From Bifidobacterium bohemicum DSM 22767 (lineage in GTDB: Bacteria > Actinomycetota > Actinomycetes > Actinomycetales > Bifidobacteriaceae): a DNA stretch of 64,000 nt. A program made the translations under genes and the position numbers. The DNA is taken from positions 372,001 to 436,000 of the forward strand of contig NZ_JGYP01000001.1 in assembly GCF_000741525.1 (NCBI RefSeq), written 5' to 3'. The notes under the pieces are model-generated. The model ran no database searches and was not told where the DNA came from. It saw only the letters and a list, made by a program, of their open reading frames with translations. Positions 1 through 64,000 of this stretch are shown one piece after another; within the stretch, counting starts at the first letter, position 1; each line of letters begins with the position of its first letter.

Positions 1-494
1 ATGTCGTAATCGCCATCCTCGATGACGAACTGACCATCAAACGGCTGATCATCGAAGCCGGGCACCCCGTGCTGCACGCGGAAAACCAAGCCTACCCCGA
101 TTTCATACCAGCCGAAGCCGAGGAACTGATCATCTGGGGAGTGGTGGTGGGCAACTTCCACTCGCAAATCCACGCGGGACGCGGATCCGGACCCACGACG
201 AGGGTAACACGACCGGGAATGAGCCGTACACAGTCCACGCAACCCACACGGCAGCGGTCTCGCAGCGCCACCACGCCCAATACCTCAACCCGAGGGCTCC
301 ACTCCACCGAGCACAGTCAACACAACAACGCAACAACCTCCATCCGTGCCAACAGCGAATACAAAGCCAGCGAAAACCCCCAGCAGGCAACCGACACGAG
401 ACCGCAGCAACGGTCTTCCTGCGCAGCACAACCACCCACCAATGCATATGCCTTCCCAGCCACCGAATGGGATGGGGGAATAAACCGTGAGTGA
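1..494 (+). CDS. UmuD-like S24 peptidase (LexA/UmuD fold), 5' end outside the window
   Basis: The reading frame is open from base 3 and starts inside the gene. The first residues contain [15 protein letters not shown], which matches the strand carrying the catalytic lysine of S24 peptidases (the K codon is at 39-41). The GVVVGNF motif at about 141-161 matches the last beta strand of UmuD. The gene overlaps umuC by 8 bases, so this is a umuDC operon with probable translational coupling. The role would be RecA-stimulated self-cleavage to activate the lesion-bypass polymerase. Oddity: UmuD normally ends just after the GVV strand, but here about 110 further residues rich in T, R, S, Q and N follow before the stop. 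They may be a real tail or read-through into former spacer after loss of a stop codon. Confidence 0.75.
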
Positions 495-1830
495 CGGCGA
501 ACCTTCCACAGGTCGGCTCGTGGTGCTTGCCGATGCCAACAGTTTCTTCGCCTCATGCGAACGCGTGTTTGACCCCAGCCTCACCAATAAACCGGTCGTC
601 GTACTGTCCAACAACGACGGATGCGTGGTCGCGCGCAGCGCCGAAGCAAAGCGCCTAGGCATCCGGGAGGGCACGCCGTGGTTCACCATTCGCGAAGAGG
701 CACGACGGCAAGGGGTTGTGGCACGCAGCTCGAATTACGAGCTGTACGCGAGCCTTTCAGCACGGATGATGTCGGTGATGAGCCGATACTTTCCCGACCA
801 ACAGGTGTATTCAATCGACGAATGCTTTTTCACCACCACTCTCGAAGCAGACGACGCCGTGGAAACTTCCAAACGCATGCGCGAAGCGGTGCTCAAAGGC
901 GTCGGCGTGCCGGTGAGCGTGGGGCTGGCCACAACCAAAACGCTGTCCAAAGTGGCGAATCATTGGGCCAAACGACACCCGGAATGCGAAGGCGTGGCCC
1001 TGTGGAACGACATTGTCGAAGCCGAAGGAGATGCGGCGCTCGCCAACGTGCCGATAAACGATGTATGGGGCGTGGGTCGACGCCTGACTAAAAAGCTGCA
1101 GGCCCTCGGCATTGTGACCGCACTGGACCTGCAGCATCATGATCCTGTGGACATACGGCACCGGTTCTCGATTCTGCTTGAACGTACGGTACATGAACTC
1201 AACGGGATACCGTGCGTGCCGGACGATGATGCAAATTCCAGCGCCAACGGCGGCAAACGTACCACCGAGATTTTGTGCTCCCGCATGTTTTCCACCCCTA
1301 TCACCAACTTCACACAGATGAGCCAGGCTTTGAGCGTCTACTCCCAACGAGCATGCCACCGACTACGACAGCAAGGCAGCCTATGTTCATACGTTTCAGT
1401 GTTCTGCGCCACCAGTCCTTACGGCGCGGAAGGCACCTATTCCTCCCTTCATGTCACGGCAACCCTGCCCGACCCAAGCGATGACCCTCTGATCATCAGC
1501 AAGGCCGCATGCAAGGCGGTCGAAAACCGCTTCGACCCCCACGCCCGCTACATCCGAGCCGGCGTACTGTTATTGGGACTGACGGATGCTGCGCGATTCA
1601 AGACCTTGAACGGTTTGGAACCCAAACAGGACACTCACGGCCTAGGTGCCGTGCTCGACGAAGCCGCCAAACGCTTCGGTCCACTACGAGTCGGCGTCGG
1701 CTACGCGGGCATTCGCGGCAAAGGTCAGGCCAATGAGGACACGGGGGCAGCATGGACAATGCGCCGAGATATGCTCTCCCCGCGTTCCACGACCCGATGG
1801 GACGAAATCGCCGTCGCCCAAGCGAAGTGA
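487..1830 (+). CDS. umuC: Y-family DNA polymerase V catalytic subunit UmuC
   Basis: The 447-residue protein is slightly longer than E. coli UmuC (422). It begins with the Y-family signature [16 protein letters not shown], whose Asp and Glu bind metal, followed by [17 protein letters not shown]. The second catalytic motif YSIDECFF lies near residue 110, and [18 protein letters not shown] near residue 155 is the usual UmuC/DinB segment. Helix-hairpin-helix and little-finger regions follow. It would carry out error-prone synthesis past lesions in the SOS response. The GTG start at 487 follows a G-rich stretch (GGGGGAATAAACC) and overlaps the umuD-like gene. No LexA box can be judged because the operon promoter lies outside the window. 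Confidence 0.93.
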
Positions 1831-2240
1831 GGCGAGAATGAAGGGAACCTTCATCAATAGGAAAACCACCTGTGGCGCTCACCAGCGCATCACAAATTCA
1901 TTTTCTTTTAAAAGCGATGTCGCAATTCATTTTTTCAACGGCTATATTGCACGACATAGAACGGAAATAGTCGGACAAACGTTCCAATCCATGAAAAAAG
2001 GCTACCTTGCCAGGCATATCGAAAGCCGTTGCAAACAGTCAACCTCGCCGATTCGGCAGACATCTGAAACAATCAACGTATCACGGTTTGGATGGTTCCA
2101 CCTCATCGCTCCGGCAGACAGTTGGCCGATTGATTGTTCTGCTGGTTCATCATTGAAACCTCCACTTACCATACAGGATACTGCAGTTATAGATTCAATG
2201 CTATCAATGCAAATCGATTATCGGTTTTAACGGCACTTAT
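1831..2240. other. Intergenic region, AT-richer than its surroundings
   Basis: About 410 bases lie between umuC and the convergent acetyltransferase gene. An open frame overlapping the umuC end runs through it but has no recognisable product, no good start and no family motif. I see no tRNA, clear terminator or repeat. Confidence 0.5.
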
Positions 2241-2753
2241 CTACAACTCCAAATACCAGTACGACATGTCCAGATAGCCGGAGACGGTCGCGGTACGGAC
2301 GGCGTGCGGCAGAAGACCAAAACGTTGGAAGTTGTGGGCGCGAACGAGCGAGACTGACGGGGTGTTGGTAGCGAAGATCAGGGCGGTTGCGACGCGATGC
2401 CCGCGGGCGCGCGCGGCGCCGACAAGCCAATCGACCAAAGAGGTGCCGTAACCTTGCCCTTGCGCCGATGAAGCCACGTAGTAACTCAGCTCGACCACGC
2501 CGTCGTAGCCTGCACGCGGGTGAAAACGTGAGAGCGAACCGAAACCGACCACCTTGCCGGACTCATCCTCTACGACGACCACCGGGTACAGGTCACGTGG
2601 GCAGTGACTTTCGACCCAAACACGACGCTGGTCCAGCGTACGCGGAGTGAGGTCGGCGGACGAACCACCAGCGATCACGGCTTCATTGTAAATGTCGGTG
2701 ATCGCTTGCAAATCGCCTTCCCGTGCGTCGCGAATCCGATTGGCCGTGGTCAT
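2241..2753 (-). CDS. GNAT family N-acetyltransferase, phosphinothricin acetyltransferase-like
   Basis: The 170-residue protein opens with IRDAREGDLQAITDIYNEAV, typical of the Pat/MddA group of GNAT enzymes. The acetyl-CoA pyrophosphate loop is SSAQGQGYGTSLVDWLV (Q/RxxGxG/A pattern) near residue 95, after the GYDGVVELSYYV strand. TNTPSVSLVRAHNFQRFG matches motif B. This group acetylates small amines such as phosphinothricin or methionine derivatives; the substrate here cannot be read from sequence. The ATG at 2753 has a strong upstream Shine-Dalgarno, GGGGGAGG, six bases away. The gene stands alone between umuC and the UPF0182 gene. Confidence 0.85.
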   Translation of the reverse strand: MTTANRIRDAREGDLQAITDIYNEAVIAGGSSADLTPRTLDQRRVWVESHCPRDLYPVVVVEDESGKVVGFGSLSRFHPRAGYDGVVELSYYVASSAQGQGYGTSLVDWLVGAARARGHRVATALIFATNTPSVSLVRAHNFQRFGLLPHAVRTATVSGYLDMSYWYLEL

Positions 2754-3049
2754 GATATACCTCCCCCGATTACCAAAACTACTCGATTATCGAAACCAAC
2801 AGGCACTCAGGAACGCCTAGACGGATTACATTGGGAATGCCGGCGGAACCACACAAAAACGGGATTCAGCAAGGGCCGATCAATTCCGGCATCGCCCACA
2901 GAACTGCATGCGCATTTCAATCGAGCTTCCGTTTACCGCTCCGCGTCACCTTAAGTATCACCCAAACCTTATCGGAACTCCGCACGGCCCTCCCTTTCAG
3001 ACAAAAGGATGACCAAGTTTGCAACAACCCCGCGAACCAGCCGTCCCCG

Positions 3050-6000
3050 CTACTTGGTCCCTTCGAGTTCCAGTGCACGGTTCAGCTCGTCATTAAGGGT
3101 CTGTTGGGCCTTGCCGTAGGCAGCCCAGTCACCTTTCCTCATCGCAGCATCGGAGTCCTTCATCGCTTGGGACGCCTTGGAAAGCGCATCTTTCAATTCA
3201 GGATTCGCCGCAGAATTGGAGGAACCGTCAGCTTTGCCGTTCTGGCCCTTTCCGGATGTCGTGTCCTTGCCGGACTGTCCGGCACCTGCGGCCGCCGAAC
3301 GGTCGCCTGACCCGGAATTTTCAGGTTCGGAAGAGGCCGCACCACCAGGATTACCGGATTCCGCGTTCTCGGCATCCCCCGCCGATGCCCCGGAATTGCC
3401 GCCGAAGACCTGGTTGAGCGCTTCGTCCAACGTGGGAGCGAAACCGACCTGATCGCCAAACGCCACCAACACGCGCTTGAGCAGAGGGAAGCTGGTGTTC
3501 CCGCTCGACTTGATATAGACCGGTTCGATATAGACCAATCCGCCACCCAACGGCAATGTGAGCTGATTGCCCCACACCACTTTGGTCGATCCGGAAACCA
3601 ACAGATTGAGGTCTTTGGCAACCGTCGCATCGGTATTGAAATTGTTCTGGGCCTGCCCCGGCCCCGGCACGTTGGAATCCTTGGGCAACTCCTGCAACCG
3701 CACGGTGCCGTAATTCGGCCCCACCTTGCCTTTGGTATGTCCGGCGTCGGAATCGACCGAAAGGAACCCGGTCAATATTTCACGGGTCGAGTTGCGCGCC
3801 CCGGCCGGAATATAAGTGGAGGTCAGCGAGAACAAAGGCCGATCCGATCCTCCGGTTTTAAGCGTCAGATAATACGGAGGCTGAAGGACGTCACGCTGCT
3901 GTGCGTCCTTGGACTCAGTCGGGTCAACCGGTGTCTGCCAGAAGTCCTCGCCGGAGAAGAACTGACCAGGACTAGTCACATGATATTTCGACAGTAGCTG
4001 CCGCTGCACCTTGAACAGGCTCTCCGGATAGCGCAAATGGCTCATCAGGTCGCCGGAGATATCAGAGATCTGGTGGTACTGACCAGGGAAAATTTTCTGC
4101 CAAGCCTTGATGACCGGATCATCCGCGTCCCAAACGTAGAGATTCACCGAGCCATCGTAGGCATCGACCGTCGCCTTGACTGAATTACGGATGTAATTGG
4201 CGGGCTGTGAATTCAGCCCTTGAATCGTCTTGGAGGTGATGGTGGTCGAGTCGCGGGTCGCCTCCCCTAGATCCGTGGTCTGTGAGTAGGGGTATGCGTC
4301 GGAAGTCGTATAGCCGTCCACCACCCACTTGACGCGTCCGTCAACCACGGCGGGATAGACTCTTCCGTCAAGAGTGAGGTATGGAGCGACCTTCGCGACG
4401 CGTTCGCGTGGATTACGGTCATACAATATCTGCGAATTCGAAGTGACACGGTCCGAAAAGAAAATCTGATCCGACTGGAAGCGAATCGCATACAGGAGAC
4501 GGGTCAGCGGATTGCTGATCTTTGGGCCGCCATTGCCTTCGAACGTGTTGGAGGCGCCGGTGGAACCCTTCGGATAGTCGAACTCCCACGGTTTACTGCC
4601 TGCGGGCGAACCCACAATCGAATAGTCAGGGGATTTCGGAGAGAAATAGATACGCGGTTCGTAATGTTCGGAATCGGTCAGTTTCCCATGCACAGGGATA
4701 CCCGACTCGAAGAACCTAGGATTGCCGTCTTCCGTAACTTTGTTGCCGGATGCCGCCACAACACCGTAACCGTGGGTGAAGACCGTGTGATCGTTGACCC
4801 AGTTGCGGTTGTCATTGCCGTTCAGGTCGAGCTCACGCGCCGCGATGACCGTATCCTGGCTTTTGCCGTCGATATCGTATTTGTCGACCGCAAGCGAATC
4901 GGCAAACGTATAATACTGTTTGGACTGTTGCAGTTGCTTGAAGGTAGGGGCCACTATCTGGGGGTCGAGCAGCCTGATCTGCGCGGTGGTCTCGGGATCG
5001 TTGGCAAGGGCTCCGGATTTGCCCTCAGTGGTGGCGTGGTATTGTTCGACTTTGATTTTGTCAAGTCCGTAGGCATGCTGCGTCGCCTCGATATTGCGGG
5101 CGATATAGTTAGACTCCATCTCCTGTTCGTTGGGCGCCACGCGGAAACGTTGCAGCAGCATGGGCCACAGCAAACCGAACACGAGCGAAATAACCAGGAC
5201 GGTGGCTATGGCTACAAGAGGCACACGCCATGCCCTTAGGGCTTTGGTAGCACGAACTTCTACACTTGCCGGCCCATCGAAGGAATGCGACCGAATCAAC
5301 CAGACCCCAAGCAGCACCCCGAGCACCGCCGTCAGCGCAGCGATAACAAAAGTGACCGGAATCGTGGCATTGACCGTCGTATAATCAGCTCCGGTAAAAC
5401 GGTCACCTTCGGCGGTGAGATTCGCAAAAACATCGGCAACCTGACGCACGGCCCACAATATCATATTAAGCATAACCCACACACCGATCTGACGACGGGC
5501 GTGTTTGGTCATGGACAAAATGCCACGTCCGTGGATCGGCATGGTGATGCGGATGCCACCCATTGCGAAGTGCGTGACGACCGAAAACACAAGTCCGCAT
5601 AGCAGGAGCATGGTCAGCGCCGAAAGCACCAACTGCAAACCGGGAAGCACAAAGACATAGAACCCGTTGTCAATACCGAATTGAGGATCCTTTACGCCGA
5701 ACTTCTGGGCATGGAACATCAACAGAATCTCGGACCAATTCGTATTGAACTGCGACCCGAACAGCAGACCGACAATCAGCGAAATGACAACAGCCACGCG
5801 GCGTGCGGACTTCGAGGAGACCGACCTACCCACTTCCACCACGTCACCGTGAATGCGGATGGTAGAACCGTCCGCCGAGTCAGGGCGCTTGCGAATCGCC
5901 ATGGTGGCGGCCGTATAGCTGACGATTGCCATCAGCAACGCATAGGCGACCCACAGTCCGATCTTCGTCCACAGCTGGGTCCACACCACCGATTGGAAAC

Positions 6001-6364
6001 CGAGCTGGTCGTACCACATCAGATCAGTGACGAACCGGTCAAGGCCAAGAATCAGCCCCAGCACAACCGCGACTACCGCAACGATGCCGATGAGCACCTT
6101 CGTGCCCTTACGGGCCACCTGAGGCGGTCTGACCGTATATGACCGATTGGAGATACGCCGATTCCCGAGGCCGACATTCCAACCATACGAGGGACGGCGA
6201 GGGCCATCATGTCCTTCGTCGGAAGCACCGGAATGCTCACCGTCCGTTTCCACATGAAGAATCGTAGGATCGTCATCCCGATCATCGTCGCCGCTGCCAC
6301 TACGTCGAGGCCGGTCGAAGTTGCTGGGGTCGGGGAAACCGCCCAAAAAGTCAAACAAAGACAT
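3050..6364 (-). CDS. UPF0182 family large membrane protein
   Basis: This is a 1104-residue member of the UPF0182 family, widespread in actinobacteria and of unknown function. The ATG at 6364 gives MSLFDFLGGFPDPSNFDRP; the frame stays open further upstream, but without family-like residues. A charged N-terminal tail (about 85 residues, rich in D, R and S) is followed by about seven membrane segments between residues 90 and 470, the first being VLIGIVAVVAVVLGLILGL. A large extracytoplasmic domain follows, with motifs such as YFSPKSPDYSIVG and VNLYVWDADDPVIKAWQKIF. The last 130 residues are a low-complexity G/S/A/N linker and a helical end. The gene is divergent from brnQ. Confidence 0.9.
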   Translation of the reverse strand: MSLFDFLGGFPDPSNFDRPRRSGSGDDDRDDDPTILHVETDGEHSGASDEGHDGPRRPSYGWNVGLGNRRISNRSYTVRPPQVARKGTKVLIGIVAVVAVVLGLILGLDRFVTDLMWYDQLGFQSVVWTQLWTKIGLWVAYALLMAIVSYTAATMAIRKRPDSADGSTIRIHGDVVEVGRSVSSKSARRVAVVISLIVGLLFGSQFNTNWSEILLMFHAQKFGVKDPQFGIDNGFYVFVLPGLQLVLSALTMLLLCGLVFSVVTHFAMGGIRITMPIHGRGILSMTKHARRQIGVWVMLNMILWAVRQVADVFANLTAEGDRFTGADYTTVNATIPVTFVIAALTAVLGVLLGVWLIRSHSFDGPASVEVRATKALRAWRVPLVAIATVLVISLVFGLLWPMLLQRFRVAPNEQEMESNYIARNIEATQHAYGLDKIKVEQYHATTEGKSGALANDPETTAQIRLLDPQIVAPTFKQLQQSKQYYTFADSLAVDKYDIDGKSQDTVIAARELDLNGNDNRNWVNDHTVFTHGYGVVAASGNKVTEDGNPRFFESGIPVHGKLTDSEHYEPRIYFSPKSPDYSIVGSPAGSKPWEFDYPKGSTGASNTFEGNGGPKISNPLTRLLYAIRFQSDQIFFSDRVTSNSQILYDRNPRERVAKVAPYLTLDGRVYPAVVDGRVKWVVDGYTTSDAYPYSQTTDLGEATRDSTTITSKTIQGLNSQPANYIRNSVKATVDAYDGSVNLYVWDADDPVIKAWQKIFPGQYHQISDISGDLMSHLRYPESLFKVQRQLLSKYHVTSPGQFFSGEDFWQTPVDPTESKDAQQRDVLQPPYYLTLKTGGSDRPLFSLTSTYIPAGARNSTREILTGFLSVDSDAGHTKGKVGPNYGTVRLQELPKDSNVPGPGQAQNNFNTDATVAKDLNLLVSGSTKVVWGNQLTLPLGGGLVYIEPVYIKSSGNTSFPLLKRVLVAFGDQVGFAPTLDEALNQVFGGNSGASAGDAENAESGNPGGAASSEPENSGSGDRSAAAGAGQSGKDTTSGKGQNGKADGSSNSAANPELKDALSKASQAMKDSDAAMRKGDWAAYGKAQQTLNDELNRALELEGTK

Positions 6365-6675
6365 ACGCCCATCATACCGAAAGGTGTCGCCCGATTCACC
6401 CTCAGGCTCAAACCGTCGAACCCTAAAAACCATGAAGGCACAAGCAACAAAAGCGTTCATTCCTCCCATCCGACGACGATCCAACTCCTCCGCAAACCAT
6501 GGACCGCCTTGTAACAGCGACCTGCCGAGCAACGACGGAATGCTGCCGCATCTCTGCGAAGCCCGACACAACCTGCAACGCTTTTCGTCGCCGCCGTTGC
6601 TATGCGTCGAAACCGAAAGCGTAGCCTGTTTCCGCCTGGCCCAGTCTAGATAGTGCTCCAAAATATGGCATTTCA

Positions 6676-6705
6676 TGGAAATATATAAGGAACCCCTCCT
6701 ATAGT
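6676..6705 (+). promoter_or_regulatory. Putative brnQ promoter
   Basis: TGGAAA (6676-6681), an 18-base spacer and TATAGT (6700-6705) form a plausible sigma-70-type promoter, leaving a 5' leader of about 65 bases before brnQ. The rest of 6365-6769 shows no gene. The -35 match is only 4 of 6, so this is tentative. Confidence 0.45.
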
Positions 6706-6775
6706 GAGCTTACGACGAAGCGGGCAAGGATCGAAGCTCCGCTCCGGGCAACGTCCCCAGCACAAAGGAATGAGC

Positions 6776-8188
6776 GTGACTACAACGACAGCAACCGACC
6801 ACAAGCCGGACAACAACAGCGCTACTAAATTGAGCGGAAAACACCGCATGATCACCGCCTTCACCTTCTTTTCGATGTTCTTCGGCGCGGGCAACCTCAT
6901 TTTCCCACCGCTGATGGCCGCACAGGCCCAATCCGCCACGATTCCGGCGGCTCTCGGTTTCATCGTCTCGGCGGTGGGACTGCCAGTCCTAGGCGTACTG
7001 GCGGTCGCGTCGGCCGGAGGGTTCGAGCATCTCGCCTCACACGTTTCGCCCAGATTCGCGGCGGTGCTTGCATTCGTGATCATCATGGCCATCGGTCCGT
7101 GCTTTGCGATACCTCGCACCGCGACGACTTCATACGAAATGGCCCTGACTCCGTTCATCGGCGAAAACAACCGGCTTGCCCTCTTCCTATATTCATTGGT
7201 CTTCTTCGTGATCGCATTCCTGCTGAGCCTTCACCCGGAAAAGCTGACCAAATCGCTCGGACGCATCATGGGTCCCCTGCTGATCATCCTAATCGCGGTT
7301 ATGTTCATCACCTGCGTCTTCGTACCCCACGCCCCACTCGGCGCACCCAATAGCGAGTATGCGCACGGGGCCCTGCTCAAAGGGTTCATCAACGGCTACC
7401 AAACCATGGATCTGCTGGCCAGCCTGTATTTCGGCATCGTGATTTCGGCCAACATCAACCAGTTCGGAGTCACGGAACCGAAGGCAAACCATCGTGAGGT
7501 ACGAATCGCCGGCGGCGAGGCGGGCGTGCTACTGGTTGTGGTCTACGCGGTGCTGTCGTTCATAGGAGCAATCAGCGGGAGCATCAGGTCGGTCAACGGC
7601 GCGCAAGACACGGGGGCCACGGTGCTGACGAACCTGACGACCTCGGCTTTCGGTACGGCCGGCACTACTTTTGTCGGTTTGGTCTTCATCGTGGCATGCT
7701 TCAATGTGTGCACCGGGGTGCTCTCGACATGCGCTTCGTATTTCGAAGAACACTTTCCCACCGTGGCCGGTCATGCCGTCGGCTACAAGCAGTGGAGCGC
7801 CATCGTCGCCATTTTCAGCTTCATCGTCTCGAACGCGGGACTGAGCGCCATCATCACCGTCTCACTGCCTGTGCTCGGGGCTCTCTACCCTATCGCAATC
7901 GTACTGGTGCTGCTCTATATGGCTGAACGACCTTTCTCATCCAAGTTCCCCCGTGTCTACCTGTGGAGCGTGGTTCTGGTAGCCGTTTTCACGGTTTTCG
8001 ATTGTCTGGTGAGGCTATTGGCAGTCTTCGGCATCGAGCTGACAACGGTCAGTAACTTCCTGGCCTCACTACCGCTCTACAGTGAGCAGTTAACATGGCT
8101 GATTCCCGCCGCGGCCGGCATCGCGATCGGCATCGTTGACGGCATCCTTCGTCGGGGACGGAAAACCGACGCCGGGCGAGACCAATAA
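6776..8188 (+). CDS. brnQ: Branched-chain amino acid:cation symporter (LIVCS family)
   Basis: About 470 residues with 12 predicted membrane helices. The first helix region, FTFFSMFFGAGNLIFPPLM, is the hallmark of BrnQ carriers, which import leucine, isoleucine and valine with Na+ or H+. Further family segments include FGIVISANINQFGV and LTNLTTSAFGTAGTTFVG. Start choice: AAAGGA at 6764-6769 sits only one base from the ATG at 6770 but six bases from the GTG at 6776, so GTG is preferred; the difference is two residues. The gene is divergent from the UPF0182 gene and appears monocistronic. Confidence 0.93.
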   Translation: MTTTTATDHKPDNNSATKLSGKHRMITAFTFFSMFFGAGNLIFPPLMAAQAQSATIPAALGFIVSAVGLPVLGVLAVASAGGFEHLASHVSPRFAAVLAFVIIMAIGPCFAIPRTATTSYEMALTPFIGENNRLALFLYSLVFFVIAFLLSLHPEKLTKSLGRIMGPLLIILIAVMFITCVFVPHAPLGAPNSEYAHGALLKGFINGYQTMDLLASLYFGIVISANINQFGVTEPKANHREVRIAGGEAGVLLVVVYAVLSFIGAISGSIRSVNGAQDTGATVLTNLTTSAFGTAGTTFVGLVFIVACFNVCTGVLSTCASYFEEHFPTVAGHAVGYKQWSAIVAIFSFIVSNAGLSAIITVSLPVLGALYPIAIVLVLLYMAERPFSSKFPRVYLWSVVLVAVFTVFDCLVRLLAVFGIELTTVSNFLASLPLYSEQLTWLIPAAAGIAIGIVDGILRRGRKTDAGRDQ

Positions 8189-8203
8189 AACCCGTGTCAC
8201 CGA

Positions 8204-8229
8204 CCGGTGTTCCCGGCCGGTGTTCCCGG
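8204..8229. repeat. Tandem 13-bp direct repeat
   Basis: CCGGTGTTCCCGG occurs twice head to tail (8204-8216 and 8217-8229), just after brnQ and between convergent genes. Each unit is partly self-complementary (CCGG ends), so it may fold and contribute to termination, but there is no T-tract. Confidence 0.6.
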
Positions 8230-8303
8230 TGTGAAATGACATCGTGGTTAGGCGTGGAGCCGCAGCCGAACCGCTCGGCCCCATATCTGATTCCATTTCC
8301 GGT

Positions 8304-9179
8304 TCACGCCTTGGTGACGTGTCCTCCGAATTGACCACGCATCGCAGTGACCACACGCAGGACGTCATCGGCACCGCCACGGGAGGCCAACCGGGTGTAA
8401 AGTCCCGCACTAATCGCGGGAGTCGGCACCCCAAGTTCAGCCGCCGCCTCGATCGTCCATTTCGCCTCACCGGTTTCATCGGCCACCGGCGGCACTTGTT
8501 TCAGGTCGGGGTCATCGTTCATGGCACGCACCAGCAAATCAAGGAGCCATGAATCCACGACACTACCCGACCGCCACGAAGCCATGACTTCGGCGGTGTT
8601 CTGGATATACTCGCTGCGCTCCATGGTAGCGAATCCTTCACCGAACGCCTGCATCATGCCGTACTCGATGCCATTATGCACCATTTTGGCAAAATGCCCG
8701 CCACCCACAGGACCGGCATGCACCAGTCCGTTCTCACCCTCCGGCTTCAAAGCCTCGAAAATGGGCAAAGCCCTCTGGTAAGCATCTGCGTCCCCTCCCA
8801 CCATCAGCGCGTAGCCGCGCTCGGAACCCCATACGCCACCGGAAACGCCGCAATCCATGTACTGAATGCCGTCGGCCGCCAATGAGTCCGCATTCCTACG
8901 ATCATCCGTATACCTACAGTTGCCGCCGTTGATAATCAAATCACCGGCCTCCAGAAGAGTTCCCAGTTGTGACAAGGTGTCGTCCGTCGGTTTGCCCGAA
9001 GGAACCATCACCCAAACAATGCGTGGCGCGTTTAGTCGCGCAACCAATGCCTCGAGATTGTCGACGTCACGACCGGAATCGGCGCTGACGTCGTACCCGA
9101 TCACCTCGTGACCCGCTCGACGGATCCGTTCGGCCATGTTGCCGCCCATACGTCCCAAACCAATCATTCCCAATTGCAT
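8304..9179 (-). CDS. gnd: 6-phosphogluconate dehydrogenase, short type
   Basis: The 291-residue enzyme oxidatively decarboxylates 6-phosphogluconate to ribulose 5-phosphate. The N-terminal Rossmann motif is MQLGMIGLGRMGGNMAERI. GGNCRYTDD and MDCGVSGGVWGSERGYALMV are substrate-binding motifs, and GGGHFAKMVHNGIEYGMMQA carries the catalytic lysine and following Asn. Its length fits the short bacterial form (about 300 residues) rather than the 470-residue form; cofactor preference cannot be decided by eye. The ATG at 9179 is preceded by AGGAGA. It is divergent from a GntR regulator and close to gluconate transport and kinase genes, so it probably drains 6-phosphogluconate made by GntK. Confidence 0.93.
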   Translation of the reverse strand: MQLGMIGLGRMGGNMAERIRRAGHEVIGYDVSADSGRDVDNLEALVARLNAPRIVWVMVPSGKPTDDTLSQLGTLLEAGDLIINGGNCRYTDDRRNADSLAADGIQYMDCGVSGGVWGSERGYALMVGGDADAYQRALPIFEALKPEGENGLVHAGPVGGGHFAKMVHNGIEYGMMQAFGEGFATMERSEYIQNTAEVMASWRSGSVVDSWLLDLLVRAMNDDPDLKQVPPVADETGEAKWTIEAAAELGVPTPAISAGLYTRLASRGGADDVLRVVTAMRGQFGGHVTKA

Positions 9180-9327
9180 CGGATTCTCCTATCGTCGCTG
9201 AATATACTCATAAAACAGCATACTATATTTCAGTTAAGAATTATCAAATAAATATAAAATAGTATCATTGAATATACTCCGTCCCTTTGCCCCCGATTAA
9301 GCATGCTTACCGTCCCTTTGCTACGAT
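9180..9327. promoter_or_regulatory. Divergent gnd/gntR control region with repeated motifs
   Basis: This AT-rich stretch separates gnd from the divergent GntR gene. The 11-mer TGAATATACTC occurs at 9199-9209 and again at 9269-9279, exactly 70 bp apart. ACTATATTTCAG near 9222-9233 resembles an inverted copy of the first. A second direct repeat, CCGTCCCTTTGC, lies at 9279-9290 and 9310-9321. The arrangement suggests operator copies for the adjacent regulator; assigning them to it is inference. Confidence 0.6.
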
Positions 9328-10197
9328 ATGCATATGATTCAGTCGTCCCGGTATGCGTCCATCACGAGCAATGACCAGAAAAGCGAACACGGCGAGCCGT
9401 TGGCTCGAACGACCCAACCGTACAGACCCATGACAGGCTCGAAGGACGACAGGACACCGCGAACACAGGTGAGTCAATCAGAAACACGTGAAGACAGGGA
9501 CAAAGCAAACCATACGACGGCCATGCACTACGCCATCACCGAGCAGCTGGCGATCGACATCATCGAAGGACGATGGAAACCGGGTCAAAGCATGACGCTC
9601 AACGACATCCAGGAACGGTTCTCGATTTCCAGGACGGTCGCCCGTGAGGTGGCCCATACACTGGAATCCACCCACGCGGTCATTGTCAAAAAGCGGGTGG
9701 GACTGATTGCCCAGGACCTTCACGAATGGCTCTCACTTGACACACAGGTAATACGCTGGAAACTGCACTCCAATCACCGTAGACGGCAACTGCTGACGCT
9801 CAACGAACTGCGACTGGCGGTGGAGCCCATCGCTGCCGCGGACACCGCGATCAAGGCATCCATAGAAACCCGTGCACTCATGCCGGTTCTGGCTATGGAA
9901 TTACGCAAAAAGGCCAAATCGGGCAACTTGGACGAATTCCACAGGATCGATGTGCGGTTCCACAATGAAATCCTCACCAACAGCGGCAATGAATTGTTTT
10001 CCGCACTATCGTCATTGGTCAGCATCGTGCTCGTCAGCCGCGTCGAGCAGGGCCTTTACCCGGAAAAACCACGACCTGAGGCTTTGGACGCGCATGAACA
10101 AGTTGCGGATGCGATTTGGAAGGGTGACGCGGATCTTGCCAAGGAAGCAATGACCCGTATAGTCGACGAGGTACGAGCCTCGACGGAACAGTCATAG
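9328..10197 (+). CDS. GntR/FadR-type transcriptional regulator (FCD domain), probable gluconate regulator
   Basis: A winged helix domain begins around AITEQLAIDIIEGRWKPGQS and has the recognition region IQERFSISRTVAREVAHTLE. A helical FCD effector domain follows; LRLAVEPIAAADTAIKAS and FHRIDVRFHNEILTNSGNEL supply the Asp/His metal-ligand positions of the family. The frame opens at ATG 9328, but no ribosome binding site is seen there, and the first 60 residues are hydrophilic and not family-like. The ATGs at 9430 or 9523 could be the real start. Position beside gnd and upstream of gntK-gntP suggests control of gluconate use. A perfect hairpin directly follows the stop. Confidence 0.85.
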   Translation: MHMIQSSRYASITSNDQKSEHGEPLARTTQPYRPMTGSKDDRTPRTQVSQSETREDRDKANHTTAMHYAITEQLAIDIIEGRWKPGQSMTLNDIQERFSISRTVAREVAHTLESTHAVIVKKRVGLIAQDLHEWLSLDTQVIRWKLHSNHRRRQLLTLNELRLAVEPIAAADTAIKASIETRALMPVLAMELRKKAKSGNLDEFHRIDVRFHNEILTNSGNELFSALSSLVSIVLVSRVEQGLYPEKPRPEALDAHEQVADAIWKGDADLAKEAMTRIVDEVRASTEQS

Positions 10198-10200
10198 ACC

Positions 10201-10247
10201 AACCAGCGTCGGACGACAGGCATGAATCCTGTCGTCCGACGCTGGTT
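10201..10247. terminator. Perfect 20-bp hairpin after the GntR gene
   Basis: The arms 10201-10220 and 10228-10247 are exact reverse complements (20 of 20) around the 7-base loop CATGAAT. The hairpin starts 4 bases after the regulator stop. It lacks a T-run, so it is either a terminator not needing one or an mRNA-stabilising stem. The following 10248-10528 shows no gene. Confidence 0.75.
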
Positions 10248-10528
10248 TCATGGCAGATAATCCAAGCGACAAAGACGGTCTTGTGCTTTTTGCACTTGAC
10301 ACCCCCGGCCAGCACCGACTGCCTGGAGGCAGCCACAATAGAGAGACGACCTTCAGACGCCGGTGCATGAACCGTTGTCGGCGCCTAATCTGTCATAAGG
10401 TGCACCCCCCACCCAACCACTTAAGCCGAAGCCGAGATGCCAATCCCACACCTGCTAATCCAGTTGTAAGAAGACCTCAACTCCTCAGATCGGCTCTTCT
10501 AATCGGGAGAAGGATAACGGCGCGTTGC

Positions 10529-11863
10529 TCACACGAACAGCGAAAGGGCTAGCACCGAAAGCAGGCCGACGACCGAAATCACGGCCGTGACGACGGTCCA
10601 CGACGAAAGCGTGTCTTTCAGGGAAAGCCCGAAATACTCCTTGATCATCCAGAAGCCCGCGTCATTGACATGGTCGCAGAACACAGAACCTGCACCGACC
10701 GCCAATACCATCAGGGCTGGATTGGCACCAGTGGAAGCCAGCAGAGGCAATACGAGGCCGGCCCCGGTCAACGACGCGACGGTCGACGAGCCGACGCATA
10801 CACGCAGGATGGCGGTGATAAGCCAGGCCGCAATCAGCGGCGGCATGGAAATGTTGGTGAACATATGAGATACATAATCGGAGACACCGCCATCCACGAG
10901 CACCTGCTTAAAGGCTCCGCCACCACCGATAATCAGGAGCATCATGGCGATCTGCTTGACAGACTGCTCCATTGAGCCGGTGATGTCCCGCATGTTCTTC
11001 TTCTGACGGAAGCCCATCGACCAGACCGCAAAAAGCATGGCCAGAAGCATGGCTATATCAGGCGCACCGATGAACTGGATCGCGTCATTAACCAAGTTCT
11101 TCTTGGGCAAGACGAACGAGCAAATGGTCGCCACCGCGATCAACAGCACGGGCATGAGAGAAGTAAGTACGGAGATGCCGAAACCTGGTGTATCTTCGGT
11201 CTTGAACTCCTTGTACTCGCCAAGCACCGAAATGGAGATGTCTTTGCGGTAGAGACCAGGACGCAGCTTGTGCAACAGGTGATTGAACAAAGGACCTGAG
11301 ATGATGACAGTGGGAATCGAAACGATGATGCCGTAGATCATGACCTGACCCATGTCGGCGCCGAGCGTTCCGGTGATCGCCGTGGGCGCGGGATGCGGTG
11401 GCAGAAAGGCATGCGCCACATTCAGAGTGACGGCTGCCGAAAGGCCAAGCTGCATGAACGGCATGTCAATCTCGCGGGCAATGACGAAAATAATCGGCAG
11501 CAGAACGACAAGACCCACTTCAAAGAACAACGCGATACCGACGATGAAGGAGGCAAGCACCACCGCGATCTGGATGTGCCTTCGACCGAACTTGTTGATA
11601 AGGGTCATCGCGATCCGGTGTCCGCCGCCGGAATCGGATACAAGTTTACCGAGCATCGACCCGAACCCGAAGATGATGGCCAGGTGCCCCAACTGGCTTC
11701 CTATGCCGTTTTCGATGGTCTGCGGAATCTTCGCAGGCGGGATCTGCAGAACCAATGCGGCCAGTATCGAAGTGACCACCAAGGAAACGAATGTATTCAG
11801 CTTGCATTTTGCGATTAGGAAAATAAGCACTGCGACAGCGCAGGCCACGATTATTAATGGCAT
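10529..11863 (-). CDS. gntP: Gluconate:H+ symporter, GntP family
   Basis: The 444-residue membrane protein has about 12-14 hydrophobic helices. IIFGFGSMLGKLVSDSGGG near residue 65 and LNVAHAFLPPHPAPTAITG near residue 150 are characteristic GntP segments, and the end has CDHVNDAGFWMIKEYFGLSL. It would import gluconate or a related sugar acid. The ATG at 11863 has TAGGA four bases upstream. It is the last gene of a leftward unit (gntK, SDR dehydrogenase, gntP) with about 90 bases between genes. Confidence 0.94.
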   Translation of the reverse strand: MPLIIVACAVAVLIFLIAKCKLNTFVSLVVTSILAALVLQIPPAKIPQTIENGIGSQLGHLAIIFGFGSMLGKLVSDSGGGHRIAMTLINKFGRRHIQIAVVLASFIVGIALFFEVGLVVLLPIIFVIAREIDMPFMQLGLSAAVTLNVAHAFLPPHPAPTAITGTLGADMGQVMIYGIIVSIPTVIISGPLFNHLLHKLRPGLYRKDISISVLGEYKEFKTEDTPGFGISVLTSLMPVLLIAVATICSFVLPKKNLVNDAIQFIGAPDIAMLLAMLFAVWSMGFRQKKNMRDITGSMEQSVKQIAMMLLIIGGGGAFKQVLVDGGVSDYVSHMFTNISMPPLIAAWLITAILRVCVGSSTVASLTGAGLVLPLLASTGANPALMVLAVGAGSVFCDHVNDAGFWMIKEYFGLSLKDTLSSWTVVTAVISVVGLLSVLALSLFV

Positions 11864-11953
11864 GATTCCTACTTACTCTTCATTGATTATTGTTTTTTCG
11901 TGCGCCGTTGACGCGGGGGACAAACATCTCCATGCCGGCTTCGGCACATATGG

Positions 11954-12724
11954 TCAGCGAAGCAGATAGCCTCCGTCGACCGGCAACATCACTCCCGTGA
12001 CGTAGTTCGAGGCGGCGGAACACAAAAAGACCATGGCCCCCATAAGCTCACTCGGCTCACCCCAATGGCCTGCGGGAATATGGTCGTGAATCTCCACGCT
12101 GCGGACAGGGTCGTTCTGCAATGCCTCGGTCATCGGCGTGTTGATATAGCCGGGAGCCAGACCATTGACCTGGACATTGTATGGCGCAAGCGCGTCGGCA
12201 TAGGCTTTGGTCAGCCCGACCACACCGTGCTTGCTCGCTGCGTACGGAAAGATACGCTTGCCGGCGCGATAGGACTGCATCGAGCCGATGTTGACGATCT
12301 TGCCGCTCCTCTGCTTCATCATCACCTTCGCGACCTCGTGCGACAGATAGTAAAGCGCATTGAGGTTTACGTCAATGACTTTTCGCCAGTCCTCATCAGG
12401 GAAATCGGCAAGATCATGACGCAGCTGGATCCCGGCGTTGTTGATGAGCGCATCAATGCGTCCGAACTCGTCAATTGCCTTATCGACCACGCGCTTGGCG
12501 GCGCCGTCCTCAGTGACGTCCTGACGGATGAAGACCACCCTACGGCCGTTTCCCTCGACGATCGACCTGGTCTCATCCCAACCATTCTCCGTGGCACTGA
12601 CCACACAGACATCCGCTCCGACCGCACTGACGGCCTGGGTATAGTACTTTCCCAGACCGCTCGCCCCACCGGTGATAAGCACCACCTTGTCAGTCAGCTC
12701 AAAATCATGTATGGAAAAACTCAC
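11954..12724 (-). CDS. SDR-family oxidoreductase, gluconate 5-dehydrogenase/KduD-like
   Basis: A classical 256-residue short-chain dehydrogenase. The nucleotide-binding motif is VLITGGASGLGKYY, the NNAG motif is LINNAGIQLRHDL, and the catalytic set is Ser in NIGSMQSYRAG with YAASKHG. The C-terminus GVMLPVDGGYLLR is standard. Between gluconokinase and gluconate permease, the likely reaction is interconversion of gluconate with a keto-gluconate (Gno/IdnO type), feeding other sugar acids into the gluconate route. KduD (2-deoxygluconate 3-dehydrogenase) is an alternative. The start is GTG at 12724, with GGAGGGAGGG upstream. Confidence 0.88.
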   Translation of the reverse strand: MSFSIHDFELTDKVVLITGGASGLGKYYTQAVSAVGADVCVVSATENGWDETRSIVEGNGRRVVFIRQDVTEDGAAKRVVDKAIDEFGRIDALINNAGIQLRHDLADFPDEDWRKVIDVNLNALYYLSHEVAKVMMKQRSGKIVNIGSMQSYRAGKRIFPYAASKHGVVGLTKAYADALAPYNVQVNGLAPGYINTPMTEALQNDPVRSVEIHDHIPAGHWGEPSELMGAMVFLCSAASNYVTGVMLPVDGGYLLR

Positions 12725-12815
12725 GTTGTCCCTCCCTCCAGACTGGGTTCGCCTTTTAATCTCAACTCCCTACGGGAGCAGGCGATCCACTGCCCCTCCA
12801 ACGGGGTTTCGCCGG

Positions 12816-13334
12816 TCACTTCCCTTGTTCGGCGCAATACTGCTTAATGCCCGCCAGAACACGTCGTTCAACTTCTTCAGGCGAGCCGTTTACGGAGACT
12901 TCGACCCCCGTTTCCCCGTCCTGCAACGGCTCCAGATCAGCGAACTGGCTAGGCAACAGTGACGACGGCATGTAGTGCCCTTTACGTTTGGCCAGACGCT
13001 CGCCGATCAGTTCCTGGGAACCGGAAAGATGAACGAAAAACACATTAATCTGTTTGCGGAGCACATCACGATAGGACTTCTTCAGCGCCGAGCATGAAAC
13101 GACCGTCGACTCGCCTTTGGCGTCGTGGTCGGCCATCCACGTGTTGATGGATGCCAACCAAGGCCATCGGTCCTCATCGGTGAGAGGTATGCCGTGACTC
13201 ATCTTGTCGACATTGGCCTGTGAATGAAAATCGTCCCCCTCAGCCATAACATAACCCAGCTGGTCACGCACCGCTTCGGCGACTGTGGTCTTTCCGCAAC
13301 CGGCAACGCCCATAATCACGACATGAAAACTCAT
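12816..13334 (-). CDS. gntK: Gluconokinase
   Basis: The 172-residue kinase has the P-loop GVAGCGKTT at residues 9-17. AEGDDFHSQANVDKMSHGIP and LTDEDRWPWL are gluconokinase signatures; FVHLSGSQELIGERLAKRKG and MPSSLLPSQFADLEPL form the lid and C-terminal part. It phosphorylates gluconate to 6-phosphogluconate, the substrate of the dehydrogenase at 8304-9179. The ATG at 13334 was chosen over one 11 codons upstream because CAGGAGAA lies 8 bases before it. First gene of the leftward gluconate unit, directly downstream of a strong promoter. Confidence 0.95.
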   Translation of the reverse strand: MSFHVVIMGVAGCGKTTVAEAVRDQLGYVMAEGDDFHSQANVDKMSHGIPLTDEDRWPWLASINTWMADHDAKGESTVVSCSALKKSYRDVLRKQINVFFVHLSGSQELIGERLAKRKGHYMPSSLLPSQFADLEPLQDGETGVEVSVNGSPEEVERRVLAGIKQYCAEQGK

Positions 13335-13378
13335 GATGAACTTCTCCTGCGTCCTTGCATCGAACACTGACGATGGAC

Positions 13379-13407
13379 ACTATAACCGTTCTCAGTGGTC
13401 ATGTCAA
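13379..13407 (-). promoter_or_regulatory. Near-consensus promoter of the gntK unit
   Basis: On the minus strand, TTGACA (13407-13402), exactly 17 bases, then TATAGT (13384-13379) form a near-perfect sigma-70-type promoter. The -10 box is 44 bases upstream of the gntK start. Such a strong promoter probably needs a repressor; the adjacent GntR protein is the obvious candidate. Confidence 0.85.
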
Positions 13408-13696
13408 AAGAATGACTAAATTACGCAAAGAGCATACTTTTTTGTCTCGATATGAATCCCCGCATCCGGTGCCGTAATCCGACGGAACAGCCGAACTCCG
13501 GAAACTACGATGCCGTCTGCCTGGACGCGTGACGTACTCCCGTCGTGACGAGGAAAGAAAAGACATGTTCGATTGGACCCCGCCACTCTGTGGCAGATGG
13601 GTGACTGGAACCAAAACCGAAAACCATGCCGCGCCGCTCCCGCCGGTTTGAGAACCGAACAGAAGCGACCCGGCATGACGCATGCTCAACGTCCCC

Positions 13697-14980
13697 TCAG
13701 TCGTCCTCGCCCTTGGGGATGGCTCCGGTCAGGTGGCCGATGGCCTTCAGACCGTGATAGACGACCAGGACGACCACGGTGCCGATGGCAATGCCGTTGA
13801 ACTTGACCCCGGCCACAGCGAAACCGAAGTCCGCAATACCGATGATCATGGTGACGGCGGCCGTCATGTTGTTGAGCGGACGATCGAAATTGACATGGTT
13901 GTCTACCCAGATACGCACACCCATCATGCCGATCATGCCATAGAGCAGGGTCGTGACGCCGCCGAGCACGCCGGCGGGAATGGTGTTGATGACAGCCCCG
14001 AATTTCGGACATAGGCTCAAGATCAGAGCGAACGCGGCGGCACACCAATATGCGGCCGTGGAATAGACGCGGGTCGCGGCCATCACCCCGATGTTCTCAC
14101 CATAAGTGGTGGTGCCCGAACCGCCGCCGAAACCGGCGATCGTGGTGCCCAGACCGTCGGCGAACAAAGCCGTGCCGATCTGGTCGTCATAATCACGGCC
14201 GGTCATCTGCGCCACGGACTTGACGTGACCGACGTTTTCGGCGATCAGAACCATGACGACAGGGATGAACATAGGTAGTACGGATAAGTCAGCCACCGGC
14301 AGGTGAAACTTAGGAAAACCAATCCAACCGGCGTCAGCGACGGCCTTGAAATCGACCTGACCACGGAGGCACGCGTAGGCATAACCGACCAGTACGCCAA
14401 GCAGGATATTGAGACGGCCGGCCAGCCCCTTGAACAGCACGGTGACAAGCAGCACGGCGACAAGCGTCACCGCCGCAGTGTCTGGTGCCTGCTTGAAATT
14501 GTTCCACACCGAGGGCGCAAGGTTGAACCCGATGATGGCCACGATGGCACCGTTGACCACCGGCGGCATGATGATGTCGATCCATTTGGCTCCGGCAAAA
14601 TGCACCAGAAGGCCGATTAGCGCAAGCAGCAAACCCGTGCACATGATGCCGAAGCTCGCCACCGCGATGCCTTTGCCGGCGCTTGCCACAGCCATGATCG
14701 GGGCTATAAAACCAAACGAGCTACCCAAATAACTGGGTAGCTCGTTTTTGTTGATCAACAGGAACAATGCCGTCGACATTGCCGTGAAGAACAATGTCGT
14801 CGAGGGGTCGAAATGGGTCAGTATCGGCACGAGGAACGTCGCGCCGAACATGGCGACCACGTGCTGAGCGCCGATGCCGGCAGTACGCCCCCACGTCAGA
14901 CACTCGTCGGGAGCCACCACATCGTCAGGCTTCAACGTCTTGCCATCGCCGTGAATCTTCCATGTGAACATATTGCCCAT
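13697..14980 (-). CDS. uraA: Uracil/xanthine permease, NCS2 family (UraA-like)
   Basis: The 427-residue membrane protein has the NCS2 motif GIGAQHVVAMFGATFLVPIL at the first helix. FADGLGTTIAGFGGGSGTT is the conserved segment with residues for nucleobase binding, and TTYGENIGVMAATRV is typical of UraA/PyrP uracil transporters. It would take up uracil or xanthine with protons. The ATG at 14980 is preceded by GAGG within GGAGGGAAGAGGAACG. The frame opens 43 codons earlier, but that extension is not family-like. A weak hairpin (CGGTT/AACCG at 13644-13657) lies downstream; 13408-13643 holds no recognisable gene. Confidence 0.92.
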   Translation of the reverse strand: MGNMFTWKIHGDGKTLKPDDVVAPDECLTWGRTAGIGAQHVVAMFGATFLVPILTHFDPSTTLFFTAMSTALFLLINKNELPSYLGSSFGFIAPIMAVASAGKGIAVASFGIMCTGLLLALIGLLVHFAGAKWIDIIMPPVVNGAIVAIIGFNLAPSVWNNFKQAPDTAAVTLVAVLLVTVLFKGLAGRLNILLGVLVGYAYACLRGQVDFKAVADAGWIGFPKFHLPVADLSVLPMFIPVVMVLIAENVGHVKSVAQMTGRDYDDQIGTALFADGLGTTIAGFGGGSGTTTYGENIGVMAATRVYSTAAYWCAAAFALILSLCPKFGAVINTIPAGVLGGVTTLLYGMIGMMGVRIWVDNHVNFDRPLNNMTAAVTMIIGIADFGFAVAGVKFNGIAIGTVVVLVVYHGLKAIGHLTGAIPKGEDD

Positions 14981-15035
14981 CGTTCCTCTTCCCTCCAGGC
15001 ATAGTACTACCGCAAAAACGGAAATACCGGATTTA

Positions 15036-15048
15036 TCACGCGGCGTGA
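15036..15048. promoter_or_regulatory. Perfect palindrome in the permease leader
   Basis: TCACGCGGCGTGA (6+1+6) lies 56 bases upstream of the uraA start within an otherwise gene-free 14981-15316. On the minus strand TATACT occurs some 25 bases further upstream as a possible -10 box, which would put the palindrome just downstream of the transcription start, a typical repressor position. The binding protein is unknown. Confidence 0.45.
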
Positions 15049-15316
15049 TTCCGTCGCGCATCGCAGACAAGTATAGTGCAACGGCGGACAAAAGAGACGA
15101 CACACACATACGGTCAGATACCCGACTGATTCACGCACAAAACAACAATCTGTCTGATATCCGCTCGGTTGCGATCCGGTCATGCATTTGCTTGAACCTG
15201 ACCGTGAAAGGAAAAATGAAACAGAACCGATAGCAGTGCGAGCATTTGTCGTCTCAGTTTCGCCCTACGCCACCGAAAGACATCCAGTGCCGACCATTCG
15301 TGTGAGCGCCGCTCGA

Positions 15317-16123
15317 TTACAGATGCGGATCGACCGTTTGCACCACATCCACCAAATCACCATTCGACAGAATCGGCCGCTGAAATTCACGCCAGGCAGA
15401 AACCTCGACCTGCCAACGACCGGTGTCGGCATTGAGCACGGGTCGCGCGGTCTGTTCCCATTGAATACGTTCCGAGGTGCGACCACTGACCGGATCGCGC
15501 CGAGAGTAGTGCAGGCACGTGCAGTTCGTGATCGACTCGGCCGCGGCACGACGCAGGAATTCCTCATCGGAGAGATCCTCAAGCGTGAGCATCATCGCGA
15601 GCATGAAATCACCGTGCGTCACGGCCACCACCGACTGCGCCTCCGCCCTACGATTCAACGCGGTCAGGAGGTTATGCACACGGTTCTCGGCGACATCCGC
15701 TATGGACTCACCCGCCGGAGGGCACCAATACAGCGGATCGGTTTTCTTGAACATCCAGTTGCGGGCATAGTTCGTTTTGAACTCGTCCTGCGTCACGGTG
15801 CTGATTTCGCCCCACGAACGTTCACGCAGCACGCGCGTCTCCTCCCAGCGAGCCTTGGGCAATGCCATCGTGGCGGCCGTCTCGCGTGTGCGTACGTAAG
15901 GCGAGACCATATATCGGTCAAACAGATGCTGCTGACTGACCAGCCAGCGACCGACGCAATATGCCTGCTTGCGGCCCTTGGCGGTAAGTCTCCACGAACG
16001 ATCGGGCACGGTGACATTGTCTTGCGTGAACAGGGAGTTGTCGCCGTGCTGCCCCGCGTTGACGATGACATTCGCCTCCGATTCGCCATGTCGTACCAGA
16101 TACAGGTCCATTGGCATGCCCAT
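15317..16123 (-). CDS. Histidine phosphatase (phosphoglycerate mutase-like) superfamily protein
   Basis: The 268-residue protein begins MGMPMDLYLVRHGESEANV, with the RHGE catalytic motif of the dPGM/histidine phosphatase superfamily. The second catalytic histidine lies in VVAVTHGDFMLAMML, and YVRTRETAATMA is the usual phosphate-pocket arginine segment. The length and middle part fit a general phosphatase rather than the glycolytic GpmA. The ATG at 16123 is preceded by GGGAGG six bases upstream, so the longer frame (from 16165) is not used. Substrate unknown. Confidence 0.88.
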   Translation of the reverse strand: MGMPMDLYLVRHGESEANVIVNAGQHGDNSLFTQDNVTVPDRSWRLTAKGRKQAYCVGRWLVSQQHLFDRYMVSPYVRTRETAATMALPKARWEETRVLRERSWGEISTVTQDEFKTNYARNWMFKKTDPLYWCPPAGESIADVAENRVHNLLTALNRRAEAQSVVAVTHGDFMLAMMLTLEDLSDEEFLRRAAAESITNCTCLHYSRRDPVSGRTSERIQWEQTARPVLNADTGRWQVEVSAWREFQRPILSNGDLVDVVQTVDPHL

Positions 16124-16340
16124 TGAAAACCTCCCAGAAATCGATTCCGTTCCATTATTGCACAACCCAGAACGTATCCTGCGCTCGACGCACGCGCAGG
16201 TCGCCGCAAGACAGTGTCGTAAAACCCGATCGCAGGTTCGCTTGGCTCAGTTTATTCGAAGCGATCCATCACAAACATTTTATTGTGGCCCGGTTTTCTT
16301 CGAGAACGACGACGACAGGCGTAGCGCGCTTACCACAGCG

Positions 16341-16390
16341 AAAAGCCTTGCCGAACCACCAGCTGCATGCTGGCGATGCGACAAGGCCTT
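16341..16390 (-). terminator. Probable terminator of the Hsp20 gene
   Basis: Downstream of hsp20 on the minus strand a long, mostly paired stem (arms starting at CCTTG and ending at CAAGG, apex CCAGC-ATGCA-GCTGG) is followed by CTTTTCGC. The palindrome GACAAGGCCTTGTC (16380-16393) overlaps its base. Confidence 0.6.
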
Positions 16391-16411
16391 GTCAATCGAC
16401 GATCGATTCGG

Positions 16412-16864
16412 TCAGTCTTCGATGGCGATTTGATGACGATTCTCAACCTTGGGCGCCGGCTGCACCTTGGCGACATCGATGTGCAACGTTCCGTCCTTGT
16501 AGGTGGCGCTGACATCGGAATCCTTCACGTCGTCCCCGACGTAGAAACTGCGCGAGCACGAACCGGCGTAACGCTCACGGCGCACCCAGCGGCCGCCCTC
16601 ATCCTTCTCGTCGCGGTGCTCATCACGCTTGGCGGAAACGGTCAGATAGCCGTCATGCAGTTCAAGGGCGATGTCGTCCTTGTTGAATCCAGGCATGTCG
16701 ATGGCCACGTCATAGCCCTTCTCACTCTCACGAACATCGGTCTTCATAAGGTTCGCGGCGACCGGGGCGCCCACATGGGACGCGGAATTGCGCCAGCCGG
16801 AGAAGAACGGGTCATCGAAGAAATCACTGAACGAATCATGCATCAAAGCCGGAAACATAGCCAT
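16412..16864 (-). CDS. Small heat shock protein, Hsp20/alpha-crystallin family
   Basis: The 150-residue protein has a short N-terminal arm (MAMFPALMHDSFSDFFDDPF) and an alpha-crystallin domain. The domain includes DVRESEKGYDVAIDMPGFNK, DDIALELHDGYLTVSAKR and RSFYVGDDVKDSDVSATYKD, then GTLHIDVAKV. It would bind unfolding proteins as an ATP-independent holdase. The ATG at 16864 was chosen because AAGGAG lies 7 bases upstream. Regulation is visible: an exact HAIR element sits about 165 bases upstream, pointing to control by the repressor HspR. Confidence 0.94.
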   Translation of the reverse strand: MAMFPALMHDSFSDFFDDPFFSGWRNSASHVGAPVAANLMKTDVRESEKGYDVAIDMPGFNKDDIALELHDGYLTVSAKRDEHRDEKDEGGRWVRRERYAGSCSRSFYVGDDVKDSDVSATYKDGTLHIDVAKVQPAPKVENRHQIAIED

Positions 16865-17012
16865 AATCAAACTCCTTACCATCAAGAAGGATTCGACGAA
16901 CCCACGCGGCATTGGCACCACGTCCGGCCGTGAATCCCTGAACCTTGCGGTTCCGTTCACTGCGTGTCACTTTGGTCAACCGATATTCCAACCCATGCTT
17001 CCCGTTTTTTAC

Positions 17013-17048
17013 CTTGAGTGAACAAAACTTGAGTGCACCTCACTCAAG
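17013..17048. promoter_or_regulatory. HAIR element (HspR operator) plus an extra half-site
   Basis: 17028-17048 reads CTTGAGT, seven bases, ACTCAAG, which is exactly the HAIR consensus bound by HspR in actinobacteria. A further CTTGAGT half-site lies at 17013-17019, 15 bases from the first. It is upstream of hsp20 (minus strand) and also 120 bases beyond the end of the neighbouring NTF2-like gene, so hsp20 is the likely target. Confidence 0.92.
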
Positions 17049-17168
17049 TTTTCAAAAACAACACGGAACCTGCAAATCAACCACCTTCATTGCATGGCTA
17101 AACCCGAAAGAGATCGCTGAACCATGAGACACGATCCCGACAGGAGCCGACCAGGATTCCTTGTGGCA

Positions 17169-17594
17169 TCATTGATTACGATACGGGTAATCCCGACGAT
17201 GCTCAGCCTTGAACTCGCGTACACGCTGAATTTTGTTCTGCCGGTTGAATTCGAACACCGAAACACCGTCGATGCAGCCCTTGCCCTCTTTCTCGTCCCG
17301 GCTGTTCAACGTCCAGAAAACCGTGATCGAAGGCTGACCTTCTCGACCACGCGCATGCGTGAAACCAGCGGCCGTCCAGTTGAGAACGACCCGATGTTCG
17401 AGCGTATCATCAATCCACAGATGTATTTGATTACGGTTCTCGTAAATATGACCGTTCCACTCCTCATACACGGAATCCGGCGCAAAAATGCCGTCCAGCC
17501 GGTCAAAATCACGCGTCACCCACATGTGGAAATACTCGCAAATGGCACGCTCACGCCGCCGTGCCCGCGGAATCGATAACGTCACTGTCGCCAT
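17169..17594 (-). CDS. SnoaL/NTF2-like domain protein
   Basis: The 141-residue single-domain protein has the pattern of NTF2-like folds: an N-terminal helix (AICEYFHMWVTRDFDRLDGI), FAPDSVYEEWNGHIYENR, and three strands ending in GVSVFEFNRQNKIQRVREFK. Many such proteins are small binding proteins or isomerases acting on unknown substrates; nothing here fixes the function. The start at 17594 has no strong ribosome binding site. It stands alone between the HAIR site and the DUF488 gene. Confidence 0.75.
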   Translation of the reverse strand: MATVTLSIPRARRRERAICEYFHMWVTRDFDRLDGIFAPDSVYEEWNGHIYENRNQIHLWIDDTLEHRVVLNWTAAGFTHARGREGQPSITVFWTLNSRDEKEGKGCIDGVSVFEFNRQNKIQRVREFKAEHRRDYPYRNQ

Positions 17595-17861
17595 AGTATC
17601 TATACTACGCCAAAAAATGACTTAAACACGTCGAAATAACGGATACAGGCACTTCAGGTAAATCCGCATCAAAGCGGACAGGATCCATCGCGGGGAACGC
17701 AGCCCACGCGCGCCACGGACCATGCGCAGACAAAACTCCACTAGCACCATTGAACGTCAACAGTACGGCAACACAGCCGCTGGAGACATTGACATCGGGA
17801 AGCGGTCAGACCGGACCCACGGTCGCGCGACGGAACCGATTGCAAGGCGAACGCAGCGATA

Positions 17862-18212
17862 TTATTGCCTTTCGAGATAATCCCGCAATACAACCGCTTG
17901 GTTGTGGTCCGGGTCCTTGGCGGCATACAGCAACGTAACGGTCGGATTGTCTTGGCAGATATGCAACAACGTGTCAACCGCCTCGCGATTGACGTCCAAT
18001 TCGGCACCATAGCGGCGCGAAAATTCATCGAATCTTGACGGATCATGACCAAACCACCTACGCAAGTCGGTACTGGGCCCAATTCCCTTGAGCCACAGGT
18101 CAAGCCGGGCCTTGTCCTTCGAAATGCCGCGCGGCCATAGCCGGTCGACCAAAACCCTGAATCCATCCCCATCGTCAGCCGGCTCATACACACGTTTCAA
18201 CATAATCCTCAT
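17862..18212 (-). CDS. DUF488 family protein (YeaO-like)
   Basis: A 116-residue protein with the signature VLVDRLWPRGISKDKARLDL near the start and LLYAAKDPDHNQAVVLRDYL at the end, as in the YeaO branch of DUF488. WFGHDPSRFDEFSRRYGAEL is the usual central segment. Function unknown. The ATG at 18212 is preferred over the one at 18245, which adds non-conserved residues, but no clear ribosome binding site decides it. It is a single gene; 17595-17861 upstream of SnoaL shows nothing recognisable. Confidence 0.85.
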   Translation of the reverse strand: MRIMLKRVYEPADDGDGFRVLVDRLWPRGISKDKARLDLWLKGIGPSTDLRRWFGHDPSRFDEFSRRYGAELDVNREAVDTLLHICQDNPTVTLLYAAKDPDHNQAVVLRDYLERQ

Positions 18213-18517
18213 GATGCAATCATCTCTCATATCATCACATGACACAACCGGAACCCAGCGGGTGCGACGAAAAACCTATCCGCCCGCCAACCACGTCTGG
18301 CGCACAGGCGAGCCCATGAGAGTGGTTGATACAAACTTACCCGTCCGCCAACAGGCACGATGGAACCCGTAATTTTCCGCGACCGACCACGTTGTACAAG
18401 ACGAGCGACGCATACGCAACCGGAACCGAACCAAAGACATACCACCTACGTAGCCTGTGCTGGAGGCACCGTACCAACAAGCAACGAATAGCGATCTATC
18501 AAATATATGCCAGCGGC
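18213..18517. other. Intergenic region without recognisable gene
   Basis: About 305 bases between two leftward genes. The open frames crossing it have no family motif. I see no convincing hairpin or promoter. Confidence 0.5.
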
Positions 18518-18709
18518 TTAGTTCATCAGAAAATCAAGCACGTTCATGCCAGCGGTCGTTTCAGATCGGTAGAGCTCGGTGTAACCGCAGTTGGTGCAAC
18601 TGATGGTGATGAACTTCTTGTTCTGTACATTGAACAGCTTAGCAAAATCGCCGCCGGTAGCCTGGAACTGGTCCGAAACATACCGCTGATTGCCGCATTT
18701 GGCACACAC
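18518..18709 (-). CDS. Small zinc-ribbon protein (DUF2082-like)
   Basis: The 63-residue protein has two CxxC pairs, CAKCGNQRY and ISCTNCGYTELY, flanking FAKLFNVQNKKF, and ends MNVLDFLMN. This matches the small DUF2082 nucleic-acid-binding zinc-ribbon family. The first available start is GTG at 18709. Oddity: directly upstream in frame are two ATG codons (18730-18725), CAG and a TGA (18721-18719), with AAAGG placed well for those ATGs. So the ancestral start was probably MMQ and the TGA is a nonsense codon, unless translation really restarts at the GTG. Confidence 0.75.
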   Translation of the reverse strand: MCAKCGNQRYVSDQFQATGGDFAKLFNVQNKKFITISCTNCGYTELYRSETTAGMNVLDFLMN

Positions 18710-18730
18710 GTACTGTTGTCACTGCATCAT

Positions 18731-19376
18731 CAGCCTTTCGTTTCAAAAACGTGGAAAAACTATTCAACCATGAACCATGCACACACGCGAAAGAAACATC
18801 CCAATATGAGACACCTGCCACACACCGCCGCCCGTGAGGGCGTGGCCCGACCTCTACCGGCACATGGTACCCGCAATCACCGAGGGGGGGGGGACAACGC
18901 CAATGGCTTCCCATACAGGACCAGTTAAACCCATCAATATACGAAATGCGGACGAACCTTTGCTTATCATGCACGTCGGAGCCGACTGCCGAGCCAAAGG
19001 CATAATCCGGGCCAAAGTCGCCACCGCGCTCAAACTCCTATTTCTTCGGTTCATTATTCCGCCCCCCTCATTTTCCCGGCAATCGAAAGTCATAAACGAA
19101 AAAGTTATCTGCCGCACAAAAAACGTTCTGTCGGCTGATACCGGCAAGGAGATCCAAACGATACCGCCACGCAGAACAGGCGGCCTGAACGGAAGTCACA
19201 ACTTCATCGTTTTGGCTTACAAACCTGATGGCTTGCCAAACAAGGAAATAGGCATGCCGTAGGAAATCGCCGGAAACCAAGCACAGCAACGCCGCAATTG
19301 CGCCGAAGCCAAAACCGCGGAGCCGACAATGCGCCAAGAGACGGCTCGGACACCCAATCAAGCCCCGACATCGGGA
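18731..19376. other. Gene-poor region with a G10 tract
   Basis: About 645 bases without a recognisable gene. A 142-residue frame (18834-19262, plus strand) has no family motif or good start. Ten consecutive G at 18884-18893 are the longest plus-strand G-run seen in the window. No tRNA or clear hairpin was found. Confidence 0.5.
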
Positions 19377-19980
19377 CTAAATCACCTGCTGACCGTCACC
19401 ATCCACTTCCAACGCCTGCCCGTCGTTGAGCAGCAACAGCGGGTAGTCGCCGCCGTATTTTTCGACGGTTTCGGAGATGACTTCAGGACCATATGACCCC
19501 GTGCCTTGCGCGTGAGGAATGATGAACCTGTCTATGAAGCCCAAGGCGGTGTAATCGTGGAGGTCCGGGGCAAGGCTGGCCGAATTCCATCACGCCGATG
19601 GGGTCGATGCTCGGGCTCGCGACCACGGAACCGGCGGAAGAACTGACATACGGCATTCCCTCGCGCACTTTGTTGATGATCAGCTGATCAGCGCCGGACG
19701 TCTTCAGGGCGTTCAGCAGATCGAAGGTCTCGCCGCTGGCCATGTAGATGCTGTCGGCATGGTCCAGAACGTCCGAGATCTGCTCCAGAGGGGTTGTTGC
19801 GACCATCAGATCGACCATCTCAAAGCCCAGCTGCTCCACCTGCTCATGCTCCCAATCGGCATGTTTGCGCCGTCCGGGGCTTTCCAACAGCGTCCTCGCC
19901 GCGTCGCCGATATACACGACTTTGCCGGTCAGCACTTTGCTCATCTTCGGATGCAACATCGAGGTCAACAACAGATGCAT
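19377..19980 (-). pseudogene. Peptidase S51 (dipeptidase E-like), frameshifted
   Basis: The first part, from ATG 19980 (AAGGAG 7 bases upstream), reads MHLLLTSMLHPKMSKVLTGK and contains the nucleophile motif VSSSAGSVVASPSI of S51 serine peptidases. After GVMEFG the frame is lost. The next frame continues the family with LAPDLHDYTALGFIDRFIIP, HAQGTGSYG and LLLNDGQALEV, ending at a stop at 19379-19377. A single extra base between about 19560 and 19600 explains it. Intact, it would be about 200 residues, a cytoplasmic peptidase. A second, intact S51 gene lies at 24800-25435. Whether the shift is real or a sequencing error cannot be told. Confidence 0.85.
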
Positions 19981-20169
19981 GGCACCGCTCCTTCTTTGGT
20001 TTGCTCACACGTTCGGCCTCCTGCGCCCGAATACCCCCATCAACGGAACGATCCAAGTTCGAGGAAACTTGCATCCCATCTTAGCCGTGCGTCGCGTTCC
20101 ATTCAACGACCGTCTCACCAAAAACACGAATTCATCAACGACCGCTAACGCAGATGAAGCGCAAATGCA

Positions 20170-20211
20170 AATGAGAGTGGTCGTGCATGGAATAACGCAA
20201 CCACTCTCATT
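20170..20211 (-). terminator. Terminator of ychF
   Basis: AATGAGAGTGGT (20170-20181) and ACCACTCTCATT (20200-20211) are perfect 12-bp complementary arms, 21 bases beyond the ychF stop on the minus strand, followed by a short T-rich stretch. Confidence 0.8.
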
Positions 20212-20231
20212 AGAAAGAACGAATGGAAACC

Positions 20232-21320
20232 TCACACATTGAACTTGAACTCGACGATGTCGCCGTCCTGCATCACGTAGTCGCGACCCTCCTGGCGCAA
20301 CTTGCCCTCCTCCTTGATTTCGGTCATGGAACCCTTGGCGGCCACGAAATCATCGTAGGAGACGATATCGGCCTTGATGAAGCCACGCTCGAAATCGCTG
20401 TGGATGACTCCGGCGGCCTGCGGGGCGGTCCACCCCTGATGAATCTGCCACGCACGCACCTCCTTGACACCGGCGGTCAGGAACGTCTGCAACCCCAGCA
20501 CGTCGAAGCCGACTCGCGCCAGCTGGTCAAGCCCGGATTCTTCCAGCCCGGCGTCAGCCAGCATCTCTCGGGCGTCGTTCTCATCGAGATCGGTAAGGTC
20601 CGACTCGAACTGAGCGTTGAGGAAGATCGACTGCGCGGGTGCCACGGAGTCCGCAAGCCGCTTCTTCATCTCCTCATCCGCCAGCTCGTTGTCATCCACA
20701 TTGAACACGTAGATAAACGGCTTGGCGGTCATCAGATGCAGATCATAAACGTCGGCCTTGTCTATCTTGCCGGCGGCCGCAGCGTGGTCGATGGTCTCAC
20801 CCGCCTCGAGGATGCTCTGCGCCTTCCTGACCGCATCAACGTAGCCGGCGTCGACCTTCTTGCCGCGCAGGTCCTTCTCGAGCTTCGGCAGCGCGTTCTC
20901 GATGGTCTGCAGATCCGCGAGCATCAGCTCGGTGTTTATGGTCTCGATGTCGTCGGCCGGGTCAATCTTGCCGTTGACGTGCACGATGTCGTCGTCGTTG
21001 AATGCGCGCACGACCTCGCAGATCGCGTCCGCTTCACGAATGTTGGCGAGGAACTTGTTGCCCAAGCCCTCACCCTCCGAGGCACCCTTGACGATGCCGG
21101 CGATATCGACGAAGGTCACCGTGGCGGGCACGATTTTCTCGGTGTGGACCAAATCGGCCAGCACAGGCAGGCGTTTGTCCGGCAGAGGCACGATGCCCGT
21201 GTTCGGCTCGATGGTGGCGAAGGGGTAGTTCTCCGCAAGCACGTTGTTGCGGGTCAGGGCGTTGAACATGGTGGATTTGCCGACGTTGGGCAGTCCGACG
21301 ATTCCGATTGTTAAAGACAT
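20232..21320 (-). CDS. ychF: Ribosome-binding ATPase YchF (Obg family)
   Basis: The 362-residue protein has the family's usual length. The P-loop is GIVGLPNVGKST near residue 8 and the G3 region is TFVDIAGIVKGASEGEGLGN. Instead of the GTP-specifying NKxD it has FNVDDNELADEEM, as expected for the ATP-preferring YchF branch. A coiled-coil insertion follows, and the C-terminal TGS-like domain contains GFIKADIVSYDDFV and QEGRDYVMQDGDIVEFKF. It associates with ribosomes and modulates translation and stress responses. ATG start at 21320 with GAGG just upstream. Confidence 0.97.
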   Translation of the reverse strand: MSLTIGIVGLPNVGKSTMFNALTRNNVLAENYPFATIEPNTGIVPLPDKRLPVLADLVHTEKIVPATVTFVDIAGIVKGASEGEGLGNKFLANIREADAICEVVRAFNDDDIVHVNGKIDPADDIETINTELMLADLQTIENALPKLEKDLRGKKVDAGYVDAVRKAQSILEAGETIDHAAAAGKIDKADVYDLHLMTAKPFIYVFNVDDNELADEEMKKRLADSVAPAQSIFLNAQFESDLTDLDENDAREMLADAGLEESGLDQLARVGFDVLGLQTFLTAGVKEVRAWQIHQGWTAPQAAGVIHSDFERGFIKADIVSYDDFVAAKGSMTEIKEEGKLRQEGRDYVMQDGDIVEFKFNV

Positions 21321-21414
21321 ACCTCAAGTCTAAAGGTTTGCTGGACTAAGCCGACAATGCCAGCAATCGCGTACCCCTTTACGCTTTGTCTTGAAAAGCC
21401 GTTACAGTTGTCGC

Positions 21415-21640
21415 TAATCAATCATTACCGAAGAGGTCGCTGGATTCATCAGTATCGGACGCGAGGCGAAACGGAGCCTGCGACCGCCCGCGAAAGGGGA
21501 TCCAGCCGAAATCCCCGACGCCCGTGCACCGTCGGAGGTTGGGCGCGGGGCGAACAGGTTCGCGACTGTCGCGGCCAGCCGGCCGCGGAGCGCTGACGAT
21601 AAGATGTTCATGGTCGCTTCCAGCAAAAGCGAAAGCAGAG
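21415..21640 (+). ncRNA. Lysine riboswitch (L box) upstream of the lysP-type permease
   Basis: The leader contains conserved L-box blocks in order: AGAGGTCGC (21432-21440), AGTA (21451-21454) and GAAAGGGGATCCAGCCGAA (21492-21510), then a paired CCGTGCACCG region near 21530. These match the lysine aptamer core (GAGGxxGC, AGTA, AAAGGGGA..GCCGAA). The permease start at 21686 follows directly, so lysine probably represses its own uptake. No U-run terminator is evident before the start codon, so control may be at translation initiation. Boundaries are approximate. Confidence 0.87.
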
Positions 21641-21685
21641 CGCCTGACGCCGACGTCAGAACCTCTATGTGACGGAGGGAAAGCC

Positions 21686-23218
21686 ATGCCGGCAGAAAAC
21701 AGACATGCCCGCGCCGCGGGACTTAAGACACCGCAAGCCTCGGACCACAACGGCACGAACCCCGATCCTGTTCCGGACAACACCGGCGGGGTGAAGCGTA
21801 GGCTCAAGACCCGGCATATCTCCATGATCGCTTTGGGTGGGTGCATCGGGACGGGTCTGTTCATGACCTCCGGCTCGACCATCTCCAAGGCCGGCCCCGG
21901 CGGGGCGCTCGTGGCCTATATCGCCATGGGGGTCATGGTCTATTTTTTGATGACCAGCCTCGGCGAGCTCGCCACCAACCAACCGGTTTCAGGATCGTTC
22001 GCCGTTTACAACGGAAAATACGTAGATCCCGCGCTCGGCTTCGCGATGGGTTGGAATTACTGGTTCAACTGGGCCATCACCGTGGCCGTCGACATTTCCA
22101 CCGCCGCCCTGCTTATCCAATACTGGCTCCCCGAGACCCCCGGTTGGGTATGGAGCCTAGCGGTGCTTGTGGTCATTTTCTCAATCAACGCCCTGAGTGT
22201 CTCGGCGTTCGGAGAGACGGAGTATTGGCTTTCGTTGGTGAAGATCATCACTGTCATCGTGTTCCTGATCCTGGGCTTCATGATGATCCTCGGCATTTTG
22301 TTCCGACCAGCCGCCGGCCTGAGCAATTTCACATATAAACAAGCCCCGTTCGTGGGCGGATTCGCCGCCATCCTGAACATGTTCCTTGTGGCAGGCTTCT
22401 CGTTCCAAGGCACCGAACTGATTGGGGTGACGGCCGGTGAATCCGAGGATCCGGAACATGCCGTACCCAAGGCAATCAACAGCGTCTTCTGGCGTATTCT
22501 GCTGTTCTACGTGCTGTCGATTTTCGTGATTGCTGCGCTTATCCCCTATGACAGCAGGAACCTTCTGGCGTCGGCTGGGGGCAACATAGCCATGTCGCCT
22601 TTCACTCTGGTGCTTCGCCGCGCCGGATTGGCGTTCGCGGCGAGCCTGATGAACGCCATCGTGCTTACGGCGGTGCTCTCCTCGGCGAACTCCGGCGTGT
22701 ACGCATCCACACGCATGCTTTACTCCTTGGCGGTCGACGGCGACGCCCCGAAAATGTTCAGGAAGACGACCAAGCATGGAATACCGCTAGCCGCCCTCAT
22801 CGTCACCAGCATCATTTCATTGGCGGCATTCGCGGCATCGATCTTTGGGCAGACGGTTTACATGTGGCTGGTGGCGGCCTCGGGACTCACCGGCTTCGTG
22901 GCCTGGGCCGGCATCGCCCTAAGCCACTACCGCTTCCGTCGCGCGTTCGTGCACCAGGGCCACAAGCTTTCGGAGCTCAAGTACCACGCCAAACTCTTCC
23001 CCTTCGGGCCAATCGTTGCGCTGGTCCTATGCGTGGTGGTAATCGCCGGGCAGAACATCGACGCCTTCGTCAACTGGGACTGGGGTCAGATCGGCATCAC
23101 CTACATCGACATTCCGCTGGTGCTGGTTCTCTACTTAGGCTATAAGTTCAAACACCACACCCACATCATTCCGCTTGATGAAATCGATGTGTCGCCTTCG
23201 AACACACTCAGGCAATGA
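21686..23218 (+). CDS. lysP: Amino acid permease, lysine-specific LysP type (APC superfamily)
   Basis: The 510-residue protein has an N-terminal hydrophilic tail, then LKTRHISMIALGGCIGTGLF, the first helix of the amino acid transporter family with the GxGxG substrate loop. WNYWFNWAITVAVDISTAAL and FSFQGTELIGVTAGESEDPE are typical of the LysP/AAT branch, and 12 helices fit. The ATG at 21686 has GGAGGG six bases upstream; the frame stays open earlier only because it crosses the riboswitch. The lysine riboswitch in its leader supports lysine as substrate. Appears monocistronic. Confidence 0.93.
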   Translation: MPAENRHARAAGLKTPQASDHNGTNPDPVPDNTGGVKRRLKTRHISMIALGGCIGTGLFMTSGSTISKAGPGGALVAYIAMGVMVYFLMTSLGELATNQPVSGSFAVYNGKYVDPALGFAMGWNYWFNWAITVAVDISTAALLIQYWLPETPGWVWSLAVLVVIFSINALSVSAFGETEYWLSLVKIITVIVFLILGFMMILGILFRPAAGLSNFTYKQAPFVGGFAAILNMFLVAGFSFQGTELIGVTAGESEDPEHAVPKAINSVFWRILLFYVLSIFVIAALIPYDSRNLLASAGGNIAMSPFTLVLRRAGLAFAASLMNAIVLTAVLSSANSGVYASTRMLYSLAVDGDAPKMFRKTTKHGIPLAALIVTSIISLAAFAASIFGQTVYMWLVAASGLTGFVAWAGIALSHYRFRRAFVHQGHKLSELKYHAKLFPFGPIVALVLCVVVIAGQNIDAFVNWDWGQIGITYIDIPLVLVLYLGYKFKHHTHIIPLDEIDVSPSNTLRQ

Positions 23219-23403
23219 CGAGGCACCGGTTACCGAATCGGGCGGTGGCACTTCGGTTCCGCCTAAAACCGTTGCATTAATCAGCTGACTGCGTCCTCAG
23301 GCGAAAACACAGCCGGGCTCATCTCGACGACCTCGCCTCCTTGGTGTTGCCAAAGCGACTGTCATCCTTGCTCTTCTAGGCCGAACCCAGCCCCGTCTCC
23401 GAT

Positions 23404-24615
23404 TTAGCTCTGTTCCAGGCGCGCTTGCGACGGCACAAACGCTTCAAAGATGTGACGATCGAAATCAGCCTCGCACTGCTCGAGCTCATCGGGGCTACGC
23501 ACCGTCCACGACACGGGCGTGGCTCCGAATCGTCGCGCCAAGTGCACCGGCAACGAATCTCCGCCATGCCAGTTGTAAGCGATGAAGTCAGGGCGGGAAA
23601 GCCAGTCGAAGGCAAGCAGCCCGGCAAGCCAGGCACGCGCCGAGTCCACCGACGCCCTACCGCCACCATGGTCGAGAACCGGTTTGAACGGCGCGGCGCC
23701 CGCCAGCTGACCACGGGCGACCTGCGGGTGCGCGTTGCGGTACCAGCGCATCGCCATGGGGCTGAACGACTCAACCACGTAAGGGCCGCCGTACCGTTGT
23801 TCATAGTCGCGCAACAGCGTGTCGCCACGCTCCATCAACTCACGGTCGCGGGCGTCCCACCCCTGATGATCGATTTTGTATTCCACGATAATCGGAACGC
23901 GGCCGGCCACCAACTCGAGCACGTCGGCGAACAAGGGGACATGAACGCAGTCCGCTTGCAGACTCGAACGCCTTGCCGAGCCTGCGCCCTCTTGACGACC
24001 CGCCGTGGCAGCGGCATCACCCGTCACGGTCTTGTCCTGCGCCGCCTTTGAATCCACGACAACCCCGCCGACCGGCACTTTGACATCGCCGGCCTTGCAA
24101 GGCGCCGGAAACAACGGAATAAGACACAAATCGTCATATGTCAGATCGGCGATGCGACGGCGGTCGCCGGCCACTCTTGCAAGAGTGGAATCATGCGCCA
24201 CCACCACCTTGTTGTCCGCAGTCAACCGCACATCGAGCTCGATGCCGAAACCAGCCTCACATGCGGCGGCAAAAGCGGGCAGGGAGTTTTCCGGAGCGAT
24301 CACCGGGCCCATCGGGTCTTCGGTGCCCTCAGGCACCGCGGCACCATAGCCCGCCTTACGCGCCATACGGCGCGCGAGCGCCACATATTCAGCCGAACCT
24401 TCCGCATACTTTGCAGTCAGCCCCGAACCTGCATCATGCAACCCTCGATGTGCATACCAGACATCCGGCACGGCCGACACCCCGTCACGTCTGCGGGTGC
24501 CGGCCAAACGAGGGCTCACGACCCAAGCGGCCGCTCCCACAGCGAGCAATCCGGTACGCAATACGAACTTGAATAAATGGTGACGACCATCGGCCTTGGC
24601 TTGTCGTGACGCCAT
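23404..24615 (-). CDS. Glycerophosphodiester phosphodiesterase family protein, membrane-anchored
   Basis: The 403-residue protein has one N-terminal hydrophobic segment (FVLRTGLLAVGAAAWVV, about residues 17-33). The GDPD barrel starts at VWYAHRGLHD (His 56, Arg 57). ENSLPAFAAACEAGFGIELD and VRLTADNKVVVAHDSTLARV contain the metal-binding Glu/Asp and second catalytic His. It probably hydrolyses glycerophosphodiesters to glycerol 3-phosphate at the membrane outer face. A middle stretch of about 40 residues (VVDSKAAQDKTVTGDAAATA) is an insertion. The ATG at 24615 was chosen for AGGAGG upstream; the frame is open 34 codons earlier. Confidence 0.9.
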   Translation of the reverse strand: MASRQAKADGRHHLFKFVLRTGLLAVGAAAWVVSPRLAGTRRRDGVSAVPDVWYAHRGLHDAGSGLTAKYAEGSAEYVALARRMARKAGYGAAVPEGTEDPMGPVIAPENSLPAFAAACEAGFGIELDVRLTADNKVVVAHDSTLARVAGDRRRIADLTYDDLCLIPLFPAPCKAGDVKVPVGGVVVDSKAAQDKTVTGDAAATAGRQEGAGSARRSSLQADCVHVPLFADVLELVAGRVPIIVEYKIDHQGWDARDRELMERGDTLLRDYEQRYGGPYVVESFSPMAMRWYRNAHPQVARGQLAGAAPFKPVLDHGGGRASVDSARAWLAGLLAFDWLSRPDFIAYNWHGGDSLPVHLARRFGATPVSWTVRSPDELEQCEADFDRHIFEAFVPSQARLEQS

Positions 24616-24799
24616 TGCCCCTCCTATCCGTAAGAACCGCTTCCCGAGGTTCCATCGTAGCCCCAACCGAAGAAACGCGACATTCATGGGTCGCCTCAGC
24701 CGTAGACGAAGATTCACCGAAAACCGGCGAACGTGGTATGCGAGAGACGAACCTGCACCTCGTCATGAACCGAGAAAGGTTGGGCTGTCACCAGAAAGC

Positions 24800-25435
24800 T
24801 TAATCGCGTTGATTCAGACGGCGAATCTCATCGTCCTTGACGATCAAAGCCTCCATATCGCTCACGGCGTGCGTCATGGACGGCCCCGACTCCTTGGCGG
24901 CCTTGTCCCTGATCGCCTTGGCGGCCTTGCCCATCATCGCGTTGCCAAGATGGGGAATAATGCGCATTCCAGTCAGTGCCAGGCCCTTGGTGTCCTGAAG
25001 CTCGGGTGCCATTTCTCGCGAATCCATTGGTTCAATGTACGCGATATCAGGCGCAGCGACAACGGCTCCGGCAGAAACGCCGACATATGGCTTGCCATGA
25101 TCCACCAACCGGGCGATGAGCTGACCTGCGCCGGAACGGCGCAATTCCTGAAGCAGGTAGAACGAGTTGCCGCCACCGACCCAGATGACCTCACATTCCT
25201 CAAGCACACGAGCAATCATGTCACGGCCGGTATGGGCGAGATCTAGGACGCGCACCTTAAGACCTGCCCGTCGAAGAGCGCCAAGGATCAGTTTACGAAA
25301 ATGGCGGCTGGGGTCATGGTCGTTCGCGTTGGGAATATAGGCTACGCGCAGGCCGGATAGAGGGTCCTGAGGCAAAAGGCCGGCCTGATTGGAGGCGCCG
25401 GCCGTCACGGATCGCAAAGCCGTGAGCGCCGGCAT
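24800..25435 (-). CDS. Peptidase S51 family protein (dipeptidase E-like)
   Basis: About 211 residues. VAYIPNANDHDPSRHFRKLI resembles the first strand region of PepE, VIWVGGGNSFYLLQELRRSG the next conserved block, and VGVSAGAVVAAPDIAYIEPM carries the serine nucleophile in a GxSAG-like turn. It would cleave small Asp- or Glu-containing peptides in the cytoplasm. The start is uncertain: the frame runs to 25507 and a GGGAGG sits about 40 bases upstream of the chosen ATG. The ATG at 25435 gives an N-terminus of family length. It is a paralogue of the broken gene at 19377-19980. Confidence 0.82.
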   Translation of the reverse strand: MPALTALRSVTAGASNQAGLLPQDPLSGLRVAYIPNANDHDPSRHFRKLILGALRRAGLKVRVLDLAHTGRDMIARVLEECEVIWVGGGNSFYLLQELRRSGAGQLIARLVDHGKPYVGVSAGAVVAAPDIAYIEPMDSREMAPELQDTKGLALTGMRIIPHLGNAMMGKAAKAIRDKAAKESGPSMTHAVSDMEALIVKDDEIRRLNQRD

Positions 25436-25717
25436 CGGTCTGGATGCCAACACCAACCTGTGCAACGGCCACCTCCCTAACAATTGCACTTTTGCTACCC
25501 ATATCATACGTCAAAAACGCTAAGACATGCACGATCCCCACGTCTAGGCAAATGTCAAGCGGGCAACATGACCGTCTATCTTACGGTGATTCGTGTTCGC
25601 GGAACAGCGGCCATGCCCGGAACACCATATCCGAACTTGATATGAACTCAAATCTCCCGTCACCGCCGCGCCCTGACGGTGTCGAGACAACGCTGGTCGG
25701 CAGTGGCCGTAATCGAG

Positions 25718-26527
25718 TTATCTTCCTGTCTGAATGGCCTCGACCCCGCTGATTACGGCTCCGCGGAAGCCCTGCTTCTCAAGTTCGGCGACGCCTTTGA
25801 TGGTGGTGCCGCCGGGCGAGCACACCGCATCCTTCATGGCCCCGGGATTCGTGCCGGTGTCCAGATACAGCGCACCGACACCTTCGATCATCTTTGCGGC
25901 CAGGCGGTAGGCGGTCTCGCGCTGAAGGCCATATTTCACACCGGCGTCCGCGAGCGCCTCGATGTATATTGCGGTGAAGGCGGGTGCGCAGCCGGCGACC
26001 GATGAGCCGATGTCCATAAGGTTGGTGTCCACGCGTTCGATCAGAGCGACTGGCGAGAACAACGCTTCGAAGGTGGCACGCTGGTCGTCGGTCAACGTAT
26101 TGGCGTTTTCAGTGACGAATACGCCTTGGCCGACCTCGACCGGCGTATTCGGAATAACGCATTGCACGTGTGCCTGCTCGCCCAGGAGATTCCGGTAGTA
26201 GTCGAGCGTGCGCCCGGCCGCGATGGAGACGACGAACTTATTGTCGCCCTGCAGATCCTCGATCACATCGGCCAAGGCGGCCTCGATGACCCCGGGTTTG
26301 ACGGCCACGACGATCACATCGGCCTCGGAGACCGTCTCTTTGGCGTTATGGGTGGCTTTGGCTCCGATGGCGGCGCAGTCGCGCTCCACTTTCTCGAAAT
26401 GCCCGGAGTTGGCCACGATCTGCTCGCCGGCGATCACCGACTTGTTTATCAGCCCTTTGGCGATGCCCTGCGCCATATTGCCGAACCCGATGAATCCGAT
26501 GGTGATTCCGCTGATGTCCTGCGTCAT
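25718..26527 (-). CDS. proC: Pyrroline-5-carboxylate reductase
   Basis: The 269-residue enzyme makes the last step of proline synthesis, reducing P5C with NAD(P)H. The Rossmann motif is ITIGFIGFGNMAQGIAKGLI near the N-terminus. VIVVAVKPGVIEAAL and CVIPNTPVEVGQGVFVTENA are conserved ProC segments, and the end has DAVCSPGGTTIKGVAELEKQ, the P5C-binding signature. The ATG at 26527 has AAGGAG six bases upstream. The next gene upstream is a proline iminopeptidase in the same direction 123 bases away, a sensible partnership around proline. Confidence 0.96.
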   Translation of the reverse strand: MTQDISGITIGFIGFGNMAQGIAKGLINKSVIAGEQIVANSGHFEKVERDCAAIGAKATHNAKETVSEADVIVVAVKPGVIEAALADVIEDLQGDNKFVVSIAAGRTLDYYRNLLGEQAHVQCVIPNTPVEVGQGVFVTENANTLTDDQRATFEALFSPVALIERVDTNLMDIGSSVAGCAPAFTAIYIEALADAGVKYGLQRETAYRLAAKMIEGVGALYLDTGTNPGAMKDAVCSPGGTTIKGVAELEKQGFRGAVISGVEAIQTGR

Positions 26528-26650
26528 GAAGTACTCCTTATACGATGTCGACGTTTTGATTGTACCCCCGGTTTTCGTAACATGAGAGATACTGGAGGGC
26601 GCCCCAACACCGGCGTCACCACCATCATGTTCTCACTGCGGCGAAACCTG

Positions 26651-28057
26651 TCATATCAGATCCGCCAAATCGCCGCGGTCAAGTGCCTCGCGGTAGAGAT
26701 GGCCGAAGACCTTGTCGCCGTGCAGTCCGTCATGTTCGAACTCGTTGGTGACCCAATAGTGCGAGTTGCCCACGCGTGAAAGGGTGTCCAGCTGCATCCC
26801 GGAGTCAACGTACATGTCGTCGAAATAGACGCCGGCCTCCAACGGCACCTCGTTACGCTTGAGCTGCTCGGCGTCATAGATCTTGTCGAAACGGGTGTCG
26901 GCCATCAGCACGTCCATGGCGGGCCGGAACGGTTGCAAAGCCTTCTCCTGCCGGAACATCCAAGGGAACATCGCCTCACCAGTGAACATCAACGGCCTAT
27001 GACTGGGAGCAAACTCGGGACGGCTGTCGCGCACACGCTGCGCCGCCCATGCTATGGGGCGCTCAAGCTCGCCGTCGGCGTAAATGAACTCCTGAAGCGG
27101 CCAGTACAGGGGGTTCGATGCGGTCGCGTTCATCACCGAGGCCAGGAATGTGTCGGAAAGCGGCGAATCGGGGCATGCTGAACCGTCACCGTCCGCAAAG
27201 GCCGAGTCCACAATCCAATGCAGACGTTCGAAGCTGGGTTTCATGCCGAAATTTCCTCCGAGGGTCTGCAACCGCTCAACGGTCAGCAGGTCGCCGTTGG
27301 GCAGGGCGGGGATGCCGTTAAAAGTCGACTTTGCCGCCGTTACGCACACACTGTCGGAATCCCGAAAATCGGCGACCTCGGACAGCTTGTCCGCAATGAT
27401 TGCCACACGCTGGGCATCCAAAGGATATCGCTGATAATATTGCTCAGTCTTGGTGACCATACGCGGGAACGTGTGCTCGTAGACCTCAGTGGCATCGGCC
27501 GGGACGTGCGGGATGCCGCCGGTGGTGAAGCTCGCGGCGACCCCTTGCGGGAACAACGACAGATAGGAAAGGGTCAGGAAACCGCCATAGCTCTGGCCCA
27601 ACGTCACCCAACGCCGTCCACCGAACTCGGTACGGCGCAGATGTTCGAAGTCTCGCACGATCGACCCGGCGAGAAAACGCTTGAGGTAATCCGCCTGAGT
27701 CTGCGCCCCTTGAGGTTCAAGACGGCGCATCACGTTGGAATCGACGCAGGAGGAACGTCCGGTGCCGCGTTGATCGGGCAGGATGACGCGAAAATGCTTG
27801 ATGGCCTCCGCCATCCATCCGTCACTTGACGGGTTCAATGGCCGCGGCCCGGCCCCACCCGGTCCGCCCTGCAAAAAGACCAGCAGCGGCATGTCGTCGT
27901 GAACACGTTCCGGCGCGGCGACGATGCGATAGAACAGACTCAGACTCGGCCCCTCAAACCCTTCGCCCGGCCTGTTGCCACGCCAATCGAGCGGCACATT
28001 GATCGAGCGATCCTCCACCGCCAACCCCGGAACGTAATATCTCGCCAGCAACGCCAT
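26651..28057 (-). CDS. pip: Proline iminopeptidase (alpha/beta hydrolase, S33 family)
   Basis: The 468-residue enzyme would remove N-terminal proline from peptides. The oxyanion motif is FLQGGPGGAGPRPLN (Q replacing the usual H of HGGPG), followed by LPDQRGTGRSS. The nucleophile Ser156 lies in VTLGQSYGGFLTLSYLSLF. Late segments HRPLMFTGEAMFPWMF and NEFEHDGLHGDKVFG place the acid and the terminal catalytic His. The length fits the large type of iminopeptidase. The ATG at 28057 is preceded by GGGAGG five bases away; the longer frame to 28132 is not used. Confidence 0.9.
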   Translation of the reverse strand: MALLARYYVPGLAVEDRSINVPLDWRGNRPGEGFEGPSLSLFYRIVAAPERVHDDMPLLVFLQGGPGGAGPRPLNPSSDGWMAEAIKHFRVILPDQRGTGRSSCVDSNVMRRLEPQGAQTQADYLKRFLAGSIVRDFEHLRRTEFGGRRWVTLGQSYGGFLTLSYLSLFPQGVAASFTTGGIPHVPADATEVYEHTFPRMVTKTEQYYQRYPLDAQRVAIIADKLSEVADFRDSDSVCVTAAKSTFNGIPALPNGDLLTVERLQTLGGNFGMKPSFERLHWIVDSAFADGDGSACPDSPLSDTFLASVMNATASNPLYWPLQEFIYADGELERPIAWAAQRVRDSRPEFAPSHRPLMFTGEAMFPWMFRQEKALQPFRPAMDVLMADTRFDKIYDAEQLKRNEVPLEAGVYFDDMYVDSGMQLDTLSRVGNSHYWVTNEFEHDGLHGDKVFGHLYREALDRGDLADLI

Positions 28058-28220
28058 CGCGACCTCCCTTTTCGTTTCCTGGCCAACTGTACCAAACATG
28101 AGGCAGCAGCGGCCCGACGGTGAATCGCGCATGCACCGCTTTTTACGCCCACGTCGGCACCGTACGGCGAGTCAAGAGCGAATTCCACCATCAATCCGTT
28201 GAAATCATACTGTCATCAAA

Positions 28221-28245
28221 GGAATCTGATGCACCCTCAGATTCC
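28221..28245. terminator. Hairpin upstream of the iminopeptidase, beyond the sulfhydrylase terminator
   Basis: GGAATCTGA and TCAGATTCC form a perfect 9-bp stem around TGCACCC. It may be a second transcription stop for the sulfhydrylase gene or part of the iminopeptidase leader. Confidence 0.5.
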
Positions 28246-28293
28246 GTTACATCACAATGATGGAACTCACGCGGCCCGGACCATGAAGAAACG

Positions 28294-28316
28294 GAACCTG
28301 ACACTACGTCAGGTTC
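28294..28316 (-). terminator. Terminator of the O-acetylhomoserine sulfhydrylase gene
   Basis: GAACCTGAC and GTCAGGTTC pair perfectly (9 bp) around a 5-base loop, about 56 bases past the stop, followed on the minus strand by CGTTTCTTC. Confidence 0.72.
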
Positions 28317-28372
28317 GGTCTGTTAACGGTTACGGCGAAACCGGAGCAAGACCCCTTCGCAGCAGGACCGGG

Positions 28373-29692
28373 TTACTTCGCCAAGCCCGACGCGCGGACC
28401 GCATCGAAGGCGCCTTTGAGATCGTCGAGAATGTCGTCGATGTGCTCGGTGCCGATCGAAAGGCGGATGGTGCCGGGATGAATTCCCTGGCTCTCCAGCT
28501 CTTCGGCGGTTTCCTGGGCGTGAGTCGTGGATGCGGGGTGCACCACCAGGCTCTTCACATCCGCGACGTTGGCGAGCAGGCTGAACAGGTGAAGGTTGTT
28601 GATGAACACGCGTGCCGCGTCCTTGCCGCCCTTGATGTCGAAAGTGAAAATCGAACCGGCGCCGTTCGGGAAATAGCGCTCGTAGAGCTCATGGTCCGGC
28701 CGGCCGGGAATCGAAGGGTGCGAGACGGATTCGACCTCAGGTACGGTCCGGAGGTATTCGACCACCTTCAGCGCATTTTCAACGTGACGTTCGACGCGCA
28801 AAGACAGCGTTTCGGTGCCTTGCAGCAGCAGCCACGCGGCGAACGGGCTGATGCAGGCGCCGGTGTCGCGCAGCCAGATGGCACGCGCGCGGGTGACGAA
28901 GGCCGTGCCGCCAAGCGCCTCGTAGAAGTTCATGCCGTGGTAGGAGGGGTCAGGCTTGGTCAGGGTCGGGAACTTGCCCGGCACTGTGGCCCAGTTGAAG
29001 TTGCCTCCCTCCACGATTACGCCACCGAGCGTGGTGCCGTGTCCGCCGATGAACTTGGTGGCGGATTCGACCACGATATCCGCGCCATGCTCAAGCGGAC
29101 GGAACAGGTACGGGGTAGCGAAGGTGTTGTCCACGAAAACCGGCAGGTTGTGGGCATGCGCGATTTCGGCGATGGCTTCGAAATCTACCAGGTCGGCGTT
29201 CGGGTTGCCAAACGTCTCGAAATAAATAAGCTTCGTGTTCTCCTGAATGGCGTCTTCGAAGTTCCTCGGATCGGCGGGGTCCACGAAGGTGGTCGTGATG
29301 CCGTCACGAGGGAAAGTGTGCTGCAGCAGATTGAAGGTGCCGCCGTATATGTGCGACGATGAGACGATGTGGTCGCCGGTCTGCGTGATGTTGCGGATCG
29401 CGGCCTCGACGGCCGCGGCTCCGCTGGCAAGCGCCAGCGCCCCCGTACCGTTTTCGAGCGCGGCCATACGTCGTTCGAAGACGTCCTCGGTGGAGTTGGT
29501 CAGACGCCCGTAGATGTTGCCCGGGTCTTCAAGAGCGAAGCGCGCCGCGGCATGGTCAAAATCATGAAAAACATAACTGGTGGTGGCGTAAATCGGCACG
29601 GCACGGGCGTCCGTGGCCGGATCGGCCCGCTCCTGCCCCACATGCAATTGCTGTGTCTCAAAATGATACTGTTTCGAGGTGGTTTCAGTCAT
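28373..29692 (-). CDS. metY: O-acetylhomoserine (thiol)-lyase, PLP-dependent Cys/Met metabolism family
   Basis: The 439-residue enzyme has the MetY-type start [20 protein letters not shown] and [40 protein letters not shown] and [13 protein letters not shown] are cofactor and substrate segments, and the PLP lysine is K213 in [16 protein letters not shown]. It would make homocysteine from O-acetylhomoserine and sulfide. The ATG at 29692 is preceded by AAGGAGA. No sulfur riboswitch was recognised in the upstream region. Single gene with its own terminator. Confidence 0.93.
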
Positions 29693-30014
29693 GGGGTTAG
29701 GTCTCCTTGAAAACGGCGGTTTCGCGTTCGTGCAATGTCTTAAGGAACGCATGGCGGTTGCTTCAATCAGTCTGCCGATACTGTTACAGGCACTTTAAAC
29801 CGTCACCGAACGCGACACTGCCGAAAGGCTATCGACGTTATCTATAACCGATTGCAACCCGTTGGAATCTAGACGAATTTGAATGAATCAAGACCTGCCG
29901 ACAACTGCCCGGACAACAGTGAACACCACGAAGCACGCCACAAACACTCTCTCAAGCGCCGTTCATGATCAGTCACTACACGGTACCAAACCAACCGCCC
30001 AACCACCCAAGACT
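29693..30014. other. Intergenic region without recognisable gene
   Basis: About 320 bases upstream of the sulfhydrylase gene. I found no conserved motif, tRNA or strong hairpin. Confidence 0.45.
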
Positions 30015-30245
30015 TCACTGACAATCCGCGACACGAATCTTCCAACGCATCGCTAAGAGCATCACAAACGCGCAAGTCAGGGCCGCAGGCGCACCGACAA
30101 AAATCCATCGAAATCCACCACGCCTGTAGACGAGCGCGCCAACAGCCGAACGACGGAGATCCGGCACTTTGTCGCCGACATAGCTAAAGTTGGTGTTGAC
30201 GAAGCGAGGCTTATCAGGATCGGCGCACGACATCATATTATTCAT
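30015..30245 (-). CDS. Unrecognised 76-residue membrane-segment protein, possible gene remnant
   Basis: The frame starts at ATG 30245 and ends with a single hydrophobic segment, FVGAPAALTCAFVMLLAMRW. The first half (PDKPRFVNTNFSYVGDKVPD) is soluble and looks unrelated to the hydrophobic end. The end resembles the last helix of a transporter, so it could be the remains of a deleted transporter gene. The only start signal is a weak AGAAAG. It is divergent from pdxY. Coding status is uncertain. Confidence 0.3.
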   Translation of the reverse strand: MNNMMSCADPDKPRFVNTNFSYVGDKVPDLRRSAVGALVYRRGGFRWIFVGAPAALTCAFVMLLAMRWKIRVADCQ

Positions 30246-30267
30246 AGACTTTCTGAAAGGTCATGAA

Positions 30268-31146
30268 ATGCAACAGGAAACGATACTCTATCAGCGCAAC
30301 CCGGAATACATTCCCCGAGTTGCCGCGGTCCATGACATGTGCGGCTACGGCAAGTGTTCACTGACAGCGGCCATCCCCATCCTCTCGGCGGCAGGCTGTG
30401 ACGTATGCCCGGTGCCCACGGCTCTGTTTTCAGCGCACACCAAGTTTCCTGTGTACACCTTCCAAGACACGACCGACATGTTGCCGGCTTATCTCGACGC
30501 TTGGGGCAAAATCGGCGTCAAACTCGACGGCATTTACTCCGGTTTTCTCGGTTCGGCAGAGCAGGTGGAGTTAATTAAACGCTTGTACCGCGAATATCCC
30601 AAGGCGCTGCGGCTGGTGGACCCGGTGATGGGCGACGCCGGAGCGATGTATCCCACATACACCAAGCAGATGTGCCAAGCCGTCAGGACGTTGGCGGACG
30701 GGGCTGACGTTTTGATGCCGAACCTGACCGAGGCGAGCCTGTTGACTGGGCGGGACTACCCCGGACGCGGCCTGACCGACAGCGAAGCCACCGAATGGGT
30801 TGGAACGCTGCTGGACCTGGGAGCAAAGAACGTGGTGCTCAAGGGCATCGACCGCGCCGACGGCAAGATCCGTAACTTCGTGGGCAACGCTCAGGCCGGC
30901 GCGGCCTCGCGCATCGAGCTGGTTCACGACAAGTTGCCATATATGATCCATGGCACCGGCGATGCCTTCGCTGCGGCGTTGTGCGGTGCGGTGATGGCAG
31001 GCAGGAATTTGGCTCAAGCGGCTCGAATCGCCGGCGAGTTCGTGCGGCACGCGATGGAATCCACGCGACACCAGCCGGATTTTCAAAAGCGTGGCGTAAG
31101 TTTCGAACTCAACTTGGGCGAGCTGACCGGACTGGCGCAGAAGTAG
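30268..31146 (+). CDS. pdxY: Pyridoxal/pyridoxamine kinase, PfkB-like
   Basis: The 292-residue kinase phosphorylates vitamin B6 vitamers in the salvage of pyridoxal 5'-phosphate. VAAVHDMCGYGKCSLTAAIP is the N-terminal substrate-binding region, FSAHTKFPVYTFQDTT the lid, and VDPVMGDAGAMYPTYTKQMC the conserved DPVMGD block. The catalytic base Asp232 sits in IHGTGDAFAAALCGAV. The ATG at 30268 has AAAGG seven bases upstream; the frame is open 26 codons earlier but those residues are not family-like. Divergent from the small frame at 30015-30245. Confidence 0.93.
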   Translation: MQQETILYQRNPEYIPRVAAVHDMCGYGKCSLTAAIPILSAAGCDVCPVPTALFSAHTKFPVYTFQDTTDMLPAYLDAWGKIGVKLDGIYSGFLGSAEQVELIKRLYREYPKALRLVDPVMGDAGAMYPTYTKQMCQAVRTLADGADVLMPNLTEASLLTGRDYPGRGLTDSEATEWVGTLLDLGAKNVVLKGIDRADGKIRNFVGNAQAGAASRIELVHDKLPYMIHGTGDAFAAALCGAVMAGRNLAQAARIAGEFVRHAMESTRHQPDFQKRGVSFELNLGELTGLAQK

Positions 31147-31213
31147 CCTCTCGCAATCTGAACAAGCGCTATTCGGTTGGGGACATTACCGTTTCGCACC
31201 TTTTTATGCGGCT

Positions 31214-31403
31214 TGTGGACAGGTCTGGCTCAAGATATTCAACTGATCATGCACGCTGAAACATCGCATCGATTCGTTCGCCCGCTCTTTTATTCAGACG
31301 TTTTACGCCATTCGCCACAATTGTGGATGCAGTTGTGAACGGATTGAACGGCAAACCACCGCGTTATTCACAACCGACCGAGTCGATCACGAAGTTATCA
31401 ACA
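31214..31403. other. Cluster of DnaA-box-like 9-mers in the pdxY-yraN spacer
   Basis: TGTGGACAG (31214-31222), TGTGGATGC (31322-31330), TTATTCACA (31364-31372) and TTATCAACA (31395-31403) each differ by one or two bases from TTATCCACA or its variant TTGTCCACA, on either strand. They lie in a gene-free, AT-richer spacer (31147-31494). No dnaA, dnaN or gyrase gene is near, so this is not the expected chromosome origin. Confidence 0.35.
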
Positions 31404-31494
31404 GAAACGCCGAAGATTTCGAAAATGCAATTCGGTTATGCACATTGCCTGTTTTGAGTTGGCGATCCTGCATCCCAATGCTGTAGTTGAAGAC

Positions 31495-31947
31495 ATGGAA
31501 ACGATCATCGACTTCGACAGCACCGAATATGCACAACATCACACCGATACCTTGACCCGTCTTGAACAGCGGCTTGTCGGGTCCGACCTGAATTCGCGCG
31601 AACTGGGCATGGCCGGCGAATCCTACGCCGCACGGTGGCTGGAACAGCTTGGATGGTGCACACTCGCCCGAAACTGGCATACACGCTACGGCGAGCTCGA
31701 CGTCATCATGCTGACCCCCGAGCAGGTCGTGGTGTTCGTGGAGGTTAAAACACGCCACACCCGACGGTATGGACCCGGTCAAGAAGCCGTGAGTGCCCGC
31801 AAACAGGCGCACCTGCGCCACGCTGCCGCACTGTGGCTTGCAGGCCCCGGACGTTCGACACCACGCACCGGCATACGGTTCGATGTGGTGGCGATACTCG
31901 TGGAAGGCCGGGATCTGTTCGTCAATCACATCAAGGGGGCGTTCTGA
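31495..31947 (+). CDS. yraN: UPF0102/YraN family endonuclease-like protein
   Basis: About 150 residues with the YraN core: LGMAGESYAARWLEQLGW, ARNWHTRYGELDVIM and VVFVEVKTRHTR, the D-ExK motif of a restriction-endonuclease-like fold. The family is a constant neighbour of comM and dprA and is thought to act on DNA. An upstream ATG at 31438 is also in frame; ATG 31495 has GAAG just before it and still leaves about 36 residues ahead of the core. The stop overlaps the comM start by one base (TGATG), indicating coupling. Confidence 0.9.
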   Translation: METIIDFDSTEYAQHHTDTLTRLEQRLVGSDLNSRELGMAGESYAARWLEQLGWCTLARNWHTRYGELDVIMLTPEQVVVFVEVKTRHTRRYGPGQEAVSARKQAHLRHAAALWLAGPGRSTPRTGIRFDVVAILVEGRDLFVNHIKGAF

Positions 31948-33482
31948 TGGTCATCGGCACTTCACTTTCCGTAGGTTTGGTAGGCCTCAAAGCATTTGTC
32001 ATACAGATGCAGGCGTTCGTTTCGCAGGGGCTGCCATATTTTTCGATTATCGGACTGCCCGACGCGTCACTGAGCGAAGCACGTGAACGCGTGAAATCAG
32101 CCTGCCAAGCCAGCGGGTTCTCCTGGCCGCAAACTCGCGTGACGGTGAACCTTTCACCGGCTTCCATGCCCAAACGCGGAGCCTCTCACGACCTAGCGAT
32201 TGCGGTGAGCGTCTTGGGAGCGGCCGGTGCCATCGGCAAGGATTGTTTGGCCGAAACGGTGGTGCTGGGTGAGCTTAACCTCGATGGCTCGGTGCTGCCA
32301 GTCAACGGCGTGCTGCCCATCTGTCTGTACGCACACGAACACGGCATCCATCGCCTGATCGTGCCGCAGGCCAACTTGGAGGAGGCGAAACTGGTGGACG
32401 GGCTGGATGTAATTGGCATACGGCATTTGGGCGAGTTGATCGAAATGACGGGCGGCACATCGCATTATTCAATAGACGACACCAAGTCGCCCGTGGACTG
32501 CACCGGACAAAACGAAGAGGCGTGGACTGCGACCACCGGCGGCGATATGGCCGAAGTGATCGGTCAGGAACGCACGAAATGGGCATTGCAGGTGGCCGCC
32601 GCAGGCGGACACCACCTTCTGATGACGGGTCCGCCCGGTAGCGGCAAAACCATGCTCGCCTCACGCATGCCGGGCATCATGAGCCCATTGAACGAGGAAG
32701 AACAACTTGAAGTTGCTTCCATCCGCTCGTTGTGCGGCACATTGCCAAGCTATGGCATCAGCGACATACCGCCGTTTGAGGCTCCTCATCACACCGCCTC
32801 CACAGCGGCATTGGTCGGCGGCGGTTCGGGGGTCGCCAAACCCGGGGCCATCACCAGAGCGCACTGCGGGGTACTGTTCATGGACGAGGCACCCGAGTTT
32901 TCGCCACGCGCCCTGCAGACTTTGCGCGAACCTCTGGAATCAGGGTATGTCTCGCTGTCGCGATCGAAAGGCACAACATACTACCCTGCACGTTTTCAGC
33001 TGGTGATGGCCTCCAACCCATGCCCTTGCGGGTATGGATATGGAACCGCCGAACGATGCACCTGTCGGGAGAAAGACAGAATACGGTACTTTTCGAGGCT
33101 TTCCGGCCCCATCCTCGATCGGATTGACATCCAAATCGAAGTTCCCCCAGTGGAACATATTGCCACCGCCTCACCGACGTCCGAAACAACTAGCGCACAA
33201 ATACGACGGAATGTCATTACGGCACGTCTTGCGGCCAAGGAACGCTTCCTTGACAAGCATTGGACTTGCAACGCACAGGCATCCGGCACATGGTTGCGCG
33301 CCAACACCTCAACCTCCGCTCTACGTTCAATCGACCGCGCACTCGAAGAGGGACGATTGAGCTTGCGAGGGGCGGACCGCGCTATGCGGGTTGCGTGGAC
33401 GCTCGCCGACTTGGCGGGGAAAAACTCCCCTGGTCACGAGGAAATGATGCAGGGCATCGCACTTCGCACTAGGGAGGCATGA
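31947..33482 (+). CDS. comM: Mg-chelatase-like AAA+ ATPase ComM (YifB)
   Basis: The 511-residue protein has the N-terminal Lon-like domain (YFSIIGLPDASLSEARERVK, LSPASMPKRGASHDLAIA). The P-loop LMTGPPGSGKTMLASRMPGI is at residues 225-244 and Walker B is GVLFMDEAPEFSP. A cysteine cluster NPCPCGYGYGTAERCTC is the usual zinc-like insertion. In naturally competent bacteria ComM is a helicase promoting branch migration during transformation. Start at ATG 31947 is fixed by overlap with the yraN stop; its own stop overlaps dprA by four bases. yraN-comM-dprA is thus a tight operon. Confidence 0.95.
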   Translation: MVIGTSLSVGLVGLKAFVIQMQAFVSQGLPYFSIIGLPDASLSEARERVKSACQASGFSWPQTRVTVNLSPASMPKRGASHDLAIAVSVLGAAGAIGKDCLAETVVLGELNLDGSVLPVNGVLPICLYAHEHGIHRLIVPQANLEEAKLVDGLDVIGIRHLGELIEMTGGTSHYSIDDTKSPVDCTGQNEEAWTATTGGDMAEVIGQERTKWALQVAAAGGHHLLMTGPPGSGKTMLASRMPGIMSPLNEEEQLEVASIRSLCGTLPSYGISDIPPFEAPHHTASTAALVGGGSGVAKPGAITRAHCGVLFMDEAPEFSPRALQTLREPLESGYVSLSRSKGTTYYPARFQLVMASNPCPCGYGYGTAERCTCREKDRIRYFSRLSGPILDRIDIQIEVPPVEHIATASPTSETTSAQIRRNVITARLAAKERFLDKHWTCNAQASGTWLRANTSTSALRSIDRALEEGRLSLRGADRAMRVAWTLADLAGKNSPGHEEMMQGIALRTREA

Positions 33483-35233
33483 TGATACGGCAAAACGAGG
33501 GCGTGGAGCACGACAAGATAAAAGCAGAGCCTGGAGCATCAACCGCCACAAGTCCAGAGACAATGACCGCCCGACATATTCGATCCGCGGCACATGACTC
33601 AGTGCCGGAAGCCAAGCCCAGCATGAAGACGGCAGAGGCCACCCGCCAAGCCCATGACCCCCGGTCGCCAGGCAAGGGCGAATACACGACAACAAGAAAA
33701 CAGGCGCAATATTCCAACACCTCCCATCTGATGGTCGACGAGGATACGTTGGCGCGGGCAGTGCTTACATTCCTCATCGACAGCGCCGACGCATTCCTTT
33801 TCGCCACAATCAAAGGTGCCGGCTCAGCACCCGATGCGTTAAGGCTGATCACGGGCCGAATTGACGACCGCAAAAACCAGAATCGGCTGGATGAGGCTTT
33901 TGCCACGGGCACTGCACGATGGGGCCGTCGAGCTGGCCCGCAAGCCATGAACGCATTCCATAACGCCCTGGCCAGATGGCGGGATCGTTTGCACCTTTTG
34001 CCCACATGCCAAGCCAAAGTACTGACCGACTGGTTCACCAACGGAGGAACCCAGTGGATCATCGGACCGACAAGCCCCTATTGGCCGCATCAGGTCGATG
34101 ACCTTTCCGTCCGAAAAGACTGGGCCTCACCCTTATGCCTGTGGGGTTACGGCGATCCCCGGGCACTTACCAGCTGCGCCAAGCCGTTGGCAGTGGTTGG
34201 CTCGCGCGGCGTCAACGACTATGGACGATACGTCGCGAGAACCGTGGGCAAAAAAGCGGCCGAACAAGGCCACCTCATCATTTCAGGCGGCGCAATAGGT
34301 GGTGATGCGGCAGCACATTGGGGAGCATTGGAAGCCATGGGCGAACTGGGATCCGAGGAGAGCGGTCGGACGGTAGCCGTGTTCGCGGGAGGGCTGAATC
34401 ATATCGGCCCGGAACGCAATCACGAACTATTCCAACACATTACATCAAATGGAGGCGCGCTGATCAGCGAACTATGTCCCGACACCATTCCTGAGCCACG
34501 CCGCTTTCTACTGCGCAATCGCATCATCGCGGCATTAGCGGACACAGTGGTCGTGGCGCAGGCCCGCAGTCGCTCAGGTGCACTCAACACCGCAAACTGG
34601 GCTGCCGAACTCGGTCGGCCGGTCTACGCAGCCCCGGGCAACATCAACATCCCCAGCAACACCGGCTGCAATTGGTTGATCCAGGAGCAACGGGCAACGA
34701 TCCTGTATTCGGTGAACATGACATCCGAGATTTGCCACAAGCGCCACGCCCCACTGATCGCCCATGGTCTTGGCAACAGTTTGCAGAGCAGCGGACAACA
34801 GACAACGAAGAATTCGACGGTAAAATCGCACGAAAAGCAAGCAATATCGCCCGACACCGTTTTGGAAAAATCCCAAGACACAACGACACCGCCACACGTG
34901 ACCGTTGCGGGAACACCGTCCATCCTCGAATCCGTTGAAAAGGCCAGGCATGATGAATCGACCTCAGAAGCTGTAAACTCAAAAGACTGCAATCAAGCGG
35001 AACTTGACATACTTGAAACAATACAATATTGCAGACGTAGAAAGATACCGGTAACCCATGATTCTCTCCTGCAAACGCTTAACAGAGAAGCTCCCTCTGC
35101 AGATGGAGATTCTGAACCGACCGGCAGCCAGTGGTCAGTAGCCAAGCTGGAAGGAATGCTGGGGCAAATGGAGTTGGACGGCTTCATCACCACGTCTCGG
35201 GGAATCATCGAACCGACGAAAGACAGGAGGTGA
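33479..35233 (+). CDS. dprA: DNA processing protein DprA, long form
   Basis: The 584-residue protein is much longer than usual (about 300-400). The Rossmann-like DprA core occupies roughly residues 215-435: LAVVGSRGVNDYGRYVARTV, LIISGGAIGGDAAAHWGALE, FAGGLNHIGPERN and RFLLRNRIIAALADTVVVAQ. It binds single-stranded DNA and loads RecA during transformation. An N-terminal tail of about 85 residues rich in T, A and R precedes the helical domain, and a linker of about 90 S/T/K-rich residues separates the core from a C-terminal winged-helix region (RKIPVTHDSLLQTLNREAPS). The ATG overlaps the comM stop (ATGA) with GGAGG upstream. Confidence 0.93.
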   Translation: MMIRQNEGVEHDKIKAEPGASTATSPETMTARHIRSAAHDSVPEAKPSMKTAEATRQAHDPRSPGKGEYTTTRKQAQYSNTSHLMVDEDTLARAVLTFLIDSADAFLFATIKGAGSAPDALRLITGRIDDRKNQNRLDEAFATGTARWGRRAGPQAMNAFHNALARWRDRLHLLPTCQAKVLTDWFTNGGTQWIIGPTSPYWPHQVDDLSVRKDWASPLCLWGYGDPRALTSCAKPLAVVGSRGVNDYGRYVARTVGKKAAEQGHLIISGGAIGGDAAAHWGALEAMGELGSEESGRTVAVFAGGLNHIGPERNHELFQHITSNGGALISELCPDTIPEPRRFLLRNRIIAALADTVVVAQARSRSGALNTANWAAELGRPVYAAPGNINIPSNTGCNWLIQEQRATILYSVNMTSEICHKRHAPLIAHGLGNSLQSSGQQTTKNSTVKSHEKQAISPDTVLEKSQDTTTPPHVTVAGTPSILESVEKARHDESTSEAVNSKDCNQAELDILETIQYCRRRKIPVTHDSLLQTLNREAPSADGDSEPTGSQWSVAKLEGMLGQMELDGFITTSRGIIEPTKDRR

Positions 35234-35528
35234 CACGAAAAAACAGGAGACGACACGAGGGGCAGGAGACAATGCAGACAGCAACCGACACATGTCATCA
35301 GTCCGACCAGCAATGCCTCGATCGGACGATGACGCGACACGAATCATCCCTTGTGCCCATTGTCGTGCCGCAACAGGTGCCTAGTCCTATTGGTACACGA
35401 CGCAACAGTTGACCGGATCCCATCGCCTTGCCGCAACAAATCGCTCCGCGTCTGAATCCGCTGGCGCAAGCACATCACACTCAAGGAGTTTGATGCCCTA
35501 GCCGATTCCCGTTCAATCAATCAGTCAA

Positions 35529-35873
35529 TCACGCCTGCCATTGGCAATGCTCCATATCGACGCACCAACCGGGGTCGCCCGCATTCCGATGACCGGAGAC
35601 AGGAGGAATAAACAGCACTCCCTCCTCCTCCAGCAACCCGCGCTGCCGATCAGGTCCGCCGAAAGCGAAACCCGGAGCCAGCGAGCCGTCACGAAACACG
35701 ACGCGATGACACGGAATCACCCCCGGACTGGGATTGGAATGCAAAGCGTAACCAACGAATCTGGCGCTATGCGGATTGCCAGCGAGCGCCGCCACCTGAC
35801 CATAAGTGGCGACCTTACCCGCTGGAATCCGTTGCACCACTTGATACACGGCTGCATTGAACGATTCGACCAT
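35529..35873 (-). CDS. MGMT/Ogt-family DNA alkyltransferase, single domain
   Basis: The 114-residue protein is only the C-terminal MGMT domain: FNAAVYQVVQRIPAGKVATY and GQVAALAGNPHSARFVGYAL form the helix-turn-helix and arginine finger. The active site is VIPCHRVVF, with the acceptor cysteine present. That distinguishes it from ATL proteins, which have Trp there. Either it is a minimal O6-alkylguanine-DNA methyltransferase or a Cys-bearing ATL-like protein. The ATG at 35873 has only GGGA upstream. 35234-35528, after dprA, shows no gene. Confidence 0.87.
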   Translation of the reverse strand: MVESFNAAVYQVVQRIPAGKVATYGQVAALAGNPHSARFVGYALHSNPSPGVIPCHRVVFRDGSLAPGFAFGGPDRQRGLLEEEGVLFIPPVSGHRNAGDPGWCVDMEHCQWQA

Positions 35874-36078
35874 GTTCCCATTATGTCACGTCACACTCCT
35901 ATCCAACGACAGAGAACCTTTCGATCGCGCTCGCCCCGCTCGCACATGACCAGCCACGTGACGGTTGCGCCCAATTTGTTCGAAACCGATTGAGCGCAAT
36001 GCCATCCGCCGCACCACGTCTGATCCAACAGCACCAAACGACGGTGCTTCTTTCAGGGCTTGTGCAAGAATCGTGACT

Positions 36079-38166
36079 ATGGAGCCAGAATTTGTAGAAG
36101 ACAAATACGACGTGGTGATTATCGGTGCAGGGGCGGCCGGGCTGTCTGCGGCCCTTGCGGTGGTGGAATCATCGGAATTCGCACGGTTGAAAGCGCAAGG
36201 ACGTACACCAAAACTGCTGGTGATCTCCAAGCTACAGGCTTTGCGCAGTCACACCGGTTCAGCGGAGGGCGGCATCGCGGCGAGTCTGGGCAATGTGGAA
36301 CACGACGACTGGCATTGGCATTATTACGACACGGTCAAGGGCGGCGATTGGCTGGTTGATCAGGACGCGGCCGCCGTTTTGGCTCAATATGCGCCACAGA
36401 CCGTGGTGAACCTTGAACGGTGCGGCGTCGCATTCTCCAGGACCGACGACGGGCATATCGCACAGCGCAAGTTTGGCGGGCATACCGCGCAATATGGTAA
36501 GGCACCGGTACGCCGTGCAGCCTATGCCGCGGACCGCATCGGCCATCAGATCCTCTACACACTGTGGCAGCAATGCGTGGGGTCCGGGGTGGGATTCGCC
36601 GAAGAGTGGTATGTGACTGATTTGGTGTTGACCGACCAAATCGACCAGACCGGAAAGGGGACGCACAAAGTTGCCGGCATCGTCGCATTCGACATGCACA
36701 CCGGCAAGACACACGCCATTGCCGCACACAACGTTCTGATGGCCACCGGCGGCGCGGGTCGGCTGTTCCATACGACTTCCAACTCGTGGGACCTCACCGG
36801 CGACGGGATGGCTCTGGCCCTCAAAGCTGGTCTGGAACTGGAAGATGTGGAGTTCGTCCAGTTCCACCCAACCGGATTGGCGCATACCGGAATCCTGCTT
36901 TCGGAAGCCTCCCGCGGCGAGGGCGGCATCCTTCGTAACGCCAACGGCGAGCCGTTCATGGCTCGCTATGCGCCGGAACACAAGGATCTAGCCGCTCGTG
37001 ACGTAGTAAGCCGCTCGATCATCGCGGAGGTGGACGCCGGTCGTGGCGTAGCCGACCCCAAAGACCCGGACGGTCCGAAGGACTGCGTGTGGCTTGACAT
37101 GACCGGCATCGGCGCGCAACGCATGGAACGGTTGCTGCCTCAGGTGACTCAAACCATACGCGACTACGCCGGACTCGATCCAAGCACTCAGTGGGTGCCC
37201 GTCAAGCCAACAGCCCATTACACCATGGGCGGCATTCCCATCACGCTCGATGGTGAGGTATATCAGTGGCACGAAGGCACACGCCACGTCGTCGAAGGCC
37301 TTTTCGCCGCCGGCGAATGCTCGTGCGTGAGCGCGCACGGAGCAAACCGATTGGGCGGCAACTCACTGCTGGACGCATGCCTGTTCGGGTCGCGTTCCGG
37401 TCAATCCATCGCCAAACGGCTGGTGAACGACACCGCCGAAGACCATGCTCATCATTCCGGGCAGACTCGCCACCCCAGCGACCACAACGGCACGGAAATA
37501 CCCACACGGCTTGACGCCCGGGCATCGGCCCCGTCTCTTGACCCACTGCACAATGCGGCGCGGGCACGTTCACTGGATGTGGTCCGGCTGCTGACCGGCC
37601 GCGACAAACAAGCCAATGCCGTTGACCCCGGAACCCAGAACGTCACGGATGGTTTGGTCGCCCCTAACACGGCCCCCGCCACAGCCGAGCGAACGGCGAC
37701 GACCCCGGCATCCTCGGCAACGTCCGCAGCGCCTCCCACCGCGACGGCAACACCGGACGGTGCGCTGCAAGACGATAACCCCTATCGACTTATAGGCGAA
37801 CTTGGAAACATCATGGAACGGGCCGTCGCCGTCCGTTGCGATGCCGACACCATCCGCCACGCGCGGACACTGATCACCGACTCAGTCGCTCCGCGAGCGC
37901 ACGCATTGACATGCCACTCGTCCATTGCGGCGTTCAATCAGGAGCTTACGGCGATATGGGAGACTCAAAACCTCATCGAGCTGGGTCGTGCCATGCTCAG
38001 CGCTTCGGAGGCACGCCACGAATCACGAGGCGCGTTCACGCGCACCGACTTCCCGTCTCGAAACGACGAGCAGTTCCTGCGACATTCCATGACCAACGAA
38101 CATGGCGAGGTTGATTGGCAACCGGTTCATATCGTTGACATGCCGCCCCGGTCCCGCGCGTATTGA
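36079..38166 (+). CDS. sdhA: Succinate dehydrogenase/fumarate reductase flavoprotein subunit
   Basis: About 695 residues. The FAD motif is [35 protein letters not shown] the flavin-linking region, and [20 protein letters not shown] follows. [33 protein letters not shown] and [20 protein letters not shown] are dicarboxylate-site and FAD motifs. It interconverts succinate and fumarate with the iron-sulfur subunit downstream. Oddity: between the FAD domain and the C-terminal helical domain is an insert of about 120 low-complexity residues rich in A, T and P (for example [20 protein letters not shown]). No membrane-anchor subunit gene is nearby. The ATG at 36079 lacks a strong ribosome binding site. 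Confidence 0.92.
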
Positions 38167-38385
38167 CATGCGATGCCGCTCACGATCGGAGCGGCAGACG
38201 ACCTGCCCCAATGCACACGGAAATCAGAGGACAGCCGACAACGGATGCAAGCGGGCAAACAGGAGGACAGGAGGACATGGCAGCAAATTCGCTCGGGGTA
38301 CGACCGGGTCAAGGTAAATCGCCTCACAACCGATCGTTCTTGAGGAACGGCCACCAGACCGACCAAACCGGGACTGGCCGAGCGC

Positions 38386-38421
38386 GTGGTCGGCCAGACC
38401 GAAACCGCTCAGGCCGACCAC
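38386..38421. other. Inverted repeat in the sdhA-sdhB spacer
   Basis: GTGGTCGGCC (38386-38395) and GGCCGACCAC (38412-38421) are perfect 10-bp arms with a 16-base loop. The 377-base spacer is repetitive in short GGCC/ACCGA words and holds no gene. It could attenuate or stabilise sdhB mRNA. Confidence 0.5.
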
Positions 38422-38543
38422 CCGGCCAAATCAACCTAACCAGCCCAACCAACCGAACCCAGCCGATGATTTTCCATACCGCGCCTTTGAGGGCATGGCG
38501 TGTGGCACACTGACACATAGACACAACAAGTGAGGCGGATTGC

Positions 38544-39851
38544 ATGACAGTTTCAAATGGCACAATACATACTGTTACTCTGAGAATCCACCGTTTCAGC
38601 CCCTTGGCCGACGGCGATCAAAACCACGGTTCAAGCCCGTTCGGTTCACGTTCAGGGCGCCGTTCAAATCCATTTGGCCGCATCGAGGATGCCTCGTCAG
38701 ACACGCGCACCCGCACACGTGCTTCAAGCCCGTTCGGCCGGAAAGCAAACGACGACTCCACGGAACGCCCACCACACACGGGAAGTCCCTTCGACCGCAC
38801 GACGCGCCACCGCACAGGCAGTCCATTTGGCGATACTTCTGACCAGACAGACGCCACCGCCTCGCTTAAAGCCCGTCATCCGCGCATCCGTGGCAGAAAA
38901 AGAGTCGAAGACTACGTAGTTCGGGCACGCTCTACCGATACGTTGCTTGATTGCCTCTTGACGATCAAGCGCACCATCGATCCAACGCTGTCGTTCAGGT
39001 ATTCGTGCGGTCACGGGGTCTGCGGATCCGACGCGGTAGCCGTCAATGGCATTCCCACGCTGTTGTGCACCGCGACGGTGGGAGAATTCGCCAAACCCAA
39101 TGGAGCCAACGACTCGGCGGCCTTTCGTCACAGTGCGGTTTCGAACGCTCATGCAACGTCCAACCGCGGCATAACCTCAAGGACAGCGGCCGTGGATTCG
39201 CACGTCAACGGAGCAGAGGCATCATCCGGAATACCGTCTTCGGAACAGACCCTCACAACCAACACCTCGTCAGCCCACGTCACGCAGGACGTGCATGGCT
39301 CGGCCACTTCAGGCAATCTCACCAAATCAGTGACGGTACCGCCCGAAACGGACTTGGAAACCGCAGCCACTTCAAGCCTGGGCGTCGTGGAGCTGGCACC
39401 ACTACCCGGATTCCCGGTAGTACGCGACCTGATTGTCGACATCGCCCAGATGATGGACCAGATCAAGGCGCTTTCCCCCTATCTCAGGGCCGATGGAAAG
39501 CTTGCCACCACCACTGACGGGAAAATCGACATGTTCGAATACCTGCAAAGCCCCGAGGAGCTCAAGCGCATCGAACTGTTGAGCAATTGCATCTCGTGCG
39601 GCGTGTGCGAAGGCAGTTGCCCGGTCTACGCGGGCGGGGAGGCATTCGTCGGACCCGCAGCGTTGGTGTCCGCCTCACGGTTCATCAACGATTCCCGCGA
39701 TACCGCCACCGCCGAACGACTCGAGGAAATCGCGTCGCAGGACGGCATCGCGGCCTGCCAGTCCGTGCGCGCCTGCTCACGCCGATGCCCCCGCGGCATA
39801 GATGTAGGCGAGGAAATGTGGCGTCTGACCGAACGCGTCAACGCACGGTGA
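38544..39851 (+). CDS. sdhB: Succinate dehydrogenase/fumarate reductase iron-sulfur subunit with low-complexity inserts
   Basis: The 435-residue protein is far longer than usual (about 240-260). The [2Fe-2S] domain has FRYSCGHGVCGSDAVAVNG with Cys155, Cys160, Asp163 and Cys175, the same Asp as in E. coli SdhB. The C-terminal domain has SNCISCGVCEGSCPVYAGG and CQSVRACSRRCPRGIDVGEE for the [4Fe-4S] and [3Fe-4S] clusters. Two inserts stand out. One, at about residues 25-115 within the first beta hairpin, has five SPFG-like repeats (positions 31, 42, 62, 81, 93). The other, at about 185-280, is S/T/A-rich. GAGG lies eight bases before the ATG. Confidence 0.92.
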   Translation: MTVSNGTIHTVTLRIHRFSPLADGDQNHGSSPFGSRSGRRSNPFGRIEDASSDTRTRTRASSPFGRKANDDSTERPPHTGSPFDRTTRHRTGSPFGDTSDQTDATASLKARHPRIRGRKRVEDYVVRARSTDTLLDCLLTIKRTIDPTLSFRYSCGHGVCGSDAVAVNGIPTLLCTATVGEFAKPNGANDSAAFRHSAVSNAHATSNRGITSRTAAVDSHVNGAEASSGIPSSEQTLTTNTSSAHVTQDVHGSATSGNLTKSVTVPPETDLETAATSSLGVVELAPLPGFPVVRDLIVDIAQMMDQIKALSPYLRADGKLATTTDGKIDMFEYLQSPEELKRIELLSNCISCGVCEGSCPVYAGGEAFVGPAALVSASRFINDSRDTATAERLEEIASQDGIAACQSVRACSRRCPRGIDVGEEMWRLTERVNAR

Positions 39852-39888
39852 TTCCCTCCCGGTGAGGCTCACCACTACAGTGGTTTCC

Positions 39889-40533
39889 ATGGATAAAATG
39901 TCATATACCAACGCGGCCAAAGCATGGGAACTGGCCGAGCAACACGCCCGACACATGGAAAGGCCGAGTCTGTCCGAAGCCCGAAATCAAGCGGAACAGG
40001 CCGGACTACAACAAGGCTCGCAAGCACAGGCTAATCTGCTGCGATTCATTGCATCCGCCATGAACGCCACTTCCGTCATCACGGTCGGCAGTGGTTCGAT
40101 TATGGAGACATTGGAGCTGGTGGAGGCCTTGGGCAACGATAGTCTGCTTACCGCCGTTGATTCCTCGTCGCACGGCATCGGCCAAATCCGCAGGCTTTTC
40201 ACCTCGATTGCCGACCAGGGGCAGGTCAAGACGACTCTGCGGGCCGTCAATGCGTCACCCGAGGCTTTTCTGCCCAGGCTCAATGCGGAAAGCTATGATT
40301 TGATTGCGGTATGCGGTGACGCAACGAATTATCAACCGACGTTCAACCAAGCCGCACGTCTGCTCAGAGGCCACGGCATTGTGGCCTTTACCGACATGTG
40401 CGGAACGGTTTCCAACGATCCGGATAAAGCCTCCATGATGCAGGAATTGCTGAAAGCCGTCGAAGAGGACGACCGTTTCGACAGCGCCCTGACCCCCACC
40501 GGGACCGGTTTGTTGCTGGCGGTGAAGCGGTAA
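39889..40533 (+). CDS. O-methyltransferase family protein (COMT-like, SAM-dependent)
   Basis: About 214 residues. After a helical N-terminus (MDKMSYTNAAKAWELAEQHA), SAMNATSVITVGSGSIMETL aligns with the SAM-binding motif I region, NDSLLTAVDSSSHGIGQIRR with the acidic loop after strand 2, and YDLIAVCGDATNYQ with motif IV of the class I methyltransferase fold. The end TPTGTGLLLAVKR matches the O-methyltransferase family terminus. The glycine motif is weaker than usual. Substrate unknown; it follows sdhB by 37 bases and may be co-transcribed. An in-frame GTG at 39862 is an alternative start. Confidence 0.78.
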   Translation: MDKMSYTNAAKAWELAEQHARHMERPSLSEARNQAEQAGLQQGSQAQANLLRFIASAMNATSVITVGSGSIMETLELVEALGNDSLLTAVDSSSHGIGQIRRLFTSIADQGQVKTTLRAVNASPEAFLPRLNAESYDLIAVCGDATNYQPTFNQAARLLRGHGIVAFTDMCGTVSNDPDKASMMQELLKAVEEDDRFDSALTPTGTGLLLAVKR

Positions 40534-40680
40534 ACACTCAACAACAAGATCAGGCCGGTCCATCGATAACGTGCCAAACCATCGGCATAACGACAATGGA
40601 CTGGCCGCAGTACACAATCCGCTGCGCCTGGCGGTTCGTGCCGGCAAACTCCGGTTCGGCGTTGAACACGGACGCCGGGT

Positions 40681-41490
40681 TCAACGCCCCATGCCGGCCT
40701 TAGCCAGCTGCACCGCATCTTCGGGCGTATCCGCCATAACGATGCGATCGACGTCCTCCGTCTTGATGAGCCCACGCTCGGCCACCGTTGCGCGCAGCCA
40801 ATCCAGCAGGCCTTTCCAATAGGCAGAGTCATAGAGCACAACGGTTTTGGGCGAGGTTTTGTTTGTCTGCACCAAGGTGAGAATCTCAAACATCTCGTCA
40901 AGAGTGCCAAAACCGCCGGGACATACAATAATCGCCGATGAGTATTTGACGAACATCAGTTTGCGTACGAAGAAGTACCGGAAGTTCATGCCCAGATTGA
41001 CCCAGGAGTTAAGCCTCTGTTCATGCGGCAATTCGATACCCAGCCCCACGGAGATCCCGCCTGCCTCGGCGGCGCCGCGGTTGACCGCCTCCATAATGCC
41101 AGGCCCACCACCGGTGATGGCCGCAAGACCTTCGCCTGCGATTAGCGTTCCAATGCGCCGTGCATCGCCGTATTCCTTTTCGTCGCGCCCGACTCGCGCC
41201 GAACCAAACACGCACATCGCCGGACCCAGGCCGGCCAATGCGTCGAACCCTTCGACGAATTCAGACTGAATACGTAATACGCGCCAAGGGTCTGCATGAC
41301 GCCAATCACCCGCGTGACCTCCACCGGAATCGACACTATCGGGATCGGCCCGCAGCAAATTCTCATCCGAGGTATGGCTAGGAATCTGCGAACCACGCAT
41401 CAGCACCGACCCGCGATGATACGTCTGACCCAAAGGCGAATCCGTCTGTTGCTCGTTCTTGTCTTCATGATCCTCATCTACACGCATCAC
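40681..41490 (-). CDS. LOG family protein (TIGR00730-type Rossmann fold)
   Basis: The 269-residue protein has AAITGGGPGIMEAVNRGAAE and the hallmark CPGGFGTLDEMFEILTLVQT (PGGxGTxxE), as in lysine-decarboxylase-like/LOG proteins. Some members hydrolyse nucleoside monophosphates such as cytokinin ribotides; many bacterial ones are unassigned. The first 65 residues are hydrophilic and poorly conserved. The start is GTG 41490 or ATG 41487, with AAGGA six or nine bases upstream. Convergent with the methyltransferase gene. Confidence 0.9.
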   Translation of the reverse strand: MMRVDEDHEDKNEQQTDSPLGQTYHRGSVLMRGSQIPSHTSDENLLRADPDSVDSGGGHAGDWRHADPWRVLRIQSEFVEGFDALAGLGPAMCVFGSARVGRDEKEYGDARRIGTLIAGEGLAAITGGGPGIMEAVNRGAAEAGGISVGLGIELPHEQRLNSWVNLGMNFRYFFVRKLMFVKYSSAIIVCPGGFGTLDEMFEILTLVQTNKTSPKTVVLYDSAYWKGLLDWLRATVAERGLIKTEDVDRIVMADTPEDAVQLAKAGMGR

Positions 41491-41868
41491 TGCAATTCCT
41501 TCAACCCAACGTTCGTTAACGGCACCAGACTAACATGCGCCCTACAACCAGCTTGGACGTCGGCGCGCCACCGACAGAGATGACGTTGCGTCCATGCGTC
41601 CATAAGACGGTCATCACCGTCATGCAGCTCGTATCGCGGGAAGGCCGGTGACACTGATATCGAGCCTACAGACTCACACAAAGTTCGTCGCTGTAACCAA
41701 ACGCATACATCCAGACAAAGCCCGACCGTTCGGACGGTGCTGACCGCAGACCGAACCCGCTACGCCCGGGACAATCTGCGTCCGATCACCGTTGTTCTAC
41801 AACGCTAAGCTCGTCCACCCGAAACCTGCCCAGCAACCTGTCTGCTCCGACTCCGCAAAACCATCGTT
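41491..41868. other. Intergenic region without recognisable gene
   Basis: About 378 bases between the LOG gene start and the end of the metal ABC permease gene. I see no conserved frame, tRNA or clear terminator. Confidence 0.45.
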
Positions 41869-42702
41869 TCACCGCCGCAACGCTTCGTACACCTTGGCTA
41901 CGGCCCAGAACAGCGTGGAAAGCGTGACGATGATAAAACTCGGCGGCATCGGGAACATCACGGAAATGAGCAGCCCGCCGTAAATCGCCACCAGGCACAG
42001 CACACTCGCCACGATCATCGCCGCGAACGGTGAGCTCGTGACAATGTTGGCAGTGGCCGTCGGAGTGATGACCAGTGCGAAAATCAGCAAAGTACCTACG
42101 GCGGGCACTGCGATGGTGATGACCCCGGCCATCATCGCCATGAACAAACCGTTCATCAACATGATCGGCACGCCCTTGGCCTGTGCGACCTGCTCATCCA
42201 GGGAGCTGAACAGCAGCGGACGGTAGATCAATGCCAGTACGGCAAGAAGTATGATGTCGAATATGGCGAATCCCTTGACCTGCGTACCGGTGACGCTGAG
42301 AATCGAGCCGAACAGGATCGCCTGCATCTGTTGCGATGCCGCGCTCGACATGCGCGCGAAGAACAATCCAAGGCCGGTGGCGAAGGCAAGCACCGAACCC
42401 GTCGCGACCTCGCGCTGTGATGCCTTCTTGCCCAACATGCCGATCACAACAGCCCCCAGCAGGGCGAACAGGCCAAAACCGAAGGTCACCGGCAACCCCA
42501 GCAGCACCGCTCCGGTCGCACCTGGCAGGCCGATATCAGCCAAGGCGTGCGCCGTGAACGTCGAATGGCGGGCAATGGTGAAGTAGCCCATCACACCGGC
42601 CGCGATTGCGATGCACAATCCGGCTTCGAAGGCATGGATCATAAAAGGAGCCGTGAGCGTAATGGCCCAGTCCGGGTCGAAAGCAAAGCGTACGCCGTTC
42701 AT
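41869..42702 (-). CDS. Metal ABC transporter permease (ZnuB/MntB family, ABC-3)
   Basis: The 277-residue membrane protein has about eight helices. FTIARHSTFTAHALADIGLP is the conserved ABC-3 segment near residue 45 and GTLLIFALVITPTATANIVT the second signature. It forms the channel for Zn2+ or Mn2+ import with the ATPase and binding lipoprotein upstream. Its ATG overlaps the ATPase stop by four bases (ATGA), so the two are translationally coupled. Last gene of the leftward operon. Confidence 0.92.
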   Translation of the reverse strand: MNGVRFAFDPDWAITLTAPFMIHAFEAGLCIAIAAGVMGYFTIARHSTFTAHALADIGLPGATGAVLLGLPVTFGFGLFALLGAVVIGMLGKKASQREVATGSVLAFATGLGLFFARMSSAASQQMQAILFGSILSVTGTQVKGFAIFDIILLAVLALIYRPLLFSSLDEQVAQAKGVPIMLMNGLFMAMMAGVITIAVPAVGTLLIFALVITPTATANIVTSSPFAAMIVASVLCLVAIYGGLLISVMFPMPPSFIIVTLSTLFWAVAKVYEALRR

Positions 42703-43694
42703 TGCGACACCTCCTGATTGCGGGAATCCCCAGCATTGTCATGGATGTCATATCGACCACTGTGCCGCACATGATCAGTATGCCCCACATGGAAATAGGC
42801 GACTTCGTCCGGGTCGTGGGTGTCCGGCACCACGCCCCTTGGCTCGTCGTGGCTTGGGGTGACAAACATGTCGCCCTGCGGCGTCGTTACAACCTGCACG
42901 GTGGTGCCATAAAGATGCGTGAGCAGCTTCGCGTCAAGCACCTCGTTCATCTTGGCGTAATGCGGGTGTCCGTCCAGTAGATAGACCGCGCCATCGAGAA
43001 TCGGCAGCAGCATGTTCAGATCGTGTGCGACGACCTGCACGGTGACGCCCAAGTCCTGGTTAAGCCGTGCGAGCACATGCACCACCTCCCGCTGCGAGGC
43101 AAGGTCAAGATTGGCCAGCGGCTCGTCAAGCATGATGAGTTTCGGCTCGCTGACCAACGCCTGAGCGATGGCCACCCGCTGACGCTGCCCGCCCGAGAGC
43201 TGCGAAAGCCGACGACCGGCTTGGTCGTCGATACCGACGAATCGCATCACCTGTCGCACCTTGTCGCGCTCGGATGCGCGCACGGGCCGCAGCCCGAAAC
43301 GCGTGCCGGTCAGTCCGAGTGTCACCGACTGCCTAGCGGTCAGATTGGTTTCGATGTCACTGGCGTAATCCTGCGGCACATAGCCAATGCACCCGTTCAT
43401 ATGACCCGGCTTGCAGCCGAAGATCCTAATCGAGCCGCCATGCAACGGCACCAGTCCGAGCTCGGTTTTCATCATGGTCGTCTTACCGGCACCATTCGTG
43501 CCGACGATGGCCGTCACCGTACCCGCTGGAATCGTAAACGTTCCACGACTCCAGATCAGACGGCCATCTCTGCGCACGCTGGCGTCGCGGAACTCGAAGG
43601 CGGGAGGTTCTCCCGGCTTCCCGTCGCCCGTGACAGAGACGTTCGACGCAGCGACCCTGCCGTCAGCTGGGTCAATGTCGTACGTTCCGACCAT
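42699..43694 (-). CDS. Metal ABC transporter ATP-binding protein
   Basis: The 331-residue protein has Walker A in IVGTNGAGKTTMMKTELGLV, signature LSQLSGGQRQRVAIAQALVS, Walker B KLIMLDEPLANLDLAS and the switch His in VVAHDLNMLL. The N-terminal extension is about 40 residues. The C-terminal 60 residues are histidine- and aspartate-rich (YFHVGHTDHVRHSGRYDIHD), which may bind metal. The ATG at 43694 is preceded by GAGGAGG six bases away; a much longer frame upstream overlaps the binding-protein gene and is not used. Confidence 0.93.
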   Translation of the reverse strand: MVGTYDIDPADGRVAASNVSVTGDGKPGEPPAFEFRDASVRRDGRLIWSRGTFTIPAGTVTAIVGTNGAGKTTMMKTELGLVPLHGGSIRIFGCKPGHMNGCIGYVPQDYASDIETNLTARQSVTLGLTGTRFGLRPVRASERDKVRQVMRFVGIDDQAGRRLSQLSGGQRQRVAIAQALVSEPKLIMLDEPLANLDLASQREVVHVLARLNQDLGVTVQVVAHDLNMLLPILDGAVYLLDGHPHYAKMNEVLDAKLLTHLYGTTVQVVTTPQGDMFVTPSHDEPRGVVPDTHDPDEVAYFHVGHTDHVRHSGRYDIHDNAGDSRNQEVSQ

Positions 43695-43827
43695 GTCCGA
43701 CCTCCTCGCTTTCCAAATTGACCGTTGTTCCCCGGCTCCTAAAACCCGTAAACCGGCTGACCGTCCCCCGAATTCACGACCTGTCCGCATAGGCCAGACC
43801 AAACCCTGGCACCTTGAATTCAAGTAT

Positions 43828-44772
43828 CTATGTATTGTGGGCCTTCGATTCCTTGCCCGCCCCCGTCGCCATCGCCCGCTCGACGTGATCGGCCAGCATG
43901 CCAATCCAATCGTTCAGCGTCCGCCGATCCGGGGGGATTTGTTCGGTAACGTTGACCACCGGCACGCCGGACTGCCCCGCCAACTTCACCAGCGCCTTCG
44001 TCGTGGCATCGGCCTCCTGTTCGTTGTTGACGAGCATGGCGACCTTGCCCTCGGCCAGCACGTTACGGAACGCCTTCAAATCGGCCGGGGCCGGCTCCCC
44101 ATCCGAGGCCACGGCACGGGCGAAGCCCACGGGCGTGCCGTCCGTCAAGCCCATGTCCTTGAGCAGATAGTAGACGACTGCCTCAGTTGCAGCATATGAA
44201 ACGCCACCGTGTTCTGAGGAGATCTGCCGGAAGCGTTGTTCAAGGCTTCGCTCGGTTTCCATCCATGCTTCAAGCCGCGCGGAGAAGGTCTTCGCCTTAT
44301 CGGGGCGTTGTTTGACGAAGGCGGACTCCAGCTCCCTGGCGACTTTTTTCCTGGCGTTGGAGGAAAACCACAGGTGCGGGTTATCGCCCTCTTTGGCACC
44401 CGCCGCTTCGGCCGCGCTGATGTCGATGGCGTCCGAACTGGAATGCTCAAGGTTTTTGGTGGCCCACGCATCGTAGCCAATGCCGTTGGTCAGTGTCACG
44501 TCCGCTTTTTCAAGACGTGCGACATCACTGGTTTTCGGTTCAAAATCGTGAGCGTCGACCGCAATGGAATCGACAATCGAGGTCACATGCACATCCGGTC
44601 CGCCGACTTGCCGGGCGAGCGTGCCCCACTGGTTCACCGATGCCACCACTGTGATGGGACCGTCGTGCCTGGATGCCTCGTTCGTCGTTCCGCAAGCCGC
44701 AAGGCCTAAGAAGAGCGACACCGCCGCAACTGTGGCGAGCACACGAATCACCATGCGGTTCATGCGAATCAT
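43828..44772 (-). CDS. Metal-binding lipoprotein of the ABC importer (ZnuA/TroA-like, cluster A-I)
   Basis: The 314-residue protein has a lipoprotein signal with lipobox FLGLAACGTT, so it is anchored outside the membrane by Cys. VDSIAVDAHDFEPKTSDVAR supplies the first metal-binding His, GDNPHLWFSSNARKKVAREL the second, and GVSYAATEAVVYYLLKDMGL and MLVNNEQEADATTKALVKLA complete the lobes. There is no His-rich loop, so zinc or manganese cannot be separated by sequence; the operator upstream favours Zur or Fur control. The ATG at 44772 has AGGGGAAA upstream. First gene of the operon. Confidence 0.92.
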   Translation of the reverse strand: MIRMNRMVIRVLATVAAVSLFLGLAACGTTNEASRHDGPITVVASVNQWGTLARQVGGPDVHVTSIVDSIAVDAHDFEPKTSDVARLEKADVTLTNGIGYDAWATKNLEHSSSDAIDISAAEAAGAKEGDNPHLWFSSNARKKVARELESAFVKQRPDKAKTFSARLEAWMETERSLEQRFRQISSEHGGVSYAATEAVVYYLLKDMGLTDGTPVGFARAVASDGEPAPADLKAFRNVLAEGKVAMLVNNEQEADATTKALVKLAGQSGVPVVNVTEQIPPDRRTLNDWIGMLADHVERAMATGAGKESKAHNT

Positions 44773-44894
44773 CTGCCGTTTCCCCTAAGTTTCGTGGACA
44801 TCATTTCCGTCAGACCATCATCCGCTCTTACCTGCACGCCGCAGATAACGGCAACGATAATTCGCCCGACAAATCAAGATATACACCAGCAACT

Positions 44895-44915
44895 TGACAA
44901 TGATTCTCATTTTCA
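44895..44915. promoter_or_regulatory. Zur/Fur-type box upstream of the metal importer
   Basis: TGACAATGATTCTCATTTTC plus A is a 21-base imperfect palindrome, 8 of 10 pairs matching (TGAnAATGA / TCATTnTCA). This is the layout of Zur or Fur operators. It lies about 125 bases upstream of the binding-protein start. A TATATC on the minus strand about 20 bases further downstream could be the -10 box, so the site would cover the -35 region. Confidence 0.75.
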
Positions 44916-45113
44916 ACTTAAATAGCTCGACATCATATGACCCCCACATACGCGCCACGAAACGTTGCCGTGCCTTTTGCGCAAACCCCCGGCCCCCATC
45001 CTGAAAGGACGCGGTCCATGCAACCGCACTCACCTAGGCACGCACAGGCCACGGCCGGACGCCTCGACATCGAGCCGAAAGCAGTCCGACCGGAACGCAC
45101 GGCATATGGTACG

Positions 45114-45596
45114 TTACATTTGCGGCACTTCCGGCATTTGCGGCACTTCGGGAGACCGCGAGGCCTGGGGCTCGTCCATTGCGTCAAGCCTGTCGGCAAT
45201 ACGTGTCAGCAACTTCACGGTCTGCTCGTCCGGAGCCGGAGTCTTGGGTTTCTCGGCGTCCTCCCCGCCGGCCTTGGACGACGAGTGCAGCAGTTTCGAT
45301 GATACGTCGCGGAATTTGTTGACGGGCACGACGATGCAGAAGTACACCACCGCGGCGATGACCAGGAAGTTCAGCAAGGCGCCTAGGATCGCACCGAACG
45401 AAATAGTGGCGTGGTTGGAGGTGATGGTCAAAGTTTTGCTCAGATCCGGTTTGCCGAACAGCATCGAAATCAGCGGATTGATCAGATTGTCAACTATCGA
45501 GTTGACGACAGCGGTGACGGCGCCGCCTACGACGACGCCAACCGCCAAATCAATCATGTTGCCACGTTCTATGAATTTCCTGAACCCCTGTAACAT
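45114..45596 (-). CDS. mscL: Large-conductance mechanosensitive channel
   Basis: The 160-residue protein opens MLQGFRKFIERGNMIDLAVG, the MscL N-terminal helix and first membrane helix, with VGGAVTAVVNSIVDNLINPL as the pore segment. The second helix is GAILGALLNFLVIAAVVYFC. It releases solutes on hypo-osmotic shock. The C-terminus ends in a duplicated PEVPQM unit, encoded by an 18-base tandem repeat. ATG 45596 has AAAGGGGA upstream; the open frame before it is not conserved. Confidence 0.96.
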   Translation of the reverse strand: MLQGFRKFIERGNMIDLAVGVVVGGAVTAVVNSIVDNLINPLISMLFGKPDLSKTLTITSNHATISFGAILGALLNFLVIAAVVYFCIVVPVNKFRDVSSKLLHSSSKAGGEDAEKPKTPAPDEQTVKLLTRIADRLDAMDEPQASRSPEVPQMPEVPQM

Positions 45597-45833
45597 ATCG
45601 TCCCCTTTGAGCAACGTAGTAAAACCACTCCGTACTTCGTCATTATAGGCACCATTCGCCCCGCATTTCAGGCTACCCCTACAGCGAAGCACGGCACAAG
45701 CGACGAACGTAGGACACCGCGCACATGCCCGATGTCTGGTTCCGACGGATACGTACCCGCCCGATGCGGCATTGCATTGAACGAACCATAACAATGTGAA
45801 GCATGAAAACACATAAAAAGACAGAGAAAAAGT

Positions 45834-45906
45834 GCGCCCGGCAGGATTCGAACCTGTAACCTGCTGATCCGTAGTCAGCTGCTCTAATCCATTGGGCTAC
45901 GGGCGC
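45834..45906 (-). tRNA. tRNA-Arg (anticodon ACG)
   Basis: The minus strand folds into a cloverleaf: acceptor GCGCCCG/CGGGCGC, anticodon stem GCTGA/TCAGC with loop CTACGGA (anticodon ACG, decoding CGN), and T loop TTCGAAT. The discriminator is A and CCA is not encoded. Compared with common bacterial tRNA-Arg(ACG), the D stem has one C-A mismatch (GCCC/GAGC) and the T stem one A-C mismatch (ACAGG/CCTGC). A T-rich run follows as terminator. Confidence 0.93.
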
Positions 45907-46220
45907 AACATCATCAACCACAAGATTGACGACTCGTCTAGTATAGCCCAATTGACGGATTTTTACCACTCATCGGTGAGTCCCAAGAAATTCCAACGAT
46001 TTGACCTCTGATTACTCCTTCCGATATTCTGCGAAACGAGCATCTTCCGACATTACCGCAGACAACCGGAGGGTCGCCCCCCCCATCAGTGAACCCCGAA
46101 CGCAAGAGCATCGATTTTCCATGTTGAGCTGTTTGCCAGCCTTCTTCAGCGCACTCCCGAAACGCTCGGGTTAGGTGGCGGCGTTATCCGTGAAGCGCTT
46201 CTTGACAGAAGCCGTTCGGG
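45907..46220. other. Gene-poor stretch with a C8 tract
   Basis: No recognisable gene. Eight C at 46077-46084. A short minus-strand frame (about 46018-46180) reads like coding sequence (FGSALKKAGKQLNMENR) but has no start or family match. Confidence 0.4.
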
Positions 46221-46460
46221 CTACGTTGCCTCGTCGGAATGCTCGTCGGTCACCTTGAAATCGTCACTCTACGTCGCACCCAAGCCATTGCACCGAAAAT
46301 CCTTCCGTCATCCGCGTTCCTCCCATTGACCACCAGCGTCGCAACGGAGTCGAAGGCCTGGAATTGATCGATAAAACAGACCCGCCAGACGGACAAGGAT
46401 ACGACCGTATCCTTGATGGTTTGCGACCAGATCCCTGACGACGAACGTGAATGACTGCAT
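46221..46460 (-). pseudogene. Decayed HPr (PTS phosphocarrier) gene
   Basis: From ATG 46460 the frame reads MQSFTFVVRDLV and then ILVRLAGLF, like HPr, but the active-site stretch (normally GIHARPA) is garbled to ANHQGYGR. A second frame continues with DQFQAFDSVATLVVNGRNAD and IFGAMAWVRRRVTIS, matching the HPr serine-46 region. A third frame ends FKVTDEHSDEAT before a stop at 46223-46221. At least two frameshifts and loss of His15 make it non-functional. A G9 run (46473-46465, minus strand) occupies the ribosome binding site. It precedes a PTS permease gene, which suits a former PTS role. Confidence 0.6.
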
Positions 46461-46473
46461 GATTCCCCCCCCC

Positions 46474-47189
46474 TTGATCCGGATGCCCGGCGCAAGCTTG
46501 GCAGATGCACGTCGCCGGCCAGGCCTTTCAAACCACTTTGCACGCAGAACAACGATAGACTTCTCAGACGGTCCCAAATATGTTCACCTCACATACAAAT
46601 TGAGGACTCGTACGTGACGGCACATTGCTCACATAACCCCTGCAGGTGCCGGCAACATCTTTCGCGCTGGTTTCCCCTAGGGGGGCGGTGCACCACGGCG
46701 CGAGGGGAGAGGAACTCCCCCGCCCGACGCCTCTAAGCCTTTGAAAACCACAAGGTAACGACTCGACCAAACGCATTCGTTTCCGTTTGTAACGTTCAAG
46801 ACAGAGCGTGACTTTGGACAGAATCAAAGCGGATAGCCCATATGCTGCTGCCGAATTCCCTCGGACAAGCCGCCGATTTCATTGATCGACACCCGAATTC
46901 ACGCCCTGCGCGACGAATACGATTCCAACGAAGAGGACATGACATACCGCGCTTGAGGCGCGGACGCCTTAACGAAGAACAACCAAGGAACGCGATAACG
47001 ACCATTCCACAATGAACTCCCCTACCATGAGGGCACACACCAATCATCTGCGGCCGCTTTCTCATGATCTGCACTGATATCGGGCGCAGTATGCACGCAA
47101 GGTCACTTGGCGCTGATGGTGCCGAGGGCCCACGGTCTCGCATCGACATGCTGTCCATAAAGTAAACCATGCTAACAATTCCTGGGATG
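46474..47189. other. Gene-poor stretch upstream of the PTS gene
   Basis: About 715 bases without a recognisable intact gene. A 31-residue plus-strand run (46861-46956; ISLIDTRIHALRDEYDSNEE then DMTYRA and stop) looks like a protein C-terminus without its gene. Other frames have no conserved motif. Confidence 0.4.
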
Positions 47190-47198
47190 TGCTATACT
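47190..47198 (+). promoter_or_regulatory. Extended -10 promoter of the PTS gene
   Basis: TGCTATACT is an extended -10 (TGN followed by TATACT, 47193-47198). No good -35 is present, which is usual for this class. It gives a leader of about 95 bases with GC-rich inverted segments before the PTS start. Confidence 0.6.
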
Positions 47199-47300
47199 CG
47201 TCCGCTTAGGCGATGTACGAGAGAGAACGTTGCCTGAAATTGGTCTAACAACGCCTGTTACAGGCCGAAAGCTTCCCCCCAAGGAGGTGGAAAACCACTA

Positions 47301-49301
47301 ATGAAAGAGTATATACAGCGATTAGGGCGATCCCTGATGCTTCCCGTGGCGACGCTGCCCGCAGCCGCCCTGTTCATCGGTATCGCAAACTGGATCGACC
47401 CCAAGAACGTGAATATCGTTTCGGCCTTCCTGTTCAAAACCGGCAACACCATCACCGGCAACCTAGGCATTCTATTCGCCATCGGTCTGGCGATCGGAAT
47501 GGCCAAGGACAAGAACGGCGCCTCCGCACTTGCAGGTCTGGTCGGATTCCTGACCGTGACATCCCTGCTCGGTCCGACCAACGCCGGCGCCTTCCTCGGC
47601 TTTGACGGCTCGGCTGCACACCCTGTTCCCCCGGCTTTCAACGCGGTCGACAACAGCAACGTTTTCTTCGGCATTCTGACCGGCCTTATCGCAGCCGCTC
47701 TTTACAACAAATTCCGTGACACCAAGCTCCCCACGGCGTTGGCCTTCTTCAGCGGCCGCCGTCTGGTTCCGATCCTGTCCGTCGCGGCCATGGCGGTGGT
47801 CTCGCTGTTCATGCTGTTCGCATGGCCCTTCGCCTTCAACGCTCTGACCATGTTCGGCAAGGCCATTGTGGGTCTGGGCTGGTTCGGTGCCGGTCTCTAT
47901 GGCTTCTTCAACCGTCTGCTCATCCCCACCGGCCTGCACCATGCTCTGAACAATGTGTTCTGGTTCAATATCGCAGGCATCAACGATATCGGCAACTTCT
48001 GGTCCGGCAAGGGCACCTTCGGCGTCACCGGCATGTACCAGGCCGGCTTCTATCCCGTGCTTATGTTCGGACTGCCCGCCGCCGCCTTCGCCATCTACCG
48101 TTGCGCGAAGCCTGAAAACAAGAAGCAGACCAAGTCCCTGATGATGGCCGCGGCCTTCGCCACCTTCTTCACCGGCGTGAGCGAACCCCTCGAATTCTCC
48201 TTCATGTTCGACGCCTGGCCGCTCTACATCGTTCACGCGGTGCTCATGGGCATCTCCGTGGCCTTCGCCGCCTTCATGCACTGGACCTCGGGCTTCAACT
48301 TTTCCGCTGGTCTGGTCGACTACGTGCTGGCCTTCAGGTCCCCGATGGCGGACAAGCCGTACATGCTGCTCGTACAGGGCGTGGTCATGGCTCTGCTCTA
48401 CTACTTCGTCTTCACCTTCATGATCAAGAAGTTCAACCTCAAGACTCCGGGTCGCGAGGACGTCAGCACGAACGACGACACTGACGCGGTCGCCAAGGCC
48501 AACGGCGTTGACAGGTTCGTCGTCATGGCCGACCGCTTCTTCAAGGCGCTCGGCGGTTCCGACAATCTCAAGGTCGTCGACAACTGCACCACGCGCCTGC
48601 GCCTGACCGTGGCCGACAGCGGCATCATCGACCAGGCCGCCATCAAGGCGGCTGGTGCCGCCGGTGTCAAGATCATCAGCAAAGACAACGTCCAGATCAT
48701 CGTCGGCACCGAGGTTCAGTTCGTGGCCGATGCCCTCGAGGAGTTCCGTTCCCATGCCCGCGAGCCGCTTACCGACGAGGCCTCACGTGCACAGGTCGAA
48801 GCGGACATGGCCGCGGTCCCCGTCGAGTCCGCCTCCGAATCGGTGACGCAGGATATCGTCGCCCCGACCGAAGGAAAGCTCATCCCGATCGAACAGGTCT
48901 CCGACGAGACCTTCGCCGAGAAGATGCTTGGCGACGGCTATGCCGTGCAGCCCACGAACGGTGATGTCCGTGCGCCTCTGGACGGAACCGTCTCCACGGT
49001 CTTCCCGACCAAGCACGCCATCGGCATCATCACCGACTCGGGTCTTGAGGTGCTGCTGCACATGGGCATCGACACCGTTCAGCTCAAAGGCACCCCCTTC
49101 ACCGTCCTCGTCAAGGAGGGCGACGTGTTGACCGCCGGTCAGAAGGTCGCCGAAGCCGATCTGGACGCCATCAAGGCCGCAGGCAAAGGCACCGACATGA
49201 TCGTTGTCTTCACCAACGGCGACAAGGTAGCCTCGCTTAAGGTCAACCCCTCCGGCAACGTCAAAGTCGGCGAGGTCGTTGGATCCGTGACCAGCAAGTA
49301 G
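47301..49301 (+). CDS. ptsG: PTS glucose/N-acetylglucosamine-type EIICBA permease
   Basis: The 666-residue protein carries all membrane-side PTS domains in order C-B-A. EIIC (about 1-385) starts LGRSLMLPVATLPAAALFIG and contains FFTGVSEPLEFSFMFDAWPL, the substrate motif. EIIB has the phosphorylated Cys429 in LKVVDNCTTRLRLTV. EIIA (about 515-666) has VFPTKHAIGIITDSGLEVLL and the active His587 in LLHMGIDTV. It imports and phosphorylates glucose or N-acetylglucosamine; the two cannot be separated by eye. A strong AAGGAGGTG precedes the ATG by about 12 bases, directly after a C6 run. The nearby HPr gene is broken, so HPr and EI must come from elsewhere. Confidence 0.93.
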   Translation: MKEYIQRLGRSLMLPVATLPAAALFIGIANWIDPKNVNIVSAFLFKTGNTITGNLGILFAIGLAIGMAKDKNGASALAGLVGFLTVTSLLGPTNAGAFLGFDGSAAHPVPPAFNAVDNSNVFFGILTGLIAAALYNKFRDTKLPTALAFFSGRRLVPILSVAAMAVVSLFMLFAWPFAFNALTMFGKAIVGLGWFGAGLYGFFNRLLIPTGLHHALNNVFWFNIAGINDIGNFWSGKGTFGVTGMYQAGFYPVLMFGLPAAAFAIYRCAKPENKKQTKSLMMAAAFATFFTGVSEPLEFSFMFDAWPLYIVHAVLMGISVAFAAFMHWTSGFNFSAGLVDYVLAFRSPMADKPYMLLVQGVVMALLYYFVFTFMIKKFNLKTPGREDVSTNDDTDAVAKANGVDRFVVMADRFFKALGGSDNLKVVDNCTTRLRLTVADSGIIDQAAIKAAGAAGVKIISKDNVQIIVGTEVQFVADALEEFRSHAREPLTDEASRAQVEADMAAVPVESASESVTQDIVAPTEGKLIPIEQVSDETFAEKMLGDGYAVQPTNGDVRAPLDGTVSTVFPTKHAIGIITDSGLEVLLHMGIDTVQLKGTPFTVLVKEGDVLTAGQKVAEADLDAIKAAGKGTDMIVVFTNGDKVASLKVNPSGNVKVGEVVGSVTSK

Positions 49302-49309
49302 GCACGGCC

Positions 49310-49373
49310 AAAAGCCGGGTGTGTGGTCCGTCCGTTCATCGGTTTTGAACGATGACCCATACACCCGGCTTTT
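49310..49373 (+). terminator. Terminator of the PTS gene
   Basis: AAAAGCCGGGTGT (49310-49322) pairs perfectly with ACACCCGGCTTTT (49361-49373); the 38-base loop has its own TCATCG/CGATGA stem. It starts 9 bases after the stop and ends in TTTT. Confidence 0.88.
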
Positions 49374-49430
49374 GCGTACCCAGATAAGGTCCATCGTCTC
49401 TACGGCCCTCGTGTCCTACCGGTAGCCCCT

Positions 49431-49486
49431 CGGCGGGCATTGTGGGCACGCACAAATTGAGTTGTGCGTGCCCACAATGCCCGCCG
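49431..49486. terminator. Perfect 25-bp hairpin between convergent ptsG and ileS
   Basis: The arms 49431-49455 and 49462-49486 match over all 25 bases around the loop ATTGAG. It lies 30 bases past the ileS stop on the minus strand and 130 bases past ptsG, so it can act as a terminator for ileS or in both directions. There is no T-run on either side. Confidence 0.8.
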
Positions 49487-49516
49487 GGTCAAACCGATGC
49501 AAGAGCCTGGCGGGAA

Positions 49517-52500
49517 TCAGGCCTTGGCGACCTTCACTGTAAGATCTTTGGCTTCGGCGTCGGAGTTGACATCGATCGACGTGGCCAAGGTCTCATGGGC
49601 GATCAGATCACGGAACCGCTCGACCTTCGGCACGTCGACCGCAGGGACGTTAAGCGTCAGGGCGATACGGTCGGCGATGTCAAGCCCGGCGTCCTTACGC
49701 GTGTCCTGCACGGCACGGATGGCGTCACGGGCATAGCCTTCGGCCTCCAGTGCGTCCGTCATCTCGGTGTCGAGAATCACGAAGCCACCGGAGGGCAATG
49801 CTGCGGAGACCACGCTCGCGCGGCCCTCGTCACCGTCCTTCTCGACCTGGTTGACCAAGGTGTATTCACCCTGTACAAGAGCGACTTCGCCGCTCGGCGT
49901 CGAAACGACGGGAGCCCCGGTCTCCGCATCGACGCGCCAGTCACCGGACTTGGAGGCCTTAATGGCGGACTGCACCTGTTTGCCGAGCCTCGGTCCCGCC
50001 GCACGAGCATTGACCTTAAGGTCATGAATGATCTTCAGACCGTGATTGGATGCGTCTGCGAGCGTGGAGAATTCGACGTTCTTCACATTGAGTTCGGTTT
50101 TGAGGATACCGCTGTACGCCTCGACGCCCTCAGGGTCATCGACCAGCACCGTGAGATTGGCCAACGGCTGACGCACTCGAATCTGCGAGGCCTTGCGCAA
50201 CGACAGGACGCCGGAGACGACCTCGCGCACCTGCTCCATGGCGACGACGAGCGCCGGATCATCGACCAGCACACGCCCCAGTTCGGTGGCCTCGCCCTTG
50301 TCGAGCGCATCCGGCGAAAGCGCATCCGCCCCGGCGCCACACGAGCCTTGGCCGGCCTCGGTGACGAACGGCCACTGCGCCAAATGCACCGACTCCCCCC
50401 CGGTCAGACCACGCCACACGGACTCGGCCTCCATCGGGGCGAGCGGCGCCATGACGCGCATCAGCACCTCGAGCACGGTGTAAAGTGTGTCGAAAGCGCG
50501 CCTATCCTCGTTCCAGAAACGCTCGCGGTTGTTGCGGATGTACCAGTTGGTGAGCATGTCGATGAAGTCCTGCACCTGGGCGCAGGCATCGGAGATGGCG
50601 AAGGTGTCGAGCGCGTGCTCCACCGACTCCACCAGACGGCGCGTGCGAGCCAAGAGATACCGGTCCATGTTCGGCAGGCCGGACACCTCGTCGGGATGCA
50701 ACTGATGGGCATCGTATCCCTTCCCGCCGTTCGCGGCGTTGGCATAGAGCGTGAAGAAGTAATAGGAGCTCCACACCGGCAGCAGCACCTGACGCACCGT
50801 GTCGCGAATGCCGTCGGCGGTGACGATGAGGTTGCCGCCGCGCAGGATCGGCGAGGACATGAGGAACCAGCGCATCGCGTCGGAGCCATAGTCGTTGAAC
50901 ACGCCATTGACGTCCGGGTAATTGCGCAGGTGCTTACTCATCTTCTGGCCGTCGTCGCCAAGCACGATGCCGTGGCAGATGACGTTCTTGAACGCCGGCC
51001 TGTCGAACAGCGCCGTGGCCATCACATGCAGCAAGTAGAACCAGCCGCGGGTCTGGCCGATGTACTCGACCACATAGTCCGCCGGGAAATGCTGCTCGAA
51101 GTACTCCTTGTTCTCGAAGGGATAATGGAACTGGGCGAACGGCATGGAACCGGATTCGAACCAGCAGTCAAGCACATCGGTGATACGGTGCATATGTGAT
51201 CGACCGGTCGGGTCGTCAGGGTTGACCCGTGTGAGGTTGTCGATATAAGGCCGGTGCATGTTGACTTTGCCCTCACCATCGCGCGGATAGTCACCGAAGT
51301 CGGCCTTGAGATCCTCCAGCGAACCATACACGTCCACACGCGGGTACTTCGGATCGTCGGAGACCCACACCGGAATCGGCGAGCCCCAGAAGCGGTTGCG
51401 CGAAATCGACCAGTCACGGGCGTTCTTGAGCCACTTGCCGAACTGGCCGTCCTTGACGTTGTCGGGAATCCAATTGATCAACTGGTTATTGGCCAGCAGA
51501 CGATCCTTGATCTTGGTCACGGAGACGAACCACGAGGAGACCGGCTTGTAGATCAGCAGGGTGCCGCAACGCCAGCAGTGCGGATAGGAGTGAACGTAGC
51601 TCTTCTCCTGGAAAAGCAGGGCGCGACGGTCTTCGGGCACCTGGGCCAAAGGACCGTCACCATTGCGTAGGTTGCGCAAAATGGGAAGGTTCGCGTCGAA
51701 CACGTACATGCCTTCATAATCGGGGCACGCGGAGGTGAAGCTGCATCCCTCGTCGAGCACGTCGACGGAGTTGACCCCGGCGGCGGTGAGCGTGTTCATA
51801 TCGTCTTCACCATATGGAGCCTGATGGACCAGGCCAGTGCCTTCGACGGTGTCGACATAATCCGCGGCCATGATCTGGTACGCGTTGGGCCCGGGCACAT
51901 GACCCTCGGACTCGGCCTGATCACCCGCGAAGTACGGAAAGACCGGCCAGTAGCGGCGGCCGACCAGATCGCTGCCTTTGAGCTCTCGCACCACCTCGTA
52001 GTTCTCGCCGAGTTCCTTGGCGTACGAGCCCACCAGCGGCTTGCCCAGATAGAACTTCTTGCCCGCGAACTTGCCTTCGGTCGGTTTTACCTCAACGTAG
52101 TCGATGTCCTGACCCACCACGATCAGGAAGTTGGTGGGCGTGGTCCACGGGGTTGTCGTCCAGAAGACGGCGTAGGCATCGTCCTCGTCGCGCATCTTGA
52201 CGGCCACGGAGACGGTCGTGTCCTGCCGATCCTGATACACGTCGGCATCCATGCGCAACTCGTGCGCGGAAAGCGGGGTGCGGTCCTTGGGGCAGTACGG
52301 CAGCACGCGGTAGCCCTTGTAGGCCAAGCCCTTGTCGTAGAGGGTCTTGAACGCCCACATCACCGACTCCATGTAGCTGGTGTCGAGCGTCTTGTAGCCA
52401 TGCTCGAAATCGACCCAACGGGCCTGGCGGTGAACGTAGTCCTTCCACTCGTTGGTGTATTTAAGCACGGAGGCGCGGCAGGCGGCGTTGAACTTTTCGA

Positions 52501-52903
52501 TGCCCATCTGCTCGATCTGGTCGACCGACTCGATGCCCAGCTCTTTCTGCGCCTCAAGTTCGGCGGGCAGGCCGTGGGTGTCCCAGCCGAAGACGCGATT
52601 GACCCTGCGGCCCTTCATGGTCTGATAGCGAGGAATGACATCCTTGGCGTAACCGGTCAAAAGGTGGCCGTAGTGCGGCAGGCCGTTGGCGAACGGCGGC
52701 CCGTCGAAGAAGACGAACTCATTGTCGCTGTGGTCCCCCGACGGGTTGCGATCGATGGACTTTTCGAAGGTGTCGTCCTTGTCCCAGTAATCCAGTACCG
52801 CTTCCTCCATCTTCGGGAAGCTCGGATTCGGTGCGACGCTCGAACCGACCGCGCCTACCGCGGCCTTGGGATAAACATGATTGGCATTGGTGGTTTCGTT
52901 CAC
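49517..52903 (-). CDS. ileS: Isoleucyl-tRNA synthetase, long (IleS2-like) form
   Basis: About 1128 residues, class I synthetase. The HIGH motif is GLPHYGHLLTGYAKDVIPRY near residue 75 and KMSKS is DDGQKMSKHLRNYPDV near residue 650. WDTHGLPAELEAQKELGI and the editing domain YWPVFPYFAGDQ, GLVHQAPYGEDD follow. The length and C-terminal part fit the eukaryote-like type, which in bifidobacteria is linked to natural mupirocin resistance; the link is family knowledge, not read here. The GTG at 52903 has GAGGAG upstream; the frame upstream of it is T-box leader. A T-box precedes the gene and a 25-bp hairpin follows it. Confidence 0.97.
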   Translation of the reverse strand: MNETTNANHVYPKAAVGAVGSSVAPNPSFPKMEEAVLDYWDKDDTFEKSIDRNPSGDHSDNEFVFFDGPPFANGLPHYGHLLTGYAKDVIPRYQTMKGRRVNRVFGWDTHGLPAELEAQKELGIESVDQIEQMGIEKFNAACRASVLKYTNEWKDYVHRQARWVDFEHGYKTLDTSYMESVMWAFKTLYDKGLAYKGYRVLPYCPKDRTPLSAHELRMDADVYQDRQDTTVSVAVKMRDEDDAYAVFWTTTPWTTPTNFLIVVGQDIDYVEVKPTEGKFAGKKFYLGKPLVGSYAKELGENYEVVRELKGSDLVGRRYWPVFPYFAGDQAESEGHVPGPNAYQIMAADYVDTVEGTGLVHQAPYGEDDMNTLTAAGVNSVDVLDEGCSFTSACPDYEGMYVFDANLPILRNLRNGDGPLAQVPEDRRALLFQEKSYVHSYPHCWRCGTLLIYKPVSSWFVSVTKIKDRLLANNQLINWIPDNVKDGQFGKWLKNARDWSISRNRFWGSPIPVWVSDDPKYPRVDVYGSLEDLKADFGDYPRDGEGKVNMHRPYIDNLTRVNPDDPTGRSHMHRITDVLDCWFESGSMPFAQFHYPFENKEYFEQHFPADYVVEYIGQTRGWFYLLHVMATALFDRPAFKNVICHGIVLGDDGQKMSKHLRNYPDVNGVFNDYGSDAMRWFLMSSPILRGGNLIVTADGIRDTVRQVLLPVWSSYYFFTLYANAANGGKGYDAHQLHPDEVSGLPNMDRYLLARTRRLVESVEHALDTFAISDACAQVQDFIDMLTNWYIRNNRERFWNEDRRAFDTLYTVLEVLMRVMAPLAPMEAESVWRGLTGGESVHLAQWPFVTEAGQGSCGAGADALSPDALDKGEATELGRVLVDDPALVVAMEQVREVVSGVLSLRKASQIRVRQPLANLTVLVDDPEGVEAYSGILKTELNVKNVEFSTLADASNHGLKIIHDLKVNARAAGPRLGKQVQSAIKASKSGDWRVDAETGAPVVSTPSGEVALVQGEYTLVNQVEKDGDEGRASVVSAALPSGGFVILDTEMTDALEAEGYARDAIRAVQDTRKDAGLDIADRIALTLNVPAVDVPKVERFRDLIAHETLATSIDVNSDAEAKDLTVKVAKA

Positions 52904-52910
52904 CGCTACT

Positions 52911-53165
52911 CTCCTCGCTCGCAGGTTCATATCAACTACCTGCGAGGACGATGGATGCCATGCGACGTACTGCTTCCGTCCGCACACCACCACCGCGGTA
53001 CCACCCCGCTTGCCGCGTCAACGCACCTCGGCGCAGCCACTTGAAGTCGAGCTGTCTCGGGCTCTCCCGTCGGTTCTAATAAGTCACGAAACAAGCCACG
53101 CCCGCAACCGTTCTTCCGAAAGCTCCCCGCCGATAACGGATCAGCGCTTGTACTGATAGATGCTA
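52911..53165 (-). ncRNA. T-box riboswitch of ileS, probably acting on translation
   Basis: The minus strand carries GGTGGTACCGCGG (53005-52993), the T-box proper, whose TGGT would pair with the tRNA-Ile 3' end. Further upstream CGCTGATCC contains ATC (53141-53139), a possible isoleucine specifier in a short stem. Just before the start, CTCGCAGGT/ACCTGCGAG (52946-52938, 52926-52918) form a perfect 9-bp hairpin, and TCCTCG upstream can also pair with the ribosome binding site CGAGGA. There is no U-run terminator. This fits the actinobacterial ileS T-boxes that expose the ribosome binding site when uncharged tRNA binds. Confidence 0.85.
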
Positions 53166-53364
53166 GCACACCAGTCGGATAGCGGCCACGAACCGTTTCA
53201 CGCTTTGGAATCCATGGCTGCAGCCGTTCGCTATGAACGGACAGGCATACGCGCGTAGACACCCACACTGTGACCCAGAATCTTTCGGAAAACGCATCGA
53301 TCCAAGGCGGACACGGACAATGAATCGTCTGACGACGATAACCGCAGCCTCCCCAATCCACCTC

Positions 53365-53484
53365 ACTTCGTGCCTCTAGCCGGTCATAAATGCCTCTAAC
53401 CGCTCACTCCTGCCCTTTACCGTTAATTATTTGTCGACAAAATATACGTTTGGAGGCACTATTGACCGGTTAGAGGCACGAAGT
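53365..53484. repeat. Symmetric four-copy motif array around an AT-rich core
   Basis: The motif (G)TGCCTCTAACCG occurs four times: plus strand at 53370-53382 and 53390-53402, minus strand at 53479-53467 and 53459-53447. On each side the spacing is exactly 20 bp. The outer 22 bases (53365-53386 and 53463-53484) form an inverted repeat with one mismatch. The 44-bp core is AT-rich and holds the palindrome TTTGTCGACAAA (53430-53441). No gene lies in 53166-53580. It resembles a cooperative operator or a protein-assembly site; identity unknown. Confidence 0.85.
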
Positions 53485-53580
53485 TGGGGAAACCACACGA
53501 TCATTGGGTGACACAGGAGGGCGAATGGATCTTTTGCCCGTTCGCATCAAGTCCTAAGCGAAAAGAAAAACGGGACATCC

Positions 53581-55741
53581 TCATCGCAGGGCGTGTCGCC
53601 GACGGCAAGCGCCAACTACGAGCGCAACTACGCCGGTAAAGAGGGCAGGAAGCAGGATGCGATGCCGCCATTCCTTTGGAGCCTCACCGCCTGTCATGGG
53701 CAACGAGGCGACCACGGGCATGGTGGTATCGAACTTCACTGTGGACGAGACGTTGGGCTCTCCGCTGCCCATCGACGTCGGTTCTTCGGCGGCCGGGGCG
53801 TCCTTTGCCTGCATCTGCGAGTCACCTTTAAGCAGTACTCCATCAGGTATCGGCAACGTGAACGTGCCATCGTTGGAACCTGAGGCCGGACAGGTTGCGC
53901 CGACGATGTTGCCGGTGCCGGAATTTCAGGTCGGCGTTGTGGAAACAGGCGACGAACCGGTCGGCCAGGTCACGGTCACCGAAAACCTGGTTTCCTCGAC
54001 ACGATTGGGCTGCTTGGACGTATCGCCGGAACTGAAGACGGCAGCAGAGACCGTACGGGTCCGCTTGTTGAAGGTCGCTCCTTCAATTGACGGAGCGACC
54101 AGATCAGTCCGTCTGCCCGCCGAGAACGCGTAATCCGAATTGCCGGCCAAGGTCGTCATCAGCCGCGCGCGGAACACATATGGCATGCCCTGACCGACAT
54201 CGTCGGCATCGGACAACGCGGATATCGGAAACATGGCCGACCAGTTACAGGCGGTCGAAGAGCATGAGGTCGTATCCAACGTTACGTCATTAGCCGCGGC
54301 GGGCGTGCCGTCGCTTGGATTCGTCGAGTCAGGGGTGCCCTTGGGCATCAGCGCGACTTCGATCTTGTCGCCGGATTGCACCGCCCGGATACCGCCACCT
54401 TGCGGAACCGTACCGGAAACCTTCAACTTATCAATTTCTCCGCCGTTCATCCACGGGAATACCAAATCATTGGAGACGATGGGCGACGGAACCCATAGCG
54501 CATATAGCGTCACATCGTCGGTTGGCGTGTACGAGCTGCCCAACGCGTAATCAGGAGAAGTTACGTTGGCTTTACTGCTCCACCCAGCCAAGCGATAGCC
54601 GGAACGAGTGAAACCGGAACCAGAAGCCAAGGTGACACCCGGATGGTCGGGCCATCCGCCTCTCATATCAGCCGTCGACCCTGTTCCTCCATTGGCGTTG
54701 AATGAGACAGTATACGGACGGCCATGCCAAGCCATTTTTGAAGGTGATGGAATGCCGCCATCAAAGGGCTCTCCAGTCCACATACCATCATCCCTGTACC
54801 AGTGCATGCCAGGCCACGCACTGGTAACATCATCGCGAAAGGATGCCGCTGGCAAAGTCTGATTGGCACCGATGCGGATGAAACGGATGCCCGGAGAATC
54901 AGAAAACATCGCATCCTTGGTACGGATTCGAGAAAAATCCCACTTCGACATATCCCTCGAAGATAGAGACCCCAAGTATTCGAACATGTACCGCAGATTT
55001 TGTGCATTCGATTGGCCAGACTGACCCAAATCCCATTTATCCAGACCTGTAATTGAAGTAAGTAGATGATTATCGGCAAACATGCTCTCAAAATCGGACA
55101 CCCGTGAAATGTCGAGCTTGCCTAAATCGGCGGACCGCAGATTCGAGGCGAACCGGTTACCGGTGTCCAAATCATATCCCTCAAATAAGCGGTTCGCCAA
55201 TATCGCAGATACATGTCCGGAAACGACTATCCGAGTTATCGTCCGATTACCATACCAAACGATGCTTCTTTGCGTACCATAGTCCGGTATTGTGCCACTT
55301 TCCGACTCAAGAACGCAATCGTCGCCATCGTCGCTAAGATGAATATTGTGAAGTAACGTTCCACCCGTGCCGGACCATGGCGTATGAGCGGGAACCGTAC
55401 CGCATGTAACGCCTTGCGGCGAAACCACCGTTTTTGTTTGTGGCGAATTAGTTTGAGAACCTACCTGCGCCGAATTGCCCGAGGCCGGGAATCAAGCCGT
55501 TTAGCCCCCCCCCCGATTGAATTTCTATCAGTCGAAGACGCAGGACCAGAATCAGACAGAGCGGAGGCAGTGGATTCGGAGGTTAAAGAAGACTGTGCAA
55601 AGGTCGAGGAATCCCCCCCCCGGATGCAGATTGTGAAACGTGGGGGGGGGCACTGGAACGTTCAGCCGCAAACGCCGGCTGGGTAGTCATCGCGAACAAG
55701 ACCGCCGCTACGGCAACCGGCCATCGCCTTTCGAGCTGCAC
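53581..55741 (-). pseudogene. BspA-like LPxTG cell-surface protein, broken in several places
   Basis: Pieces in order on the minus strand: a signal peptide from GTG 55741 (RRWPVAVAAVLFAMTTQPAF), an S/T-rich linker, and a DUF285/BspA leucine-rich region (LANRLFEGYDLDTGN, ITGLDKWDLGQSG, MSKWDFSRI). An InlB/Flg_new repeat follows (VSFNANGGTGSTADMRGGW, YALW), then a beta-rich region, and an LPMTGG sortase anchor with hydrophobic tail and RRRHALR. The longest open part is 53926-55428. Lesions: a G9 tract at 55621-55613 (minus strand) where ten G would keep frame; one base missing near 55487; and an in-frame TGA at 53928-53926 about 115 codons before the end. A strong GGAGGG fits ATG 55754, in another frame. 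Confidence 0.8.
55505..55650. repeat. Three G/C homopolymer tracts in the surface-protein 5' region
   Basis: Plus-strand C10 at 55505-55514, C9 at 55613-55621 and G9 at 55642-55650 lie within 146 bases, between the signal peptide and the first domain. Tracts of this size slip easily in replication and can switch frames. Confidence 0.85.
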
Positions 55742-55754
55742 CGTGTATGCCCAT

Positions 55755-56041
55755 CCGAAACCCTCCTATACACCGCTCAAACACCAACACATCCGACACA
55801 ACCGATGACGTCGTCAGCGACCGCCAAGCAATTACGTATCGCACACCTAAGTCAAATATAGACTGTCTCGGCCACAAATCAGACGCCTGACGCCATCAAC
55901 CCGACCTCGCCGCCCGACATACCTAAGCCCCCCCCCACGATAACAAATCATCACTGGTGGTTGTCGCTCCATCACGTCATTGGTAGCGTCTAACACAGGC
56001 CACCGGGTGTGGAAATTCGCGCTATACGGCGAACCGACATC
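55755..56041. other. Spacer between surface-protein gene and recQ, with a C9 tract
   Basis: No recognisable gene. Nine C at 55928-55936. The start signal of the surface gene, AGGAGGG, is at its left end. Confidence 0.6.
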
Positions 56042-58285
56042 TCACTGCGAACGAACCACGTCCATGAAACGCCGACCGTAGAGACGCAACTTGTTTTCAC
56101 CTACGCCATTGACCGCGAGGAACTGGGCATCGGTGACCGGCTTGATACGGGCCATGTCACGCAAGGTCTTGTCGGAGAAGACGATGTACGGGGGCTTGCC
56201 GATCTCGCTGGCGATGGTGCGGCGCAGCTCGCGGAATTTCTGGAAGAGGGCCTCATCCTCTTCAGTGGGTTCATAGTCTTCAAGTGCCGAGGAGCCGCCA
56301 GGACCGCCGGACGAACGGCGAACGCCACGGCCGGCGTTTGAAGCCCCCTCATCGTCGGGATCATAGGACCCAAGCGCAAGACCACGTGCAGGACCACGGG
56401 ACTCGACGGACCGATGGCGCTGAATACGCTTGAGCTCGTAGTGGAAGTCAGGACTGACCGTTTCCGCAGCCCGATCTCCGAAACGCACGACCGGCAGACG
56501 GCCCTCCGAAATGGACAGGTATCCGTCGGTCGCCATTTGGTTGAGCACATCGCGAATACGCGCGTCCGGCACCTCACTAAGCGCCGCATAACTGGGCACC
56601 TGGTCCAGTCGGCGGTTGATGAGGTCCTGAGCCTTCGAACCGCGCAAGACCGAAACGATCTTACCCATGCCGAAACTCTGGTTAAGGTCATGCACGCAAC
56701 GGCTCACGGCGCGAGCAACGTCGGTGACGTCGATGCTTTCGAACGTGCGCTCGCAGTTGGCACAGTTGCCGCATTTGCCCGCTTCGGGCCCACAGGAAGG
56801 CAGAACCGCCACAACCGTTGCCGCAGATGCCGGTCTATCACCGGTAACCCGCCCGGCCTGAAAGGGTGCGCCAGTCGGCCCGTTGACCCGATCGGCGCAT
56901 CCACCTGCAAACTCACTGGCAGGCTGTTCAACCTGTTGATCAACAAGTTGAACACTTGGTGCCACGACCGAACCAGCGCCGGCATTCGCCCGCATGTTCG
57001 CTCCATCGGAACGTGCAGAGCCGGACAGAGCCTCCGGCGCGGTCTCACCGGCAATCTTGATGCCGGTGGGGTCGGCAAAATAACGAGTCATATAGCGGTG
57101 CAAACATTCGGTGGTACGGCAATAGCCGATCATGGCGTTAAGCAGGCGTCGATGACTGGCACGGACGATTTCGCGTTCTTCGTAGCTCAGGCGCTCATTG
57201 TCCGAATCCATATCGAGCAGTCGGCGCCGGGTGACGATGTCCGACTCGTTCCACAGCAGGGTGCAACGGCTGGGCTCGCCGTCGCGACCCGCACGACCGG
57301 CCTCCTGATAATAGGCTTCGATGCTTTCAGGCATGTTGTGATGGATGACATAGCGCACATTGGACTTGTCGATGCCCATGCCGAAGGCGTTGGTGGCCAC
57401 GACCACCGGAACCTTGTCGGTCACGAAGTCACGTTGGGCCCGCTCACGGGCTTCGGAGGCCATACCACCGTGGTATGCCACAGCGGACAGCCCCTGATCG
57501 TTGAGCTCTTGCGCGAGCGCCTCCGTCTCCTTACGGGTGGCGCAGTAGACGATGCCGGACTCATCTCGATGGTTGGCCACATAATCGGCGATCCATGTGT
57601 TCTTGCTTTTCGTCGGCATGTTGATGATGTCGAAATACAGATTGGGACGGTCAAAACCGGTGACGGTGACCTTTGGATTTTTCAATCCCAATAGTCGCGC
57701 GATGTCCCTCCGCACCTTTTCGGTGGCAGTGGCGGTGAAAGCGGCCACGGTGGGCCGGCTTGGCAATGAGGCGATGAACTCACCGATGCCCAAATACGAC
57801 GAACGGAAATCCTGCCCCCACTGAGAAACGCAGTGCGCCTCATCGACGGTGATCAAAGAAATCGACATGCGTGACACGATGTCACGAAACCGTTCGGTTT
57901 CCAACCGTTCCGGTGCCACATAGAGCATCTTCACATCCCCACGTGCAGCCTGGGCAAGCACCATGGCCTGTTCATCGGAATCTTGCGTCGTGTTGATGAA
58001 GGCGGAAGGGATACCCACTTCGTTCAGCGCGTCGACCTGATCGCGCATCAGCGAAATCAAGGGTGAGACGACAATGGTCAGACCCGGCAGCATCGTGGCC
58101 GGCACCTGATAGCAAATCGACTTGCCCGCACCGGTCGGCATGACGCCCAACACATCTCGTCCGGCAAGGATCGCCTCGACAAGCCCCGACTGCCCGGCCC
58201 GGAATGAGTCATAGCCGAAATACCGCTTCAGGGCCGCGAGTGCACGACCACCGCCGCCGCTCCCATTCGTCGTCGCTTCACTCAT
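56042..58285 (-). CDS. recQ: ATP-dependent DNA helicase RecQ, with insert in the zinc-binding region
   Basis: The 747-residue helicase has Walker A VMPTGAGKSICYQVPA near residue 50, ITVDEAHCVSQWGQDFR (DEAH box), AFTATATEKVRRDI, and helicase C motifs FGMGIDKSNVRYVIHHNMPE and YYQEAGRAGRDGEPS. The zinc-binding cysteines are present: YCRTTECLHRYMTRYF and KCGNCANCE. Between them is an insert of about 80 low-complexity residues, where most RecQ have about 10-20. A winged helix and an HRDC domain (ELRRTIASEIGKPPYIVFSD) complete it. It unwinds DNA in recombinational repair. ATG start at 58285 with a weak ribosome binding site. Confidence 0.95.
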   Translation of the reverse strand: MSEATTNGSGGGGRALAALKRYFGYDSFRAGQSGLVEAILAGRDVLGVMPTGAGKSICYQVPATMLPGLTIVVSPLISLMRDQVDALNEVGIPSAFINTTQDSDEQAMVLAQAARGDVKMLYVAPERLETERFRDIVSRMSISLITVDEAHCVSQWGQDFRSSYLGIGEFIASLPSRPTVAAFTATATEKVRRDIARLLGLKNPKVTVTGFDRPNLYFDIINMPTKSKNTWIADYVANHRDESGIVYCATRKETEALAQELNDQGLSAVAYHGGMASEARERAQRDFVTDKVPVVVATNAFGMGIDKSNVRYVIHHNMPESIEAYYQEAGRAGRDGEPSRCTLLWNESDIVTRRRLLDMDSDNERLSYEEREIVRASHRRLLNAMIGYCRTTECLHRYMTRYFADPTGIKIAGETAPEALSGSARSDGANMRANAGAGSVVAPSVQLVDQQVEQPASEFAGGCADRVNGPTGAPFQAGRVTGDRPASAATVVAVLPSCGPEAGKCGNCANCERTFESIDVTDVARAVSRCVHDLNQSFGMGKIVSVLRGSKAQDLINRRLDQVPSYAALSEVPDARIRDVLNQMATDGYLSISEGRLPVVRFGDRAAETVSPDFHYELKRIQRHRSVESRGPARGLALGSYDPDDEGASNAGRGVRRSSGGPGGSSALEDYEPTEEDEALFQKFRELRRTIASEIGKPPYIVFSDKTLRDMARIKPVTDAQFLAVNGVGENKLRLYGRRFMDVVRSQ

Positions 58286-58453
58286 TGTATGATTCCATCG
58301 TTCTGTTCATGCCCCCATTGTGCCGATCCGACCAGCCATACACCGTCATCGCCGGTACTGCCGCCATCAACGTCATCACCAGCCAGCCCTCACGATCATT
58401 GCCTTGATACACAGCCGTCATTGCGAACATAGTATTCCATGACCGCACGATCG

Positions 58454-60265
58454 TCACAACCGATACGCGAAGCCCTCCCACGGTCGCAACTGCTCGTTCT
58501 CGGGCAACCGACCCGTGGTCGAAATCAGCAGGCGGGAGACGTCAAGACTGCCGCTCTCGGCAAGCAATCGAGCGGACTGCGCCGGAATAGGCACGGTGGC
58601 TCCCGAAAGATTCACCGCCACCAACAGCTTCTCGTCGCGGAGCATGCGGGTGAACGCGTAGACGAGATTGTCGCGGGCGTCGACCAGCTTCAAATCGCCT
58701 GCGTCCACGATTGGCTCGGTGTGACGCAATTCGATAAGCCGCTTGTAGAACGAGTAGACCGAGTCCGGATTCGACATCTCCGCCTCGGCGTTGATTTCCG
58801 TGTGATTCGGATTGACCTCGATCCACGGCTCGACGGGCGCGTCGGAGGCGGTGAACCCGGCGTAGCGCGAGGAGTCCCATTGCATCGGCGTGCGCGCATT
58901 GTCACGGGCGCGGACGTCCATGATATCGAGCATCTGCTGGGGACTGCGCGCATGCAATTGCTCGACCTGCTCATGGTATTCGTTGATGGCCTCGATGTCG
59001 CGATACTGGTTGAGCAGTCGGAAATGCGCGTTGGTCATCCCCAGCTCCTCGCCTTCGAAAACATAGGGCGTGCCGCGATGCATATGGAGCAGCAAAGCAA
59101 ATGCCTTGGCGCAACGCGCCCGCACCTCCGGACTGTCGTCTCCCCAACGGGAGACGACGCGAGGCTGGTCGTGGTTCTCGAAGTAGAGACCCTCCCAACC
59201 CGCTTTGCGCACGGCCTTCTGCTCGCCTTCAAGCTCCTTGCGCAGCGTCTTGACCGAGAAGGGGACCGGATTCCACTTGTCGTTCCTTTTCCCGTCAAAC
59301 GACACATGGCCGGAGGGGAGCATCATATCAAGCTCGCCGTTGGACGGGTCGGTAATCCGCGCAATGCGTTCTGGTCGTATTCCCGGAGCCTCTCCGACAA
59401 TCAGGCAGCCTTCGCGTCCCTCAAAGACCTCGTGGCGCATTTCGCGCAGGAATTCGTCCAGACGAGGCCCGTCGCCGCACGCCGAGAACGGCGAGGAATG
59501 GCCGTTCGCATCGGTTGGGAAGTCAGGAATATGACTGCCCGCCTCCCCTGGCAACCGGCCGTGCCGGTCCACACGTTTGGAAATCCGTGTGATGGCGTCC
59601 ATGCGGAAGCCGTCAATGCCCCGGTCCATCCAGCGGTTCATCATCGCGTACACGGCCTTGCGCACCTGAGGGTTCTCCCAATTGAGGTCCGGCTGCTTTT
59701 TCGAATACTGGTGCAGATAGTACTCGCCACGCTTGGGATCGTAGGTCCATGCCGACCCGCCGAAACAGGAGCCCCATTTGTTCGGCTCGGCGCCTGGCGT
59801 GCCCGGCTCGTGCCCCTTACGCGCCGGCCGCCACCAATACCAGTCGGCATGCGGATCGGTTTTGTCGCGGCTGGCTTGGAACCACGCATGTTCGTCGGAT
59901 GTGTGATTGACCGCGAGATCCATTACTATTTTCAGGCCGCGTCCGTGGGCTTTGGCGATAAGCTCCTCCATGTCGTCCATGGTGCCGAATAGCGGATCTA
60001 TCGCCTCATAATCCGAGATGTCGTACCCGTTATCGTTCTGCGGGGACTGGTAGACGGGACCAAGCCAGAGCACATCGACCCCCAGGTCGGCAAGATAGCC
60101 AAGCCGCGAGGTGATGCCCTTGATGTCCCCGTAACCGTCGCCGTTCGTGTCCTGGAAGCTGCGAGGATATATCTGATAGACCACCGCGTCCGCCCACCAA
60201 GGGTTCGGCGTGGCTCCATTCGTACGTATACTGTCCGCCAGAACACCCCGCCGGCCGATAACCAT
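58454..60265 (-). CDS. Alpha-glucosidase, GH13 (oligo-1,6-glucosidase type)
   Basis: The 603-residue enzyme starts its barrel at WWADAVVYQIYPRSFQDTNG. Catalytic residues of GH13 are present: nucleophile Asp223 in GIDGFRMDAI, acid/base Glu293 in LIVGEAPG, and Asp367 in FENHDQPR. VMDLAVNHTSDEHAWF is conserved region I. It would hydrolyse alpha-1,6 or alpha-1,4 glucosides such as isomaltose or panose in the cytoplasm. ATG 60265 is chosen for AGAGG seven bases upstream. No transporter for sugars is adjacent; the ABC operon upstream is of the peptide type. 58286-58453 holds no gene. Confidence 0.94.
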   Translation of the reverse strand: MVIGRRGVLADSIRTNGATPNPWWADAVVYQIYPRSFQDTNGDGYGDIKGITSRLGYLADLGVDVLWLGPVYQSPQNDNGYDISDYEAIDPLFGTMDDMEELIAKAHGRGLKIVMDLAVNHTSDEHAWFQASRDKTDPHADWYWWRPARKGHEPGTPGAEPNKWGSCFGGSAWTYDPKRGEYYLHQYSKKQPDLNWENPQVRKAVYAMMNRWMDRGIDGFRMDAITRISKRVDRHGRLPGEAGSHIPDFPTDANGHSSPFSACGDGPRLDEFLREMRHEVFEGREGCLIVGEAPGIRPERIARITDPSNGELDMMLPSGHVSFDGKRNDKWNPVPFSVKTLRKELEGEQKAVRKAGWEGLYFENHDQPRVVSRWGDDSPEVRARCAKAFALLLHMHRGTPYVFEGEELGMTNAHFRLLNQYRDIEAINEYHEQVEQLHARSPQQMLDIMDVRARDNARTPMQWDSSRYAGFTASDAPVEPWIEVNPNHTEINAEAEMSNPDSVYSFYKRLIELRHTEPIVDAGDLKLVDARDNLVYAFTRMLRDEKLLVAVNLSGATVPIPAQSARLLAESGSLDVSRLLISTTGRLPENEQLRPWEGFAYRL

Positions 60266-60434
60266 AATGCCGCCTCTCATTGATCGCGTGCACGACGGAG
60301 GTCCCGCCGACATCGTCGCATCTGACGATTATAAGGATATGGCGGCACGAACGACGCGCCGACAGGACCATTGGACGAAGTCCGCGCGCAACAGGCGCCA
60401 ACCGGTTATTCCGAATGACCAGCGTACGCAGCAT

Positions 60435-60446
60435 CTGTAATTACAG
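60435..60446. promoter_or_regulatory. Palindrome in the alpha-glucosidase upstream region
   Basis: CTGTAATTACAG is a perfect 12-bp palindrome 170 bases upstream of the glucosidase start. On the minus strand TTGTAA lies just upstream of it as a possible -35. A repressor site is plausible. The remaining bases of 60266-60587 show no gene. Confidence 0.4.
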
Positions 60447-60587
60447 TATTTACAACGATCAGTCAAGGGCGCACAAACGACGACTCCAACGGATGAACAA
60501 CGGTTGCGCCGGTAAACATGCGCTTGCAAACATGAGTGCGATATGGCCCTACGCAGCCGACAGGCAGGCCAAGCAAAACAGTTTGCT

Positions 60588-61460
60588 TCACCATTGAGCG
60601 GCCGCCACCAGCTGCCTCGTATAGTCGGACGTCGGATTGCCCAAAACCTCGGCCACGGTGCCTTCTTGCTCGATAAGGCCTTCATGAAGCACCAGAATGC
60701 GATCAGCGATATGCTGAACCACCCCAAGGTCGTGGGAAACGATAATCAGGGCGGTGTTCGGGCGCTGTTCACGGATGGCCGCGAACGCATCGAGGATCTG
60801 CAGACGGGCGGCCACGTCAATGGCGCTCATCGGCTCATCGGCGGCAATGATATTCGGTTCGGCGACAACGGCGCGGGCGATGGCCACGCGTTGCGCCTGT
60901 CCGCCCGAAAGATCCGCCGGGTAACGATCAAGGAATTCGGCGGGATCCAGGCCGGTTAACGCCAAGGCCCGAGCGGCACGGCCTCGCAGCCGGTCATGGG
61001 ACAATCGTCGACGACCGCCCATGCCAAACAACCCGCCAAGCCGAGCGGACCATCCATCGGTATTCTTGCGGCCCGATACGGCATGGTCACTGCTATTATC
61101 GCCGGAATGACCGCCACCAATCGCCAACGGCTCCGCGATGGAACGCCCCACCGTCCAACGCGGGTCAAGCGAGGCAAACGGATTTTGGAACACCAGTCCC
61201 GATTCACGTCGCAACGCGCGATACCCGGCAGAACGTGGACCGCTCACCGGCAGACCTCGGTAATCGACGCTGCCTGAGGTCGGTGAATCGAGCCCCAGAA
61301 GGATGCGCACCAGAGTCGATTTGCCGGAACCGGACCCACCGATGATCGCCAGACACCGGCCGGCCTCCACCTCGACGTTCACACCGGCCAAAGCCGAATG
61401 CCGCCCGAAGCTACGGGTTATGCCCACCCCGCGTAATATGCCGGTGCGCTTTTCATCCAT
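60588..61460 (-). CDS. Peptide ABC transporter ATP-binding protein (DppF/OppF type)
   Basis: About 290 residues. Walker A is IIGGSGSGKSTLVRILLGLD, the Q-loop region FQNPFASLDPRWTVGRSIAE is typical of OppF/DppF, the signature is YPADLSGGQAQRVAIARAVV, Walker B is IIAADEPMSAID, and the switch His is in IIVSHDLGVVQ. A 40-residue glycine/serine-rich insert lies between the Q-loop and the signature. The usual C-terminal Cys-rich tail of oligopeptide ATPases is absent. The start is ATG 61460 or 61472. Last gene of the leftward operon; 171 bases separate it from the D gene. Confidence 0.92.
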   Translation of the reverse strand: MDEKRTGILRGVGITRSFGRHSALAGVNVEVEAGRCLAIIGGSGSGKSTLVRILLGLDSPTSGSVDYRGLPVSGPRSAGYRALRRESGLVFQNPFASLDPRWTVGRSIAEPLAIGGGHSGDNSSDHAVSGRKNTDGWSARLGGLFGMGGRRRLSHDRLRGRAARALALTGLDPAEFLDRYPADLSGGQAQRVAIARAVVAEPNIIAADEPMSAIDVAARLQILDAFAAIREQRPNTALIIVSHDLGVVQHIADRILVLHEGLIEQEGTVAEVLGNPTSDYTRQLVAAAQW

Positions 61461-61631
61461 ATTCCCCACCATTCCACATCGGATCCTGCAATGTCGTCAA
61501 GACACAATCACACAAAAACCAAACTTCACGATTCCCGTTTCATCCGCACGGAAAGCGCGGATCATGCCCCCGCCCATCGCGCGCCATTCGTACGCCAGCA
61601 TTCTCCACATAACCCATGTGCATTATCATCC

Positions 61632-62399
61632 CTACTCAAGTGCCAGTTTCCTTGCCGCACCGACCAGCCGTCCAGCCTGCGGCGTTGAGGGTTTGGCCAA
61701 TAAATCCGAGGTCGCCCCCGACTCCACTACACGTCCATGCTCCAGTACGTATGCGCGTGTGGTGGCTCTGGCCAACACCGAAAAATCATGCGTGATGAAA
61801 AGCATCGAGGCACCGGAATCATCCACCAACCGAACCAACAGGTCCACGATCTGACGCTGCGCAATGGAGTCAAGCGCGGTGGTCGGTTCATCCGCCACAA
61901 TCAGCCGGGGTGAGGTAATCAACGCGGTGGCGATGGCGGCGCGCTGGGCCTGACCGCCTGACAGCTCGTTTGGATGCCTGTCGGCCAGACCAGCGTCAAG
62001 GCCCACCTTAGCCAACATCCTGCGAACGCGCCCGGCACGCTCAGCCTTGCTCAATCGATAGTGCAGCCTCAGCGGCAGTTCGATTTGACGACCCACAGTC
62101 GTAACCGGGTTCAGGCTGGAAAAAGGATCCTGCAATATGGTTCCCACATATCGACCCCTCAGGTCCGCAAGCGTGACCTCATCGGCACCAACCGCCTCAA
62201 CCCCTGACAAATTAACGGAGCCCGAAAGCACCGCATCATCAGGAGTCAGTCCCAGCATCGCTTTGGAAATCATCGACTTACCGGACCCGGACGAGCCGAT
62301 AAGCCCCACACGCTCACCATCCGCTATGTCGAGATCGACATCCGAAACCAGGGTTTGGGAGCCGATCACGATACCTAGATCGCGTATCGAAACACTCAT
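61632..62399 (-). CDS. Peptide ABC transporter ATP-binding protein (DppD/OppD type)
   Basis: The 255-residue ATPase has Walker A LIGSSGSGKSMISKAMLGLT, Q-loop ILQDPFSSLNPVTTVGRQIE, signature HPNELSGGQAQRAAIATALI, Walker B LIVADEPTTALD and switch His in LFITHDFSVLA. It energises uptake with the second ATPase and the two permeases. Its ATG overlaps the stop of the OppC gene by four bases. Shorter than typical DppD (about 320), lacking the C-terminal extension. Confidence 0.92.
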   Translation of the reverse strand: MSVSIRDLGIVIGSQTLVSDVDLDIADGERVGLIGSSGSGKSMISKAMLGLTPDDAVLSGSVNLSGVEAVGADEVTLADLRGRYVGTILQDPFSSLNPVTTVGRQIELPLRLHYRLSKAERAGRVRRMLAKVGLDAGLADRHPNELSGGQAQRAAIATALITSPRLIVADEPTTALDSIAQRQIVDLLVRLVDDSGASMLFITHDFSVLARATTRAYVLEHGRVVESGATSDLLAKPSTPQAGRLVGAARKLALE

Positions 62400-63445
62400 G
62401 CGGCGACCTTTCGCAGGGCGGTGTTGACGATTGGGTCAATGGCCTGCCTCAACACATCTCCGAACAGGTTCAAAGCCACGACCACGACCGTGACGGTCAA
62501 CCCCGGCCAGACCACCGTGAGCGGGTAGACGTCGATAAGCTTGACCGACGTAGACAACGAATGCCCCCAGCTCGGCACTCCACTGGGCACGCCCACGCCC
62601 AGATAGGTCAACCCGCTCTCGGCCAGAATCGCGGTGCCGGCGGACAGCGAAAGCTGCACCATAATGGACGGAAGGCTGTTAGGCAACACATGGCGGAACA
62701 GTACGTAGCCGCCGGAAGCGCCGGAGGCACGGGCCGAGACCGCATAGTCCGAACCAGCGGCCAACAAGGCCTGTGGTCGGGCTATCCGTGCTAGGTTGAG
62801 CCCGTAACCCACACCGCAGGCAAGGATGATGACCGCTATTGACGCGCCCATCGGCACAGCCAGAATAAGCGCGATAAGCACCGTGGGAATGGAGATGAGC
62901 GCGTCAACGGCGACAACCGATATGGCCGAAACCATCTTCGAACGAGAGACCATCGCCATCAGCAGGGTCACACCGACCACCCCCGCCAGCATCACCGACA
63001 GTATCGCGATCAACAGATTCGTACGAGCCCCGGCCATCAGCCAACTGAACACATCCGCGCCGGTGCCATCCGTGCCCAGCAGATGATCGGCGCTTGGCGG
63101 CGCCCATACATGATACCCGTCGGTTTCCCACAATTTTTTTGGCGTCCAGACGATAGACGCCAGTGAAACCACAATCCAACACGCAAGAACGACCAACGCG
63201 AAACGCCCCTCGCCTTGCGACCACATCGAACGAAGCACGACGGCTAGTTTGCCCAGCCCCTTCAACGAAACCGGTTCATCAGGCGTATGCAAGGCCGGCC
63301 GCGGACTCGAATCCCTGCCTTGAGGCGAACCCTCGGCACCGGCCGGTCCAACGGCATCCGCCTGGCACGAACCGGCCACGACATCGGAGATTCCCAACCG
63401 CCCGTCGTGCACGGTCTCCGCGGGCAACATATCATGTTGTGCCAT
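62396..63445 (-). CDS. Peptide ABC transporter permease (DppC/OppC type)
   Basis: About 349 residues. After an unusually long hydrophilic N-terminus (about 70 residues, GSPQGRDSSPRPALHTPDEP) come a membrane helix and HLLGTDGTGADVFSWLMAGA, the DppC signature GTDxxGxDxxS-like block. FRHVLPNSLPSIMVQLSLSA is the EAA loop that contacts the ATPase. Six helices fit. The ATG at 63445 overlaps the upstream permease stop by one base (TGATG), so translation is coupled. Confidence 0.93.
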   Translation of the reverse strand: MAQHDMLPAETVHDGRLGISDVVAGSCQADAVGPAGAEGSPQGRDSSPRPALHTPDEPVSLKGLGKLAVVLRSMWSQGEGRFALVVLACWIVVSLASIVWTPKKLWETDGYHVWAPPSADHLLGTDGTGADVFSWLMAGARTNLLIAILSVMLAGVVGVTLLMAMVSRSKMVSAISVVAVDALISIPTVLIALILAVPMGASIAVIILACGVGYGLNLARIARPQALLAAGSDYAVSARASGASGGYVLFRHVLPNSLPSIMVQLSLSAGTAILAESGLTYLGVGVPSGVPSWGHSLSTSVKLIDVYPLTVVWPGLTVTVVVVALNLFGDVLRQAIDPIVNTALRKVAA

Positions 63446-64000
63446 CACATCCGCCCTTCCGACGAACGACGCAGGCGCGGATCAAGCACACGATGCAGAA
63501 CGTCAACGAACAAACCAACCAGAAGGAAGAACGCCGCCAACATGAACAGCTCGCTTTGCACCGCGATAAGGTCCCTGTCACCCAAATCCGCGATCAGGCC
63601 GGACCCGACGCCAGGCAACGCGAAAAGATTCTCAATGACCATTACCCCAGTGACCATGTTGGCGAACATGAGTCCCGCCACGCTGACCAGTTGCGGCACA
63701 ATCACACGCAATCCCACGTGAATCAACGCCTGCGCTCGCGTATACCCGCAGGCCATCGCCTCGATCATACAACCATTATGCATTACGTCTGCGAGAGCGG
63801 AACGAGTATACCGCATCAGACTTGCACCATCAATCAGACCAACGGTCAACGCCGGCAGCACCAGGGAGGCGAACGCCGCCCCAGGAGAGCCCCAACCCTC
63901 CTGGGGAAAACCCTGCGACGGGAAGAGCCCAATCAAACCGACCCCGCGCGCAAACAGCAGGACAAGCAGCAATCCACCCCAAAGCGCAGGGATCGAACCG
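63445..64000 (-). CDS. Peptide ABC transporter permease (DppB/OppB type), 5' end outside the window
   Basis: The frame is open through the window edge (GSIPALWGGLLLVLLFARGV at its start), so only the C-terminal 185 or so residues are seen. LTVGLIDGASLMRYTRSALA, the EAA-loop region EAMACGYTRAQALIHVGLRV and VMVIENLFALPGVGSGLI are characteristic of DppB/OppB. It forms the channel with the OppC protein. First visible gene of the operon; a peptide-binding lipoprotein gene would be expected further upstream. Confidence 0.9.
   Translation of the reverse strand, partial: GSIPALWGGLLLVLLFARGVGLIGLFPSQGFPQEGWGSPGAAFASLVLPALTVGLIDGASLMRYTRSALADVMHNGCMIEAMACGYTRAQALIHVGLRVIVPQLVSVAGLMFANMVTGVMVIENLFALPGVGSGLIADLGDRDLIAVQSELFMLAAFFLLVGLFVDVLHRVLDPRLRRSSEGRM

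Follow-up and report, generated by a model that had tools for sequence, protein, structure and literature searches.

A probable recently decayed copy of an LPxTG-anchored DUF285/Flg_new surface-protein gene, from a probably phase-variable family, between recQ and ileS in a Bifidobacterium-like genome

The sequence studied was a 64-kb stretch of DNA (hereafter the window) from a Bifidobacterium-like genome assembled into 5 contigs totalling 2,052,470 bases, whose estimated completeness of 96.28% is similar to that of its relatives. Between recQ (56042–58285) and ileS (49517–52993), both intact by Pfam, the minus strand carries a decayed LPxTG surface-protein gene (53581–55754), which the frames and the comparison with relatives place in at least three reading frames. 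In sense order, a Shine-Dalgarno-like AGGAGG (55767–55762) lies 7 nt before an ATG (55754–55752), followed by a signal peptide region (55754–55661) with its hydrophobic core in a different frame from the ATG, a C9 tract (55650–55642) in frame between the signal peptide and the Ser-rich stretch after it, a G9 tract (55621–55613), a Ser/Thr-rich linker, a G10 tract (55514–55505), the site of a lost base at a C3 (55489–55487), the domain region, an in-frame TGA (53928–53926) and the anchor. The domain region holds a DUF285 match (BspA-like leucine-rich repeat region; 54898–55140, E 9.8e-8, 32.2 bits against a cut-off of 25) and a Flg_new match (Listeria-Bacteroides or InlB-type repeat; 54499–54714, E 2e-11), likewise above its Pfam cut-off, whilst the C-terminus is of the LPxTG class, with an LPMTG sortase motif, a hydrophobic stretch and a basic tail (53703–53581). 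The initial annotation had listed these parts, from signal peptide to sortase anchor, as lying in differing frames, and all of them were recovered as such. The genome of the window has five sortase matches over cut-off, and, among 10 tract-gene products searched, 4 gave LRR_5 (BspA type) matches, of which two exceeded the LRR_5 cut-off.

Another G9 tract (55936–55928, minus strand) lies in the spacer between recQ and the adhesin gene, 174 nt before the ATG and without a promoter match at the tract; the one sigma-70-like site in 53300–56100, against 1.9 expected, falls inside the gene. A search of 52900–56100 for RNA families found neither a T-box nor any other bacterial family at E ≤ 0.1, and two miRNA matches there scored far below their gathering thresholds and were taken as chance.

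Several lesions that relatives lack separate these parts, as in a pseudogene, although assembly error is a possible alternative. The GTG at 55741, previously taken as the start, is probably not one, as it sits 20 nt behind AGGAGG, which is too far, whilst the ATG sits only 7 nt behind; a signal peptide is joined to a start codon in relatives but not in the window copy, where two bases fewer are present near 55717/55716 than in all five aligned relatives. Across the G9, the frames of the signal peptide and of the linker differ by one missing base, as had been proposed. The further missing base that had been placed near 55487 was located at the C3, where Bifidobacterium sp. ESL0763 (treated here as the same genome as our relative G033) has C4, changing the frame from linker to domain; alignment with relatives ruled out the G10 itself as the site of this shift. 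The TGA is likewise present, and replaces a conserved Cys codon (TGC in five copies, TGT in one) in all six copies that matched when the loci of eight relatives were scanned for the flanking protein pattern. As regards selenocysteine insertion at the TGA, no tRNA-Sec in this genome exceeded the gathering score (best match 44 bits against 47); the same loose search gave matches in every one of 14 control genomes, five of them with a match above the cut-off. All three lesions named by the initial annotation are thus real features of this sequence, but it missed the C9, the G10, the intergenic G9 and the two-base lesion of the signal peptide. Other copies in the same genome (L040 and L041) are also broken.

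We then considered every combination of the three coding tracts (C9, G9 and G10), each at its own length and one base either side. None of these 27 states joins either start, ATG or GTG 55741, to the domain, so no tract length gives a full product; the product is always 30 aa from the ATG and at most 97 aa from the GTG. This is because a TAA (55503–55501) and a TGA (55494–55492) lie in the frame of the domain just behind the G10, between that tract and the domain. The window copy, as sequenced, is therefore not a working on/off switch: it is locked off, not merely switched off, and tract slippage alone cannot turn it on. The G9 had been read as a typical on/off arrangement, of which the one-base shortfall stands, but the tract common to orthologues is the G10, which is in phase here.

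Relatives of the domain, at 54–63% identity, were found in G033, G024, G115 (two copies), G120 and G121. The G10 of the window aligns in these with G6, G11, G7, an interrupted run and G9, giving a pure run in five of the six aligned copies including the window; one genome per species was compared, and tract lengths were thus compared across species only. At three loci (L149, L150 and L152) the tract alone separates the frame of signal peptide and linker from the long domain frame with its anchor, whilst the frame is open throughout in the G033 and G120 copies. The G024 copy (L046) has a G9 elsewhere in the linker, in frame, and is open from the signal peptide through the domains to an LPLTG anchor. 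The sequences of relatives show that the reading frame in this family is set by a homopolymer of G or C lying between the signal peptide and the domain, whilst in the window copy the tracts alone do not decide. In two DUF285 genes elsewhere in the genome of the window (L042 and L082), the signal peptide is followed by an in-frame G10; L042 lacks LPxTG but finishes with a hydrophobic stretch, and L082 is split further on. Similar flanks of the C-tract (A before; GC or GCG/GCA after) occur in L096, L112, L098, L113 and L124 of G024, L132 of G004 and L131 of G014, which belong to different subfamilies and species.

We consider the gene, with reasonable though incomplete confidence, to belong to a probably phase-variable family of LPxTG-anchored DUF285/Flg_new surface proteins and to have decayed recently. 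By analogy with the pili of Bifidobacterium breve, replication slippage would probably change the tract length and generate ON and OFF cells; in ON cells the protein would be secreted and then anchored to the wall by a sortase, and its BspA-like repeats may there bind a surface, as the domains suggest. One tract of the window copy lacks a base, and the lesions outside the tracts (signal peptide, 55489–55487 and TGA) keep the gene off at any tract length. The earlier suggestion of a phase-variable adhesin that has begun to decay hence fits the family, in which the tract varies in length between relatives and alone sets ON or OFF in several, but does not extend to the window copy as a working switch.

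The phase of tract genes across eight genomes (G000, G004, G014, G024, G033, G115, G120 and G121) bears on this reading and on two of its rivals. Among 40 scored genes, six were ON, 31 were one base short and three one base long. These derive from 35 initial rows, of which five were dropped for a non-credible ‘signal peptide’ (L086, L125, L128, L130 and a second reading of L102; four read one short, one read one long), leaving six ON, 23 one short and one one long, to which L149, L150, L152, L153, L155, L157, L040 and the G9 of the window were added by eye as one short, and L154 and L041 as one long. Common descent is not a full explanation of this bias, since 28 of the 31 one-short genes are spread over 9 clusters at 60% identity. 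The bias exceeds the prediction of simple random switching, which counts against the switch reading, and may reflect contraction-biased slippage, with which it is consistent on the model of the B. breve pili. Under-calling of runs would also give an excess of one-short genes, and assembly or base-calling errors that shorten long G/C runs by one in an intact gene are an unlikely alternative: 31 of 34 OFF genes are short by exactly one base, the direction of under-calling, and Penno 2022 (PMC9187656) warns, in the passages available, that database tract lengths differ from measured ones. Such errors leave the TGA, the two missing signal-peptide bases and the short C3 unexplained, however, in a genome of ordinary completeness where the adjoining recQ and ileS are intact; one OFF copy has only G7, and six tract genes with 9–12 bases are ON. 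Very improbable, in our view, is programmed recoding, whereby the family’s proteins are produced through a shift at the tract, either a −1 ribosomal frameshift or slippage during transcription, and one base short is the normal state. The phase shared by 31 of the 34 OFF genes across tracts of 7 to 11 bases, of both G and C, and its spread over the nine clusters would suit it, yet the six ON genes require no shift, three OFF genes are in the other phase, and the productive change in B. breve goes the opposite way (available passages of PMC9187656). The broader idea that these bifidobacteria keep a large adhesin repertoire one base short of ON by design, through recoding at the tract or through a slippage bias that silences nearly all copies while one is expressed, is improbable. 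The example behind its one-expressed-copy form is G024, where the signal peptide is followed by a G/C tract in 19 scored surface-protein genes (among loci L046, L095–L100 and L112–L124); 18 of these are OFF in the same phase and one is ON.

A plain pseudogene, in which the tracts of the window copy grew after gene death and never formed a switch, is a rather unlikely alternative that draws on the abundance of tracts in this genome. An order-3 Markov model of the window predicts 0.33 G/C runs of at least 9 per 64 kb (no more than 2 in any of 60 simulations), against six observed, four of them within 432 nt; two further long tracts (18884–18893 and 46465–46473) lie in stretches of the window without strong ORFs. 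Run lengths in 382,080 bases of the genome are bimodal (302 runs of 5, 35 of 6, one of 7, three of 8, 28 of 9, 44 of 10 and two of 11), although these bases were picked around runs of at least 9, a selection that leaves only the counts for lengths up to 8 unaffected. The genome contains 74 runs of at least 9, against 25, 7, 6, 2, 2, 1 and 1 in the seven relatives searched alongside, and with 46 runs of at least 10 it ranks second among 112 genomes of the genus (top 49), exceeding nearly all relatives. With ORFs called by our own codon model, 66 of the 74 long tracts lie outside ORFs, compared with 92 of 302 runs of exactly 5, and in this genome a long tract on its own is therefore only a weak indication of a switch; the C9 and G9 moreover lack an equivalent at the corresponding position in the aligned relatives. 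Against tract growth after death, five relatives have a G-run where the window has its G10, four of these runs being pure and 6–11 bases long, and constraint after the TGA resembles constraint before it.

The dN/dS values behind that last point were, for the window against G033, 0.24 in the domain and 0.22 after the TGA and, against G024, 0.22 and 0.29, compared with 0.19 for the intact pair of G033 and G024 adhesin genes and with 0.13 and 0.11 for ileS. As dS in the adhesin comparisons was 0.84–1.95, near or above 1 in most, these ratios are rough and cannot date the lesions. The decay nonetheless looks recent, because constraint still seems to act on the coding sequence before and after the TGA, with no apparent sign of long relaxed evolution.

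The type of switch is already known in related bacteria, and the window copy looks like a recently dead copy of it. In B. breve UCC2003, a G-tract between the signal peptide and the LPxTG protein similarly sets the frame of the sortase-pilus genes bbr_0113 and bbr_1889, with OFF as the default and slippage measured: the G10 of bbr_1889 gave ~6.5% G9 and 0.1% additions, whilst additions dominate at bbr_0113 (Penno 2022, PMC9187656, available passages). That system is, as described, a pilin operon that carries a sortase of its own, with a productive change of −1+3n and one tract per gene, unlike the lone DUF285/Flg_new protein of the window with its several tracts and lesions outside them. The available text of PMC12104195 repeats the pilus tract in B. 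dentium. Homopolymer tracts of at least 8 are likewise abundant in the related genus Gardnerella, where many occur at surface proteins that carry LPXTG and InlB B-repeats, and length variation is shown for one gene, but the species are vaginal and the available passages name no DUF285 family (PMC11287997). Honeybee bifidobacteria share Flg_new and LPxTG surface proteins, which there carry RCC1 repeats, not DUF285, and vary by duplication; ‘homopolymer’ and ‘frameshift’ are absent from the main text (PMC4449606). In the open-licence literature, which mostly excludes subscription papers, we found no work describing DUF285 proteins with such tracts in bifidobacteria. On sequence evidence, the family described here would take the G-tract switch of bifidobacteria beyond pili to lone DUF285 adhesins of several species, and it yields a testable regularity, that OFF genes are nearly always one base short. 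The window copy shows what is left once the gene under a slippage switch is lost, and that the tract itself can persist.

In G033 and G024, recQ and ileS adjoin without an adhesin gene, and the gene was therefore either inserted in the window or lost elsewhere. ileS was not found in the stretch fetched at recQ in five genomes (G028, G002, G014, G004 and G027), nor recQ in the stretches fetched at ileS in six. The recQ-side flank matches the recQ–ileS spacer of G024 (E 5.6e-7). As regards a duplication from the ileS leader, the two window flanks aligned with each other at 19.3 bits, not above shuffles (up to 24.7 bits). The flanks on both sides of the gene (including window 55916–55980) align with segments of the empty G024 spacer that overlap each other, which may point to a small duplication when the gene was inserted. 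An imperfect palindromic element lies 3′ of the gene (window 53380–53500), with a similar one at C5:245811 and another near C2:481940, ~400 nt downstream of the paralogue L040.
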